Below are positions 1-50,989 of a DNA stretch of 50,989 nucleotides, one piece after another (position 1 is the first letter of the stretch; each line of letters begins with the position of its first letter). Source of the DNA: Saprospiraceae bacterium. Lineage in GTDB: Bacteria; Bacteroidota; Bacteroidia; Chitinophagales; Saprospiraceae. The notes beneath the pieces were generated by a model that had not been told where the DNA came from, did not search any database, and saw only the letters and a program-made list of their open reading frames with translations. The translations under genes were made by a program, and so were the position numbers. The stretch spans positions 1 through 50,989 of the forward strand of contig JAHDHF010000004.1 in the NCBI GenBank assembly GCA_020631455.1, given 5' to 3'.

Positions 1-276
1 AATGTCAATATTCCAGCAGGAACAATTGACACTATTAAAGGAATAAAAGTCTGTCGCCAAGCACGAGGCAGATGGATCGAAGATTTTCAAGTCGGCACAG
101 ATCCTCATGGAAGACAATACTATTGGATGAAAGGCAGTTATCATAAAGAAGAGCAGCCAGATGATACAGACATCGATGCGCTTGATGCTCGTTATGTTAG
201 CGTTGTACCAATTATGTTTGATTTGACCGATCATGCTGCCAAAGATTCTCTCTCGCATTTACAAGCAGAATTCTAA
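1..276 (+). CDS. surE: 5'-nucleotidase SurE, C-terminal part (5' end outside window)
   Basis: The first 91 codons in frame 1 are open and end at TAA 274-276. The fragment reads as the SurE C-terminus: a NVNIP start, an ARGRW block, a DPHGRQYYW block and, near the end, YVSVVPIMFDLTD. SurE is a metal-dependent nucleoside 5'-monophosphate phosphatase of the cytoplasm. The catalytic N-terminal metal site lies upstream of the window and cannot be checked. The stop codon overlaps the ATG of the next gene (TAATG), so the two are translationally coupled. surE next to lpxB is a common Bacteroidota arrangement. Confidence 0.9.
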   Translation, partial: NVNIPAGTIDTIKGIKVCRQARGRWIEDFQVGTDPHGRQYYWMKGSYHKEEQPDDTDIDALDARYVSVVPIMFDLTDHAAKDSLSHLQAEF

Positions 277-587
277 TGCTGAATAAAGACACATTACTCT
301 CAGGAATTATTTCAGGGTTTTTATTTCCTGCATTTGGCTTTGGACTCGTTTACGCCATTTCATATTTCGGCAAAGGGACTCATCTGAATCTCGGTGGATC
401 GACGTTTCAGTTTGCTGGATTTGATAATGCGTCGATTTTATTATTTGCTTTATGCTTTAATTTAATTCCGTTCCAGATTTTCAGAAGTCGTCGATTTGAT
501 GATGCAATGCGCGGAGTCGTCTTTCCGACGTTTATTGGAATGATTGCTTGGCTTTTTGTGAGTGGCTGGTTTTCTAAATTATTTTAA
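276..587 (+). CDS. Small integral membrane protein between surE and lpxB
   Basis: A 103-residue hydrophobic protein whose ATG shares a base with the surE stop and whose stop is 3 bp before lpxB. Three membrane segments are visible, roughly residues 7-30, 48-66 and 80-98. A short basic loop (RSRRFDD, about 70-76) precedes the last one. I recognise no catalytic motif. Its tight packing between surE and lpxB suggests cotranscription and perhaps an envelope role, but the function is unknown. The reading frame is well supported by coupling on both sides. Confidence 0.75.
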   Translation: MLNKDTLLSGIISGFLFPAFGFGLVYAISYFGKGTHLNLGGSTFQFAGFDNASILLFALCFNLIPFQIFRSRRFDDAMRGVVFPTFIGMIAWLFVSGWFSKLF

Positions 588-590
588 TCA

Positions 591-1706
591 ATGAAATTGT
601 ATGTTATCGCTGGCGAGCCTTCGGGCGACTTGCATGGCAGCAATCTCATCCAAGCACTTCAAAATCAAAATCCACAAAGTAGATTTCGCGGTACAGGCGG
701 CGACCTCATGCAAGCAAAAGGCTGCTCGCTTGATCTTCATATCAAGGAAATGGCGTTTATGGGATTTGTTGAGGTTTTAAAAAACCTCAGTGCAATCCGA
801 AGAAATTTCCAAATTGTAAAACAAGCAATCCAAGACTGGCAGCCAGATGCGATTATTTTAATTGATTATCCAGGGTTTAATCTTCGGCTCGCGAAGTGGA
901 TTAAAAAACTCGAAATACCCGTTTATTATTACATCTCACCGCAAGTCTGGGCTTGGAAAGCCAATCGCGTACATAAAATATGCGCATTGAGTAGGAGAGT
1001 GCTGACCATTCTTCCCTTTGAAAAAGACTTTTACGCCAAATACAATTATGAAGTTGATTACGTCGGGCATCCGCTAGTAGATGTGATTCAATCATTTAAA
1101 CCAGATTCGAGTTTTAAGAAGAAATACAATCTTCAAGACGATAAACCAATACTTGCACTTCTTCCTGGTAGCCGAAAACAAGAAATACAGCGACTGCTAA
1201 AAGTGATGATTGCTTCTTTGCCTGAAAAAGAAACCGTTCAAGTGTTACTTGCAGGAGCACCGCATATCGAGCGTGAGATTTACCAACCATTTTTAAATAG
1301 CGGAATTCAGCTCATCCAAAACGATACATATAATATCCTCGCACATGCTGATGCAGCACTTGTAACTTCAGGTACAGCAACTCTCGAAACAGCATTATTT
1401 AATGTGCCGCAAGTTGTCTGTTACAAAGCTGATCCCATTTCAGTTTGGATTGCACGCCGCTTAATTAAAATTCATTTTATATCGCTCGTTAATTTAATTG
1501 CAAATAAACTCATCGTCAAAGAACTCATCCAAGCAGAAGCAGAGCCGCACTTTATATCGACTGAGCTTGCACTATTATTTGAGCCGAGTTATCGCAGGCA
1601 AATGATTGATAATTACAAGGAGCTTCACAAGCAACTCCATCTCGGAGGCGCATCAGATCGAGCAGCAGAAATAATTCTCGCCGATCTTGCGAGCATAAAT
1701 AAATAA
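591..1706 (+). CDS. lpxB: Lipid-A-disaccharide synthase
   Basis: A 371-aa GT-B glycosyltransferase of family GT19 with the normal length for LpxB. It joins UDP-2,3-diacylglucosamine and lipid X to make the lipid A disaccharide at the inner face of the inner membrane. Visible motifs are GEPSGD at residues 8-13, SPQVWAWKANR in the middle, GHPLVD, LLPGSRKQEI before the donor domain, and SGTATLETAL from residue 260. The start ATG lies 3 bp after the preceding stop, so it belongs to the surE operon. Its stop is 2 bp from the 3' end of the convergent RNase P RNA gene. Confidence 0.97.
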   Translation: MKLYVIAGEPSGDLHGSNLIQALQNQNPQSRFRGTGGDLMQAKGCSLDLHIKEMAFMGFVEVLKNLSAIRRNFQIVKQAIQDWQPDAIILIDYPGFNLRLAKWIKKLEIPVYYYISPQVWAWKANRVHKICALSRRVLTILPFEKDFYAKYNYEVDYVGHPLVDVIQSFKPDSSFKKKYNLQDDKPILALLPGSRKQEIQRLLKVMIASLPEKETVQVLLAGAPHIEREIYQPFLNSGIQLIQNDTYNILAHADAALVTSGTATLETALFNVPQVVCYKADPISVWIARRLIKIHFISLVNLIANKLIVKELIQAEAEPHFISTELALLFEPSYRRQMIDNYKELHKQLHLGGASDRAAEIILADLASINK

Positions 1707-1708
1707 AA

Positions 1709-2086
1709 CGACTGTCGCCAAGTCTATAAGCCGGATCCTGTCAATACCTCAGTATTGCTCCATCATTTATCTCGAGTGCTGATCACTCAGCACCTCAATC
1801 TGCCTACCCCCTCCGCATATCCGCGAGCAGCGGCTGCCTCGAAAGGCGCAGAGTGTACATGGCATTTCAACCCACAAGGTTTGTCCGCGCCCGATGTTAC
1901 CACCGAGAGCCGTGCGCTCTTACCGCACATTTTCACCCTTACCCCGAGAGGCGGTTTTTTTCTGCGACACTTGCTGTCTTCTGACGAGTCAGAATCCCAC
2001 CTGTTAGGTGGTGTGGTGCTCTACGTTGTCCGGACTTTCCTCACACAGCCATTGCTGCGCGCGATGGAGCGACATGACGACAGTCG
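1709..2086 (-). ncRNA. rnpB: RNase P RNA (bacterial type A)
   Basis: Read on the minus strand this is the catalytic RNA of RNase P, which removes tRNA 5' leaders. The universal 5' P4-side element GAGGAAAGTCCGGAC lies at 2042-2028. The GGTAAGGGTGAAA-like and GCGGTAAGAGCGCAC elements lie in the middle (about 1950-1915). The 3' element ACAGGATCCGGCTTAT is at 1741-1726. Both ends close a perfect 9-bp P1 helix, 2078-2086 with 1709-1717, which sets the boundaries. A run of U residues (TTTTATTTATTT) follows P1 and may serve as terminator. ORFs called over this region are spurious. Confidence 0.97.
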
Positions 2087-2092
2087 CCACCA

Positions 2093-2124
2093 CAAAACTG
2101 CAATTCATCGCCCATCGTTCCAAA
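2093..2124 (-). promoter_or_regulatory. Candidate Bacteroidota promoter of rnpB
   Basis: On the minus strand TTTG (2124-2121) is followed after 20 bp by CAGTTTTG (2100-2093), one mismatch from the Bacteroidota -7 consensus TAnnTTTG. The expected transcription start 5-7 bp downstream coincides with the 5' end of the RNase P RNA P1 helix, which independently supports the call. Confidence 0.6.
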
Positions 2125-2153
2125 TTTGTCTTATTATTATTCAGTGTTTTTAT

Positions 2154-2441
2154 GGGCCATCCGCCTCACGTTGTTCGGCGGTCGCTATGCTACGTGGCTC
2201 GCTGTTCGCTCGGCCGCTCATTGCATTCGCGTCTGCTGCGCACCACTTCGCAGCGCTTGTCCGTAAGCAAGCCTAGGCTGAGGGATAGAAGGCAGCACGA
2301 GCGGAGCGAGTGGATTTTTCTTTTCTATTAAAAATAGAAAAGAAAAAGCTAGGTTACCGTACTGCCGTATAGCCCGACCCGAAAATTCAAAAAGCTCCTA
2401 GAGATTTTCTCTAGGAGCTTTTTGAATGAAGGGGCAGCCCC
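2154..2441 (+). repeat. Intergenic structured repeat, copy 1 (module A + module B, tail to tail)
   Basis: Module A (2154-2262) runs from GGGCCATCC to GCTTGTCC and has a CCGCC/GGCGG slot stem. Module B (2276-2441) runs from GGCTGAGGGAT to GGGCAGCCCC. B carries a 15-bp perfect stem (2315-2329 with 2333-2347, 3-nt loop). Its slot is filled by a 19-bp perfect stem (2386-2404 with 2408-2426) ending in a T run, which could terminate transcription of the minus-strand gene at 2459 as well as read on the plus strand. It lies between the 3' end of that gene and the rnpB promoter. Confidence 0.85.
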
Positions 2442-2458
2442 AACGTATTAGTTTAATT

Positions 2459-2890
2459 TTATTTCGCGTTTATTTTTTTACGGAGATAAAATTCATAGTC
2501 GAGTAAGAGTGGAATTTTTTGCTGGAAAGAACTGATGGCAGTAGGTGAGTGAACGCTTATCGATTTAAAATGACGATATACCTGAGTCATGCTTCTTTTT
2601 TGCTCATCCTTTTTTTGTACTGTTATATCTATATATTTATACGCGGCTATTTGATCTTGCATAACTTCCATGAGCTTTTCAAAGTGCTGCTCTATGTAAT
2701 CCATGTTACCAGTTTCGAGCGCTTTTTCAAAATTAGCTTTAGAAATTAAATACAAAGTCAAGTCTTTATTGACTTGATTAAATTGTGCAGGAGCTTGTGG
2801 TTTTACGTTTATTTCTGCTTTAGTAGCTGCTTTTTGAGAAAAAACAGAACAACTTATCAAGCAAAAACAGACAAAAAGGAGAACACGCAT
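2459..2890 (-). CDS. Hypothetical secreted protein
   Basis: A 143-aa protein with an N-terminal signal peptide. The hydrophobic stretch covers residues 3-17, and cleavage is likely near VFSQ, residues 16-19. The LISC at residues 11-14 could also be read as a lipobox. The mature part is mostly helical and charged, with a Lys-rich C-terminus, and shows no motif I recognise. It lies 42 bp downstream of the agmatinase gene on the same strand, so it may be the last gene of the leuS operon or have its own promoter. Exported location is inferred from the signal only. Confidence 0.7.
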   Translation of the reverse strand: MRVLLFVCFCLISCSVFSQKAATKAEINVKPQAPAQFNQVNKDLTLYLISKANFEKALETGNMDYIEQHFEKLMEVMQDQIAAYKYIDITVQKKDEQKRSMTQVYRHFKSISVHSPTAISSFQQKIPLLLDYEFYLRKKINAK

Positions 2891-2932
2891 AACTTAAAGT
2901 TTGAACACAATATACTATGAAAATAATGCCAT

Positions 2933-3955
2933 TTATTTGTTGTGCGTGTGGATCATCGCACAGGCCAAATGATAAATGACTCGCGAAGCAACGTTGGCAT
3001 CATACTCAGCATTACCTGTTTCGCATACATCTGCTCCAATTATAGTGCGTCCGCTTTGAGCAATTAAAGTCAACAGATATGTCAGCATCTCAAAGCTTAA
3101 TCCTCCAGGAACTGGTGTGCCTGTCTCAGGACAAAGTTCAGGATCAAGACCATCCATATCGATGCTGATATACAATCGCTGTGGCAGTTTTTCGATAATT
3201 TGATCGAGCAGCGAGTGCACTGTTTCGCCTTGAAAGAGTTGTCGCTTCATTGCTTGATCGCTGAACATCGTAATTCGATTATCGCGATTGATGTAATCAA
3301 TTTCGTCTTGACAAATATCGCGAACGCCGACTTGTACAAGTGATTTGACTCCGCTGAGCTGCAACCAGTTGTGCGCGATCGAAGCATGCGAAAACTCGAA
3401 TCCCTCGTAGGCGATACGCAGATCAGCGTGTGCATCAATCTGCAAAATGCCAAATGGTTCTTCCGATTCTGCAAGGGCTTTGACTTGTCCGTAAGGTGTG
3501 CTGTGATCTCCACCGATCAGGAGAGGGAGTTTGTTTGCGGCAAGTATTTCGTTTGCTTGCTGCTCGATGGTTTGATTGGCTTGACGCGAGGCAGCATTCA
3601 TCTCTTCGAGCACATCTTGAAAGTGTTGCGATTGACCAGATTCGAGCGCATCGATATGTTCTTCAGCCACTGGGCGCATATTGGTATTGAGCTCCATGAG
3701 GTCTTTATCCATCGCCAACATATGCAAACCTGCTTTCCAAGCATCTGGGAAATCAAATGAATATAAGTCTATTTGTGTCGAGGCTTCTCGAATAAACTCA
3801 GGAGCATACGATGTGCCATCTTGATACGAAACGGTCATGTCCCAGGGCGCAGTATGTAAAATGACGAGCGCATCTTCGAATGAAAATGGCAGCCCAGCAA
3901 AATTACCGTTTTGAACGCCTGGCGCATTCGGATCGTATGAATCAAGATTTGCCAT
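2933..3955 (-). CDS. speB: Agmatinase / arginase-family ureohydrolase
   Basis: A 340-aa ureohydrolase with the binuclear manganese site of the family: GGDHS (residues 148-152), DAHADLR starting at 174, and SIDMDGLDP with the DxD at 266-268. It should hydrolyse agmatine (or a related guanidino compound) to putrescine and urea. Substrate cannot be proved from the motifs, but agmatinase is favoured because the start overlaps the 3' end of the AdoMet decarboxylase/spermidine synthase gene by 14 bp, and that enzyme consumes putrescine. The gene would then provide the diamine for the partner encoded upstream. Confidence 0.88.
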
Positions 3956-5228
3956 TCAGCATTGTTTGGACAAATGTCGGTAATGCAAATGCAGCTTGAT
4001 GGATTCCAGCATTGTAGTACTTAAGCTTGTGCTGATCAGCAAATGCAGTTGCTTGATCTTGATCAAAATCATGAATTGGGTGGGCACCATCCTTAGTAGC
4101 ATGATTGAAGCTCCACATGCCAGTAGGATAGGTCGAGATATGTGCTAGAAAACAATTGACTTGAGACTCACCAAAAATAGATTTGAGCATTTGATGAAGC
4201 TCCACAAATGCTTTACTGCTGAAGAGCGGACCTTCGCTTTGAAGGGAGACCGCTCCGCCTGGTTTTAGGCAGCGATAAACGTCAGTATAAAACGAACGTC
4301 CAAACAAACCTTCAGCTGGACCTACTGGATCGGAGCCATCGACTATGATTAAGTCAAAGCTTTCATCATCAGCTTCACGTAAATACTTTATCCCGTCACC
4401 AATGATCAGATTGAGTTTTGGATTGTCAAGTTCTAAAGAAATACTTGACAGATGTTCTCTCGATGCACGAACGACTGCTTCGTCGATTTCGACCATCGTA
4501 ACGCTTTCGACACTTGGATAGCGGAGCACTTCCCGAACTGTGCCGCCATCTCCACCGCCTATGACAAGTACCTTCTTAAGCTGCTTTTGGACTTGTGCGG
4601 CAACATGAACGAGCATTTCGTGATAAATAAATTCATCACGCTCTGTACACATGACCATATTGTCTATGGTCAGCATTTTGCCAAAGGCAAATGTGTCGAG
4701 GATTTGTACATGCTGATATGGCGATTTTTCTCTGAAGAGAACATTGCCATTATGTCTCAAAGACAAAGCGATATTCTCGTCTTTGTCCGTAAACCAAACG
4801 TCTCGCTTGAATTTCGGAATAATTTGCCGCTCAGCATCATCACGTAAATCGGCGACTTCGATACTAACACGCTCGAGTAGATCGATTTGACCTCTTTTGA
4901 TCTCCATTGAAGAACCATGTGAAGCTTTGAAAGCTGCTTTAAGCTTATCATATGCATGCCATGGATTAACAGTATCACCGCAGGTAAAAATATCTACTGC
5001 AGCATACCGGAATTCTGGCCATGTATGAATGGCCAGATGACTCTCTTGTATCACAACAACACCCGAAACACCGTAGGGTGAGAAGTGGTGAAACGTTGAA
5101 TTAATCACGGTCGCTCCAGCGTCTACGCTTGCATTGACCATTGATTGTTCGATCACAGTAACATCATTCATGATGTCAGGATCACATTGAAAAAACTCGA
5201 CAAGGATGTGTCTGCCTAATGCGCTCAT
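3942..5228 (-). CDS. S-adenosylmethionine decarboxylase fused to spermidine synthase
   Basis: A 428-aa two-domain protein. Residues 1 to about 125 match the short bacterial AdoMet decarboxylase (SpeH/SpeD class 1b). In the motif [11 protein letters not shown], Ser63 is the expected self-cleavage site that becomes the pyruvoyl group. His68 and Cys83 sit at the family's catalytic positions. Residues about 140-428 match spermidine synthase, with GGGDGG at 224-229 for decarboxylated AdoMet binding and DGSDP at 297-301. The two consecutive steps of spermidine synthesis are thus on one chain, unless autocleavage releases a short N-terminal beta chain. It overlaps leuS by 4 bp and speB by 14 bp. Confidence 0.93.
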
Positions 5229-8101
5229 GCAACTACGATGTTTATCATTCGTTTTGGTACAACAATAATTCGCTTGATCTCTTTGCCTTCAATGTATTTT
5301 TGGATGGAATCAAACGATAGGATTTCTGCTTCAATCTCTGCTTTTGGCTTATCGATTGGATATTGAATTTCTGCTCTGCGTTTACCATTTATCGAGACAG
5401 GGTAGGTTACGCTGTCTTCTTTGAGCCATGATTCATCAAACTCAGGAAACGAAGCTTGAGTGACACTCGTATTGTGTCCTAGTATTTGCCAAAGCTCTTC
5501 AGCGAGATGCGGTGCAAATGGTGAAAGCACAACCGTAAGCGGCTCAAGAACTTCTCTCGAAGAGCATTTTTGAGTACGAAGCGCATTTGTAGCGATCATG
5601 ATATCGCTCACGCATGTATTGTGAGAGAAGGTTTCAATACCTTTTTTGACATCACGAATAAGTGTATGCAAAGCTTTCATATCATCTTTGCTTGGCTTCG
5701 AATCGTTGAGTATTAGCTGCTCATTGTTATCGTAGAATAAGCCCCAAATTCGACGCAAGCATCGCAAGACCCCTTCAATGCCATTTGTGTTCCATGGTTT
5801 TGCTTGCTCAATTGGACCAATGAACATCTCATACATGCGAAAAGCATCAGATCCGTATTCTGCCACAACATCATCTGGATTGATGACATTGTGATAACGC
5901 TTGCTCATCTTGCCTATCTCAGAGCGAGTGATGAGGTAAGCATCTGTAGCATCATCGTGAGGTGTAAACACTTCAGTTTTTGCGTCAAAGATTCCTTTAC
6001 CGCACTCAAAAATTGAATCTTTGTATGAAGGCATCCAAGCAATAAATTGCTTAAATCCATTAACTGAGATATAAGATTCATCAGTACCATATGCTTCCAT
6101 AAATGAAACAGGCACAGGAATAGCTGAGATGTCTTCTTTAGAGATTCCCTTTGCTTCACAATGTTTTGTACAAATGAAGTGCGAGCGGCCTTCAGTTTTG
6201 TCTTTGAGCAAATACATATACTCAATGACACCTTGAATCATACCTTGATTGACGAGGCGTTTGAAAGGTTCTTGCGTTGGTACAATTCCTTTGTCATACA
6301 AGAACATGTGCCACATACGTGCATAGAGTAGGTGACCAGTGGCATGCTCTGCGCCGCCTACATAGAGATCTACATCCTGCCAGTAGTTGATCGCATCTTG
6401 GGAGGCAATTCCATCAGGATTATTTGGATCCATATATCTGAGGAAGTACCAAGAAGAACCAGCGTTACCCGGCATTGTATCAGTTTCGCGTCTGACGCCA
6501 GGACTTGGATGTACCCATTCTTGATTGTTGGCGACAGGTGACTTCATCGAAAACTTCGGATTGAAGTCATCTATCTCAGGCAGCTCGAGCGGCAATTCTT
6601 CAAAAGGAACTGCATGCGCAATATTTTCATCATCATACCAAATCGGAATTGGCTCGCCCCAATACCGTTGGCGTGCAATAGATGCATCATGAAGTCTGTA
6701 GGAAGTCGTCTTCTTTCCAGCTCCAGACTCTTGAAGTAGATAAATCGCTTTCTTGATAGCTGCTTTGACTTTGAGTCCATCAAGCTCTTTGCTATTGATC
6801 ATCAAGCCGACTTTGTCGCCCATATCTGCATCTGGGTGATCAGATTGATCAACGACTTGTACAATTGGAAGATCGAAATGCTTTGCAAATTTGAGATCTC
6901 GAGCATCGCCACCAGGTACAGCCATGATCGCACCAGTTCCATATCCTGCTAAGACATATTCGCTTATCCAGATCGGGAGTCTTTCTCTTGAGATAGGATT
7001 GATACAATACGCTCCTGTAAATGCTCCAGTCACAGAATCAACATCTGCAATGCGATCACGCTCACTACGAGTTGCAACATAGTTTTTGTACTCTTCGATA
7101 GCCGCTTTCTGTTCGTTGCTAGTGATTGATTCTACAAGCGGATGCTCAGGCGCAATCACCATAAACGTCGTCCCATAAATTGTGTCTGGTCGAGTCGTAA
7201 ACACTTCAATTTCATCAGAGTGGTTTTCTACAGCAAACCGAATATTTGCGCCTTCACTTTTACCGATCCAATTTCGTTGAATGGCTTTCAATGAAGAAGA
7301 AAAGTCAACTTCTTCGAGACCTTGCAAAAGACGTTCTGCATAAGCAGTAATTCTGAGCATCCATTGCTCCATTTTCATTTGCCTTACAGGATGGCCGCCA
7401 CGTTCTGAGACACCATCTTTTACTTCGTCATTTGACAAAACTGTACCAAGTGCTTCACACCAATTGACAGTTCGATATTGGCGAAATGCAAGTCTACAAC
7501 ACATCAAAATGTCAGCTTGCTCTTTCTTTGACATTGACTTCCATTCAGAAGCTGTAAAGTCTTCAAAATCAGAACAAAAGGCCGAATGATCTAAAGAGCC
7601 ATTTTGATCAAAATATTCGATCAAGTTGCTCAAAGGCATTGCTTTATCTTCTTTTACATCATAGTAATGTTCAAAGAAGTCAATAAACAGCTTTTGAGTC
7701 CATTTGTAGTAACTTGGATCACTTGTTTTGACTTGTCTGCTCCAGTCAAAGCTTAAACCAAGTTTATCTAATTGAGCTCGATATTGGATGATGTTTTTGT
7801 CTGTCGAGGCAGCTGGATGAACGCCCATTTTTTGAGCATATTCTTCAGCAGGCAGTCCAAAAGAATCGTAACCCATCGGATGCAAAACATTGTAGCCTTG
7901 CAAGCGCATAAACCGTGCATAAATGTCGCTCGCTACATAACCAAGTGGATGCCCGACATGAAGACCAGCACCACTTGGATACGGGAACATATCAAGGACA
8001 TAAAATTTGGGTTTGTCCGATGATTCAATCGTTTTGTAGGTGTCATTATCGATCCAATATTGTCTCCATTTTGGTTCGATTTCACTCGGTATGTAGCGCA
8101 T
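5225..8101 (-). CDS. leuS: Leucine--tRNA ligase
   Basis: A class I aminoacyl-tRNA synthetase that charges tRNA-Leu. The HIGH-type motif HVGH is at residues 48-51, the CP1 editing domain carries [10 protein letters not shown], and the KMSKS loop reads KMSKR at about residue 731. I chose ATG at 8101 (958 aa) because the protein family starts at MRYIP. The frame is open 15 codons further upstream to an ATG at 8146, but that extension is not synthetase-like. The extra length against the roughly 860-aa E. coli enzyme comes from insertions, including an EYFDQNGS-type insert after the HIGH region that I recall from Bacteroidota LeuRS. First gene of the polyamine operon. Confidence 0.96.
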
Positions 8102-8198
8102 AGCTATTCTGACTTGGCTGCTTTTAGAAGAGCGTAAAATTATCACGAGTTTTTTTCTGATTTAAGCACAATTAATAGCCGTTTAACTTTTATTTTTT

Positions 8199-8427
8199 GG
8201 GCATCCGCAGCAATGCTGCGGCGGGCTATTCGGCAGCTCGCTGTTCGCTCGGCCACTTCGCGCTGCTCGTGTCTGCTACGCACTGCCTACTATCCCTATG
8301 CCAAAACATCAGCTTGGACAAGCGATGGGAAGGGGCGCGTAGCGCTCACGAACTTGTGAGTGATGAGCGAATAGCGAAACCCTGGAACAGCGCGATGCTG
8401 CGTAACGAACGTGAAGCAGCATGGCCC
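8199..8427 (+). repeat. Intergenic structured repeat, copy 2 (module C + inverted module A)
   Basis: Module C (8199-8302) begins GGGCATCC, has a slot stem CCGCAGC/GCTGCGG around a 3-nt loop, then GGCGGGCTAT and an end ...CTATGCC. After a 13-bp linker, inverted module A (8316-8427) runs from GGACAAGCG to GGCCC. This A copy is divergent, with a slot stem ATGCTGC/GCAGCAT. The locus sits in the divergent interval between leuS and guaA, so it cannot be acting only as a 3'-end element here. The remainder of the 8102-8501 gap shows no ORF with family resemblance. Confidence 0.82.
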
Positions 8428-8488
8428 ATCATCCACATTTACAATTGTTGAGTTCATAAATAGGATTCGGATGGCTCATTGATTCGGC

Positions 8489-8496
8489 TATCTTTG
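8489..8496 (+). promoter_or_regulatory. -7-like box TATCTTTG immediately before guaA
   Basis: TATCTTTG matches the Bacteroidota -7 consensus TAnnTTTG exactly and ends 5 bp before the guaA ATG. A start point 5-7 bp downstream would make the mRNA leaderless. No clear TTTG -33 element is present at the usual distance, so the call is tentative. Confidence 0.45.
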
Positions 8497-8501
8497 CCGC
8501 A

Positions 8502-10043
8502 ATGCAAGACACAATTTTGATTCTTGATTTTGGTTCACAGTATACGCAGCTCATTGCACGACGTGTGCGAGAGTGCAATGTGTATTGTGAGATTCGGCCA
8601 TTTGCAGAAGCTGTAAATCTTGAACCGCACATCAAAGCAGTCATTTTATCGGGGAGCCCAGCTTCTGTCACCGCAAAAGGTGCACCTGAGCCGAATCTTG
8701 ATTCATTCATGGGTAAAGTGCCTGTGCTCGGTGTGTGTTATGGAGCGCAATATCTCGCTCAGTATTATGGCGGTAAAGTAGCTAAGTCTGACAAGCGTGA
8801 ATACGGAAAAGCTGTTTTGACTGATGTTCTGGAAGCAGATCCAATTTTTGGCGGAATTACTGACAAAAGCCAGGTTTGGATGTCGCACGGTGACTCTATT
8901 CTTGAGCTACCGAGCCAGTTTGAAGTTGTAGCGAGGACAGAATCTATTCCAGTAGCTGCTTTTCGAGCTAAATCGGGTTCATTTGATGCGCCTGTGTATG
9001 GATTTCAGTTTCATCCAGAAGTGACGCATTCGCTTGATGGTGCTCGTATTATCAAAGAGTTTGTTTGCGGCGTTGCTGCAGCCAAACAAGAATGGACGCC
9101 AGGAGCATTTGTCGATATGACTGTAGCAAAGCTCAAAGAGCAAGTAGGAGATGATCATGTCATCATGGGCTTGAGTGGAGGTGTAGATAGCACTGTCGGT
9201 GCAACGCTTCTGCATCGTGCGATTGGTAAGCAGCTCATTTGCGTTTTTGTAGACAATGGTTTATTGCGTTACAAGGAGTTTGAAGAAGTATTGGCTGGAT
9301 ACGAAGGCCAAGGATTGAATATCATAGGTGTGCGAGCTGCTGATCGCTTTTTAAAAGAATTGAAAGGCGTCACTGATCCAGAGCAGAAACGTAAAATTAT
9401 TGGACGCGTCTTCATTGAAGTCTTTGAAGACGAATCAAAGAAATATCCTGAAGTCAAACATCTCGGGCAAGGAACAATCTATCCTGATGTGATAGAAAGC
9501 GTGAGTGTCAATGGCCCTTCGGTCACGATCAAATCTCATCATAATGTTGGCGGACTGCCTGATCGGTTAAAGTTGAGTCTTGTCGAGCCGCTGCGTATGC
9601 TGTTTAAAGATGAAGTGCGCGAAGTAGGTCGTGAGCTTGGGCTGCCTGATTCTTTGATAGACCGACATCCGTTTCCTGGTCCCGGATTTGGTATTCGTAT
9701 TTTGGGAGATATTACAGAAGCGAAAACAAAGATGCTCCAACTTGCTGATTACATATTTATCACAGCGTTAAAGGAATTTGGGCTATACAATGATGTGTGG
9801 CAGGCAGCCGTTATTTTGCTGCCTGTACAAAGTGTTGGCGTCATGGGAGATGAACGTACGTATGAGCAGCCAGTCGTCTTGCGAGCTGTAAGCTCCCGAG
9901 ATGGAATGACTGCCGAATGGAGTCGTTTGCCGCATGATTTTTTAGCAGAGGTAAGTAGTCGTATCATCAACAATGTCAAGGGAATAAATCGAGTCGTTTA
10001 TGACATCAGTACAAAACCGCCTGCTACAATTGAGTGGGAATAA
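8502..10043 (+). CDS. guaA: GMP synthase (glutamine-hydrolysing)
   Basis: A 513-aa cytoplasmic enzyme converting XMP to GMP with ATP and glutamine. The N-terminal class I amidotransferase domain has [14 protein letters not shown] at the start, nucleophile Cys79 in GVCYGAQ, and the His/Glu pair in FQFHPEVTH. The ATP pyrophosphatase domain has the P-loop GLSGGVDST. The dimerisation domain ends with the typical [14 protein letters not shown] at 8502 gives the canonical N-terminus. The last 44 bp overlap the start of the following lipoprotein gene. Confidence 0.98.
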
Positions 10044-11409
10044 GCAGCTTTTCATTGTTGCTCTTTTTGCTAGTTTGATGTTTGCTGCTTCATGCAAAAC
10101 AACAAAACCAGATCCTCGCCCTACGCCGCGACCAGATGTTTCAATTCCTGATCCATCGGGTAAGCCTTATGGCGAAATGGAGACTGTCACTTGGAAGAAT
10201 GATCCAAAAGACCCAGTAACTATTCCTGATCCAATTGATCCAAAAGATCCTGTTGTAGATCCAAATGAAAATCCAACTATTGATGAAGGTTTTACGAAAG
10301 CTTCTTACAATGTTGTAATGATGTTGCCTTTCTTGACCGATCGAATGGGCGGCGAGCAAGTGCCACGTCAAAGTATGCCTGCGCTTGAATTTTATGAAGG
10401 AGCTCTCATGGCAGTTAATCGTCTGAAGATGGAAGGTGTAAATATGGAGTTGACAGTACTGGATACAAAAGGGAATCGATCAACAACTTCATCGCTACTC
10501 GAAAGCAGCTCAGTGCAGAATGCTGATCTTATTATAGGACCAATTTCAGCTGCTGGACAAAAGCTCGCTGCAGAGAAAGCTCTTAAATCAAAAACACCAA
10601 TGATTGGAGTTACTGGCGCGTCAAATATCACTGAGAATAATCCATTTTTCGTGCAGCTAAATCCAAGCTATGAATTTCATGCTGAAGCTATACTCAATGA
10701 TATTGAAACAAACTCTGCTTTGAGTCGATCGATTATTATCTCAAGAGCAGATTCCAAAGAGAAGAATCGAGTTGACTTATTTCGGAAAGCATTTGAAGCC
10801 AAAACTGGTGACGGAGTCCAAATACCGGTTATGACAGCAGGTGAAGACTACATGATGGAATTGTTAGGTGATGAAATTGGAAGGTTGCGAGCTGGTCGGC
10901 GAGACAGTATTCACATCATTATCCCTTCGCGAGATGAAACATTTGTATCAGAAGCACTTAGACAAATAGGAATTGAAGCTCAGCGACTTCGTGTGCCAGT
11001 GAAAGTTTATGGTATGGAGCAATGGATGGATTTTAATAAAATGAGTTTTGATTACTACGAACGGCTCAATGTTCTTATTTCATCGAATGGGTATATCACT
11101 CGCAGTTCTTTTGAAATCAAGAATTTTCAGGATAATTACTTCAGCCAATACAAAATGCTGCCTGGTGAAACAGTTTATTTAGGTTATGACATCATGCTTT
11201 ATGTCGGTAAAGAACTTAAAGAACATGGAACAGGTGTTTTATCCAATTGGATGAAAACCGATCAAGCAAACGGTCTTCACACAAAGTTTAATGTTAAGCC
11301 CGTTTTTGAGAACCCTGGTGAAACAGTTGAAGGCTCAGGCAAGGTCAATCAATTTATGAATACGTATGTTCACATCTTACGATTCAAAGACTATCAATTT
11401 GTGAAGTAG
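10000..11409 (+). CDS. Lipoprotein with type-1 periplasmic-binding fold
   Basis: A predicted 469-aa lipoprotein. The signal peptide (hydrophobic about residues 17-30) ends in a lipobox FAASC with Cys32. Residues about 35-90 form a low-complexity linker rich in Pro and Asp with repeated DP units. The rest resembles a type-1 periplasmic ligand-binding (Peripla_BP_6) fold, beginning [10 protein letters not shown] and containing a LELxxLDT-like strand and an [10 protein letters not shown] block. The first ATG lies 44 bp inside guaA. An in-frame TTG at 10030 would shorten the overlap and still leave a full signal peptide (Cys22), so the start is uncertain. Ligand unknown; it could also be an envelope scaffold rather than a transporter subunit. 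Confidence 0.72.
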
Positions 11410-11558
11410 ATTTTTTGCATTCAGTTTACGGAATAGTTCATTGATCGAATGTTTGTGCTCTTCTATCGAGTAGTGAAGAAATTCTGGAACAATATCGATC
11501 TGCTGCACTTTGTACTGGCATCTCACTATCTTACAAACGAATTTTAAACAGAGAACAC

Positions 11559-12560
11559 ATGGGCATTTTTGACATTTTCAAGGATGAGTTTATTGAAGTC
11601 ATCGAATGGGTAGAATCTGATGGAGAAACCATCATGCATAAATTCCCTGATCGTGATCGCAACATCAAGTACGGTGCGCAGCTGACTGTGCGTGAATCAC
11701 AGATGGCAATTTTTGTAGATGAAGGACAAGTAGCTGACATCTACGGTCCTGGTCGCCACAAGTTGTTTACAGACAATATGCCGATCATGACGACGCTTCG
11801 ATCTTGGAAGCATGGTTTTGATTCGCCATTTAAGGCTGATGTGTATTTCATCAGCACCAAGCAGTTTCCAGCATTAAAGTGGGGTACACCTAATCCTGTG
11901 ATCATGCGTGATCCAGAGTTTAAGCAAGTTCGTGTCAAAGCGTTTGGAACGTACTTCGTCAAAGTGTCTGATCCGAAGACATTCTTTACTGAGTTTGCTG
12001 GTACAAAGCCTAGTGTACATGTCAGCGAAGTCGAAGCAAAAATGCGCGATTTGATTGCGCCTAAATTTGCTGAATCACTTTCTGAGGCTGGTGTTTCAGT
12101 ACTTGATATGGCCACACAGTATACTGAGCTTGGAGATAAAATCTTGCCGCTGATACAAGCTGATTTTGAGCCATTTGGTATTGAATTGACAAAATTCCAG
12201 ATTACGAGTACTTCGCTACCGAAGGAGGTTGAAGCGTTCTATGACAAGATGACCAATATGAATATGGTCGATGACATGGGACAATTCACTCGATTCCAAG
12301 GGGCGAATGCGATCGAAAAGGCTGCTGAAAATCCTGGCGGAGGCGCTGGTGATGGAGTCGGGATGGGTGTTGGATTCGGAATGGCAAAGATGTTTACTGA
12401 AGGCATGGGCAATACCGCTCAAAGTGGAGCAGACGCAGTAGCTGATGCAAAAAGTAAAGTCATCGAATTACTGAAAGAGCTCGGACAACTCAAGGAGCAA
12501 GGCATCTTGACAGAAGAAGAGTTTGAAGCCAAAAAGAAAGAACTGCTCGCCAAACTCTAA
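11559..12560 (+). CDS. SPFH-domain protein with C-terminal SHOCT motif (YdjI/virion-core-like)
   Basis: A 333-aa protein. Residues 1 to about 240 resemble the SPFH/virion-core-protein group (YdjI-like): MGIFDIFKDEFIEVIEW start, a GRHKLFTDNMPI block and a YFISTKQFPALKWGTP block. A glycine-rich stretch follows (about 250-275). The C-terminus is a SHOCT-like helical hairpin (LKELGQLKEQGILTEEEFEAKKKELL). SPFH proteins usually form membrane-associated oligomers. The gene 150 bp downstream encodes a zinc-ribbon membrane protein; I recall a similar pairing in the Bacillus ydjG/ydjI genes, which are linked to membrane stress. The exact role here is unknown. Confidence 0.82.
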   Translation: MGIFDIFKDEFIEVIEWVESDGETIMHKFPDRDRNIKYGAQLTVRESQMAIFVDEGQVADIYGPGRHKLFTDNMPIMTTLRSWKHGFDSPFKADVYFISTKQFPALKWGTPNPVIMRDPEFKQVRVKAFGTYFVKVSDPKTFFTEFAGTKPSVHVSEVEAKMRDLIAPKFAESLSEAGVSVLDMATQYTELGDKILPLIQADFEPFGIELTKFQITSTSLPKEVEAFYDKMTNMNMVDDMGQFTRFQGANAIEKAAENPGGGAGDGVGMGVGFGMAKMFTEGMGNTAQSGADAVADAKSKVIELLKELGQLKEQGILTEEEFEAKKKELLAKL

Positions 12561-12580
12561 GCCAAGATAAAAAACGACAC

Positions 12581-12680
12581 GGCTCAGGGATGGTAGTGGC
12601 GGCCGTAGGCCGGACACAGCGCAGCTGTGGCTAGCCTAGCGTACCACGAACAGCCCGACCGCGCTCGCGCGGTGAGCCCC
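12581..12680 (+). repeat. Intergenic structured repeat, copy 3 (single module B)
   Basis: Starts GGCTCAGGGATGG, contains the conserved AGCCCGACC, has a slot stem CCGCG/CGCGG and ends GAGCCCC. Two additional short palindromes, GGCCGTAGGCC and CACAGCGCAGCTGTG, replace the usual B core. It is a divergent single copy lying between the SPFH gene and the zinc-ribbon gene, only 29 bp before the latter's start. Confidence 0.7.
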
Positions 12681-12709
12681 AATTTCTTACACATTTTTTA
12701 AAACAAGCA

Positions 12710-13810
12710 ATGCGACTACACGAGCATAAGGAACTCAATGAAGTGTTTCATATGCCATGCCCGAGCTGTGGCGGCCAAATTGCCTACAGCGCCGAGGCTA
12801 AAACATTGCTATGTCCGTACTGCAATCATCAAGAAGAGCTCGAGCAAGCAAGCGATAAAGTCGTCGAAAAAAGCCTCCATAACGCAGTAGCAGAAGCAGG
12901 TTCATTTTCACCAGAAGCAATCGGCAAACGTGTTTTCCATTGCAACAATTGTGGCTCAAATGTGATGGTCGAGCACAATAAAGTGCGTATTAATTGCGGC
13001 TTTTGCGGCTCCGAAAATGTCAACGAAGAAGCGTTTAATCACAACTACATTAGTCCAGTCGGGGTCTTGCCATTCAGCATTCCAGCGCGAGAAGCAGAAG
13101 TCGCCTTTAAGCGTTGGATCAAAGAAGGTTGGTTTCATCCGAATAAGCTAAAAAAGCTTGCTTCGCTCGAAAATCTGCATGGCATTTATATACCGTTTTG
13201 GACGTATGATGCTCAAACGAATAATCAATACCAAGGCGAAGCAGGATACCATAAAACACGCACTCGTATGATCAATGTCAATGGCAAAATGGTCGCTCAG
13301 ACCTATGTCGTGACAGAATGGTTTTGGCGGAATGGCAGCTTTCAGCACTTTTTTGACGATGTCTTGGTCGTTGCTTCGCATGGTTTGAGCCAGAAGCGTT
13401 TGCAAGGCGTCTATCCGTTTCGTCTCGACGAAGTACTCAACTTCGACGCTCGATATCTACTCGGTTGGGAAGCAGAAGTCTACGATATGGAAGTTGATGC
13501 CGGCTATTCAGTCGCCAATAAAATAATGGACGAGCGGCTTCTCTCCATGGCGAAAGGCAAGATCGGCGGACAAGCACAGCGCAATGTACGCGTCAATTCG
13601 CGTAAACATAGCCAGACATTTAAGCACATTTTATTGCCGATTTGGTTGTGTAGCTATGAGTATCGAGGCAAGCGATTCCAGTTTGCGATCAACGGTCAAA
13701 CAGGAAAAGTCAGCGGCGAAAAACCGCTTTCTTGGATTAAAATAACCTTAGCATTCTTGGTCGCGGCTTTGATTTTATTCGGATTGTACATTGCTCGTAA
13801 TGGATTCTAA
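12710..13810 (+). CDS. Zinc-ribbon protein with C-terminal membrane anchor
   Basis: A 366-aa protein with two zinc ribbons at the N-terminus: CPSCGG...CPYC (about residues 17-40) and CNNCGSN...CGFC (about 78-100). The central part is a beta-rich domain of unknown role, and a single transmembrane helix lies near the C-terminus (about 341-361). This places the bulk of the protein in the cytoplasm, tethered to the inner membrane. An alternative start at Met15, directly before the first CPSC, is possible. It follows the SPFH gene, with repeat copy 3 in between, so the pair may act together at the membrane. Function not established. Confidence 0.8.
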   Translation: MRLHEHKELNEVFHMPCPSCGGQIAYSAEAKTLLCPYCNHQEELEQASDKVVEKSLHNAVAEAGSFSPEAIGKRVFHCNNCGSNVMVEHNKVRINCGFCGSENVNEEAFNHNYISPVGVLPFSIPAREAEVAFKRWIKEGWFHPNKLKKLASLENLHGIYIPFWTYDAQTNNQYQGEAGYHKTRTRMINVNGKMVAQTYVVTEWFWRNGSFQHFFDDVLVVASHGLSQKRLQGVYPFRLDEVLNFDARYLLGWEAEVYDMEVDAGYSVANKIMDERLLSMAKGKIGGQAQRNVRVNSRKHSQTFKHILLPIWLCSYEYRGKRFQFAINGQTGKVSGEKPLSWIKITLAFLVAALILFGLYIARNGF

Positions 13811-13822
13811 ATGAGGGATGAT

Positions 13823-13914
13823 GGGCTGCCCTTCATTCATTCCATTCATTCAGGTCGGGCTGTACGGCACTCTCTCGCTGCGCTCGTTCAGACAACACCT
13901 TCCATCCCTCAGCC
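13823..13914 (+). repeat. Intergenic structured repeat, copy 4 (single inverted module B)
   Basis: Starts GGGCTGCCC, continues GGTCGGGCTGTACGGCACTC, and ends CCATCCCTCAGCC, matching inverted module B of copies 7 and 9. Unlike most copies its slot is not a palindrome: it is filled by TTCA/ATTC tandem units (about 13830-13852). It lies between the zinc-ribbon gene and the flavin monooxygenase gene, both on the plus strand. Confidence 0.82.
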
Positions 13915-13998
13915 AAAAAAAATAAATTCACTTTTTATAAGAAGTTTGTATTGAGTGGCTTATGTTTATAATCGCCAATTAAACCGATCTATTACCTC

Positions 13999-15102
13999 AT
14001 GGATTTACCCCCCATATCTGTCATTGGAGCAGGTATTGCAGGCTTAGCTTGCGCCTCTTTTTTAGAGCAGAATCAATTGCCAGTTCAAATATTTGAACGA
14101 AGAGCTCAAGCAGCTACTCGTGGTGGCATAGGACTGCTTTTATTAAAAAATGGGATTGATATACTTGATAAGCTAGGACTCAAAGAACAAGTTTCACAAG
14201 CTGGCTGCCAAATACATTCGTTTAATCAATATGATAATAAAGGAAACACACTATTCAAAAATTTAATTCAAGATTGTATTGCGATAGATCGTGTTTCTTT
14301 ACTGAGAGCTCTTCAATCGACGATTGGTAAATCTCAACTCCATTATAATACTAGCCTCGAAAGAATTGAATTTTCTGAATCAAACCCAGTAGTCATTACT
14401 AAAAAGAATGAAACGTGGCCATCTTCATTTGTTATAGGAGCAGATGGTCGGGGTTCACGCACCCGAAATTTGTTATATCGTGACCACAATCTTATCAAAA
14501 CAGAAGAAAGCGAGATAGTAGGAAAAGTAAACCACCCTGAAGTTTTTGATCGTATAGGTCAGAATTTCTGTAAGATACTAGATCCTGAGGGAGGTGTTGC
14601 ACTTGGGCTTTTACCCCTTCGAGGAGGTGATATAATTTGGTATCTACAGTATTCGGTCGATAAATTTCCGAATTTATATACAGCTGACGACTCGACACTT
14701 TTTAGAGAAATAGAAAATCTGATCGGAGATTGGTCTTTTCCAGTCAATGTTATGAAAGAAATCATCGAGCCAAGTGACTGTTTTCATTGGCGTGTCGAAT
14801 TACTCAATAAACCACTACAACAATACGGAACAAATACGGTGGCTTTAATAGGCGATGCTGCTCACCCGCTATTGACATTCTCTTCCCAGGGAGCAAATTC
14901 TGCGTTAGTTGATGCATATGAGTTATCCAAACTCATTATCAAAAATCAAGAACTCGGAAAACCACTCAACTCTATTTCCGAAGAATTAACTCAAATACGC
15001 GAGCCACAGATTCAAAAATATCGCGATTCAGAAAAACAACTATTAAATATGTTTTTGCAGCCCTACAGCCAAAAGACAGGTACTGTACCGTTCTCAAAAT
15101 AA
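13999..15102 (+). CDS. FAD-dependent monooxygenase (group A, UbiH/TetX-like)
   Basis: A 367-aa single-component flavoprotein hydroxylase. The N-terminal FAD dinucleotide motif is VIGAGIAGLACASFLE (about residues 9-24). The NAD(P)H/FAD motif VIGADGRGSRTR lies mid-protein (about 145-156), and the second FAD motif LIGDAAHP with SSQGANSALVDA comes near the end. Such enzymes hydroxylate aromatic or similar substrates with NAD(P)H and O2; the substrate cannot be told. The 11-bp gap to the next gene suggests an operon with the PLP enzyme. Confidence 0.88.
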   Translation: MDLPPISVIGAGIAGLACASFLEQNQLPVQIFERRAQAATRGGIGLLLLKNGIDILDKLGLKEQVSQAGCQIHSFNQYDNKGNTLFKNLIQDCIAIDRVSLLRALQSTIGKSQLHYNTSLERIEFSESNPVVITKKNETWPSSFVIGADGRGSRTRNLLYRDHNLIKTEESEIVGKVNHPEVFDRIGQNFCKILDPEGGVALGLLPLRGGDIIWYLQYSVDKFPNLYTADDSTLFREIENLIGDWSFPVNVMKEIIEPSDCFHWRVELLNKPLQQYGTNTVALIGDAAHPLLTFSSQGANSALVDAYELSKLIIKNQELGKPLNSISEELTQIREPQIQKYRDSEKQLLNMFLQPYSQKTGTVPFSK

Positions 15103-15113
15103 TACAATTATAG

Positions 15114-16298
15114 ATGAGCCTATTCACTCACGCTTCAATAGATTTTGAGCAACTATCACAAAAAGCATTTAATTATCGTTGGGCGACACATCCGAGTGAC
15201 GTCATACCGCTCACAGCTGCTGATCCTGATTTTAAAGTCAGCCAAGTCATACGAGACGCGATCAGCCAGTATGCACATGAAGGTTATTTCAGTTATGGAC
15301 CGCCAGAAGGCTTACCATCGTTTAAAGAGTCAGTTGCTCGTTTTTGGACAGAGTTTAAAAATTACCCAATTCCCGCCGAGTTTGTGTTCCCCACAAATAG
15401 CGCAGCCAATGCATTATTTCTGTGTGCAAGTCAATTATTAAACCAAGGCGACGAAGCAATTATTTTAGATCCAGTTGATTTTTTATTTCAAAAAAGCATC
15501 GATCATGCAGGCGCAGTAGCAAGTCGAGTTTCAATAGACCCAATTACATTTCAATATTCAATCGACGATTTAAATGCCGCAGTAAATAATAAAACCAAGG
15601 TTCTCTACATATGTAATCCTCATAATCCAATCGGCAAAGTCTTTTCAAAAGAAGAGCTTTTGCAATTTTCATATTTTGCAGAAAAACATGGATTAAAAAT
15701 TATCAGTGATGAAATCTGGTCAGAAATAGTGTACAAACCGTACGAGCATATTCCAATAGCTTCAGTGTCAGAATATGCAGCTAAAAATACTTATACGATT
15801 CATGGATTATCCAAAAGTTTTGGCTTAGCAGGACTGCGCATTGGATACATTATTTGTCCTGATCAAAAAGCGTATCAAGCAATAGTTGAACGATCTGGAG
15901 TGAACACTACAGCATTCGGAATATCGACTCTCTCACAAATCGCAGGCATTGCCGCTTATGATAAAGCTCGTGATCACGTGCTTCAATTTCGAGATCATTT
16001 GCAGTCGATGCGAGACCTTGCACATCGTCAATTAAATCAAATACCACAATTAAATTGCACAACACCCCAAGGATGTTATGTCATTTTTCCAAAAATGATT
16101 GATCCAAAATTGACTTCAGAAGAGACAGTTATTCGCATTCTCGATCAACAGAAATTAGCGATTGTTCCAGGCTCGCCTGCTTTTTTTGGGCCTGGAGCAG
16201 AAGCACATTTGCGACTATGTTTCGCTACCTCTCGTGAGATATTAGAAGAAGGCATTTCTCGATTAGCTATTGGATTAGAGACTATTTTTAATAATTAA
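15114..16298 (+). CDS. PLP-dependent aminotransferase, MalY/PatB (cystathionine beta-lyase-like) type
   Basis: A 394-aa fold-type I PLP enzyme. The motifs are CNPHNPIGKVF, ISDEIWSEIVY (Asp that holds the pyridine N) and HGLSKSFGLAGLRIGYI with the Schiff-base Lys in SKSF. The NPHNP(I/V)G form and the length are characteristic of the MalY/PatB branch, whose members cleave C-S bonds such as in cystathionine. A plain aminotransferase activity is possible. It lies 11 bp after the monooxygenase gene. Repeat copy 5 begins on the base after its stop codon. Confidence 0.87.
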   Translation: MSLFTHASIDFEQLSQKAFNYRWATHPSDVIPLTAADPDFKVSQVIRDAISQYAHEGYFSYGPPEGLPSFKESVARFWTEFKNYPIPAEFVFPTNSAANALFLCASQLLNQGDEAIILDPVDFLFQKSIDHAGAVASRVSIDPITFQYSIDDLNAAVNNKTKVLYICNPHNPIGKVFSKEELLQFSYFAEKHGLKIISDEIWSEIVYKPYEHIPIASVSEYAAKNTYTIHGLSKSFGLAGLRIGYIICPDQKAYQAIVERSGVNTTAFGISTLSQIAGIAAYDKARDHVLQFRDHLQSMRDLAHRQLNQIPQLNCTTPQGCYVIFPKMIDPKLTSEETVIRILDQQKLAIVPGSPAFFGPGAEAHLRLCFATSREILEEGISRLAIGLETIFNN

Positions 16299-16413
16299 GG
16301 GCCATCCCTCTACCGACAAGTCGGTATTCGGGTCGCTATGCTCCGTGGCTCGCTGATCGCTCGGCCGCTTCGCGTCTGCTCCCTTCGGTCGCACCACTGC
16401 GCAGCGCTTGTCC
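16299..16413 (+). repeat. Intergenic structured repeat, copy 5 (single module A)
   Basis: GGGCCATCC at 16299, slot stem ACCGAC/GTCGGT around a 2-nt loop, then GGGTCGCTATGCTCCGTGGC, and the inner end GCAGCGCTTGTCC at 16413. It abuts the TAA of the preceding gene and ends 26 bp before the -7-like box of sbcC. Confidence 0.83.
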
Positions 16414-16439
16414 ATGTAGCTTAATTTTAAAGAATAAAG

Positions 16440-16447
16440 TACCTTCA
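16440..16447 (+). promoter_or_regulatory. -7-like box TACCTTCA before sbcC
   Basis: TACCTTCA ends 4 bp before the sbcC ATG. The same arrangement, TAYCTT plus two bases then 4-5 bp to ATG, precedes guaA, gldH, cmk and amn in this window. This suggests a leaderless start. No well-placed -33 TTTG was found. Confidence 0.4.
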
Positions 16448-16451
16448 CAAT

Positions 16452-19400
16452 ATGCGCATACGCTCCATCAGAACTCGTAATCTAAATTCTTTAAAAGGAG
16501 ATACATATATCAACTTTGAAGACGAAAAATTTACATTTTCTGGCATTTTCGCAATAAGCGGCCCGACAGGTTCTGGCAAGTCAACTTTACTAGATGCAAT
16601 CATGCTCGCGCTTTATGGTAATACACCCAGAGGTGAAATCGATTCAATAATTAGTTTTGGTACAGGTGAATGTCTAAGCGAAGTTGAATGGGAGCATGGT
16701 GGAAAATTTTATCGATCCACTTATGCAAGGCACAAAGCTGGGAAAAAAAGCACAGGCAAAATTCAACCGAAGCATGACATGAGTCTTGCTTATCAAGATT
16801 CGAATGGAATATATCAATTCACAGAATCAAGAGGTAAAAAACAAGTAGTCAAGGAAGTTGAGACAATTACGCAACTCACTGCAGAGCAATTTAATATGTC
16901 AGTGATGCTGCCGCAGGGACAATTCACTAAATTACTAAAAGCAAGTTCTGGAGAACGAGGAGAGCTACTCGAAAAAATATCAGGAGCCCTTCAGTATACA
17001 AAGATAGGTGAAGCAGCAAAAACAAAACTTGATGCAGCTAAACTTCATTTATCCGAACTAACAGGCAAAGTCGAAGGCATTGAGCTGCTGAATCCAGAAG
17101 CAATAGAAGAGATCAAATCAAATCTAAAATCGAATCAAACCGAAATCTCTAATTTAGAAATACGGATTCAAGAAGCACAAAAAAATAAAGCAACTCTTGA
17201 GCTATATAATTCACATCAAAAGAATGTGCAAATTCTCGAAACACAAATCAACGAATTGAATAATAAGATTCAGCAGAATTCTGATATTCGAAAGCAACTC
17301 GAACTGCATCTTAAAACAATTCCATTTCAACATGACCTTGAAACACTAACTGAGCTCAATCTTCAACTCCACCAGACGAAAGAACAACTCGACAAGCTTC
17401 AAGAAAATAAAAGTGGCATTCAAAGTAAGTTGATGGAGATTGATGATTTAGTTTCTTCAAAAAAAACTGAGTTCAGTAAATTAAAGACTAAAGAGAAAGA
17501 CGTCAAAATAGCGTACTCTAAAGCTCGCGAAATTGAGAAAATAAACGATCATTTGCTACTAAAAATACAGCAGTTCGATCTTCAGCATGAAGAAAACTCA
17601 AAGAAGAAGGCGGAGTATGAAAAGCAGAACAAAAAGAGTCAAGAAGATTTACAGAAACTTAGAAATCTACAAAATGAAAATGCCCAATTTATTTCAAATC
17701 CGAAACTTAAAGAATCTCTAGAAAAGTTGAAACAAAAAGCGTTGGAGGTAAAGGGAAGTGCTGACTTACATAAAATTCGAATAGAAAACAACAAAAAGCT
17801 ACTCCAAAGACAGTTAGATGAAATTGAAAAAGTAATGCAAAATGGTATTCAGAAAAATGATGAATTTCAAGCTATTGAAGCAATGCTAAAATTGCTTTCT
17901 GCTGAATACCAAGAAATTGCAAACGGAAGGATAAAGTCTCATGAGTCAGGTTCAAAAAAAATTGAACAAGATATAATTCAGCAACGTCAATTTATTCGAT
18001 TCGCAAAGCAGCAGCAGAATGTCAAATCAGCTACTGAATGTTTGCTTCAACGCATAGATGATCAACAACAAATAGTAAACGAGCTAATCAAGAAACGTGA
18101 TTCAATTCAAGAAGAACTCATTAGTAGTCAAAACAAGCTACAAACAATACTAAAATGGCTTCTTGATAATCAAAGCAAATTTGATCTTCATGTACATAAA
18201 CGCGAATTAGCTCATGCTCGAGAGGATCTACTTTCTGATGAGAATTGTCCTGTGTGTATGCAAAAATGCCAAGTAATTAATTTTGATACTCACTTTGAAA
18301 GCGATATAGAATTTGTTGGTTTTTATTTACAACAAAAGGCTGACTCTTTTAAACTTGATCGAAAAATATTTGAATTAAATGATCAAAAAAAATACATTGA
18401 GTCATTGTTGACTTCCTTGAAAACACAAGTCGAAGAATTGACAAATACTCTACTTAATTTACAGAATCCAACAAGTGATGATATTGGGCAAGCAAAAATT
18501 GAAGAACTCGAATTAAATTTAGATAATACAATTACTAAGCAGCAGCAAGCAAACTTACTTTGGACAAAATATGATGCAGCTGTCAAGAACTTTGTAGTGT
18601 GTGAAAAACAGCGAGACGAACTAAGGAAATTGTATTCTACATTAAAGGAAGAAGAAACAAAAATTCAATCAGAAATTACTCAAGATCAAGAAGCGCAATC
18701 TAAATTGGAAGCTGAATACTTAAAAGAAGCGAATCAACTTATTCAATCAAACGCTCATTCTGTTGATGACATTTTAGTAGCCATTGAGAGGCAATTTGAA
18801 TTGTTTGATAAGGCAAAAGTGCGACATCAAGAGCTCGAGCTAGAACGCGTGCGTCTCGAGAGTAATTTGAATACTACTACAAATCAATTAGCAGAGGTTT
18901 TAAAACTGCTAAGCACTTTAATAGAGCAGCAAAAATTACTGAAGATCAAGCAAAAAGAACAAGTAACGGAACTTACTTCTGTAATTGGTGATGCAAAGTC
19001 CGCTGATCTATTTCAATCCGAATTTCTAAAAGCACTAAAAATAGCTGAAGAAGAACTTGCTCAATATGTTTTATCCAAGCAGAAATCAAATCTTGAATTC
19101 CAAAAAATAATTGGAAGCCTTGAGTCAACCGAGCAAGCAAATGCGATACTTCAAAAAAAGAAAAAACATCTCGACTCGATTTTAGAATCTAAAATACTCG
19201 AGTCAACGTTTAGTTCTATTGATGAAATAAAGGCGAGCCAATTGGATCAACAGAAGGCAGCTCAGTTATCTTCGATTATCGAAGTTGAGGATGAAGAATT
19301 GAAACAAACAATTACTGAAAAAGCACGTATTGATTCAGAAATAAATAAAATGCAAAAAGCTGGTTTGCCAAGTGAATCAATTCAAATACTTCAAGGATAT

Positions 19401-20060
19401 ATAACTGAAAATGAAAGGCTTCGCAATGCTCAACTAGAAGTGCAAGGACGACTTAAAGAGCAACTTGATAAAGATAAAGAAAACCGTGTTCAATTTAAGA
19501 AAGTCGAAAAACAATTACAAGCTGCGCAAACCGAATCACATAAGTGGGATGATTTGTTTACAGTTTTGGGGAAAAGAAATGGCGGCTTACTTCGTGCTTA
19601 TGCTCAACAATTAACACTCAAACAATTGTTAAAGAGAGCAAATATGCATTTGAGTCAAATGCTTGAAGGGCGATTTGTATTAACTGTAGCAGAGAACAAT
19701 GAGGGTAAATCAAGTACCGAAATTGATATTCGAATAGCAGATTTACATCAAGCAGGTGAGCTCCGTAAAGTCGAAACTCTTAGCGGCGGCGAAACTTTTA
19801 TTGTCAGTCTTTCGCTTGCGCTCGGGTTAAGTGATTTGGCAAGTCGTAAAATTAAAATCGGCTCACTATTTATTGATGAAGGATTTGGCAGCTTGGATGA
19901 GCATACGCTTAGCTCTGTTTTAGAAGTCCTAGAAAATATACGAAGTAAAGGAAAAATTATTGGATTAATTTCGCATACAGCTTTAATTCGAAATCAAATT
20001 GATACTCAAATACGTGTGACAAAAATCGACGATCAATTTAGTAAAATCGAAGTTATTTAA
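16452..20060 (+). CDS. sbcC: SbcC/Rad50-type SMC-like ATPase
   Basis: A 1202-aa ATPase of the SbcCD/Mre11-Rad50 DNA-end processing family. The Walker A motif GPTGSGKST is at residues 37-45, after the typical FAISG strand. Two long heptad-rich coiled coils meet at a zinc-hook CPVC (599-602), exactly halfway. The ABC signature LSGGE is at 1110-1114 and Walker B FIDEGFG at 1140-1146. It should act with the nuclease SbcD on hairpins and blocked ends, yet no sbcD gene is adjacent, and the upstream neighbour is a repeat and malY-type gene. Its stop is separated by 1 bp from the convergent gldH stop. Confidence 0.95.
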   Translation: MRIRSIRTRNLNSLKGDTYINFEDEKFTFSGIFAISGPTGSGKSTLLDAIMLALYGNTPRGEIDSIISFGTGECLSEVEWEHGGKFYRSTYARHKAGKKSTGKIQPKHDMSLAYQDSNGIYQFTESRGKKQVVKEVETITQLTAEQFNMSVMLPQGQFTKLLKASSGERGELLEKISGALQYTKIGEAAKTKLDAAKLHLSELTGKVEGIELLNPEAIEEIKSNLKSNQTEISNLEIRIQEAQKNKATLELYNSHQKNVQILETQINELNNKIQQNSDIRKQLELHLKTIPFQHDLETLTELNLQLHQTKEQLDKLQENKSGIQSKLMEIDDLVSSKKTEFSKLKTKEKDVKIAYSKAREIEKINDHLLLKIQQFDLQHEENSKKKAEYEKQNKKSQEDLQKLRNLQNENAQFISNPKLKESLEKLKQKALEVKGSADLHKIRIENNKKLLQRQLDEIEKVMQNGIQKNDEFQAIEAMLKLLSAEYQEIANGRIKSHESGSKKIEQDIIQQRQFIRFAKQQQNVKSATECLLQRIDDQQQIVNELIKKRDSIQEELISSQNKLQTILKWLLDNQSKFDLHVHKRELAHAREDLLSDENCPVCMQKCQVINFDTHFESDIEFVGFYLQQKADSFKLDRKIFELNDQKKYIESLLTSLKTQVEELTNTLLNLQNPTSDDIGQAKIEELELNLDNTITKQQQANLLWTKYDAAVKNFVVCEKQRDELRKLYSTLKEEETKIQSEITQDQEAQSKLEAEYLKEANQLIQSNAHSVDDILVAIERQFELFDKAKVRHQELELERVRLESNLNTTTNQLAEVLKLLSTLIEQQKLLKIKQKEQVTELTSVIGDAKSADLFQSEFLKALKIAEEELAQYVLSKQKSNLEFQKIIGSLESTEQANAILQKKKKHLDSILESKILESTFSSIDEIKASQLDQQKAAQLSSIIEVEDEELKQTITEKARIDSEINKMQKAGLPSESIQILQGYITENERLRNAQLEVQGRLKEQLDKDKENRVQFKKVEKQLQAAQTESHKWDDLFTVLGKRNGGLLRAYAQQLTLKQLLKRANMHLSQMLEGRFVLTVAENNEGKSSTEIDIRIADLHQAGELRKVETLSGGETFIVSLSLALGLSDLASRKIKIGSLFIDEGFGSLDEHTLSSVLEVLENIRSKGKIIGLISHTALIRNQIDTQIRVTKIDDQFSKIEVI

Positions 20061-20061
20061 A

Positions 20062-20538
20062 TTATTGAGCAGTTCTTGATTCATTTAATTCGCGCAATCC
20101 AAATCGTATTGCTTCAATTCCTTCTAAATTTTCGTCACGTGTATGTTGCGATAGTTTAAATGAATAATCTCCAGCTTGTTCGAAAAAAGCAGCTTCTTGC
20201 AAATCGACGACAACAGATTTGCTTTCACCTCCTGAGCCATACCATTTGCCTTTTTTGTCAGCTAAATCTACCGAAACCGATTCTTTGATAGATTGACCAT
20301 TAGGAAATGTTGTCTCAATATTTACATAAATGTTTTGAAAATTGTATAAAGTCGAATGTTGTATTTCCATTTCGATTCCATAAAGAGCATTTGTATCAAG
20401 TATTTCTACATTGTATTTTAATATTTCATCATAAGACCATCCGTTTTCTATTTTCTTCGTTTCATTCATTAAATACGTATGATTTGTACAAGAATAAAAA
20501 CTGAGCACACAGCTTAGTATTAAAAGAAATTTTTTCAT
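20062..20538 (-). CDS. gldH: Gliding motility lipoprotein GldH
   Basis: A 158-aa lipoprotein matching the GldH family. The signal peptide is followed by a lipobox SFYSC (Cys17). Conserved patches are a NFQNIYVNIETTFPNG block, GKWYGSGG, and a C-terminal GDYSFKLSQHTRDENLEGI stretch. GldH is required for gliding in Flavobacterium, though it also occurs in non-gliding Bacteroidota. It is predicted to sit in the envelope by a lipid anchor. The gene is convergent with sbcC (1-bp gap) and has repeat copy 6 upstream. Confidence 0.85.
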   Translation of the reverse strand: MKKFLLILSCVLSFYSCTNHTYLMNETKKIENGWSYDEILKYNVEILDTNALYGIEMEIQHSTLYNFQNIYVNIETTFPNGQSIKESVSVDLADKKGKWYGSGGESKSVVVDLQEAAFFEQAGDYSFKLSQHTRDENLEGIEAIRFGLRELNESRTAQ

Positions 20539-20542
20539 ATCG

Positions 20543-20550
20543 CTAAGGTA
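20543..20550 (-). promoter_or_regulatory. -7-like box TACCTTAG before gldH
   Basis: On the minus strand TACCTTAG ends 4 bp before the gldH ATG. It is the same placement seen upstream of sbcC, cmk, guaA and amn, consistent with a leaderless transcript. No clear -33 element. Confidence 0.4.
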
Positions 20551-20584
20551 AGCCGTTCTTAAATTATAATAATGAATAGAATTG

Positions 20585-20858
20585 GGGCATCCGCGACTTC
20601 ACTGTGTTCAGTCGCGGCGGGCTGATTCAGGGTTTCGCTATGCGCTCATCACTCACTAGCGTTCGTGAGCGCCTCGTATTCACTCGCGCCCCTTACCATC
20701 CCTATGCCATGCTGCTATTAGCTACTGAGATGGACAAGCGCTGCGGAGTAGTGGCTTTGCCAGATGCGACGTGGAGCGTAGCTCTAGGAGCAGCCGAGCG
20801 AATAGCGAGCTACGGAGCATAGCGACCGCGACGCGCGATAGCAAGGAGCGGATGGCCC
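20585..20858 (+). repeat. Intergenic structured repeat, copy 6 (module C + inverted module A)
   Basis: Module C (20585-20708) starts GGGCATCC, has a 7-bp slot stem CCGCGAC/GTCGCGG and ends CCCTATGCC. Inverted module A (20732-20858) runs from GGACAAGCGCTGCGGAG to GGCCC. The pair occupies most of the 347-bp gap between gldH and cmk (both minus strand); no gene is seen there. The C+A order equals that of copy 2. Confidence 0.83.
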
Positions 20859-20885
20859 TTCTTAATACTTCAATTCAGTTTGCAT

Positions 20886-21593
20886 TTATGCTTGTGACAG
20901 TGAGTCAATCGATTTGAGTTGGTATATGATTTCTAATATGTAACTCAATTGTTCGTCTATGCTCAAGAATGAATTGTCTATGACGATGGCATCATCTGCT
21001 TGGCGGAGTGGGCTGTCTTCTCGGGTTGAGTCGATATGATCTCTATGGCGCAAATTATCGAGTACTTGCTTGAGGCTGATTGATTCATCACGTTCAGACA
21101 ATTCTTCGTAGCGGCGAGTCAATCGTGTGTCTTCATCTGCTTTCAAGAAGAATTTGAGATCGGCATCTGGAAAAACGACTGTACCGATATCGCGGCCATC
21201 CATGACAATGCCGCCTTGGGCTCCGAGTCGCTGCTGCTGTGCAACAAGTTTGCGTCGTACTTCTGGGATAGTTGCTATTTCTGATACGGCGTTGGATACT
21301 TCGAGTGTCCGTATGCGTTTTTCTACGATTTCTCCGTTGAGCATAACGAGACTTTTTGTTCCTGCTCCAGAAAAACTAAGGGTTATATCATCAAGTATTG
21401 CAGCTACGGCTTCTGAATCATTTACATCAATGCCATTTTCGAGGGCGTACAATGTAACAGCTCTATACATTGCTCCTGTATCTACGTATGTGTAGGAGAG
21501 CGCATTTGCCAATTTTTTTGCAAGTGTGCTTTTGCCTGTAGAAGAGGGGCCATCAATCGCGATTGTGTATTTATGCTCTTCAGTATTTGACAT
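20886..21593 (-). CDS. cmk: Cytidylate kinase
   Basis: A 235-aa (d)CMP kinase. The P-loop GPSSTGKST lies at about residues 14-22, then YVDTGAMYRAVT, and the CMP-binding MDGRDIGTVVFPDADLKFFL. It phosphorylates CMP and dCMP in the cytoplasm. I chose ATG at 21593; the frame is open for 20 more codons to 21653, but that extension would run into the neighbouring gene and lies upstream of a TACCTTGC box 4 bp before the chosen ATG. The 506-aa gene ends 21 bp upstream on the same strand. Confidence 0.95.
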   Translation of the reverse strand: MSNTEEHKYTIAIDGPSSTGKSTLAKKLANALSYTYVDTGAMYRAVTLYALENGIDVNDSEAVAAILDDITLSFSGAGTKSLVMLNGEIVEKRIRTLEVSNAVSEIATIPEVRRKLVAQQQRLGAQGGIVMDGRDIGTVVFPDADLKFFLKADEDTRLTRRYEELSERDESISLKQVLDNLRHRDHIDSTREDSPLRQADDAIVIDNSFLSIDEQLSYILEIIYQLKSIDSLSQA

Positions 21594-21597
21594 GGAC

Positions 21598-21605
21598 GCA
21601 AGGTA
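21598..21605 (-). promoter_or_regulatory. -7-like box TACCTTGC before cmk
   Basis: TACCTTGC on the minus strand ends 4 bp before the cmk ATG. A TTTG lies 23 bp upstream of it, inside the end of the preceding gene, giving a complete Bacteroidota-type promoter with a spacer at the long end of the known range. Confidence 0.45.
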
Positions 21606-21613
21606 CGAAGTGC

Positions 21614-23134
21614 TTAGTTTCGTTTTCGCAAATCTGCGATGATCATTTCCCAAATTTGTTCAAAAGGGAGAACTTCGAGTTCGATCAACGTGCCTCTGAA
21701 TTTGAATGGTTGTTCTCTGAGACGGAGATAATATTTTTCATGTGAAGATAAGCTGCTTGCATTCCAGTTATGTTTAGGAAGTTGTTGCAACATTCGTATA
21801 AAGTTATTTATACGAGCAAATTCTTCTTTTTTGGACAGTCTGTTTGCATATCCTTTGAGTCTATCTATTCGATCGGCTGCTTCATCAAATTTTCGTGTTT
21901 GAATAAAGAAAAGGGCTTGACCGATGACATAGAGGATACTCAATATGCGCTGATGTTTTGGAAAAAGAATTGGATCGTTGAGGAATCGGTTGAGTTTAAA
22001 CGATCTACGCGGTTGAGCTGCTAATGCTTTATTTGATACTTGATAGTAGTCAATGATATAGTTTAAATAGACTTCGAGTACTTTCCAGCGCTCTTTAGTC
22101 GCATTGGGTAGCTTTGCGAATTTTGTATTACTAACTATTTGGTTGAATATCGCAACAGCTGGAATGTAATTTTCAGTGTGCATCGCGATCAAGAAGTAAT
22201 ATTCCATGAATGTCGCCCAGCTTTCAGTCCCAATTGGAAATGATTTTAAATTTTGATCTACGCAAGCTTGAGCACTCCTAAAGTCTTTGAGGTGGAGATA
22301 TGCAGTCATTCGTTTGATCAAAAATGTTGACACCATGTCATCCCGATAGAAGTGAGGATTTTCATTAATGTATTCTTGAGCTTGATCACAAATGACAATT
22401 ACATTTTTAAAATCATTGAGCATCTCGTAGCGATAAGCCCATACGAGATACATATTGTACAATATGACAGGTGAGTCATACATTTCAGATAAGCTTACCA
22501 GGGCGTCACAGTAGATATTGATCTTTTCTTCTAGATCTGCATTTTTACTTGGCGGCTTATGATAATTCATGATGACCCGCTGATAAAACTCTTCTGAGCG
22601 TATCTCGGCATCAAGTACATTTTGATACTGCTTAGAATCAGCATCATAGATTTCATAGTTTTTTTCATCACCGGTTTCGGCTGCATACTTTCTCAGGATA
22701 CGAGATGTATTGACGATGACATCTGCAAACTTGTACTTGTGTGCTGTAGTTCGTATTTGTGATGCTAATGCTGCTGCTGTATGTTTCGCTTCATTACTGT
22801 TTAGGATCCTGACAAGCGTCCAATCTTTGTTACATGAAAAATATGCACGATTGTAGGTCGAAGTACTCGGAAGATTAACATCAAGGAAGAAAAGCGTATT
22901 CAGTAAGCGTTTTCTAAATCTTGACTTGATTTGTCGATACTTATCATCCGATGGCGTTGATCCATAGAGATAAGCGGCTGCATCTCTGTCGTTTCTAAAC
23001 TTTCCGGCTAAAAGTGCTTCGTAAAATTCATTGAATTTTGAAGACTTGTTTTTTAAAGAATGCTCATCAAAAATTTCTATTTTTTTGACTTTCTTTTTCG
23101 TTACAATTCTTGAAATCTCGATTAGATTCTTCAT
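21614..23134 (-). CDS. Hypothetical 506-aa helical (TPR-like) protein
   Basis: A basic N-terminus rich in Lys (residues 10-35) is followed by an almost entirely alpha-helical protein with repeated aromatic/Leu patterns of the type seen in TPR arrays (for example about residues 215-330). There is no signal peptide and no catalytic motif I recognise, so it is probably cytoplasmic. It has its own well-formed promoter (23200-23231) within an inverted repeat and lies 20 bp upstream of cmk, so cmk may be partly cotranscribed. I do not recognise a named family. Confidence 0.75.
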   Translation of the reverse strand: MKNLIEISRIVTKKKVKKIEIFDEHSLKNKSSKFNEFYEALLAGKFRNDRDAAAYLYGSTPSDDKYRQIKSRFRKRLLNTLFFLDVNLPSTSTYNRAYFSCNKDWTLVRILNSNEAKHTAAALASQIRTTAHKYKFADVIVNTSRILRKYAAETGDEKNYEIYDADSKQYQNVLDAEIRSEEFYQRVIMNYHKPPSKNADLEEKINIYCDALVSLSEMYDSPVILYNMYLVWAYRYEMLNDFKNVIVICDQAQEYINENPHFYRDDMVSTFLIKRMTAYLHLKDFRSAQACVDQNLKSFPIGTESWATFMEYYFLIAMHTENYIPAVAIFNQIVSNTKFAKLPNATKERWKVLEVYLNYIIDYYQVSNKALAAQPRRSFKLNRFLNDPILFPKHQRILSILYVIGQALFFIQTRKFDEAADRIDRLKGYANRLSKKEEFARINNFIRMLQQLPKHNWNASSLSSHEKYYLRLREQPFKFRGTLIELEVLPFEQIWEMIIADLRKRN

Positions 23135-23183
23135 AGAGTCTTCAATTTGTGATAAAACTATTCTTGGATTATAGTATGAATCG

Positions 23184-23243
23184 TGTCACAATACAATATC
23201 AAATGTACAATTGTCTTGTAAGTTATCAAAACAGATTGTGACA
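23184..23243. promoter_or_regulatory. Perfect 9-bp inverted repeat flanking the 506-aa gene promoter (possible operator)
   Basis: TGTCACAAT (23184-23192) and ATTGTGACA (23235-23243) are exact reverse complements separated by 42 bp. The arms bracket both promoter boxes at 23200-23231. The halves resemble TGTGA-type regulator sites. A transcription-factor pair or a cruciform is possible; neither is proven. Confidence 0.45.
23200..23231 (-). promoter_or_regulatory. Bacteroidota-type promoter of the 506-aa gene
   Basis: Minus strand: TTTTG (23231-23227), 19-bp spacer, TACATTTG (23207-23200), a full match to TTTG-N19-TAnnTTTG. The predicted start near 23195 gives a leader of about 60 nt to the ATG at 23134. 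Confidence 0.7.
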
Positions 23244-23280
23244 TCGGTTTTAAACAAAAAATACATTTCTATGTCAAGAA

Positions 23281-24192
23281 TTAACTCAACAAACGAGCTG
23301 CAGCTCGATACGTATTTGCATGAGCTTCAATAATGTGAGATAAAGTAGGTGAATATCCTCCGCCCATACTGACTGCTACAGGTAAGTTCCGCTTGAGACA
23401 TTCTTCAAAAACGAATTCATCGCGCTTCAAGCAGCCATCAATGGATACTGACAAACGACCAAGAGCGTCAGACTTGATGATATCCACTCCTGAGAGATAA
23501 AACACTATCTCAGGCTTGACCATGTCAAGCAGCTGAGGCAGTACATTATATAAAGTGTCTAAGTAAAGAGTGTCAGATGTGTAGTCATCCAATCCAATAT
23601 CAAGATCGCTTTCTTCCTTTCGGGTAGGATAATTCTTTGCGCCATGCATGGACAACGTGAAGACTCGATCTTCATCCTTAAAAATGTGAGCTGTACCATT
23701 TCCTTGATGTACGTCAAGATCTACTACAAAAATTTTATTGACACGATTTCGGTTCAACAGCAATTTAGCTGCTAATGCGATATCATTGAAGACGCAAAAT
23801 CCTTCACCATGATCTGCATAAGCATGATGTGTTCCACCAGCGATATTGAGCGCAATGCCGCCGTGTTTGAGTACGTGTTCTGCACATTCCAAAGTGCCGG
23901 CAGCGATGTATCGTCCACGAGTGACAAGCTCGGGGCGCATCGGAAATCCAATCGCACGTTCTTCCTTGCGAGTTAACGATTGTTGTCGTAATGCATTCCA
24001 ATATTCTCGAGTATGTACACTGCATATTTCCGCTTCAGTCAAAAGCCGAGGCTCAAAAAAATGCTCAGGAGTCACAGTGCCTTCGTAGATCAACTGCTCG
24101 GGCAGCAAATCATATTTTACCATCGGGAAACGATGCTTGGCTGGTAATGTGTATCGATACACTGACGAAAAGGCAATTCTGAGTTCATTCAT
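23281..24192 (-). CDS. Histone deacetylase family protein (AcuC/HDAC-like amidohydrolase)
   Basis: A 303-aa arginase/deacetylase-fold zinc hydrolase. It has the paired histidines in GGTHHAYADHGEGFCVFND, the zinc ligands in VVDLDVHQGNGTA (DxH) and the distal Asp in YLSGVDIIKSDALG. Bacterial members remove acyl groups from small amines or lysines; the substrate here is not determinable. The gene is single on the minus strand, divergent from the 97-aa gene at 24308. Confidence 0.9.
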   Translation of the reverse strand: MNELRIAFSSVYRYTLPAKHRFPMVKYDLLPEQLIYEGTVTPEHFFEPRLLTEAEICSVHTREYWNALRQQSLTRKEERAIGFPMRPELVTRGRYIAAGTLECAEHVLKHGGIALNIAGGTHHAYADHGEGFCVFNDIALAAKLLLNRNRVNKIFVVDLDVHQGNGTAHIFKDEDRVFTLSMHGAKNYPTRKEESDLDIGLDDYTSDTLYLDTLYNVLPQLLDMVKPEIVFYLSGVDIIKSDALGRLSVSIDGCLKRDEFVFEECLKRNLPVAVSMGGGYSPTLSHIIEAHANTYRAAARLLS

Positions 24193-24251
24193 TCTGTCAG
24201 ATCGGCAGCTTTCAACATACTACACAATACTGGCAACGCATTTGCAATAAC

Positions 24252-24287
24252 TTTGTTGAATTACTAAAAGTATTCATCGTATTTTTC
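24252..24287 (+). promoter_or_regulatory. Candidate promoter of the 97-aa gene
   Basis: TTTGTTG (24252-24258), a 21-bp spacer, then TATTTTTC (24280-24287), one base from TAnnTTTG. It would give a short leader of about 15 nt. Weak but well spaced. Confidence 0.35.
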
Positions 24288-24307
24288 ATTCACAAGACCC
24301 AATCGTT

Positions 24308-24601
24308 ATGCAACAATACATGGTCATATTTGATGTGCCGGATCTTACGCAAGAAATGATGGAGCTCGTGCCTCATCAAATCGAAGTTACTGAACGGCTC
24401 TTTGCTCAGCAGCGCTTGTTTAGCTACACGCTTTCTGATGATTATTCGACGCTTTGGGCGACATTCATCGCCGAAAACAGCGATGATCTTCTCGAGCTCG
24501 TACATAGCTTACCGATGACAGAGTACATGACGTTTGAAGTCCAGCGACTCGCGTTCAATCGTCATCCTCAACCACATATGATGTCCTTGTCATTAAACTA
24601 A
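24308..24601 (+). CDS. Small muconolactone-isomerase-like (ferredoxin-fold) protein
   Basis: A 97-aa protein with the pattern of the dimeric alpha/beta-barrel group related to muconolactone isomerase and YCII proteins. It shows a YMVIFDVP strand, a helix ending at an ERLFAQQRLFSYTL strand, the STLWATFIAENSDDLLELVHSLPM helix and a C-terminal EVQRLAF strand. The reaction is unknown, and catalytic residues of true muconolactone isomerase were not checked. It is a single gene, followed directly by repeat copy 7, whose 18-bp hairpin could end its transcript. Confidence 0.65.
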   Translation: MQQYMVIFDVPDLTQEMMELVPHQIEVTERLFAQQRLFSYTLSDDYSTLWATFIAENSDDLLELVHSLPMTEYMTFEVQRLAFNRHPQPHMMSLSLN

Positions 24602-24621
24602 TATGATACACAGGAATTAGA

Positions 24622-24978
24622 GGGGCTGCCCCTTCATAAAAAAGCTCCTAGAGATGATTCTCTAGGAGCTTTTTTATTTCAGGTCGGGCTATCCGGCACT
24701 CTCTCCGAGTTCCTTGAAGTCACTCGGAGTTCAAACAACGCCTTCTATCCCTCAGCCATCTTAGCCAGATGGGCTGAAATTATTCTTGCTATAGATTTCA
24801 AAAGAGATAAATCCCGTAGGGATGATAGCATCACATTTATAAAGGACAAGCGCTGTGAAGCAGTAGCCGATAGGCTAGATGCGCGCGCAGCAAGCAGCCG
24901 AGCGAATAGCGAGCTGCGAAACATAGCGACCGTACCCACTTTCCGCCACAAGTGGCGGAAAGTGGGTACGGATGGCCC
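24622..24978 (+). repeat. Intergenic structured repeat, copy 7 (inverted B + inverted A, long linker)
   Basis: Inverted module B (24622-24757) starts GGGGCTGCCCC. Its slot is an 18-bp perfect stem (24637-24654 with 24659-24676) sharing the GCTCCTAGAGA core with copy 1. It ends CTATCCCTCAGCC. An 86-bp linker holds a further small palindrome ATCCCGTAGGGAT. Inverted module A (24844-24978) has the longest slot stem in the window, 20 bp with a 2-nt loop (24930-24949 with 24952-24971). It occupies most of the gap between the 97-aa gene and mraZ. Confidence 0.85.
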
Positions 24979-25069
24979 CAATTAAACCCATTTCTTTTGA
25001 TATGACAGCTAAAAAATTAAAACAATATGTTTTCGTGTGGTCGATTTTCTTTCGATTTATGTTCTAAAG

Positions 25070-25144
25070 TGGTGTTTTAGGATTGAAACTGGTCGTATTT
25101 TGATAAAAAGTGGTAAAAAGTGGTAATGAATGGGAATTTTGGGT
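25070..25144 (+). promoter_or_regulatory. MraZ operator array upstream of the dcw cluster
   Basis: TGG-type pentamers recur on a 10-bp phase: TGGTG 25070, TGGTC 25090, TGATA 25101, TGGTA 25111, TGGTA 25121, TGGGA 25131, TGGGT 25140. MraZ is known to bind direct TGGGN repeats with 5-bp spacers in front of its own operon. The last four boxes fit best and end 26 bp before the mraZ ATG; the upstream boxes are weaker. Implies autoregulation of the division cluster. Confidence 0.75.
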
Positions 25145-25170
25145 ATTTTTGATGCGTTGTAAACAACACT

Positions 25171-25617
25171 ATGAGAATCTACGGTCAACAGACATGCAAA
25201 GTGGACGCGAAAGGGCGATTGAGATTGCCTTCTTTCTTGTCTGCTCATATGGCAAAGTCTGGCGATCAATCATTGATTCTCAAAGGGCAGCTCGACTGTT
25301 TGCAGATGTACACAGTTGAGTCTTGGGAAAAACACGTCAGCCAGTATGATCATCTTTCAGATGCAGTGGCAGACAACATCACGTTCAAGCGTTTGCTTTT
25401 TCATGATGTATATGAGCTTAAGATTGATCAACAGCAGCGGATCAATCTCCCTAAGAAATTGCTCGAAAAGGCAGGCATCAAAAGTGATGCTGCTGTAATG
25501 GGAATGGGCGGCAAAGCAGAGATCTGGAATCCAGATCGCTATGATGCGTACATCCTCGAAGAAGAAAAACGGTATAACGAACTCGCGAGTCAATTGTCAA
25601 ATCAATCAAATGGCTAG
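25171..25617 (+). CDS. mraZ: Transcriptional regulator MraZ
   Basis: A 148-aa protein with two AbrB/MazE-like half-domains: QTCKVDAKGRLRLPSFL near the N-terminus and ELKIDQQQRINLPKKLLEKAGI in the second half. MraZ forms a ring that binds repeated TGGGN boxes and regulates the dcw operon; such an array lies just upstream. ATG at 25171 gives the family start MRIYG. Its stop overlaps the rsmH start by 8 bp (25610-25617). First gene of the cluster. Confidence 0.95.
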   Translation: MRIYGQQTCKVDAKGRLRLPSFLSAHMAKSGDQSLILKGQLDCLQMYTVESWEKHVSQYDHLSDAVADNITFKRLLFHDVYELKIDQQQRINLPKKLLEKAGIKSDAAVMGMGGKAEIWNPDRYDAYILEEEKRYNELASQLSNQSNG

Positions 25618-26515
25618 TGAATACCACGTACCTGTACTCCTTGATGAATGCATCGAGGCATTGGACATAAAGGAAGATGGAGTCTATGTCGATGTCACTT
25701 TTGGTGGCGGCGGACATAGTCGAGCAATACTCGAACGACTGGGACCAAATGGCAAACTGATTGGTTTTGATCAAGATGCTGAAGCGATAGCAAATGCTCC
25801 AAATGACCCTCGTCTACATTTGTATCAATCAAATTTTGAGCACTTCGCTCGCTATCTTGATATAGAAGGCGTTTCGCAGATCGATGGGATTTTAGCTGAC
25901 TTAGGCGTTTCGTCGCATCAGATTGATGCTCCTGAGCGTGGCTTTAGTCACAGATTTGATGGGCCGCTTGATATGCGAATGTCAACTGATCCTCAGTTAA
26001 TGACTGCTTCAGATTTTTTGCAGTCTGTATCAGTAGAAGAGCTGCAATCTGTATTGAGTAAATATGGAGAAGTGAGAAATGCAGCAACTGCGGCACGTAC
26101 AATTGTAACAGCACGTGAGAGTCAACCACTCTCAACAACGAGCCAATTAGTAGATGTGCTCGGCTCTTGCATTAGAGGAAAGCGTTCGCGTTATCTATCG
26201 CAGGTTTTTCAAGCAATTCGCATAGCAGTCAATCGAGAGATGGAAGTGCTCGAAGCTTTTTTAATGAGTGGGGTGGAGTCTCTCAAACCAAGTGGCAGAT
26301 TTGTCATCATAAGTTATCACTCATTAGAAGATCGCCTTGTCAAACGAATCTTAAAAACGGGCTCTGCAGATGGTGAAATTGATCAAGACGAATATGGAAA
26401 TATTTATCGTCCATTCAAATTGCCTTCTAAGCAGCCAATTCTTCCGAGTGAAAACGAACTCAAACAAAACCCTCGATCACGTAGCGCTAAGCTGCGAGTT
26501 GGAATAAAAAAATAG
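25610..26515 (+). CDS. rsmH: 16S rRNA (cytosine(1402)-N4)-methyltransferase
   Basis: A 301-aa SAM methyltransferase (MraW). It has a HVPVLLDECIEAL start, SAM-binding VDVTFGGGGHSRAIL, GILADLGVSSHQID, and RGFSHRFDGPLDMRM. The C-terminal half shows ISYHSLEDRLVKR. I chose ATG 25610 because the family begins just before HVPVL; the open frame extends 23 codons further into mraZ without family resemblance. It overlaps the mraZ end by 8 bp and is followed by the ftsL-like gene after 3 bp. Confidence 0.96.
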   Translation: MASEYHVPVLLDECIEALDIKEDGVYVDVTFGGGGHSRAILERLGPNGKLIGFDQDAEAIANAPNDPRLHLYQSNFEHFARYLDIEGVSQIDGILADLGVSSHQIDAPERGFSHRFDGPLDMRMSTDPQLMTASDFLQSVSVEELQSVLSKYGEVRNAATAARTIVTARESQPLSTTSQLVDVLGSCIRGKRSRYLSQVFQAIRIAVNREMEVLEAFLMSGVESLKPSGRFVIISYHSLEDRLVKRILKTGSADGEIDQDEYGNIYRPFKLPSKQPILPSENELKQNPRSRSAKLRVGIKK

Positions 26516-26518
26516 ATT

Positions 26519-26869
26519 ATGAAAAATCAGTTGAAAAATATCCCAAAATATATACGAAGCTTAAATGGATGGAATCTCATAAGCCGGAATTTCTATTTCG
26601 TCATGTTTTGTACTGCATTATTATGTTCAGCTGTTTGGGTATCCGTATCTATCGAAAACGAAGTGCGACAAGTTTACAAATTGCGTACTGAGTTAAACTC
26701 AATAAAAACAACATATAATTATAAAAACAGCCTTGTGTCTCAGAAAATGCGTATGACCGAAATAGCAAAATTAGTCAAGCCTTATGGCTTCGTTTTTTCT
26801 GAGCAACAACCTTATCGTGTACCATCACAAACTACTAAACCAGTACCACAATACGCAACAATACCATGA
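26519..26869 (+). CDS. ftsL: FtsL-like cell division protein
   Basis: A 116-aa bitopic protein in the FtsL position between rsmH and ftsI. It has a short basic cytoplasmic N-terminus, one membrane helix (about residues 27-46) and a periplasmic helical region (about 47-90) suited to coiled-coil pairing with an FtsB-type partner. Sequence conservation in this family is low, so the call rests on topology, size and synteny. It overlaps ftsI by 4 bp (ATGA). Confidence 0.8.
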   Translation: MKNQLKNIPKYIRSLNGWNLISRNFYFVMFCTALLCSAVWVSVSIENEVRQVYKLRTELNSIKTTYNYKNSLVSQKMRMTEIAKLVKPYGFVFSEQQPYRVPSQTTKPVPQYATIP

Positions 26870-28983
26870 GTCAAAAGGGCAATATCGTTTTTAATGGCCG
26901 CTTGATTTTCGCATTTATTTTTCTTCTTGGTCTAAGCATTTTTATTAAAACAGCTTATGTACAAAGAGTCGAAGGTGAAAAATGGATGAGTAAACGAGAT
27001 GCGATTCAGCTTCAAGTGAAACCACTTGAAGCTGATCGTGGTGAGATATTGTCTCGCAATGGACGCGTATTAGCGACGTCTCTGACGTACTATACATTGC
27101 ACATGGACCCTCTCGCATCTGGTATTACAGATGAATTATTTGCACAACATGTAGATGAATTAGCTTATCAGCTCGCACTACATACTGATGCAAATTTGAC
27201 TCCTGGAGGATGGAGGGAGCGTCTTAAAACTGCGCGTGAAACTGGTAAGCGTTATTTACTAATCAAGAAGAATGTTGCAGAAGATGAATTAAAGATTTTT
27301 AGACAATTTCCTTTATTTTCTTTAGGTCGTAACAGCGGAGGGTTAATTGTTGAGCCTACTAAAAAACGTGAGCGTCCGTTCAATTTACTAGCAGATCGGA
27401 CGATTGGTCGCGATAGAGAGAATAAACCCGTTGGGCTTGAGGCAGCATTCGATGATGTTTTATCAGGTCAAGAGGGTAAAATGGTCTGGCGGAAAATCGA
27501 TGCAGGAGTTTGGGTGCCTGATGATATTGCACTGGTAAATCCTAAAAGTGGCAATGACATAATCACAACAATTGATATTAATAAACAGGATATTGTAGAG
27601 TCTGCTTTATTGAAAAGACTTGAATATCATGATGCTGAATATGGTACTGCTATCTTAATGGATGTTCAAACAGGTGATATTGTCGCTATCGCAAATTTAT
27701 CGAAACTTGAGAATGGCGGCTATTGGGAGACGTATAATAATGCAATTGGAAAATCGACTGAACCAGGTTCAACCTTTAAATTAGCAACTGTATTATCACT
27801 TTTGGAGGATGAGTACATTTCTTTAGATGATTCTATTTCTATAAACTATGGAAAAGCTCAATTTTTTGAGCAAGAAATGGTTGATGCTGGTAGAGAATCG
27901 TTCTCTATGAATAGAACAACTGTCCAGCGTGCCTTCGAAATTTCATCAAATGTAGCTTTTGCAAATTTAGCAGACTATTATTATCGTGATACTCGAAATG
28001 AAGGTCAATTCTTAAAGAATTTACAATCATTTGGTTTAAGAGATCGTACTGAAATTTCACTATTAGGTGAAGCGGATCCTTTTATCAAAGAACCAGGTGC
28101 AGATGGTTGGTCAGGTACAACGATTCCATGGATGTCTATTGGTTATGAAGTTCAGCTAACACCTTTGCAAATGCTGACATTTTATAATGCAATAGCAAAT
28201 GATGGAAAGCAAATGCGTCCTCGATTAGTACAAGAAGTTAGAAAATATGATTCGGTTAAAAAATATTTTAAACCACAAATCATAAATAAGCGAATTGCTT
28301 CTAAAAGAGCTGTTTCCCAAGTTCAGTCGCTTTTAGAAGGAGTCATGATTCGTGGAACTGGACGTGATTTACAGCCAACATATTTTAGAGCAGCGGGTAA
28401 AACTGGTACGACGCAATTAAATTACCGAAATGGCAAATCGAATTTGAAGTACCAAGCTTCATTTGCTGGATATTTTCCTGTAAAAAACCCAAAATACTCA
28501 TGCATTGTTGTTATTAATGATCCTAAAGCGAATGGATACTATGGTAGTACTGTTGCTGGGCCAGTGTTTAAGGAAATTGCTGAACGTATTTACAGTATTG
28601 ATAAGCAATTACATGTCAGTGAATCTTTTATTCCCGATAGATTACGATCTTTATCAAGTGAGTTAGGATATCAAGTTGGTCAGTCAGAAGAATTAGAGCA
28701 AATAGCTGAACATCTCGATTTACCAATTGATTATCGGACGCAGTCAGAGTATGCAATATTGATGAAAGATGGTCAAGAGAATCTGTCCTTGATGAAACGC
28801 TCTGTAGTACATGGAGTTATACCTGATGTTAGAAATATGGGAGTACGTGATGCAGTTTTTGCATTAGAAAATCTCGGAATGCAAGTAGAAGTTAGAGGTG
28901 AAATTGGTAAAGTGAAACGACAAACAATGAAACCTGGAAGTAAAATAATGAGAGGAGGAAAGATTACGATCTTTTTAGAGTGA
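26866..28983 (+). CDS. ftsI: Septal peptidoglycan transpeptidase (class B PBP3/FtsI) with PASTA domain
   Basis: A 705-aa division transpeptidase. There is an N-terminal membrane anchor (about residues 13-29) and a dimerisation/pedestal domain starting with the RGEILSRNGRVLA block. The penicillin-binding domain has active-site Ser302 in STFK, SSN at 360-362 and KTG at 512-514. A single PASTA-like domain closes the protein (about 645-705, VIPDVRNMGVRDAVFALENLGMQV... ). It cross-links septal peptidoglycan as the partner of FtsW, encoded downstream. The 4-bp overlap with ftsL indicates coupling. Confidence 0.95.
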   Translation: MSQKGNIVFNGRLIFAFIFLLGLSIFIKTAYVQRVEGEKWMSKRDAIQLQVKPLEADRGEILSRNGRVLATSLTYYTLHMDPLASGITDELFAQHVDELAYQLALHTDANLTPGGWRERLKTARETGKRYLLIKKNVAEDELKIFRQFPLFSLGRNSGGLIVEPTKKRERPFNLLADRTIGRDRENKPVGLEAAFDDVLSGQEGKMVWRKIDAGVWVPDDIALVNPKSGNDIITTIDINKQDIVESALLKRLEYHDAEYGTAILMDVQTGDIVAIANLSKLENGGYWETYNNAIGKSTEPGSTFKLATVLSLLEDEYISLDDSISINYGKAQFFEQEMVDAGRESFSMNRTTVQRAFEISSNVAFANLADYYYRDTRNEGQFLKNLQSFGLRDRTEISLLGEADPFIKEPGADGWSGTTIPWMSIGYEVQLTPLQMLTFYNAIANDGKQMRPRLVQEVRKYDSVKKYFKPQIINKRIASKRAVSQVQSLLEGVMIRGTGRDLQPTYFRAAGKTGTTQLNYRNGKSNLKYQASFAGYFPVKNPKYSCIVVINDPKANGYYGSTVAGPVFKEIAERIYSIDKQLHVSESFIPDRLRSLSSELGYQVGQSEELEQIAEHLDLPIDYRTQSEYAILMKDGQENLSLMKRSVVHGVIPDVRNMGVRDAVFALENLGMQVEVRGEIGKVKRQTMKPGSKIMRGGKITIFLE

Positions 28984-28992
28984 GAGTAAGAC

Positions 28993-30435
28993 GTGACAAA
29001 AGACCTTAAAATATTAATCCCCCAGCATGTTAATGAGTCAGTAATCATTAACGGTATTTCTACTGACTCAAGAAAAGTAGAAAAGGGGGAGGTCTTTGTT
29101 GCTATTATTGGAGATCAAGCTGATGGTCACAATTATCTCACTCAAGCAGTTCAAAATGGCGCTTCTGCTTTAATTGTATCAAAACCAATTTCGACTAATA
29201 TTTCGGAAGATGTTATAGTATTAAGTGTTGATGATACTTCTGCCGTGTATGCTGACTTGTGTTCAGCTTGGTTTGATGTTCCTTCGAATAAACTTAAGTT
29301 AGTAGGAATAACTGGAACAAACGGTAAAACAACTGTCGCAACCTTATTATACCAAGCGTGTACAGCTCTAGGATTTAAATGTGGTCTGATATCTACTGTA
29401 GAATATAAAATACATAATCAGACATTTAAATCTACGCATACAACACCGGATGCTTATAGATTCAATCAATTGTTAAATGAGATGGCAAATGGAGGATGCG
29501 AATATGTCTTTGCTGAAGTAAGTTCTCATGCAGTTGCTCAAAAAAGAATTTATAGTTTACACTTTGTAGGTGCAGTTTTTACTAATCTTACGCATGATCA
29601 TCTTGACTATCACGGATCATTTACAGAATATCGTAATGCTAAGAAAACTTTCTTTGACGAGTTGCAATCAACTTCTTTTGCGATTATAAATTCTGATGAC
29701 AAAAACGGTCGCTTTATGATTCAGAATTGTAAAGCACACATTTTCAATTATTCTTTACGCTCAAAAAAAGAATATTCTGCTAAAATTTTAGAACAAAATT
29801 TGCTTGGACAGTTATTAAGAATCAACCAAAATGATTTACATATTCGTTTAATTGGAGCGTTTAATGTGTATAATGTTTTGGCTGTAATTGGTGTTTTAGA
29901 GCAACTCGGATTTGAAACTGATCAGTACTTGCCAGTATTAAGCCAAATTCAAGGTGCCAAAGGGCGATTCCAATCTATATATAATCATACTAGAAATCTT
30001 GTTGGAATTGTTGATTACGCTCATACTCCTGATGCGCTCGAAAATGTATTAAAAACAATTCAAGATATTAATGAGAAAGGTCGAGTAATAATCATTTTCG
30101 GTTGCGGCGGTGATCGTGATAAAACGAAACGACCAAAAATGGGTGCTATTGCATCAACGTTGAGTGATATAGTAATCGTTACATCAGACAATCCACGTAC
30201 CGAAGACCCACAAGCAATTGTAGAAGACATACTAGATGGTGTTCCTAAAAATAAGTCTAACTCAATATTTGTAAATTTAGATAGATATCAAGCAATTAAG
30301 ATGGGAGTACAGCTCGCTCAGGATGGAGATATAGTATTAGTAGCAGGAAAAGGACATGAGGATTATCAAATACTCAGTTCTGGAAAAATTCATTTTGATG
30401 ATTATTTAATCTTACAAGAATGTTTTACTTCATAA
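28993..30435 (+). CDS. murE: UDP-MurNAc-L-Ala-D-Glu:meso-diaminopimelate ligase
   Basis: A 480-aa Mur ligase that adds the third amino acid of the stem peptide. It has an ATP P-loop GTNGKTT at 108-114, a TTPDAYRFNQLL block and VDYAHTPDALENVL. DNPR at 399-402 is the signature of ligases using meso-diaminopimelate rather than lysine, in line with a Gram-negative wall. The likely start is GTG at 28993 (MTKDL...), 9 bp after the ftsI stop; no better ATG is present. Confidence 0.95.
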   Translation: MTKDLKILIPQHVNESVIINGISTDSRKVEKGEVFVAIIGDQADGHNYLTQAVQNGASALIVSKPISTNISEDVIVLSVDDTSAVYADLCSAWFDVPSNKLKLVGITGTNGKTTVATLLYQACTALGFKCGLISTVEYKIHNQTFKSTHTTPDAYRFNQLLNEMANGGCEYVFAEVSSHAVAQKRIYSLHFVGAVFTNLTHDHLDYHGSFTEYRNAKKTFFDELQSTSFAIINSDDKNGRFMIQNCKAHIFNYSLRSKKEYSAKILEQNLLGQLLRINQNDLHIRLIGAFNVYNVLAVIGVLEQLGFETDQYLPVLSQIQGAKGRFQSIYNHTRNLVGIVDYAHTPDALENVLKTIQDINEKGRVIIIFGCGGDRDKTKRPKMGAIASTLSDIVIVTSDNPRTEDPQAIVEDILDGVPKNKSNSIFVNLDRYQAIKMGVQLAQDGDIVLVAGKGHEDYQILSSGKIHFDDYLILQECFTS

Positions 30436-30445
30436 GATAGAAACA

Positions 30446-31696
30446 ATGCTTTACCATTTATTTTCGTATTTAGAGAATCAGTATCAAATACCTGGCGCGT
30501 CATTATTTGACTATATCAGTTTTCGTGGTGGTGTAGCTATTGTTATATCGTTATTGGTTTCTTTAGTATTTGGTGGCAAAATTATTAAAATTATAAATGA
30601 ATTTCAAGTACATGAAAAACAACGTGTATTAGGTCTGCCTGGAGAGCAAGCAAAGGCAAAGACACCTACAATGGGTGGTTTAATAATGATTCTAGCAATT
30701 GTTTTGCCTTGTTTATTGATGGGGCGACTTGATAATATTTATATACAAGTACTGTTGGGTTCGACACTTTGGTTAGGATTCGTAGGCTTTTTGGATGATT
30801 ATTTAAAACTAACTCGGGGTAAAGATGGACTTGCAGGAAAGTATAAGATTATAGGTCAAGTTCTTCTCGGTATTGTAGTAGCCTTTGTTATGCTTTTACA
30901 TGAAGATGTTACCGTGCGAATGAAAGAAAGCGTTGCAAATAAGTATGGTTATGAGATTCTGAAAGCGTTCGCTCCAATCGATATTAATGGAGTTGAAATA
31001 ACGTATGTACATGCAAAAGCGCCATTAACCAATGTCCCGTTTTTCAAAGAAAATTTATTTGATTATCAGGATATTTTGTGGTTCATTGACTTAAATTCAC
31101 CACTAGTATTATGGATTATTTTTATCCCGGTTGTCATATTTATTATTACTGCAGTATCAAATGCAGCTAATTTAACAGATGGCTTAGATGGATTAGCAGC
31201 TGGAACTTCTGCAATTATTGGATTTGTACTTGCAGTATTTGCCTATGTAAGTGGCAATACATTATTAGCAGAGTATCTCAATGTGATGTATTTGCCGAAT
31301 ACAGCTGAAATTGTCATTTTTTGTGGTTGTTTTTTGGGAGCTTGTATTGGCTTTCTTTGGTACAATGTATTTCCAGCTAAAATCTTTATGGGCGATACAG
31401 GTAGTTTGACTTTAGGAGGTCTTATTGCAGTTGTAGCAATCATGCTACGTAAAGAGTTACTCATTCCGTTAATGTGCGGGATTTTCGTAATCGAAAATTT
31501 GTCGGTAATACTTCAAGTCTCTTATTTTAAATACACGAAACGTAAATACGGTGAAGGAAGGCGAATATTTCTTATGTCGCCTTTACATCATCATTTTCAA
31601 AAGAAGGGCTGGCATGAAGCAACAATCGTTTCACGTTTTTGGATTGTCGGGATTCTTTTGGCGATCCTTACCATGATTACACTTAAAATTCGATAG
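30446..31696 (+). CDS. mraY: Phospho-N-acetylmuramoyl-pentapeptide-transferase
   Basis: A 416-aa polytopic enzyme making lipid I from UDP-MurNAc-pentapeptide and undecaprenyl phosphate. Catalytic landmarks are GFLDDYLKL, NLTDGLDGLAAG, KIFMGDTGSLTLGG and SPLHHHFQKKGWHE. Around ten membrane segments are evident. It is longer than the about 360-aa E. coli enzyme owing to a periplasmic insertion (about residues 155-215), which I believe is usual in Bacteroidota. It is followed without a gap by murD. Confidence 0.97.
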   Translation: MLYHLFSYLENQYQIPGASLFDYISFRGGVAIVISLLVSLVFGGKIIKIINEFQVHEKQRVLGLPGEQAKAKTPTMGGLIMILAIVLPCLLMGRLDNIYIQVLLGSTLWLGFVGFLDDYLKLTRGKDGLAGKYKIIGQVLLGIVVAFVMLLHEDVTVRMKESVANKYGYEILKAFAPIDINGVEITYVHAKAPLTNVPFFKENLFDYQDILWFIDLNSPLVLWIIFIPVVIFIITAVSNAANLTDGLDGLAAGTSAIIGFVLAVFAYVSGNTLLAEYLNVMYLPNTAEIVIFCGCFLGACIGFLWYNVFPAKIFMGDTGSLTLGGLIAVVAIMLRKELLIPLMCGIFVIENLSVILQVSYFKYTKRKYGEGRRIFLMSPLHHHFQKKGWHEATIVSRFWIVGILLAILTMITLKIR

Positions 31697-33001
31697 ATGG
31701 AAAGTGTTAAACGTATAGCAATATTAGGGGCGGGTGAAAGTGGCCTTGGAGCGGCTCGACTTGCCAGAAAAAATGGTGTATCAGTATTTCTCAGTGAGCT
31801 TCAACTGATTCCTGAGAAATTGAAAGTACAATTAGTAAAGCTCAATGTTGAGATCGAAGAGCGCTTTCATACATTGGCTAACCTAATAGAAGGAGTCGAT
31901 TTTGTTATCAAAAGTCCAGGGATACCAAATGGTATTCAAATTCTAAAGAAAATTAAAGAATCTGGTGTACCTATTATTTCAGAAATAGAGTGGGCAAGTA
32001 TGCATTGCAATAAACCTGTGATAGCAATTACGGGATCTAACGGAAAAACAACAACTACACTTCTTACAACCCATATCTTAAATTCAGCAGGTCGCAATGC
32101 AATTTCATGTGGAAATATCGGAAATAGCTTTTCAGCAGCAGTTGCTGATGATAAGGCTGATATTTTTGTAGTTGAAGTTAGTAGTTTTCAGCTTGATGAT
32201 ATTCTATCATTTAAGCCAAACGTTGCTGCAGTTCTGAATATAACACCTGATCATCTCGATCGATATCGTTCCTTTGATCATTATGCTCATTCTAAAAAGC
32301 GAATTACTGAAAATCAATCTGAAGATGATATTCTTGTTATTGATGAACAACAAAAACAACTCGAATCAATTCAGACAAACGCAACGAGCATAAGTATTCT
32401 GCCACAAGAAATTGATTTTATTCAACTTAATTCAGGTATCACTATTTCTTCACACGAAACAGATTTAATAGGACGCCACAATATGTTGAATGCTGCTTTT
32501 GCTAGTGAGATTGCGCTGCAGTTTGGTGTGAGTGAAGTGGAATTACGATCTGCGCTTTCAACGTTTAAAAATGCACCGCATCGTCTCGAAAACGTAGCTA
32601 CAATAAATGGTATTCAGTATATTAATGATTCTAAAGCGACAAATCTTGATGCGGTTCAATTTGCTCTTGAAGGTATCGAAAAGAATATAATTTGGATAGC
32701 TGGAGGTGTTGATAAAGGAAATGATTACACGTTGATTCAGGATCTTGTTGCTAAAAAAGTAAAAGCAATAATTATTCTTTCTGAAGAAACTTCAGCAATT
32801 GAAAATGCATTCTCTCATATAGTTTTGAATATAATTGATGCACGATCAGCAAGCGAGTCGATTAGACTTGCAAATCGATACGCTAATGATGGTGATGTTG
32901 TTTTACTATCACCTGCATGTGCAAGTTTTGATTTATTCGATAATTATATAGATCGAGGAAATCAGTTTAAAGAAGCAGTTAAGCAGTTAAAAAATAAATA
33001 A
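31697..33001 (+). CDS. murD: UDP-N-acetylmuramoylalanine--D-glutamate ligase
   Basis: A 434-aa Mur ligase adding D-Glu to UDP-MurNAc-L-Ala. It has an N-terminal Rossmann-like GAGESGLGAARLA, a P-loop GSNGKTT at 113-119, then NITPDHLDRY and the C-terminal NDSKATNLDAV and AGGVDKG. ATG directly follows the mraY stop. Cytoplasmic step between MurC and MurE. Confidence 0.97.
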   Translation: MESVKRIAILGAGESGLGAARLARKNGVSVFLSELQLIPEKLKVQLVKLNVEIEERFHTLANLIEGVDFVIKSPGIPNGIQILKKIKESGVPIISEIEWASMHCNKPVIAITGSNGKTTTTLLTTHILNSAGRNAISCGNIGNSFSAAVADDKADIFVVEVSSFQLDDILSFKPNVAAVLNITPDHLDRYRSFDHYAHSKKRITENQSEDDILVIDEQQKQLESIQTNATSISILPQEIDFIQLNSGITISSHETDLIGRHNMLNAAFASEIALQFGVSEVELRSALSTFKNAPHRLENVATINGIQYINDSKATNLDAVQFALEGIEKNIIWIAGGVDKGNDYTLIQDLVAKKVKAIIILSEETSAIENAFSHIVLNIIDARSASESIRLANRYANDGDVVLLSPACASFDLFDNYIDRGNQFKEAVKQLKNK

Positions 33002-33002
33002 A

Positions 33003-34136
33003 ATGGCAACTTTACGGTATACAAATATATTATTCAAAGGCGATAAGCCTCTATGGTTAGCACTCGGTTTGTTAATCTTGTTTTCATTTGTTGTATTGTA
33101 TAGCAGTACAGCTGGGCTTGCTGCTGATTCAAATCTGCCTTCTTATTATTTCTTATTCAAGCACGGCTTTTTTGTTGTTGCTGGTGTCGCCATTATGGCT
33201 GCTATTTCGAATATACGGCCTAAAATGATCCTCAATGTCTCAGCAATATTGTGGCTGCTTTCTATAGCTTTACTTGTGTATACTCTTTTATTTGGAGTAG
33301 AATACAATGATGCTCGAAGATGGATTCGATTGCCTGTTATTGGAATGACGTTTCAACCTTCTGAGTTTGCAAAAGTTGCTTTACTATTATATGTAGCACG
33401 TGAGCTCACAAATAGACAAGGAGTCATTAAAGATTTGAGTTCAGCATTTATGCCGATCATTATTCCTGTTTGTCTTACTTGTTTGTTGATTGCACCATCT
33501 GACTTGAGTACAGCATTACTAATGTTTGTTAGCTGCCTTGTCCTCATGTTTGTTGGGCGTGTGAGTATAAAATACATTTTTTGGCTTATCGGGATTGGAC
33601 TTTTTTTATTTTCTATATTGTATTTGTTCGGCACAATCTTCCCTGATGTGATCCGTGTCCATACATGGACTGGTAGAATAGATGAATTTGTTAATACAGA
33701 CGGAGGGTATCAAGTTCAATACTCAAAGATGGCGATAAGTGAAGGCGGCCTTTTTGGTGTAGGAGCTGGAAATAGTGTCTTCCGTAATTTTTTACCTCAC
33801 CCGTATTCTGATTTTGTTTATGCATTTATTGTAGAGGAATATGGCCTTTTAGGTGGTGGTTTTCTTGTCGCTATTTTTTCGATTATTATGTGGCGAGTCT
33901 TTCGCATTGTTAATAAAACGAAGATGACATTCGAAGCACTTGTCGCTTTTGGCCTTGGTTTTATGCTTGTGTTACAAGCATTTATTAATATGGCAGTAGC
34001 AGTCAAACTTGTTCCAGTTACAGGCTTGCCGATGCCATTTATGAGTCTTGGAGGCACATCTTTATTATTTACTGCTATGGCATTTGGGATAATTCTAGGT
34101 GTAAGCAATTTCTTGACAACAGAAGTGCCTGAATAA
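33003..34136 (+). CDS. ftsW: Septal peptidoglycan glycosyltransferase FtsW (SEDS family)
   Basis: A 377-aa membrane protein with about ten transmembrane helices. SEDS-family landmarks include YNDARRWIRLPVIGMTFQPSEFAKV, LIAPSDLSTALLM, GGYQVQYSKMAISEGGLFGVG, a SDFVYAFIVEEYGLLGG block and the C-terminal GLPMPFMSLGGTSLL. It polymerises lipid II at the septum together with FtsI. It lies 1 bp after murD and is immediately followed by the TTG start of murG. Confidence 0.96.
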   Translation: MATLRYTNILFKGDKPLWLALGLLILFSFVVLYSSTAGLAADSNLPSYYFLFKHGFFVVAGVAIMAAISNIRPKMILNVSAILWLLSIALLVYTLLFGVEYNDARRWIRLPVIGMTFQPSEFAKVALLLYVARELTNRQGVIKDLSSAFMPIIIPVCLTCLLIAPSDLSTALLMFVSCLVLMFVGRVSIKYIFWLIGIGLFLFSILYLFGTIFPDVIRVHTWTGRIDEFVNTDGGYQVQYSKMAISEGGLFGVGAGNSVFRNFLPHPYSDFVYAFIVEEYGLLGGGFLVAIFSIIMWRVFRIVNKTKMTFEALVAFGLGFMLVLQAFINMAVAVKLVPVTGLPMPFMSLGGTSLLFTAMAFGIILGVSNFLTTEVPE

Positions 34137-35237
34137 TTGAGTACTCGACCACATATCATAATCGCAGGCGGGGGCACTGGTGGTCATGTATTTCCAGCCA
34201 TTGCAATTGGCCAGGAAATACGCGATCATTTTCCAAATGCAACAATTCAGTTTGTTGGGGCACTTGGTAAATTAGAAATGGCAAAAGTTCCTGCAGCTGG
34301 TTTTTCAATCACTGGCCTTTGGATATCTGGTTTTTCTAGGGGAAAAATATATAAGAATATTGCCTTGCCAATTAAGCTCATTAGTAGTATTCTTAAAAGT
34401 GTGAGTATTGTTAATAGAATTAAGCCTGATGTTTGTATCGGTGTAGGCGGATATGCGAGTGGTCCTTTATGCTATGTAGCTGCCAAACGCGGCATTCCAG
34501 TCGTTCTCCTCGAACAAAATAGCTATCCAGGAGTGACGAATAAATTACTTGCAAAAGTCGCTTCACATATATGTACTGCATTTCCAAACATGGATCGTTT
34601 TTTTGGATCGACTCCTATTACACAAACAGGTAATCCAATTCGACAGACTATACTTGAATGTTCTTATTCAAAAGAAGGCGCCCGTGCTCAACTTGGTATT
34701 GATCCGAATAAAAAAACTATTTTTTTAACAGGAGGATCTTTAGGTGCAGGTACGTTAAATGCAGCAATGGCAAATAGCCTTCAGCAATTAAGAGAATCTG
34801 AGATTCAGATTATTTGGCAGTGCGGAAAAGGCTATATCGAGCAATATGAAAACAGCGAAGTAGCTCAGCTCGAAAATGTTCATATTTCTGCTTTCGTTGA
34901 AGATATGGGTATAGCTTACCAAGCAGCTGATTTAGTAATTGCACGAGCTGGAGCGTTGACGATCTCAGAATTATGTGCCTTGAATAAAGCTTCTATTCTT
35001 GTGCCATCTCCGAATGTCGCAGAAGATCATCAAACAGAAAATGCTAAAGCACTTGTTGAATCTGGAGCAGCAATTTATGTAAAAGATTCTGATGCCGAAA
35101 TGAAACTTGTTCCTGTTGCACTTGAAACAATTGGAAATGATGAAAAGCTAAATCAATTATCAAAGTCGATACAGCAATTTGCTCGACCAGATGCGACTCA
35201 GCAAATACTCGATGTCATACAATCTCACTTAAAGTAA
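34137..35237 (+). CDS. murG: UDP-GlcNAc:lipid I N-acetylglucosaminyltransferase
   Basis: A 366-aa GT28 enzyme that makes lipid II on the cytoplasmic face. The N-terminal IAGGGTGGHVFPAIAIG loop, GVGGYASGP, LLEQNSYPGVTNK, GGSLGA and the donor-binding ARAGALTISEL are present. The start is a TTG directly after the ftsW TAA; an ATG is not available at a sensible position. Gap-free packing on both sides shows cotranscription. Confidence 0.96.
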   Translation: MSTRPHIIIAGGGTGGHVFPAIAIGQEIRDHFPNATIQFVGALGKLEMAKVPAAGFSITGLWISGFSRGKIYKNIALPIKLISSILKSVSIVNRIKPDVCIGVGGYASGPLCYVAAKRGIPVVLLEQNSYPGVTNKLLAKVASHICTAFPNMDRFFGSTPITQTGNPIRQTILECSYSKEGARAQLGIDPNKKTIFLTGGSLGAGTLNAAMANSLQQLRESEIQIIWQCGKGYIEQYENSEVAQLENVHISAFVEDMGIAYQAADLVIARAGALTISELCALNKASILVPSPNVAEDHQTENAKALVESGAAIYVKDSDAEMKLVPVALETIGNDEKLNQLSKSIQQFARPDATQQILDVIQSHLK

Positions 35238-36596
35238 ATGCTCAAACTTGAAGATATACAAGCTGTGTATTTTGCAGGAGTAGGCGGCATAGGCATGAGC
35301 GCTCTTGCTCGATTTTTTAATAGTAAAAACGTTCAGGTCAGAGGCTATGATCGTGCTAGGACTCAATTAACAAATCAGCTACAACACGAAGGTATTGAAA
35401 TTGAGTATTCGTTTGAGCAGCTTCCTGAACTCAAGAATTTTAATTGCATCATTTATACACCAGCTCTTAAAGAAGATCATCCATTAATAGAGCACTGTCG
35501 AGCTGCGAATAAACCAATGCTCAAGCGAGCCGAAATGCTTGGAATCATTAGTCGTGCATATACCACTCTCGCAGTAGCTGGTACACATGGTAAAACTTCT
35601 ACGACTTCTTTATTGACACATATACTTCGAGTCGGCGGTATTGATGTGACGGCTTTTTTGGGTGGAATTTCTGCTGATTTAAATTCAAATTTTGTAGCAG
35701 GAAAAAGTGAATATATAGTTGTCGAAGCAGATGAATTTGATCGTTCATTTATGCATCTAGAGCCGACTCATGCAGCTATTATGAACAGTGATGCCGATCA
35801 TCTTGATATTTATGGTTCCCATTCTGCAATGCTTGAAACATTTCTAGACTTTTCAAATTTGATTCCAAAGAATGGATCATTAACTGTTGCTGACAATGTT
35901 GATGATTCCATTAAACGAAGAGCTGATTCTATCATAGGAAATGATGCTGATTTTGAAATACTAAACTTAAGAGCAGAAGAAGGGAAAACCTGTTATACAT
36001 TAAATACGCCAAAAGGTAAACTTGACCTCAGAACAAGTTTTCATGGAGCGCACAACGCGATGAATGCTGCTGCTGCTATTTCAATAGCACAACAAGTTGG
36101 TATTTCGAATAAATCTATCGTTCAAGCAGTAGAATCATTTAAAGGAATCTCTCGTCGCTTTGAATTAAGATATTCTTCAGAGCATTGTACTCTGATAGAT
36201 GATTACGCGCATCACCCAACCGAAATTCAAGCAGCTTACCAAGCAGCTCGTCAGGTATTTCCTAATAAAAACATTGCAGCTATTTTTCAGCCTCATTTAT
36301 TTTCGAGGACACAAGATTTTCTAGATGAGTTTGCTGCATCGCTTAGTCAATTTGATCTTGCATATTTAATTGATATTTATCCAGCACGTGAGCTTCCGAT
36401 CGAAGGTGTTACTTCTGACAAAATTTGTCATAAAATGACGAACGATATTCGTGGAGTTTTTTCACTACAAGATATTGTGGGCAGACTCAATTTTCGGGAT
36501 GCCGATGTTTGGATGATATTGGGCGCAGGCGATATTTATACAATTATACCTGATTGTATCCAAAAAATAAATCGAGTGTTTAATCGCAATAAATGA
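35238..36596 (+). CDS. murC: UDP-N-acetylmuramate--L-alanine ligase
   Basis: A 452-aa Mur ligase catalysing the first amino-acid addition. It has GVGGIGMSALARFF near the N-terminus, P-loop GTHGKTS at 115-121, VVEADEFDRSF, NSDADHLDIYG and DDYAHHPTEI. ATG follows the murG stop directly. It is the last gene before repeat copy 8 interrupts the otherwise tightly packed cluster. Confidence 0.97.
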   Translation: MLKLEDIQAVYFAGVGGIGMSALARFFNSKNVQVRGYDRARTQLTNQLQHEGIEIEYSFEQLPELKNFNCIIYTPALKEDHPLIEHCRAANKPMLKRAEMLGIISRAYTTLAVAGTHGKTSTTSLLTHILRVGGIDVTAFLGGISADLNSNFVAGKSEYIVVEADEFDRSFMHLEPTHAAIMNSDADHLDIYGSHSAMLETFLDFSNLIPKNGSLTVADNVDDSIKRRADSIIGNDADFEILNLRAEEGKTCYTLNTPKGKLDLRTSFHGAHNAMNAAAAISIAQQVGISNKSIVQAVESFKGISRRFELRYSSEHCTLIDDYAHHPTEIQAAYQAARQVFPNKNIAAIFQPHLFSRTQDFLDEFAASLSQFDLAYLIDIYPARELPIEGVTSDKICHKMTNDIRGVFSLQDIVGRLNFRDADVWMILGAGDIYTIIPDCIQKINRVFNRNK

Positions 36597-36625
36597 TGAA
36601 AGCAATAGTCGATTTCGATAAAAGT

Positions 36626-36892
36626 GGGCCATCCGCCTCACGCTGTTCGGCGGTCGCTATGCTTCGTAGCTCGCTGTTCGCTCGGCTGCTCATTACATTC
36701 GCATCTGGCTGTCGCCACTACTTCGCAGCGCTTGTCCAACAAGTAGTAATGGCTGAGGGATGGGAGCAGCGCCGTCAGGCGGATTTTTGGTTTCTATTTT
36801 TCAATAGAAACCAAAAAGCTAGGTTACCGTACTGCGGACAGCCCGACCTATTTTTTTCTATATCATTTGAAATAGAAAAATAGGGCAGCCCC
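36626..36892 (+). repeat. Intergenic structured repeat, copy 8 (module A + module B) inside the dcw cluster
   Basis: Module A (36626-36737) has the slot stem CCGCC/GGCGG as in copy 1. Module B (36751-36892) contains a 15-bp stem (36784-36798 with 36803-36817) equivalent to the one in copy 1 but with two base pairs changed on both arms, and a T/A-rich imperfect slot stem near its end. It lies between murC and ftsQ and fills the 312-bp gap between them. An ORF across it (36593-36883) is not a gene. Confidence 0.87.
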
Positions 36893-36908
36893 AAATTTGT
36901 ATTTTATT

Positions 36909-37688
36909 ATGAAACGCTTTTTAAATATCAGATTGTTGCTTGTGATCGGAATTGTTCTGCTCGCAATCTTTTTATTACGCATTGTTAGTTTGCGTATGCA
37001 GACGACTGCAGGGCTACCGCAAGTGACGATCAAAGCAGAACTAGACGAGCGCTTCATTACAGAGCAAGAAGTGTTGATGGCTTTGCGCCGTCATTCTGGC
37101 AATACATTAACTGGTGATGATTTGACTGATCTTGATCTTGCTGATGCTGAGCGCGGTTTGGTACTCGATCCATTTATCAGCAAAGCCAATGTTTACCTTG
37201 GTACAGATGGTCAGCTCTCGATTACTGTTTGGCAGCGCGAGCCACTCGTTAGACTTCATGCTTCTACTGATGTTGCTTTTTACTTAGATGTAGAAGGAAA
37301 GCCAATGCCATTTTCGAGGCATTTTACTGCGCGAGTTCCTGTCGTGACAGGAGCTTTACCAAAGATGAAACGGGTGGGCGAGACGGTATGGTCGGCAGCC
37401 GATTCGGCAATCCTTGCAGATGTGTTTTTACTTGCCTCGACGATCAAAAATGATGATCTTCTCCACAAGCAAGTCGAGCAAATTCGGCGCAAGAAAAATG
37501 CTGAATATATCTTAGCCCCAAAGATCGGTGATCATACAATAATCGTCGGTCGAACAGATCATTTAGAAGACAAATTTTATAAGCTCAATACGTTTTATAA
37601 AGAGGCAATAAACACAGTTGGTTGGAGTACATACAAGTCTTTTGACTTGCGATACAAAGATCAGGTTGTCGCCAAAAAACGTGAGTAA
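36909..37688 (+). CDS. ftsQ: Cell division protein FtsQ/DivIB
   Basis: A 259-aa bitopic division protein: short basic N-terminus, one membrane helix (about residues 7-24), then a periplasmic domain with a POTRA-like start (VTIKAELDERFITEQEVLMALRR) and the FtsQ beta domain. I chose ATG 36909; the frame extends only four codons upstream to a TTG that lies against the repeat end. It links FtsL-type partners to the divisome. Its own promoter was not recognised, though the repeat separates it from murC by 312 bp. Confidence 0.9.
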   Translation: MKRFLNIRLLLVIGIVLLAIFLLRIVSLRMQTTAGLPQVTIKAELDERFITEQEVLMALRRHSGNTLTGDDLTDLDLADAERGLVLDPFISKANVYLGTDGQLSITVWQREPLVRLHASTDVAFYLDVEGKPMPFSRHFTARVPVVTGALPKMKRVGETVWSAADSAILADVFLLASTIKNDDLLHKQVEQIRRKKNAEYILAPKIGDHTIIVGRTDHLEDKFYKLNTFYKEAINTVGWSTYKSFDLRYKDQVVAKKRE

Positions 37689-37715
37689 AGTAAACTCCCT
37701 AGGACTAGAATTTTC

Positions 37716-39023
37716 ATGAACGAAACACAAGGAACGAAATTAGAATCACAGATTTTTACAGCTCTTGACATCGGTACTACGAAGACATGTGCCCTTGCAG
37801 GTCGCGTTAATGAATACGGAAAACTCGAAATACTCGGCATCGGAAAAGTGGCAAGTACAGGTGTAGAACGTGGTGTCGTACGCAACCTTGAGCAGTCAAG
37901 CCAAGCAATCAGAGAAGCACTCAATCTCGCTGAAAAGCAAGCAGGTAGGCAGCTTGGCAATATCCATGTCGGTATTGCAGGTCAACACATAAAGAGTTTT
38001 GAGCAGCATACGATGATCACGCTCCCAAGCCCAAATTCGCAAGTATCGAAAAAGGACGTCGAAGCACTAATTGCAAATGCGCATCGAACAAACTTGCCAG
38101 CAGGCGATCAAATTATTCATGTCTTACCCAAAGAATTTATTCTTGATGGCGAGTACGGAATCGAAAATCCAATCGGTAGAACTGGCTCTCGCCTCGAGGC
38201 GAATTTTCACTTTATAACGGGTAATCTTGGTCACGTCAAAAATGTCGAGGAAGCTGTCAAGCGAGCTGGATATTCTGTTGCTTCAATCACTTTAGAGCCA
38301 CTTGCGTCTTCGAGAGCCGTATTGACAGATGAAGAAATGCAAGGCGGAGTTGTGCTTGTAGACATCGGTGGCGGAACAACTGACATAGCAGTTTTCCACA
38401 ATAATTCAATCATTCATACAGATGTCATTCCGATTGGCGGCAACATCATTACGCGTGATTTGAAAGACGCATTTCGTTTACTCGATCAGCAAGCTGAAGC
38501 ACTTAAAATCCAATGCGGAACTGCGCTGAGCAAAAAAGCTGGCAATTCAATTATTACAGTGCCTGGCATCCGAGATCGAGCTCCAATCCAAGTATTGGAA
38601 ATCAATCTTGCAAAAATCATCCAAGCACGAGTCGAAGAGTTATTTGATCTCGTGTACTGGAGCTTGCAGCAGTCAGGTATGATTGACAAACTGCATTGCG
38701 GTATAACGCTCACTGGCGGTGGCGCTTTATTAAATGATATCGCGGATCATGTTTCAGCTCATTCAAGTATTGAGACGACGCTCGGACTGCCCGATCACTT
38801 TTTAGCGACAAATACAATTGCACAAGTCAAAAGTCCGATGTATTCGACTGCGATTGGATTACTATTAAGCGCTGCAGATCAAGCAAGTAAACAAGCAAGT
38901 CGCAAAGACTCAAAATCTCCTATTAACGAACAAGTCAATACTACTCGTAAAGCTGTCAAAGGTGTATTTAAATCATTTACATCTTGGCTCGAAGGCGGAA
39001 ACGACACACCAATGAATGATTAA
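37716..39023 (+). CDS. ftsA: Cell division protein FtsA
   Basis: A 435-aa actin-like ATPase that tethers FtsZ to the membrane. It shows the phosphate-1 motif LDIGTTKTCALAG near residue 18, a SHS2-type 1C insertion, VLVDIGGGTTDIAVF (phosphate-2), and LTGGGALLNDI (adenosine). The C-terminal tail (about residues 412-430, KAVKGVFKSFTSWLEG) is the amphipathic membrane-targeting helix. It sits 27 bp after ftsQ and 27 bp before ftsZ. Confidence 0.96.
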   Translation: MNETQGTKLESQIFTALDIGTTKTCALAGRVNEYGKLEILGIGKVASTGVERGVVRNLEQSSQAIREALNLAEKQAGRQLGNIHVGIAGQHIKSFEQHTMITLPSPNSQVSKKDVEALIANAHRTNLPAGDQIIHVLPKEFILDGEYGIENPIGRTGSRLEANFHFITGNLGHVKNVEEAVKRAGYSVASITLEPLASSRAVLTDEEMQGGVVLVDIGGGTTDIAVFHNNSIIHTDVIPIGGNIITRDLKDAFRLLDQQAEALKIQCGTALSKKAGNSIITVPGIRDRAPIQVLEINLAKIIQARVEELFDLVYWSLQQSGMIDKLHCGITLTGGGALLNDIADHVSAHSSIETTLGLPDHFLATNTIAQVKSPMYSTAIGLLLSAADQASKQASRKDSKSPINEQVNTTRKAVKGVFKSFTSWLEGGNDTPMND

Positions 39024-39050
39024 ATTCATTGAGTATTGATTATTTAATTT

Positions 39051-40403
39051 ATGTCAGTTCAACTCCATATGGAATTTCAAGACGAAAAAGGAAATCACAT
39101 TATTAAAGTGATTGGTGTAGGCGGAGGCGGAAGCAATGCTGTCACAAATATGTATACGCATGGTATCAAAGGCGTCGACTTTTATATCATGAATACGGAT
39201 AACCAAGCACTCGACGGATCACCAGTTCAACACAAAATGCAGCTTGGTCCACTCTTGACCGAAGGGCATGGAGCAGGAGCGCGTCCCGAGATTGGTCGCG
39301 AGGCTGCTATTGAGTCACGCGAAGACATCGAACGCATGTTTGATGATTCTACCAAAATGGTTTTTATCACTGCTGGCCTCGGTGGTGGTACAGGCACAGG
39401 TGCGGCGCCACTCGTAGCTTCAGTCGCCAAGGAAAAAGATATTTTGACAGTAGCGATCGTGACATTGCCATTCAGATTTGAAGGGCCAGTCCGTCGTCGC
39501 CATGCGAAAGCAGGACTTGACGCACTCAAAGAAAATGTCGATACCTATATTGTCATCAGCAATGACAAATTACAAGAGCTTCACGCCAACTCAACAGCGA
39601 CAGAAGCCTTTGCTTTTGCAGATAATATCTTGACCACAGCAGCCAAAGGAATAGCAGAAATCATCACTGTACGCGGACATATCAATGTCGATATCGAAGA
39701 CGTTAATACAGTCATGCGTGATAGCGGCCCAGCGATTATGGGCGTCGGATATGGCTCTGGTGATGACCGTGCACTCAAAGCAGTTGAGCAAGCGGTCAAC
39801 AGTCCACTTCTCGAAGACAATAGTATTATTGGTGCAAAAAATATCTTGCTGAACATCACTTCAGGTACGCAAGAGGCAACCATGAGCGAGATTGGTACAA
39901 TCACAGATTTCATTTGGGATCAAGCAGGCGAAGAAGTTAATGTCATTTGGGGTAATGCTTTTGACCAAGCACTTGGAGATAAGCTTGCAGTGACCGTTAT
40001 CGCAACTGGATTTCAAGAGCTTGAGATCGATGATCTCCAAGGGACTAGACAAAAAGAGCAACCAAAAAAAACTGAAGCAGCAGAAGAATCGAAAGACCAA
40101 CCCTTAAATTCTCAAGCTGATTTTCAAACTCATAGTGCTGAGCCAACACATCAAACCATTGATCTCAACCAAGAAGTGCAACATCAGCAGCAAGCAATGT
40201 CAAGCGGAGGAAGTTTTGGCTCACACTTTGGCGAGAAACCTGATCGTAGACCACCAGTATCAATTGACAAATCTGATGACTTACGTCGGATCGAGTCAGA
40301 ACCAGCTTATCTACGACGAGGCGTAAAATTAGTTGATACGGCTTCAGTTGAAGGACAAGTTCAGTATCGTCGCCTTGATGGCGAAGAACTTCGAGATGCT
40401 TAA
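39051..40403 (+). CDS. ftsZ: Cell division protein FtsZ
   Basis: A 450-aa tubulin-like GTPase that forms the Z ring. It has the N-terminal IGVGGGGSNAV loop, the tubulin signature GGGTGTGAAP at about 111-120, and NDKLQEL followed by the DITSGT-like NITSGTQEA region. A Gln/Glu-rich linker (about 330-415) leads to a Bacteroidota-style C-terminal peptide EPAYLRRGVKL, followed by a further tail of about 25 residues. Last gene of the dcw cluster; a strong terminator follows 27 bp after the stop. Confidence 0.97.
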   Translation: MSVQLHMEFQDEKGNHIIKVIGVGGGGSNAVTNMYTHGIKGVDFYIMNTDNQALDGSPVQHKMQLGPLLTEGHGAGARPEIGREAAIESREDIERMFDDSTKMVFITAGLGGGTGTGAAPLVASVAKEKDILTVAIVTLPFRFEGPVRRRHAKAGLDALKENVDTYIVISNDKLQELHANSTATEAFAFADNILTTAAKGIAEIITVRGHINVDIEDVNTVMRDSGPAIMGVGYGSGDDRALKAVEQAVNSPLLEDNSIIGAKNILLNITSGTQEATMSEIGTITDFIWDQAGEEVNVIWGNAFDQALGDKLAVTVIATGFQELEIDDLQGTRQKEQPKKTEAAEESKDQPLNSQADFQTHSAEPTHQTIDLNQEVQHQQQAMSSGGSFGSHFGEKPDRRPPVSIDKSDDLRRIESEPAYLRRGVKLVDTASVEGQVQYRRLDGEELRDA

Positions 40404-40430
40404 TTATATTAATTCAATATTCTTAAATAG

Positions 40431-40462
40431 AACGCTTCTTCATTTTTGGAGAAGCGTTTTTT
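40431..40462 (+). terminator. Rho-independent terminator of the dcw cluster
   Basis: 9-bp stem AACGCTTCT/AGAAGCGTT (40431-40439 with 40450-40458) with a 10-nt loop, followed by a T run (TTTTTTA). Located 27 bp after the ftsZ stop. Confidence 0.85.
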
Positions 40463-40466
40463 ATTT

Positions 40467-40552
40467 GGGGCTGCCCGCTCACAGGTTCGCGGTCGGGCTA
40501 TCCGGCACTCTCTCGCTACGCTCGTTCAAACAACACCTTCTATCCCTCAGCC
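40467..40552 (+). repeat. Intergenic structured repeat, copy 9 (single inverted module B)
   Basis: GGGGCTGCCC, slot stem CCGC/GCGG, GGTCGGGCTATCCGGCACTC, end CTATCCCTCAGCC. It lies between the ftsZ terminator and the convergent 246-aa gene, the only clearly convergent locus among the twelve. Confidence 0.85.
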
Positions 40553-40622
40553 AAAGTAAATAGTGATAATGTTTTTTGGTTTAATTGATCCGACTTATTG
40601 ACGAAGTAGAATTAACTAATAT

Positions 40623-41363
40623 CTAAAATCCAGTGTAGCCTACTGAAATATCAATAGAAGATGAAGTAAGTGAATCTACTTTGAGTTTAAAGTTTTTTTG
40701 AAAGTCATGCTTTATTTCCTGCTTCGGGTCATCGTTGAAAATTCTACCCAATTTGTAGCCGCCAGTATTATACTTGATATGATCTGAATTATAGACTTCG
40801 AGTTTGTCTTGAGAAACAATTTTTCTAGCATTTACATCATATAAGTACATCCAACCTTCAAAAATTCCTGTTTCAAATGATTCATCATCGATGATCTTCG
40901 GCATTTGACTCATAGGCAATGGACTAAATACTAAAATATGCGTTATGTTTTTCCATTCTCGAGTTCTCCAATTGGTATTATTTAATTCTTTGGTTGAGAG
41001 CTGTAAAGTATCTAAAAGCGGCAAGTCACGTATGAGCATTTTGTCGAGCCAGTTCCACTCAGGATAGCGATTATTCCATTCATTTTGATCTTTGCTCAAA
41101 AATCGTTTTAGAATAGGTAAATATGCTTGTTTTATATTTAATTGAGTCGGGTCTATAGAAGATTTATGAAATTCTTTAGCATACGTCGCGTTAGGATCAA
41201 GCCCATCAAAAAACCGATAGGTGTCAGCCATAATTGAATAAGCAGCATCAGTACTCTTATATGTATCTGTTGTACTTGATGGATCTCCCGATGCTAACGC
41301 AAAAATCAAAAAAATAGAGAAAATAAGTATGTTTTTGAAGAGAGTTGTGAGGATGGATTTCAT
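40623..41363 (-). CDS. Hypothetical exported protein
   Basis: A 246-aa protein with a strong N-terminal hydrophobic signal (about residues 8-24, then ALASGD as a likely cleavage region). The mature part contains a Trp-rich stretch (about 90-130) and ends with beta-type segments. No family is recognised. It overlaps the preceding VanZ-like gene by 4 bp, making it the third gene of a minus-strand operon. Confidence 0.7.
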   Translation of the reverse strand: MKSILTTLFKNILIFSIFLIFALASGDPSSTTDTYKSTDAAYSIMADTYRFFDGLDPNATYAKEFHKSSIDPTQLNIKQAYLPILKRFLSKDQNEWNNRYPEWNWLDKMLIRDLPLLDTLQLSTKELNNTNWRTREWKNITHILVFSPLPMSQMPKIIDDESFETGIFEGWMYLYDVNARKIVSQDKLEVYNSDHIKYNTGGYKLGRIFNDDPKQEIKHDFQKNFKLKVDSLTSSSIDISVGYTGF

Positions 41364-41791
41364 TTCAAATCAATATTGAAGTAAAAGCTAAGATGAAAAA
41401 GAGAATAAGCAGCAAGATAGGTTGCAATATCGTGATAATCAAAAGTACCCTTAATGAACGAGTATTTCTGGCAGATTTCACTTGCTATTGCTGCTGATGT
41501 TGCTAAAATGGTTAATGCAATAACTAGTTTTTTGTTGTTTTGATTCAAAAGTGAAATTGTCCAAAGAAATGAGTACAGCCATAAACCATCGGCTAATGAG
41601 TACTTGATAAATGAATCAAGCCATAGATTTAAATTTATGCTGATCTTGTAGTTTGAAAGATTTGATATGATACTCGCATCATCACGTAAAAATAAATAGA
41701 TTAATGCTCCAGCAAACAAAGGAAAGAATACATGTATGATTCCTTTGTAATTTATGTGTATACGCTTTTTGTTATTTAGCGCATTTTTCAT
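41360..41791 (-). CDS. VanZ-like small membrane protein
   Basis: A 143-aa protein with about four membrane segments. The pattern DGLWLYSF in the second segment and EICQKYSFIKGTFDYHDI near the C-terminus (Glu, Gln, Gly-Thr-Phe-Asp and a following Asp) is reminiscent of VanZ-like proteins. The match is by eye and weak. It overlaps both neighbours by 4 bp, so it is strictly coupled between the monooxygenase and the exported protein. Confidence 0.55.
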   Translation of the reverse strand: MKNALNNKKRIHINYKGIIHVFFPLFAGALIYLFLRDDASIISNLSNYKISINLNLWLDSFIKYSLADGLWLYSFLWTISLLNQNNKKLVIALTILATSAAIASEICQKYSFIKGTFDYHDIATYLAAYSLFHLSFYFNIDLK

Positions 41792-42930
41792 AATTCGAAT
41801 TTATCTATTTCATACATATCGAGCATCTTTTTTATGACGAGCTTGTTTGGAATACTTTTGAAGATCATATTCCGAATTCGTTTGCCATATTTCCAATGAG
41901 CTATTTTTCCAGTTGTCCAAGATTGTTTAACAATTGAATTGACTTTAGAAAACCTCTTCTTTTGGAATTGTTGAAAAGTGTCGTCACATGAATTTTGCTT
42001 GATTATATGACTTAAATAATAAGCATCTTCTATTGCTTGAGCGCCGCCTTGTCCCATGTTTGGAGTTGTAGCATGTCCTGCATCTCCAATCAAGCAAATA
42101 TTATTCTTATGCCATTGATTTAATGGATTGAGATCAAGAATATCATTTCTTAAAATTTTATCATCAGGAGTTGAAGCTATAAGCTTCAAGACTGATGAAT
42201 CGAATGTTTCAAACATGGCGAGAAGCTTTATCTTGGTCTCAGATGGATTATCTTTTTTGTTTGCTTCATCTAACGCTACAGCAAACCAATAATACTGACC
42301 TTCAGAAATCCTTGAAATTCCAAATCGAATTTGATTGCCCCAAAGTTCATATACTCTGTGATCAAATTCAGAATCAAGAGTTGTGTGAGCTATTCCTCTC
42401 CAACATGTTTGTCCAGAATACCGTGTTTTACTATTTGGAAAAATGTGCTGCCTGACTTTAGAATGAATTCCATCAGCGCCGATTATAAAATTAGTTTTGA
42501 CAGAACTACCATCCTCAAAAAATATACTCGTTATATTTTTTTGAGAATTTTCAATTGACGAAAATGATTTTTCAAAATGTAATTTTTCCCTTGGAATATT
42601 GTTTACTAAAATTTTTTGAAGTGCTCCTCTATGAATGGCAATAGTAGAATAACCAAATCGCTCTTTAATTGCCTCTTGAGGGCTATCCGAGATAGGGGAA
42701 AGGTCTGGCAATCCAATTGTTATTCTGTCTATTGAATTTCCATTTTGTTGTACTTCTTGGAGTAGACCAAAGTAGTCAAGTACTTGTAGTGCATTTGGGG
42801 ATAACCAAATGCCTGCACCGACATCTCCAAAAGAAGAAACTCTTTCAAAGACTTGATATTCTATATGTGCTTTTTCAAACGCAATTGCTGTCATGAGGCC
42901 GCCAATGCCTGCTCCTATGATTGAATACAT
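41788..42930 (-). CDS. FAD-dependent monooxygenase (group A hydroxylase)
   Basis: A 380-aa flavoprotein. It has the N-terminal FAD motif IIGAGIGGLMTAIAFE at residues 4-19 and a GAGIWLSPNALQVLDYFGL block typical of the salicylate/zeaxanthin-epoxidase-like branch. IIGADGIHSKVR lies in the middle, then LIGDAGHATTPNMGQGGAQAIEDA. I chose ATG 42930, preceded by an A/G-rich AAGGGGAA that could act as a ribosome site. The longer open frame to 43044 only reads repeat copy 10. Substrate unknown. First gene of a coupled three-gene operon. Confidence 0.9.
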   Translation of the reverse strand: MYSIIGAGIGGLMTAIAFEKAHIEYQVFERVSSFGDVGAGIWLSPNALQVLDYFGLLQEVQQNGNSIDRITIGLPDLSPISDSPQEAIKERFGYSTIAIHRGALQKILVNNIPREKLHFEKSFSSIENSQKNITSIFFEDGSSVKTNFIIGADGIHSKVRQHIFPNSKTRYSGQTCWRGIAHTTLDSEFDHRVYELWGNQIRFGISRISEGQYYWFAVALDEANKKDNPSETKIKLLAMFETFDSSVLKLIASTPDDKILRNDILDLNPLNQWHKNNICLIGDAGHATTPNMGQGGAQAIEDAYYLSHIIKQNSCDDTFQQFQKKRFSKVNSIVKQSWTTGKIAHWKYGKRIRNMIFKSIPNKLVIKKMLDMYEIDKFEL

Positions 42931-43013
42931 TTCCCCTTGAATTAAACTGTAATTGTACTCATTTTCTTGGAATTTGAAATATGAATGAATATGAATAAAT
43001 GATGGCTCTATTT

Positions 43014-43127
43014 GGACAAGCGCTGCGAAGTGGTGCGAATGCAATGAGCAGACGCCGTAGGCGGCCGAGTGAATAACGAGCCACGCAGCATAGCGACCGT
43101 ACCGAGTTTACTCGGTACGGATGGCCC
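43014..43127 (+). repeat. Intergenic structured repeat, copy 10 (single inverted module A)
   Basis: GGACAAGCGCTGCGAAG to GATGGCCC, with an 11-bp perfect slot stem (43097-43107 with 43110-43120) around a 2-nt loop. It lies in the divergent interval between the monooxygenase and the M36 protease. The 320-bp gap also holds the protease promoter and nothing else recognised. Confidence 0.85.
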
Positions 43128-43173
43128 ACAAATCGTCCAATTGTATGTCTCATTTTTGTCTCTTTATCAAGAC

Positions 43174-43202
43174 TTTGAACATCTAGATTTTTAATTGCTT
43201 TG
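43174..43202 (+). promoter_or_regulatory. Candidate Bacteroidota promoter of the M36 protease gene
   Basis: TTTG (43174-43177), 17-bp spacer, TTGCTTTG (43195-43202), one mismatch from TAnnTTTG. The predicted leader is about 43 nt. A-rich sequence without Shine-Dalgarno precedes the ATG, as is usual in this phylum. Confidence 0.5.
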
Positions 43203-43250
43203 TCAAAGAGTTACATTCGTTGCTTAAACAAACAACACCAACCACAAATC

Positions 43251-46200
43251 ATGAAACGGATTTTTCTCCTTTCTCTTACTTTGGTTTGCAGTCTCAATTT
43301 TTTATTTGGACAGCAAGCCGAACGAATTGCGCTTGATTACCTCAGCGAAACTGCTGCGGAGTACAACATCAATGCGTCTGATCTTAAAGATTACAGAATC
43401 ACTGACCAATATGTATCGAAGCATACTGGCGTCACACATGTTTGGCTCGTGCAGACGATCAATGGTATCGATGTGATTGGTACTCATACGAATGTCAATA
43501 TTTTGAAAACTGGAAAGGTGTTAAATGTAGGCTCTGCATTGATCTCTGATTTGCAAAGTAAAATTGAATCATCAAGTCAATCGTTTTCTGCAAATGCAGC
43601 TGTAAAAGCTGCGATGCAAGATGTTGATATGTCTATAGTTGGAGTACAAGCAAAAACCACATCACGAGGAGCAGCTCAAGAAACAAGTTTTGAAGGCGGC
43701 GCAGATGCTTTGAATGATGCAAGAGCTCGATTAGTGTATCGCCTTTCTGCTGATGAATCAAGCATAAGACTCGTATGGGAAGTTAAACTTGATGCAGGTA
43801 AGCATGCTTACATCTCATATGTTGATGCAGCTAATGGGCAAATCGTTTATAAGCGTGATCGTGTCATCCATTGTCAGTTTGATCATGGCAATGGACAAGG
43901 CTCTTGCTCTGGAAATCACGGAACAGCTCGTGACTTAACTCAACTCCAAACTCAGAACAGTGCTGCAAATAGTTATCGAGTATTTGCTATTCCAGTAGAA
44001 AGTCCAAATCATGGTTCTCGCTCTTTAGTGCTTGATCCTTCTGATCCTGTAGCTTCGCCTTTTGGCTGGCATGATACAAATGGAGCTGCTGGACCTGAAT
44101 TTACTATTACTCGCGGTAATAATGTACACGCATACTTAGATGTCAACGATACAAATACATCAGCTGGTGATGAGCCAGATGGAGGCGCAAATTTAGATTT
44201 TGACTTCCCGTACAATCCTGGAGCACAACCAAGTGCAAGTAGCGATGCTGCCGTTGTGAATTTGTTTTATATGAGCAATATCATGCATGATGTGTATTAT
44301 CGCTATGGTTTTGATGAAGCATCAGGTAACTTCCAGCAAAATAATTATGGAAATGGCGGACAAGGTGGAGATTATGTTGAGTCACAAGCCCAAGATGGTG
44401 GCGGTACAAACAACGCGAATTTCTTCACACCTGACGATGGCCAAAATCCGAGAATGCAGATGTATCTCTGGACAGGGGGAAGTTCTGTGCAGAATTTAAT
44501 GAATGTAAACTCTCCTGCAACTGTAGCTGGACCTTACAGTTCACTTGAGGGGACATTTGGTCCTGGCTTACCAGCTACACCAATTACTGGTAATCTCGTA
44601 CTTGTGGATGATGGTACAGCAAATCCTAATGAAGGATGTAATGCCTTGATTAATGGAGCCGCGATAAATGGAAATATAGCGTTAGTAGATCGTGGAAATT
44701 GCAATTTCACTTTAAAAGTTAAGAATGCACAGGATGAAGGTGCAGTTGCAGTCGTTGTTTGTAACAATGTTGCAGGCGGCCCTATCCAAATGGGGGGAAC
44801 AGATAATACAATCACGATTCCTTCAATTATGATTGACCAAGCTGATTGTGCTAACATTAAAGTAGCACTTGGTTCAGGAGCTGTCAATGTTACACTACAA
44901 CAAGGTGCAGGAAATGTCGATAAAGATGGGGACTACGATAATGGTATCATCGCTCATGAGTATGGTCATGGTGTGTCAAACCGTTTAACAGGAGGCCCGA
45001 GCAACTCTAACTGTCTCGGCAATGATGAGCAAATGGGTGAAGGTTGGTCAGATTGGTTGGGTTTGATGCTCACTATTGAGCCAGGCGATGCTGGAACTGA
45101 TATTCGTGGAGTAGGAACGTATGCTGTCGGTCAATCAACCACTGGTATTGGTATTCGCCCAGCAGCGTACAGTACTGATTTTGCTGTTAATGGCTTTACT
45201 TATGGTGATTCAAATGATGCTGCCAATGTTTCTCAACCACACGGAGTCGGATTTGTATTCGCAACTGTGCTTTGGGATTTGACTTGGGCATTGATTGACA
45301 CATATGGCTATGATCCAGATCTATACAATGGTACTGGCGGAAACAATCTTGCGATGCAACTCGTCCTTGATGGTATGAAATTGCAGCCTTGTAATCCAGG
45401 AATGATTGATGGTCGTGATGCAATCATTGCAGCCGATCAAGCATTTACTGGCGGACAGAATCGTTGTTTGATCTGGGAGGTTTTTGCAAACCGTGGGTTT
45501 GGATTTAGTGCTACCCAAGGATCTTCTAATAGTCGTACAGACCAAGTCGAAGCATTTGATTTGCCTTCATTCTGCCAAAATCCAACTGTAGCTCCTACAG
45601 CAGACTTTAGCGTCAATGTAACGACAAGTTGTAGCGGATCATTCAACTTTACTGATGAATCGACAAATATTCCGCAAACGTGGTTGTGGAATTTTGGTGA
45701 TGGTAATACAAGTACGCTTCAAAATCCATCACACACGTATGCAGCTTCTGGTACATACACAGTTACTTTGACTGCTTCAAATACGATCGGTAGCGATGTT
45801 GAGACTAAAACAAGCTATGTAACAGTAGCTCTTCCTGCAGCTCCAACAACTACTAGCGCAACAATTTGCGCCAATGACAATGCGACGCTTAATGCAAGTG
45901 GTGCGGGTACAATCAATTGGTTTGATGCAGCGAATAATCAAGTTGGTACAGGTTCAACATTTACGACTGGTCCCGTAGGCGCTACATCGACTTTCTTCGC
46001 GCAGTCTGAGATTGTTCAGCCTTCGCAAAATGTCGGCCCAGCAAATAATAGCTTTGGTACTGGAGCCTATCATGGTACAACTTTTACCGGTACGGTAGAG
46101 TTTGATGCATTCGTTCCATTTACACTCGTTTCTGTTTTTGTCGATGCAGACGGAGCTGGCAATCGAGACATCTCATTGTTTGACGCAACTGGAGCAACAC

Positions 46201-46967
46201 TTCAAACTGTAACCGTCAATATCCCCAATGGCACGAGCCGCGTGACGCTCAATATCGATGTCCCAAGTCCTGGTTCATATTCAGTTGGCGGTACGGGAGT
46301 TGATTTATTTAGAAATGACTCTGGAGCTAATTATCCGTATGATCTCGGCGGAATCTTGACAATGACTGGTTCACCAGCAGGTCCAGATTTCTATTACTAT
46401 CTCTACGACTGGGAAGTCCGCGAAGCAAGTTGCTTCTCAGCACTTGAGCCAGCACTCGTCACAGTAGCAGCTACTCCGACGGCCAATTTCTCTTCTACAA
46501 ACGTTGGTTCAGACTATACATTTACTGATCTATCTACAGGCGCGACATCATGGGCCTGGGATTTTGGTGATGGCAATACAAGCACAATGCAAAATCCGAT
46601 ACACACATATACAGCAGCTGGCACATACACAGTGACATTAACAGTAGATAATGGTACATGCACAAATGTTTTCACGCAGACAGTATCTGTCGCTGTTTCT
46701 ATCGAAGATGTACAAGGTCTCAATGAATTAAGTCTCGTTCCAACATTTGGATCGGGTACAGCTCTGTTTACTTTGGATCTGCAAACGAAGCAGTCTGTGC
46801 GTCTCGACATTATGGACGCAACTGGTCGATTGATTTCTACTAATAATTATGGTGAAGTCAATCAAGTCAATGAGCAACTTCAATTTACTGGAGCAGCTGG
46901 CATTTACTTTATTCGCTTGACAATTGGAGAGGCGACTGTGATTAAGCGGTATACACTAATGCCTTAG
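43251..46967 (+). CDS. Secreted M36 (fungalysin-type) metalloprotease with PA, PKD and T9SS domains
   Basis: A 1238-aa exported protease. A signal peptide (residues 1-20, cleavage near FGQQ) is followed by a FTP-like propeptide. The M36 catalytic domain carries HEYGH (H569, H573) and GEGW with E597 as zinc ligands. A PA domain (about residues 445-545, [16 protein letters not shown]) is inserted just before the HExxH. Next come a PKD domain ([18 protein letters not shown]), an Ig-like segment, a jelly-roll-like domain, a second, very similar PKD domain, and a C-terminal sorting domain ending KRYTLMP. The sorting domain implies type IX secretion. I chose ATG 43251; the upstream 17 codons are not signal-like. 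Confidence 0.93.
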
Positions 46968-46990
46968 ATTTTATCAATGTGTCATTAGAA

Positions 46991-47030
46991 AATGCGTCTT
47001 CGTTTTTTTTTCGGAGACGCATTTTTTTAT
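46991..47030 (+). terminator. Rho-independent terminator after the M36 protease
   Basis: 12-nt arms AATGCGTCTTCG (46991-47002) and CGGAGACGCATT (47012-47023) with one mismatch, an all-T loop, followed by a T run. It begins 23 bp after the stop codon. Confidence 0.85.
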
Positions 47031-47045
47031 TCGAATTATGAATAT

Positions 47046-47305
47046 GGGCCATCCTCTATTTTTCTATTGAATTTTCACTAGAAAGAATAGAGGTCGCTAT
47101 GCTTCGTGGCTCGCTGCAACCCTGAGTAGTCGGGGTTCGCTCGGCAGCTCCTACGTCGCGTCTGGCTGTCGCCACCACTTCGCAGCGCTTGTCCAAAAGA
47201 GTATTATTGGCTGAGGGATAGAAGGCGTTGTCTGAACTCAGCGCGACATTGGAGCGCTGAGAGAGTGCCGAATAGCCCGACCGCGCCACAGGCGCGGGCA
47301 GCCCC
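47046..47305 (+). repeat. Intergenic structured repeat, copy 11 (module A + module B)
   Basis: Module A (47046-47194) has an A/T-rich slot stem (about 13 bp, one mismatch) and an extra AACCC...GGGTT hairpin inserted in its core. Module B (47209-47305) has an inner palindrome CTCAGCGC/GCGCTGAG and a slot stem CCGCGCC/GGCGCGG. It lies between the protease terminator and amn. With the terminator it accounts for the 375-bp gap; an ORF across it on the minus strand is spurious. Confidence 0.87.
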
Positions 47306-47329
47306 AAAATATCCTTAGCAATCATACAT

Positions 47330-47337
47330 TACCTTAG
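47330..47337 (+). promoter_or_regulatory. -7-like box TACCTTAG before amn
   Basis: TACCTTAG ends 5 bp before the amn ATG, identical to the gldH box. No -33 TTTG at the normal distance. Suggests a leaderless transcript. Confidence 0.4.
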
Positions 47338-47342
47338 CGGCT

Positions 47343-48116
47343 ATGAAAACGAAAAAAGAAATAGTAGCAAATTGGCTCCCACGATATACGGGGCTCAAAC
47401 TGGAAGATTTTGGCAAATACATTTTGCTGACCAATTTTAGTGATTATATCGACAGATTTGTCAAGCTCTACGGAGCAAAAGCGCAAAAAGCAGGAAAATA
47501 CTCTATGCAAGTAGCGCGCACTAAAGAAATCACAATGATCAACTTTGGGATGGGAAGCCCAAATGCAGCAACTGTAATGGATCTTTTGACTGCAATCAAA
47601 CCAAAGGCAGTACTCTTTCTAGGAAAATGTGGAGGACTCAAAAAGAAGAATAGGCTAGGGGATTTAATCTTGCCAATCGCAGCTGTGCGCGGAGAGGGAA
47701 CAAGTGATGATTATTTGCCGCCAGAAGTACCAGCTCTGCCTGCTTTTGCTTTGCAGAAAGCAATTTCTACTACGATCCGTGATTATGGTCGAGACTATTG
47801 GACAGGTACGGTTTATACAACCAACCGCCGCGTCTGGGAGCACGATTTAGAGTTTAAAGATTATCTCCGTCAAATCAGATGCATGGGAATAGACATGGAG
47901 ACAGCGACTTTGTTTACAGCTGCCTTTGTCAATAAAATTCCTGCTGGTGCTTTACTCCTTGTGAGCGATACGCCGATGATCCCAGCTGGTGTCAAGACGA
48001 CAAAAAGTGATAAATCTGTCTCTGCCAATTTTGCTGATGAGCATGTCAAGATCGGATTTGACTCACTTCAGCAGCTTATTCAGAATTCTTTAACGGTCAA
48101 ACACCTCAAATTTTAG
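47343..48116 (+). CDS. amn: AMP nucleosidase
   Basis: A 257-aa protein of the nucleoside phosphorylase fold, matching the short Bacteroidota AMP nucleosidase (the E. coli enzyme has an extra N-terminal domain). Visible blocks are MINFGMGSPNAATVMDLL, FLGKCGGLK, GDLILPIAAVRGEGTSDDYLPPEVPALP and the purine-site GIDMETATLF followed by LLLVSDTPM. It splits AMP to adenine and ribose 5-phosphate in the cytoplasm. Single gene between repeat copy 11 and the prc gene. Confidence 0.9.
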   Translation: MKTKKEIVANWLPRYTGLKLEDFGKYILLTNFSDYIDRFVKLYGAKAQKAGKYSMQVARTKEITMINFGMGSPNAATVMDLLTAIKPKAVLFLGKCGGLKKKNRLGDLILPIAAVRGEGTSDDYLPPEVPALPAFALQKAISTTIRDYGRDYWTGTVYTTNRRVWEHDLEFKDYLRQIRCMGIDMETATLFTAAFVNKIPAGALLLVSDTPMIPAGVKTTKSDKSVSANFADEHVKIGFDSLQQLIQNSLTVKHLKF

Positions 48117-48227
48117 TTGTTTAGCAGCTCATTATGAGTCAAACTACATGTCTAGGCATCGAATTTGACATTATGAATTGTAATTTGTCATTCACTTATG
48201 ACATCAACCGATCGAAGACCTTTCAAT

Positions 48228-50330
48228 ATGAAACGATTATTGATTCTAGTGCTGCCACTTATGTTGGTAGCAGGAATTCTTGCTGCAGCGTATCCAAACT
48301 TTACACAATCAGGTAATGAACCTGATCCCGAGCGTGAGACATTATTGTATCGTGCTCTATTGGCTGGCCTTGCAGAATTACATTATGATCCACTTGAGAT
48401 TGATGATGAATTCTCGAAACGCTGCTTTAAGATGTACATGGATGACATGGACAATACGAAGCGCTTCTACACGCAGCAACAATACAATCGCTATCAAGCT
48501 TATGCAACTGATCTTGATGATTTAAGCCTTGAAGCTAATCTTGAATTCTTCGAAGTAACGTACAAGGATTTCCTTGAGCAGCTTGATGTCGTTGAAGGCT
48601 TTTACAAAGACATACTCGCAGAACCATTCAATTTTGATAAAGACGAGTTTATCGAATTTGAAGGCGAGAAAATCAATTATGCCAAAGACAATCTTGAATT
48701 ACGAGACTACTGGCGTAAAACATTGAAGTATCGTACGCTTTTGCGACTAAACAATCTCATCGATCAAGAAAATGAGAAAGAAAAAGCTGAACGCCGCTCG
48801 TATGTCGAACTCGAGGAAGAAGCTCGCGAAAAAGTTGAAGATGGACAGCGCAAGTATTTTGATCGCCTCAAAAAGAATACACGCAACGATTATCTCAATG
48901 TGTATTTCGGTGCTGTGACGCAGGCGTTTGATCCACATACATCTTATTTCCCTCCACGAGAGAAGGAAAATTTTGATATTCGAATGTCTGGCCGCTTAGA
49001 AGGCATCGGTGCAAGCCTCCAAGAAGATGATGGCTATACGAAAGTAGTACGCATCGTACCTGGAAGTGCAAGTTGGAAGCAAGGTGATCTCGAAGTTGAT
49101 GATCTCATTATCAAAGTCGCTCAAGAAGATGGCGAAGCAATGGACATCGTCAATATGCGCTTAAGCGATGTAGTACAGCTGATCCGCGGCAAGAAAGGGA
49201 CAACAGTTCTTTTGACGGTCAAGAAAGTCGACGGAACAATTAAACAAATTCCGATCGTGCGCGATGTCGTCAACCTTGAAGAGGGCTACCTCAAGTCTGC
49301 TGTCATACAGCAAGAGACTGGACAAGCAACAGGCTATATTCAATTACCGAGTTTTTATGCAGACTTCAGTGGCAAAGGCGGTCGCAATTGTCACGAAGAC
49401 ATGAAAGAAGCGCTCATCGATCTTCAGAAGAAAAATGTCGAAGGCATCGTCCTCGATCTTCGAAATAATGGTGGTGGCTCGCTTCGTGATGTGATCGATA
49501 TTGCAGGTTTGTTTATACCGCAAGGCCCAGTCGTACAAGTCAAGCCAGGCAAAGGCAAGCCTTCGGTTTACCGTGATCGCGATGGCGAAGTTCTTTATGA
49601 CGGGCCGCTAGTGATTTTGACCAACTCATTCAGCGCATCTGCTTCAGAGATTCTAGCAGCAGCAATGCAAGATTATGATCGTGCAATCGTGATCGGCAGT
49701 CCGAGTACATACGGCAAAGGCACAGTTCAGCGATTCTTTGAACTCGACAATGCACTTCCGCGCGGCACGAAGCTCTCCAAGCCGCTTGGATCACTCAAAG
49801 TCACGATTCAGAAGTTCTATCGCATCGACGGAAGCACAAATCAAAAAACAGGCGTCATTCCAGACATTATCATTCCTGATGCGTACAGCTACATTCCGAC
49901 TGGCGAAAGCAGCTATGATTATGCGTTGCCATTTGACAAGATCAAAGAGACGGATTACAAAGAGTATTTTTCGCCGAATTCTTATTCGAGTACAATAACA
50001 AATAGCAAGCAACGTGTCCAGACAGACACACGCTACAAAGCACTCGAAACGAACGCCCGCCAACGAGAAGAACTGAGCAAAATGACACAGTATACGCTCA
50101 ATCTTACCAAGCATCGCGAGCGCAACGAACAACTTGAAGCTGCTGCAAAAGAATTTGAGGAACTCGACAAAGAGATCGAAGGAATAACTATTTCTGAGAC
50201 GAAAAAAGTCACTGACGAGAAGCTCGATGACAAGACAGTACAAGATCGTCGGAAGTCGTTCCATGACGCCATCCGCAAGGATTTGTACATCTACGAAGGG
50301 CTACAAGTCATCGCCGACATGATGCAATAG
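48228..50330 (+). CDS. prc: C-terminal (tail-specific) processing protease
   Basis: A 700-aa S41A protease (Prc/Tsp). It has a signal peptide (residues 1 to about 21), an N-terminal helical domain with DPHTSYFPPREKENFDIRMSG, a PDZ domain (from about GIGASLQEDDGY) and a protease core. The nucleophile Ser lies within the SASASE motif (469-474), and Lys497 in TYGKGTVQ is the general base. The C-terminal Tsp-type domain is charged and helical. It should cleave periplasmic or envelope proteins. I chose ATG 48228 because it begins the signal peptide (MKRLL); the frame also opens at 48198. The next gene follows after 13 bp. Confidence 0.95.
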   Translation: MKRLLILVLPLMLVAGILAAAYPNFTQSGNEPDPERETLLYRALLAGLAELHYDPLEIDDEFSKRCFKMYMDDMDNTKRFYTQQQYNRYQAYATDLDDLSLEANLEFFEVTYKDFLEQLDVVEGFYKDILAEPFNFDKDEFIEFEGEKINYAKDNLELRDYWRKTLKYRTLLRLNNLIDQENEKEKAERRSYVELEEEAREKVEDGQRKYFDRLKKNTRNDYLNVYFGAVTQAFDPHTSYFPPREKENFDIRMSGRLEGIGASLQEDDGYTKVVRIVPGSASWKQGDLEVDDLIIKVAQEDGEAMDIVNMRLSDVVQLIRGKKGTTVLLTVKKVDGTIKQIPIVRDVVNLEEGYLKSAVIQQETGQATGYIQLPSFYADFSGKGGRNCHEDMKEALIDLQKKNVEGIVLDLRNNGGGSLRDVIDIAGLFIPQGPVVQVKPGKGKPSVYRDRDGEVLYDGPLVILTNSFSASASEILAAAMQDYDRAIVIGSPSTYGKGTVQRFFELDNALPRGTKLSKPLGSLKVTIQKFYRIDGSTNQKTGVIPDIIIPDAYSYIPTGESSYDYALPFDKIKETDYKEYFSPNSYSSTITNSKQRVQTDTRYKALETNARQREELSKMTQYTLNLTKHRERNEQLEAAAKEFEELDKEIEGITISETKKVTDEKLDDKTVQDRRKSFHDAIRKDLYIYEGLQVIADMMQ

Positions 50331-50343
50331 CCCAAGGCTATCA

Positions 50344-50835
50344 ATGAAGCTGACACAGATTTCGACCATCATATTCTTGGCGAGTTTTAAACTCGGTTGG
50401 GTTGCTATGCCGCTTTCAGTGACCTACGGTTTTGCTTGGTGGGAAGTCTGCCTCTACAATACTATTGGTGGCTTTATTGGAATCGTATTTTTCACATACG
50501 TGTACGAAGGCTTCAAAAAGCTGATCTACAAGCTCGTCCCAAAACTCGAAGAACGCAAAAAATCGCGCCCGGTATTTACAAAGCGCAAGCGTCGGCTCGT
50601 AAAGTTCAAGCAGCGGTTTGGATTGATCGGCCTTGCCTTCATTTCTCCTACCATGATTAGCTTGCCAGTAGGCGTCATCATCGCCAATTCATTTGTCAGC
50701 AATAAGCCAAAGCTCTTTCTGTATATGACCATTTCAGTGATCGCCTGGACACTCGCTGGCGGATTATTCGGAGAGCAAGTCTACGAGTGGATCAATGGTC
50801 TACTTGGTAAATCAACGACGACAGTCGTGCAATAA
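50344..50835 (+). CDS. Small membrane protein downstream of prc
   Basis: A 163-aa protein with about four membrane segments (residues 6-30, 36-54, 97-120, 126-146). A very basic cytoplasmic loop lies in the middle (about 58-90, rich in Lys and Arg). The overall look is that of small-multidrug-export/DedA-like proteins, but I see no decisive motif. The 13-bp gap after prc suggests cotranscription. Confidence 0.7.
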   Translation: MKLTQISTIIFLASFKLGWVAMPLSVTYGFAWWEVCLYNTIGGFIGIVFFTYVYEGFKKLIYKLVPKLEERKKSRPVFTKRKRRLVKFKQRFGLIGLAFISPTMISLPVGVIIANSFVSNKPKLFLYMTISVIAWTLAGGLFGEQVYEWINGLLGKSTTTVVQ

Positions 50836-50850
50836 TTGTTTGTTTTTATT

Positions 50851-50967
50851 GGGCATCCGCCTCGCAATGCTCGGCGGCGGGCTATGCGGCAGCTCGCTAT
50901 TCGCTCGGCTGCTGCGGCTACGCCTTGCATCTCCCGATAAATCGGGACTGCCTACTATCCCTATGCC
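50851..50967 (+). repeat. Intergenic structured repeat, copy 12 (module C; possible partner outside window)
   Basis: GGGCATCC, slot stem CCGCC/GGCGG, GGCGGGCTAT and an end CTATCCCTATGCC. An extra short palindrome CCCGATaaATCGGG sits in the core. In copies 2 and 6 an inverted module A follows module C; the window ends 22 bp later, so this cannot be checked. Confidence 0.8.
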
Positions 50968-50989
50968 GTTTGGATAGCTTTAGTGAATT

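Follow-up and report, generated by a model that had tools for sequence, protein, structure and literature searches.

BIME/REPIN-like pairing of two unlike repeat modules in a Saprospiraceae genome and its relatives

Introduction

In published descriptions, a REP is a palindrome of 20-40 bp (PMC3733652), the BIMEs of E. coli combine unlike inverted units, Y with Z types (PMC6006769, PMC2817692), and the TnpA-REP genes of subclass 2.6 in Bacteroidetes are flanked by atypical structures that are copied elsewhere in the genome (PMC6006769). Here we describe modules of three kinds, A, B, and C, in a Saprospiraceae genome. Like the E. coli BIMEs, in which Y is joined with Z1 or Z2, these modules are extragenic, occur in hundreds of copies, and place unlike palindromic classes in inverted orientation with sequence between the units. 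In contrast to BIMEs, the units are multi-stem structures of 84-267 nt rather than hairpins of 20-40 nt, and their pairing continues across resident genes; the GT[AG]G foot tetranucleotide of BIMEs and REPs is absent. The REPINs, which are REP doublets of P. fluorescens, resemble the modules in that the unit appears to be an inverted doublet around a spacer and a single strand is predicted to fold. However, REPIN doublets are described within REP groups GI-GIII, whereas the partners here belong to different frames or subtypes, single modules are not more decayed, and no cognate RAYT was found in the searches described below. The subclass 2.6 TnpA-REP systems come from the same phylum and have atypical structures with genomic copies, but the one Y1 protein of the host genome carries subclass 1.2 motifs and a module-rich relative, G020, has no Y1 protein detectable by our search. 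MITEs and the ends of IS200-IS605 elements are likewise short, non-coding, structured at their ends, and found at AT-rich sites; in contrast, no parent element was found for the modules at 29 Y1 loci or at the host Y1 gene, and the ends here are unlike and inverted. A literature search for such repeats in Bacteroidetes or Saprospiraceae, by title and abstract among open-access PMC papers, gave no match.

Results

Six tail-to-tail pairs in the window

The window, by which we mean the whole 50,989-nucleotide stretch of DNA analysed, belongs to the host genome G000, a 2.9-Mb MAG in 323 contigs. Modules start with a GGGC or GGGG head and end with a tail of the form ..TTGTCC, ..TCAGCC, or ..TATGCC, and were located with a finder that looks for head, core, and tail motifs within a limited span. 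An earlier note on this DNA had claimed that six loci (copies 1, 2, 6, 7, 8, and 11) carry two modules, always tail-to-tail, with one A in each pair joined either to B (copies 1, 7, 8, and 11) or to C (copies 2 and 6), and that the linkers differ and reach 86 bp in copy 7. Reading of the sequence together with the finder output confirmed this description at all six loci (Table 1), with linkers that measure, in order, 13, 13, 23, 86, 13, and 14 bp. The finder itself returned 17 modules in the window, comprising five tail-to-tail pairs and seven others; it missed the A of pair 2, which has a variant interior and was recognised by its head and tail.

The only Rfam match at gathering score within the window is a gene for bacterial RNase P RNA (class A) at positions 1711-2080 on the minus strand, and the first pair starts 72 bp to its right. 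Pair 1 itself gave thirteen Rfam matches at E<=1, every one far below gathering score. The window also holds two 86-nt repeats (45687-45772 and 46557-46642) that are 80% identical and look like coding sequence of a PKD-type domain.

Table 1 Modules, linkers, and centres in the window.
Feature	Position	Strand	Remark
Module A, pair 1	2153..2262	+	Covariance model R1, 115 bits
Linker, pair 1	2263..2275	.	13 bp; assigned to no class
Module B, pair 1	2276..2441	-	Interior type 2; P1 is a terminator-like hairpin
Module C, pair 2	8198..8302	+	B frame with other end stem
A-ended module, pair 2	8316..8427	-	Variant interior (type 4)
Module B, single, diverged	12581..12680	-	4 mismatches (finder)
Module B, single	13822..13914	+	Finder
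Module A, single	16298..16413	+	Finder
Module C, pair 6	20584..20708	+	Type-4 interior
Linker, pair 6	20709..20731	.	23 bp; class beta, assigned by eye
Module A, pair 6	20732..20859	-	Finder
Module B, pair 7	24622..24757	+	Finder
Centre, pair 7	24758..24843	-	86 bp, class gamma; one of 4 gamma-profile seeds
Module A, pair 7	24844..24979	-	Finder
Module A, pair 8	36625..36737	+	Closest to A of pair 1
Module B, pair 8	36751..36892	-	Finder
Module B, single	40467..40552	+	Finder
Module A, single	43014..43128	-	Finder
Module A, pair 11	47045..47194	+	Small extra hairpin in a loop
Module B, pair 11	47209..47305	-	Finder
Module C	50850..50967	+	Contig end 22 bases away

The pairing rule across the host genome

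The pairing was followed through a non-random sample of 892,830 bases, 42,212 of them N, which amounts to 31% of the MAG and consists of the window and 81 further stretches (60 chosen by contig number, 20 through matches to a C module, and one for the Y1 gene). In the first 477 kb sampled the finder called 139 modules, against none in one mononucleotide shuffle of the same sequence; it misses diverged copies, such as two more A matches of model R1 in L033 (50 and 18 bits). The full sample contains 262 modules, classified by tail as 123 A, 100 B, and 39 C. Of 43 neighbours closer than 200 bp, 42 are tail-to-tail, every one of these joining A with B or C, and the one exception is an overlapping and doubtful head-to-head call (L088 9821/9920). 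At 200-1000 bp, 20 of 22 neighbours are tail-to-tail and 18 of these are heterotypic. Below 1 kb the counts are therefore 62 tail-to-tail and 60 heterotypic among 65, against maxima of 28 and 19 in 2,000 shuffles of the strand and type labels. The five exceptions within 1 kb are two A+A pairs in tail-to-tail orientation, one A/A pair head-to-head, one C/C tandem, and the doubtful call; outside the finder counts, one B faces a second B-frame module that has another end stem (beside L052 10261). The arrangement holds far outside the window, and the A+A and head-to-head pairs whose existence the earlier note had left to be seen do occur, rarely.

With increasing distance the orientation reverses. 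Tail-to-tail neighbours account for 18 of 33 at 1-2 kb (15 of them heterotypic), 5 of 24 at 2-3 kb, 6 of 58 at 3-5 kb, where 36 are head-to-head, and 0 of 26 at 5-10 kb, where 16 are head-to-head. This profile, tail-to-tail near and head-to-head far, is a matched-parentheses pattern.

It is scarcely credible that the arrangement is an artefact of assembly or chance in a fragmented MAG. A module lies within 60 bp of an end in 11 of the 60 whole contigs read (for example in L035, L037, L072, and L085), and therefore the repeats probably limit assembly. However, the label shuffles do not reproduce the pairing, and the same arrangement appears in independently assembled relatives.

The modules are extragenic: judged with a simple ORF caller, they occur in 170 of the 365 intergenic regions that measure 30 bp or more, and only 2 of 139 lie inside an ORF. 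The earlier proposal of a BIME-like unit recognised as an inverted pair holds insofar as the heterotypic pair organises the genome-wide sample and, as described below, its linkers recur with polarity, but the wording that A pairs with B or C needs to be recast. Because C, apart from its end stem, has the frame of B (P2 GGGCTRT..YATCCC), the rule becomes one of an A-frame module with a B-frame module.

Module anatomy and folding

Full modules are 84-267 nt long and have several stems. Besides the end stem P0 and the conserved stem P2, each has a hairpin, P1, and inner hairpins, both of which are exchangeable. Partners belong to one of two frames, A or B (the latter including C); stems covary in both, and the inner parts, as judged by reading, are exchangeable types common to both frames. 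In alignments of 45 A and 37 B modules selected for moderate length, analysed with hand-given structures that derive from the very same sequences, both-sided changes appeared at 8 of 22 pairs in the A stems (57 cells, shuffle mean 14.3) and at 4 of 14 pairs in the B stems (33 cells, shuffle mean 10.6); the cell counts were matched in 0 of 500 shuffles and the pair counts in 6 of 500. In the A P2 stem, three pairs covary without a single one-sided change (CG 35/UA 9; UA 36/CG 8/GC 1; GC 33/AU 12), and a pair in the B P2 stem alternates between A-U (24) and G-C (12). Further pair types did not rise above the shuffles in these alignments (A, 13 against 15.2; B, 7 against 7.0). RNAalifold kept most of P2 in A with the outer pairs one column off; in B it kept the end stem, lost the P2 stem of the hand-drawn structure, and proposed other short stems.

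The A end stem P0 is a perfect 6-bp helix in eight of nine G020 copies and several others, and forms only with a bulge and G.T in 10 host copies and most of those from G009. A P0 of at least 5 bp was found in 18 of 36 own combinations and 197 of 1,038 swapped combinations, with one module omitted because its tail was unrecognised. End stems vary between genomes and are often still complementary, as in GCATCA/TGATGC, GCGTCA/TGACGC, GCGATA/TATCGC, and GGGCTA/TAGCCC. Heads stand at AT-rich sites; over the twelve bases that precede the head, C makes up 1-9% at each position (215 modules).

The P1 hairpin is freely replaced in both sequence and length. Its stems, in 187 hairpins, contain 1,104 Watson-Crick pairs, 4 G.T, and 10 A.C, counts that fit folding as DNA; the asymmetry between the 4 G.T and the 10 A.C rests on too few pairs to pick the folded strand. 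Many hairpins have, by eye, a 2x2 internal loop of TC/TC. Read on the complementary strand, this loop is a tandem GA/AG motif, and that strand may be the folded one. In several B modules (for example 2276-2441 and 24622-24757) P1 is a terminator-like GC hairpin between runs of A and T. Single B and C modules are frequent between convergent genes, making up 31 of the 40 singles in that position. Small hairpins (CCCTGAGTAGTCGGG and similar) sit in the loops of some modules (window 47045-47194, L035 13227-13366, and L059 2936-3123), as if a smaller repeat lived within the repeat.

Recurring linkers and a possible composite unit

The 42 linkers no longer than 200 bp were read from A to B and range from 9 to 198 nt. 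Two short classes, one around AAGCTGCT (9-19 nt) and one around ACCTCAGAGTGTGACAGCTGCT (20-23 nt), take in about 14 of them by eye, and nine fall by profile into two long classes, gamma with six of 86-92 nt and delta with three of 171-178 nt; about 19 of the 42 lie outside every class. A gamma profile built from four seeds found nine copies in the sample. Each lies at a B tail with the same polarity, and six also have A; the delta profile recovered only its three seeds, each between A and B. Because the linker classes recur with fixed polarity, the A-centre-B arrangement looks like one composite element, at least for some pairs. Among close pairs, the similarities of linker, A, and B are almost uncorrelated (0.00-0.08), and therefore either recent copies of the whole unit are rare or its parts have been exchanged.

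The earlier suggestion that single modules are derivatives of pairs was not supported. Against the consensus motifs, modules that stand alone or bracket genes show no more mismatches than those in close pairs, with Mann-Whitney p values of 0.11-0.56 for the A and B modules tested. REPIN singlets were found to be more diverse than doublets by a measure other than the one used here (PMC3116915).

Distribution among relatives

Covariance models R1 (for A) and R2 (for B) were run on 40 genomes, host included. The A model matched in four genomes, with at least 92 modules in the host, at least 92 in G020, 58 in G009, and one in G007, and the B model in three, with at least 101 in the host, nine in G005, and two in G009. 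A pattern scan of named genomes gave at least 34 stretches, and those listed all come from Saprospiraceae, Lewinella, Phaeodactylibacter luteus, and Portibacter marinus records; the A core had no match in IMG/VR. In G005, from another genus, B-frame modules carry other ends, GGGGCCG or GGGGCCT (L176, L179, and L181), and model R1 found no A.

The tail-to-tail arrangement also occurs in two other Saprospiraceae genera, represented by G009 and G020. On G009 contigs picked for their A matches, all three close pairs join A with B tail-to-tail (L211, L212, and L221), with A called by model and, in two of the three, B by motif. In G020, all four neighbours less than 1 kb apart are tail-to-tail. In two of these pairs the partners are the subtypes A2 and A1, and the first 33 nt of the centre are common to both pairs; of the other two, one combines A with B and one combines A1 with a weak A2, 437 bp apart. 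Of the six G020 neighbours at 1-2.1 kb, four are tail-to-tail (L227, L228, L230, and L289) and two are head-to-head (L279 and L290). Given the A1/A2 partners of G020, the rule therefore seems to be one of two unlike partners facing inward rather than always A with B.

The search for a mobilising enzyme

A pairing of unlike inverted units follows the same logic as the Y/Z BIMEs, and one explanation is that the modules are true REP/BIME elements mobilised by a RAYT/TnpA-REP tyrosine transposase. The subclass 2.6 genes mentioned above lend this some plausibility within Bacteroidetes, and transposases are present, with one Y1 protein in the host and eight Y1 matches in G009. Several observations make the explanation unlikely. 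The host protein has the motifs DHIH, WQ, and YIQNQEKHH, the signature of subclass 1.2, which is described without REPs in PMC6006769, and no Y1 protein with class 2 motifs was found in the host. This protein is matched in 22 of the 40 genomes, host included, and 19 of the 22 have no A-model match. The nearest module to the host Y1 gene is 1.3 kb away and none flanks it, and models R1 and R2 found no module at 29 Y1 loci of 15 relatives, a subset of the Y1 matches, searched with flanks of about 1.5 kb wherever the contig was long enough. G020, which is 97% complete and has its many A modules, has no match to Y1_Tnp at E<=0.001, and the modules show no GTAG-type foot. RVT_1 at the same threshold was absent from the host and G020 and present in G009. 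Because the foot, the unit size, and the cognate enzyme all differ from those of RAYT-REP systems, the modules are not classed with them, and BIME/REPIN-like is the right analogy.

Resident genes between partners

Tail-to-tail pairing extends to modules about 2 kb apart with resident genes between them. Of the 33 heterotypic tail-to-tail neighbours at 200-2100 bp, 25 enclose genes on one strand, three enclose genes on both, and five enclose no ORF of at least 90 aa. The A module is on the 5' side of the gene in 22 of the 25 one-strand brackets and on the 3' side in three. Each of 21 of these 25 holds one gene, mostly in the same orientation, as might be expected if the modules were the ends of gene-carrying mobile cassettes, integron- or transposon-like, with the enclosed genes as moved cargo. 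The identified genes, however, include ordinary chromosomal ones such as those for RNase P protein, YebC, and DNA photolyase. Integron integrase (TIGR02249) did not exceed the cut-off in any of three genomes, with weaker matches in all three and in all 14 controls.

Gene order also speaks against moved cargo. In the ClpC-STAS-RNase Z block, STAS adjoins RNase Z at all 30 loci (in 30 of the 40 genomes, host included), with ClpC ahead of them in 22 and not found in eight, where some of the loci are incomplete. A module lies on each side of STAS-RNase Z in G020 (63 bits and a weak 21 bits) and on one side only in the host, and models R1 and R2 found no modules at the other STAS-RNase Z loci. In this one G020 bracket, at the ancestral place of the genes, the comparison shows stationary genes, with modules that appear to have settled on both sides. 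Two further comparisons point the same way, to genes that are probably resident. In both the host and G020 the genes for trigger factor and a RelA/SpoT-like protein adjoin each other; G020 has an A module between them, and the finder and models R1 and R2 found none there in the host. A bracketed divergent gene pair (L099 3486-5365) is also adjacent in G009. Moved gene cassettes, disfavoured and very improbable, were rejected, since synteny contradicts them in the testable cases.

The motif TAnnTTTG, which we treat as promoter-like, occurs past the tails of single A modules, pointing at a gene, in 8 of 71 cases. It points into the heads of 0 of 109 A modules and 7 of 121 B and C modules. We considered modules as small RNAs with their own promoters and rejected this on the count for A heads.

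The pair could instead be kept by selection, with A and B each supplying one half of a functional device, of DNA or RNA, placed around a transcription unit no longer than about 2 kb. Such a device, with A ahead of the promoter and B beyond the gene, could for example be a topological or transcriptional boundary, and partnerless modules would be tolerated or lost. Neighbours at 200-2000 bp, which are tail-to-tail in 38 of 55 cases and both heterotypic and tail-to-tail across resident genes in 33, are consistent with such a device, as are the 22:3 placement of A on the 5' side, the positions of TAnnTTTG, the undecayed state of bracket and single modules, and the high occupancy of convergent gaps, which are the most occupied and hold modules in 51 of 78 cases. 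Against it, 42 of the 62 tail-to-tail neighbours within 1 kb enclose only a linker, close pairs in tandem gaps show no strand preference (13:10), the A model matches so few of the 40 genomes, and the recurring centres look like one element. We regard selection for such a device as possible, though not probable.

Discussion

The modules may represent the two dissimilar ends of a mobile composite repeat of Saprospiraceae that resembles BIMEs and REPINs and whose enzyme has possibly been lost, a reading in which we have middling confidence. The unit would consist of an A-frame and a B-frame module placed tail-to-tail around a centre, with both heads at AT-rich sites. Such units, and single modules, would probably have spread through an enzyme acting in trans on a folded single strand and needing one of each end, and this enzyme may since have disappeared. 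We infer the mobility of the modules from their copy number and distribution; at base resolution, the sequences compared showed neither excision nor insertion, nor any empty/filled pair. Brackets would arise where modules settle on either side of a resident gene that does not move, as the one G020 bracket shows, and some copies now look co-opted, possibly as terminators between convergent genes.

A two-ended mobile element alone explains neither the brackets around genes nor the placement of A on the 5' side in most of them. A more tentative reading, which we think rather unlikely, is that A and B in tail-to-tail orientation are matched brackets of a segment of up to about 2 kb, and that what is conserved is the relation between partners rather than the insertion of a unit. 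What lies between them could then be an empty linker or a further repeat, or else a resident gene that has A on its 5' side. The orientation rules of these brackets would resemble those of convergent loop anchors. If true, the bracket reading would describe a two-site system of directional boundaries across a large share of the intergenic regions.

The REPIN picture, as given in the description cited here, does not predict that stationary genes are bracketed. With hundreds of copies, several genera, and an A module in each of two cultured species, the rule that unlike ends face inward is testable. In a module-rich genome with no detectable RAYT or reverse transcriptase, the question of what moves or maintains REP-like repeats becomes directly testable as well.
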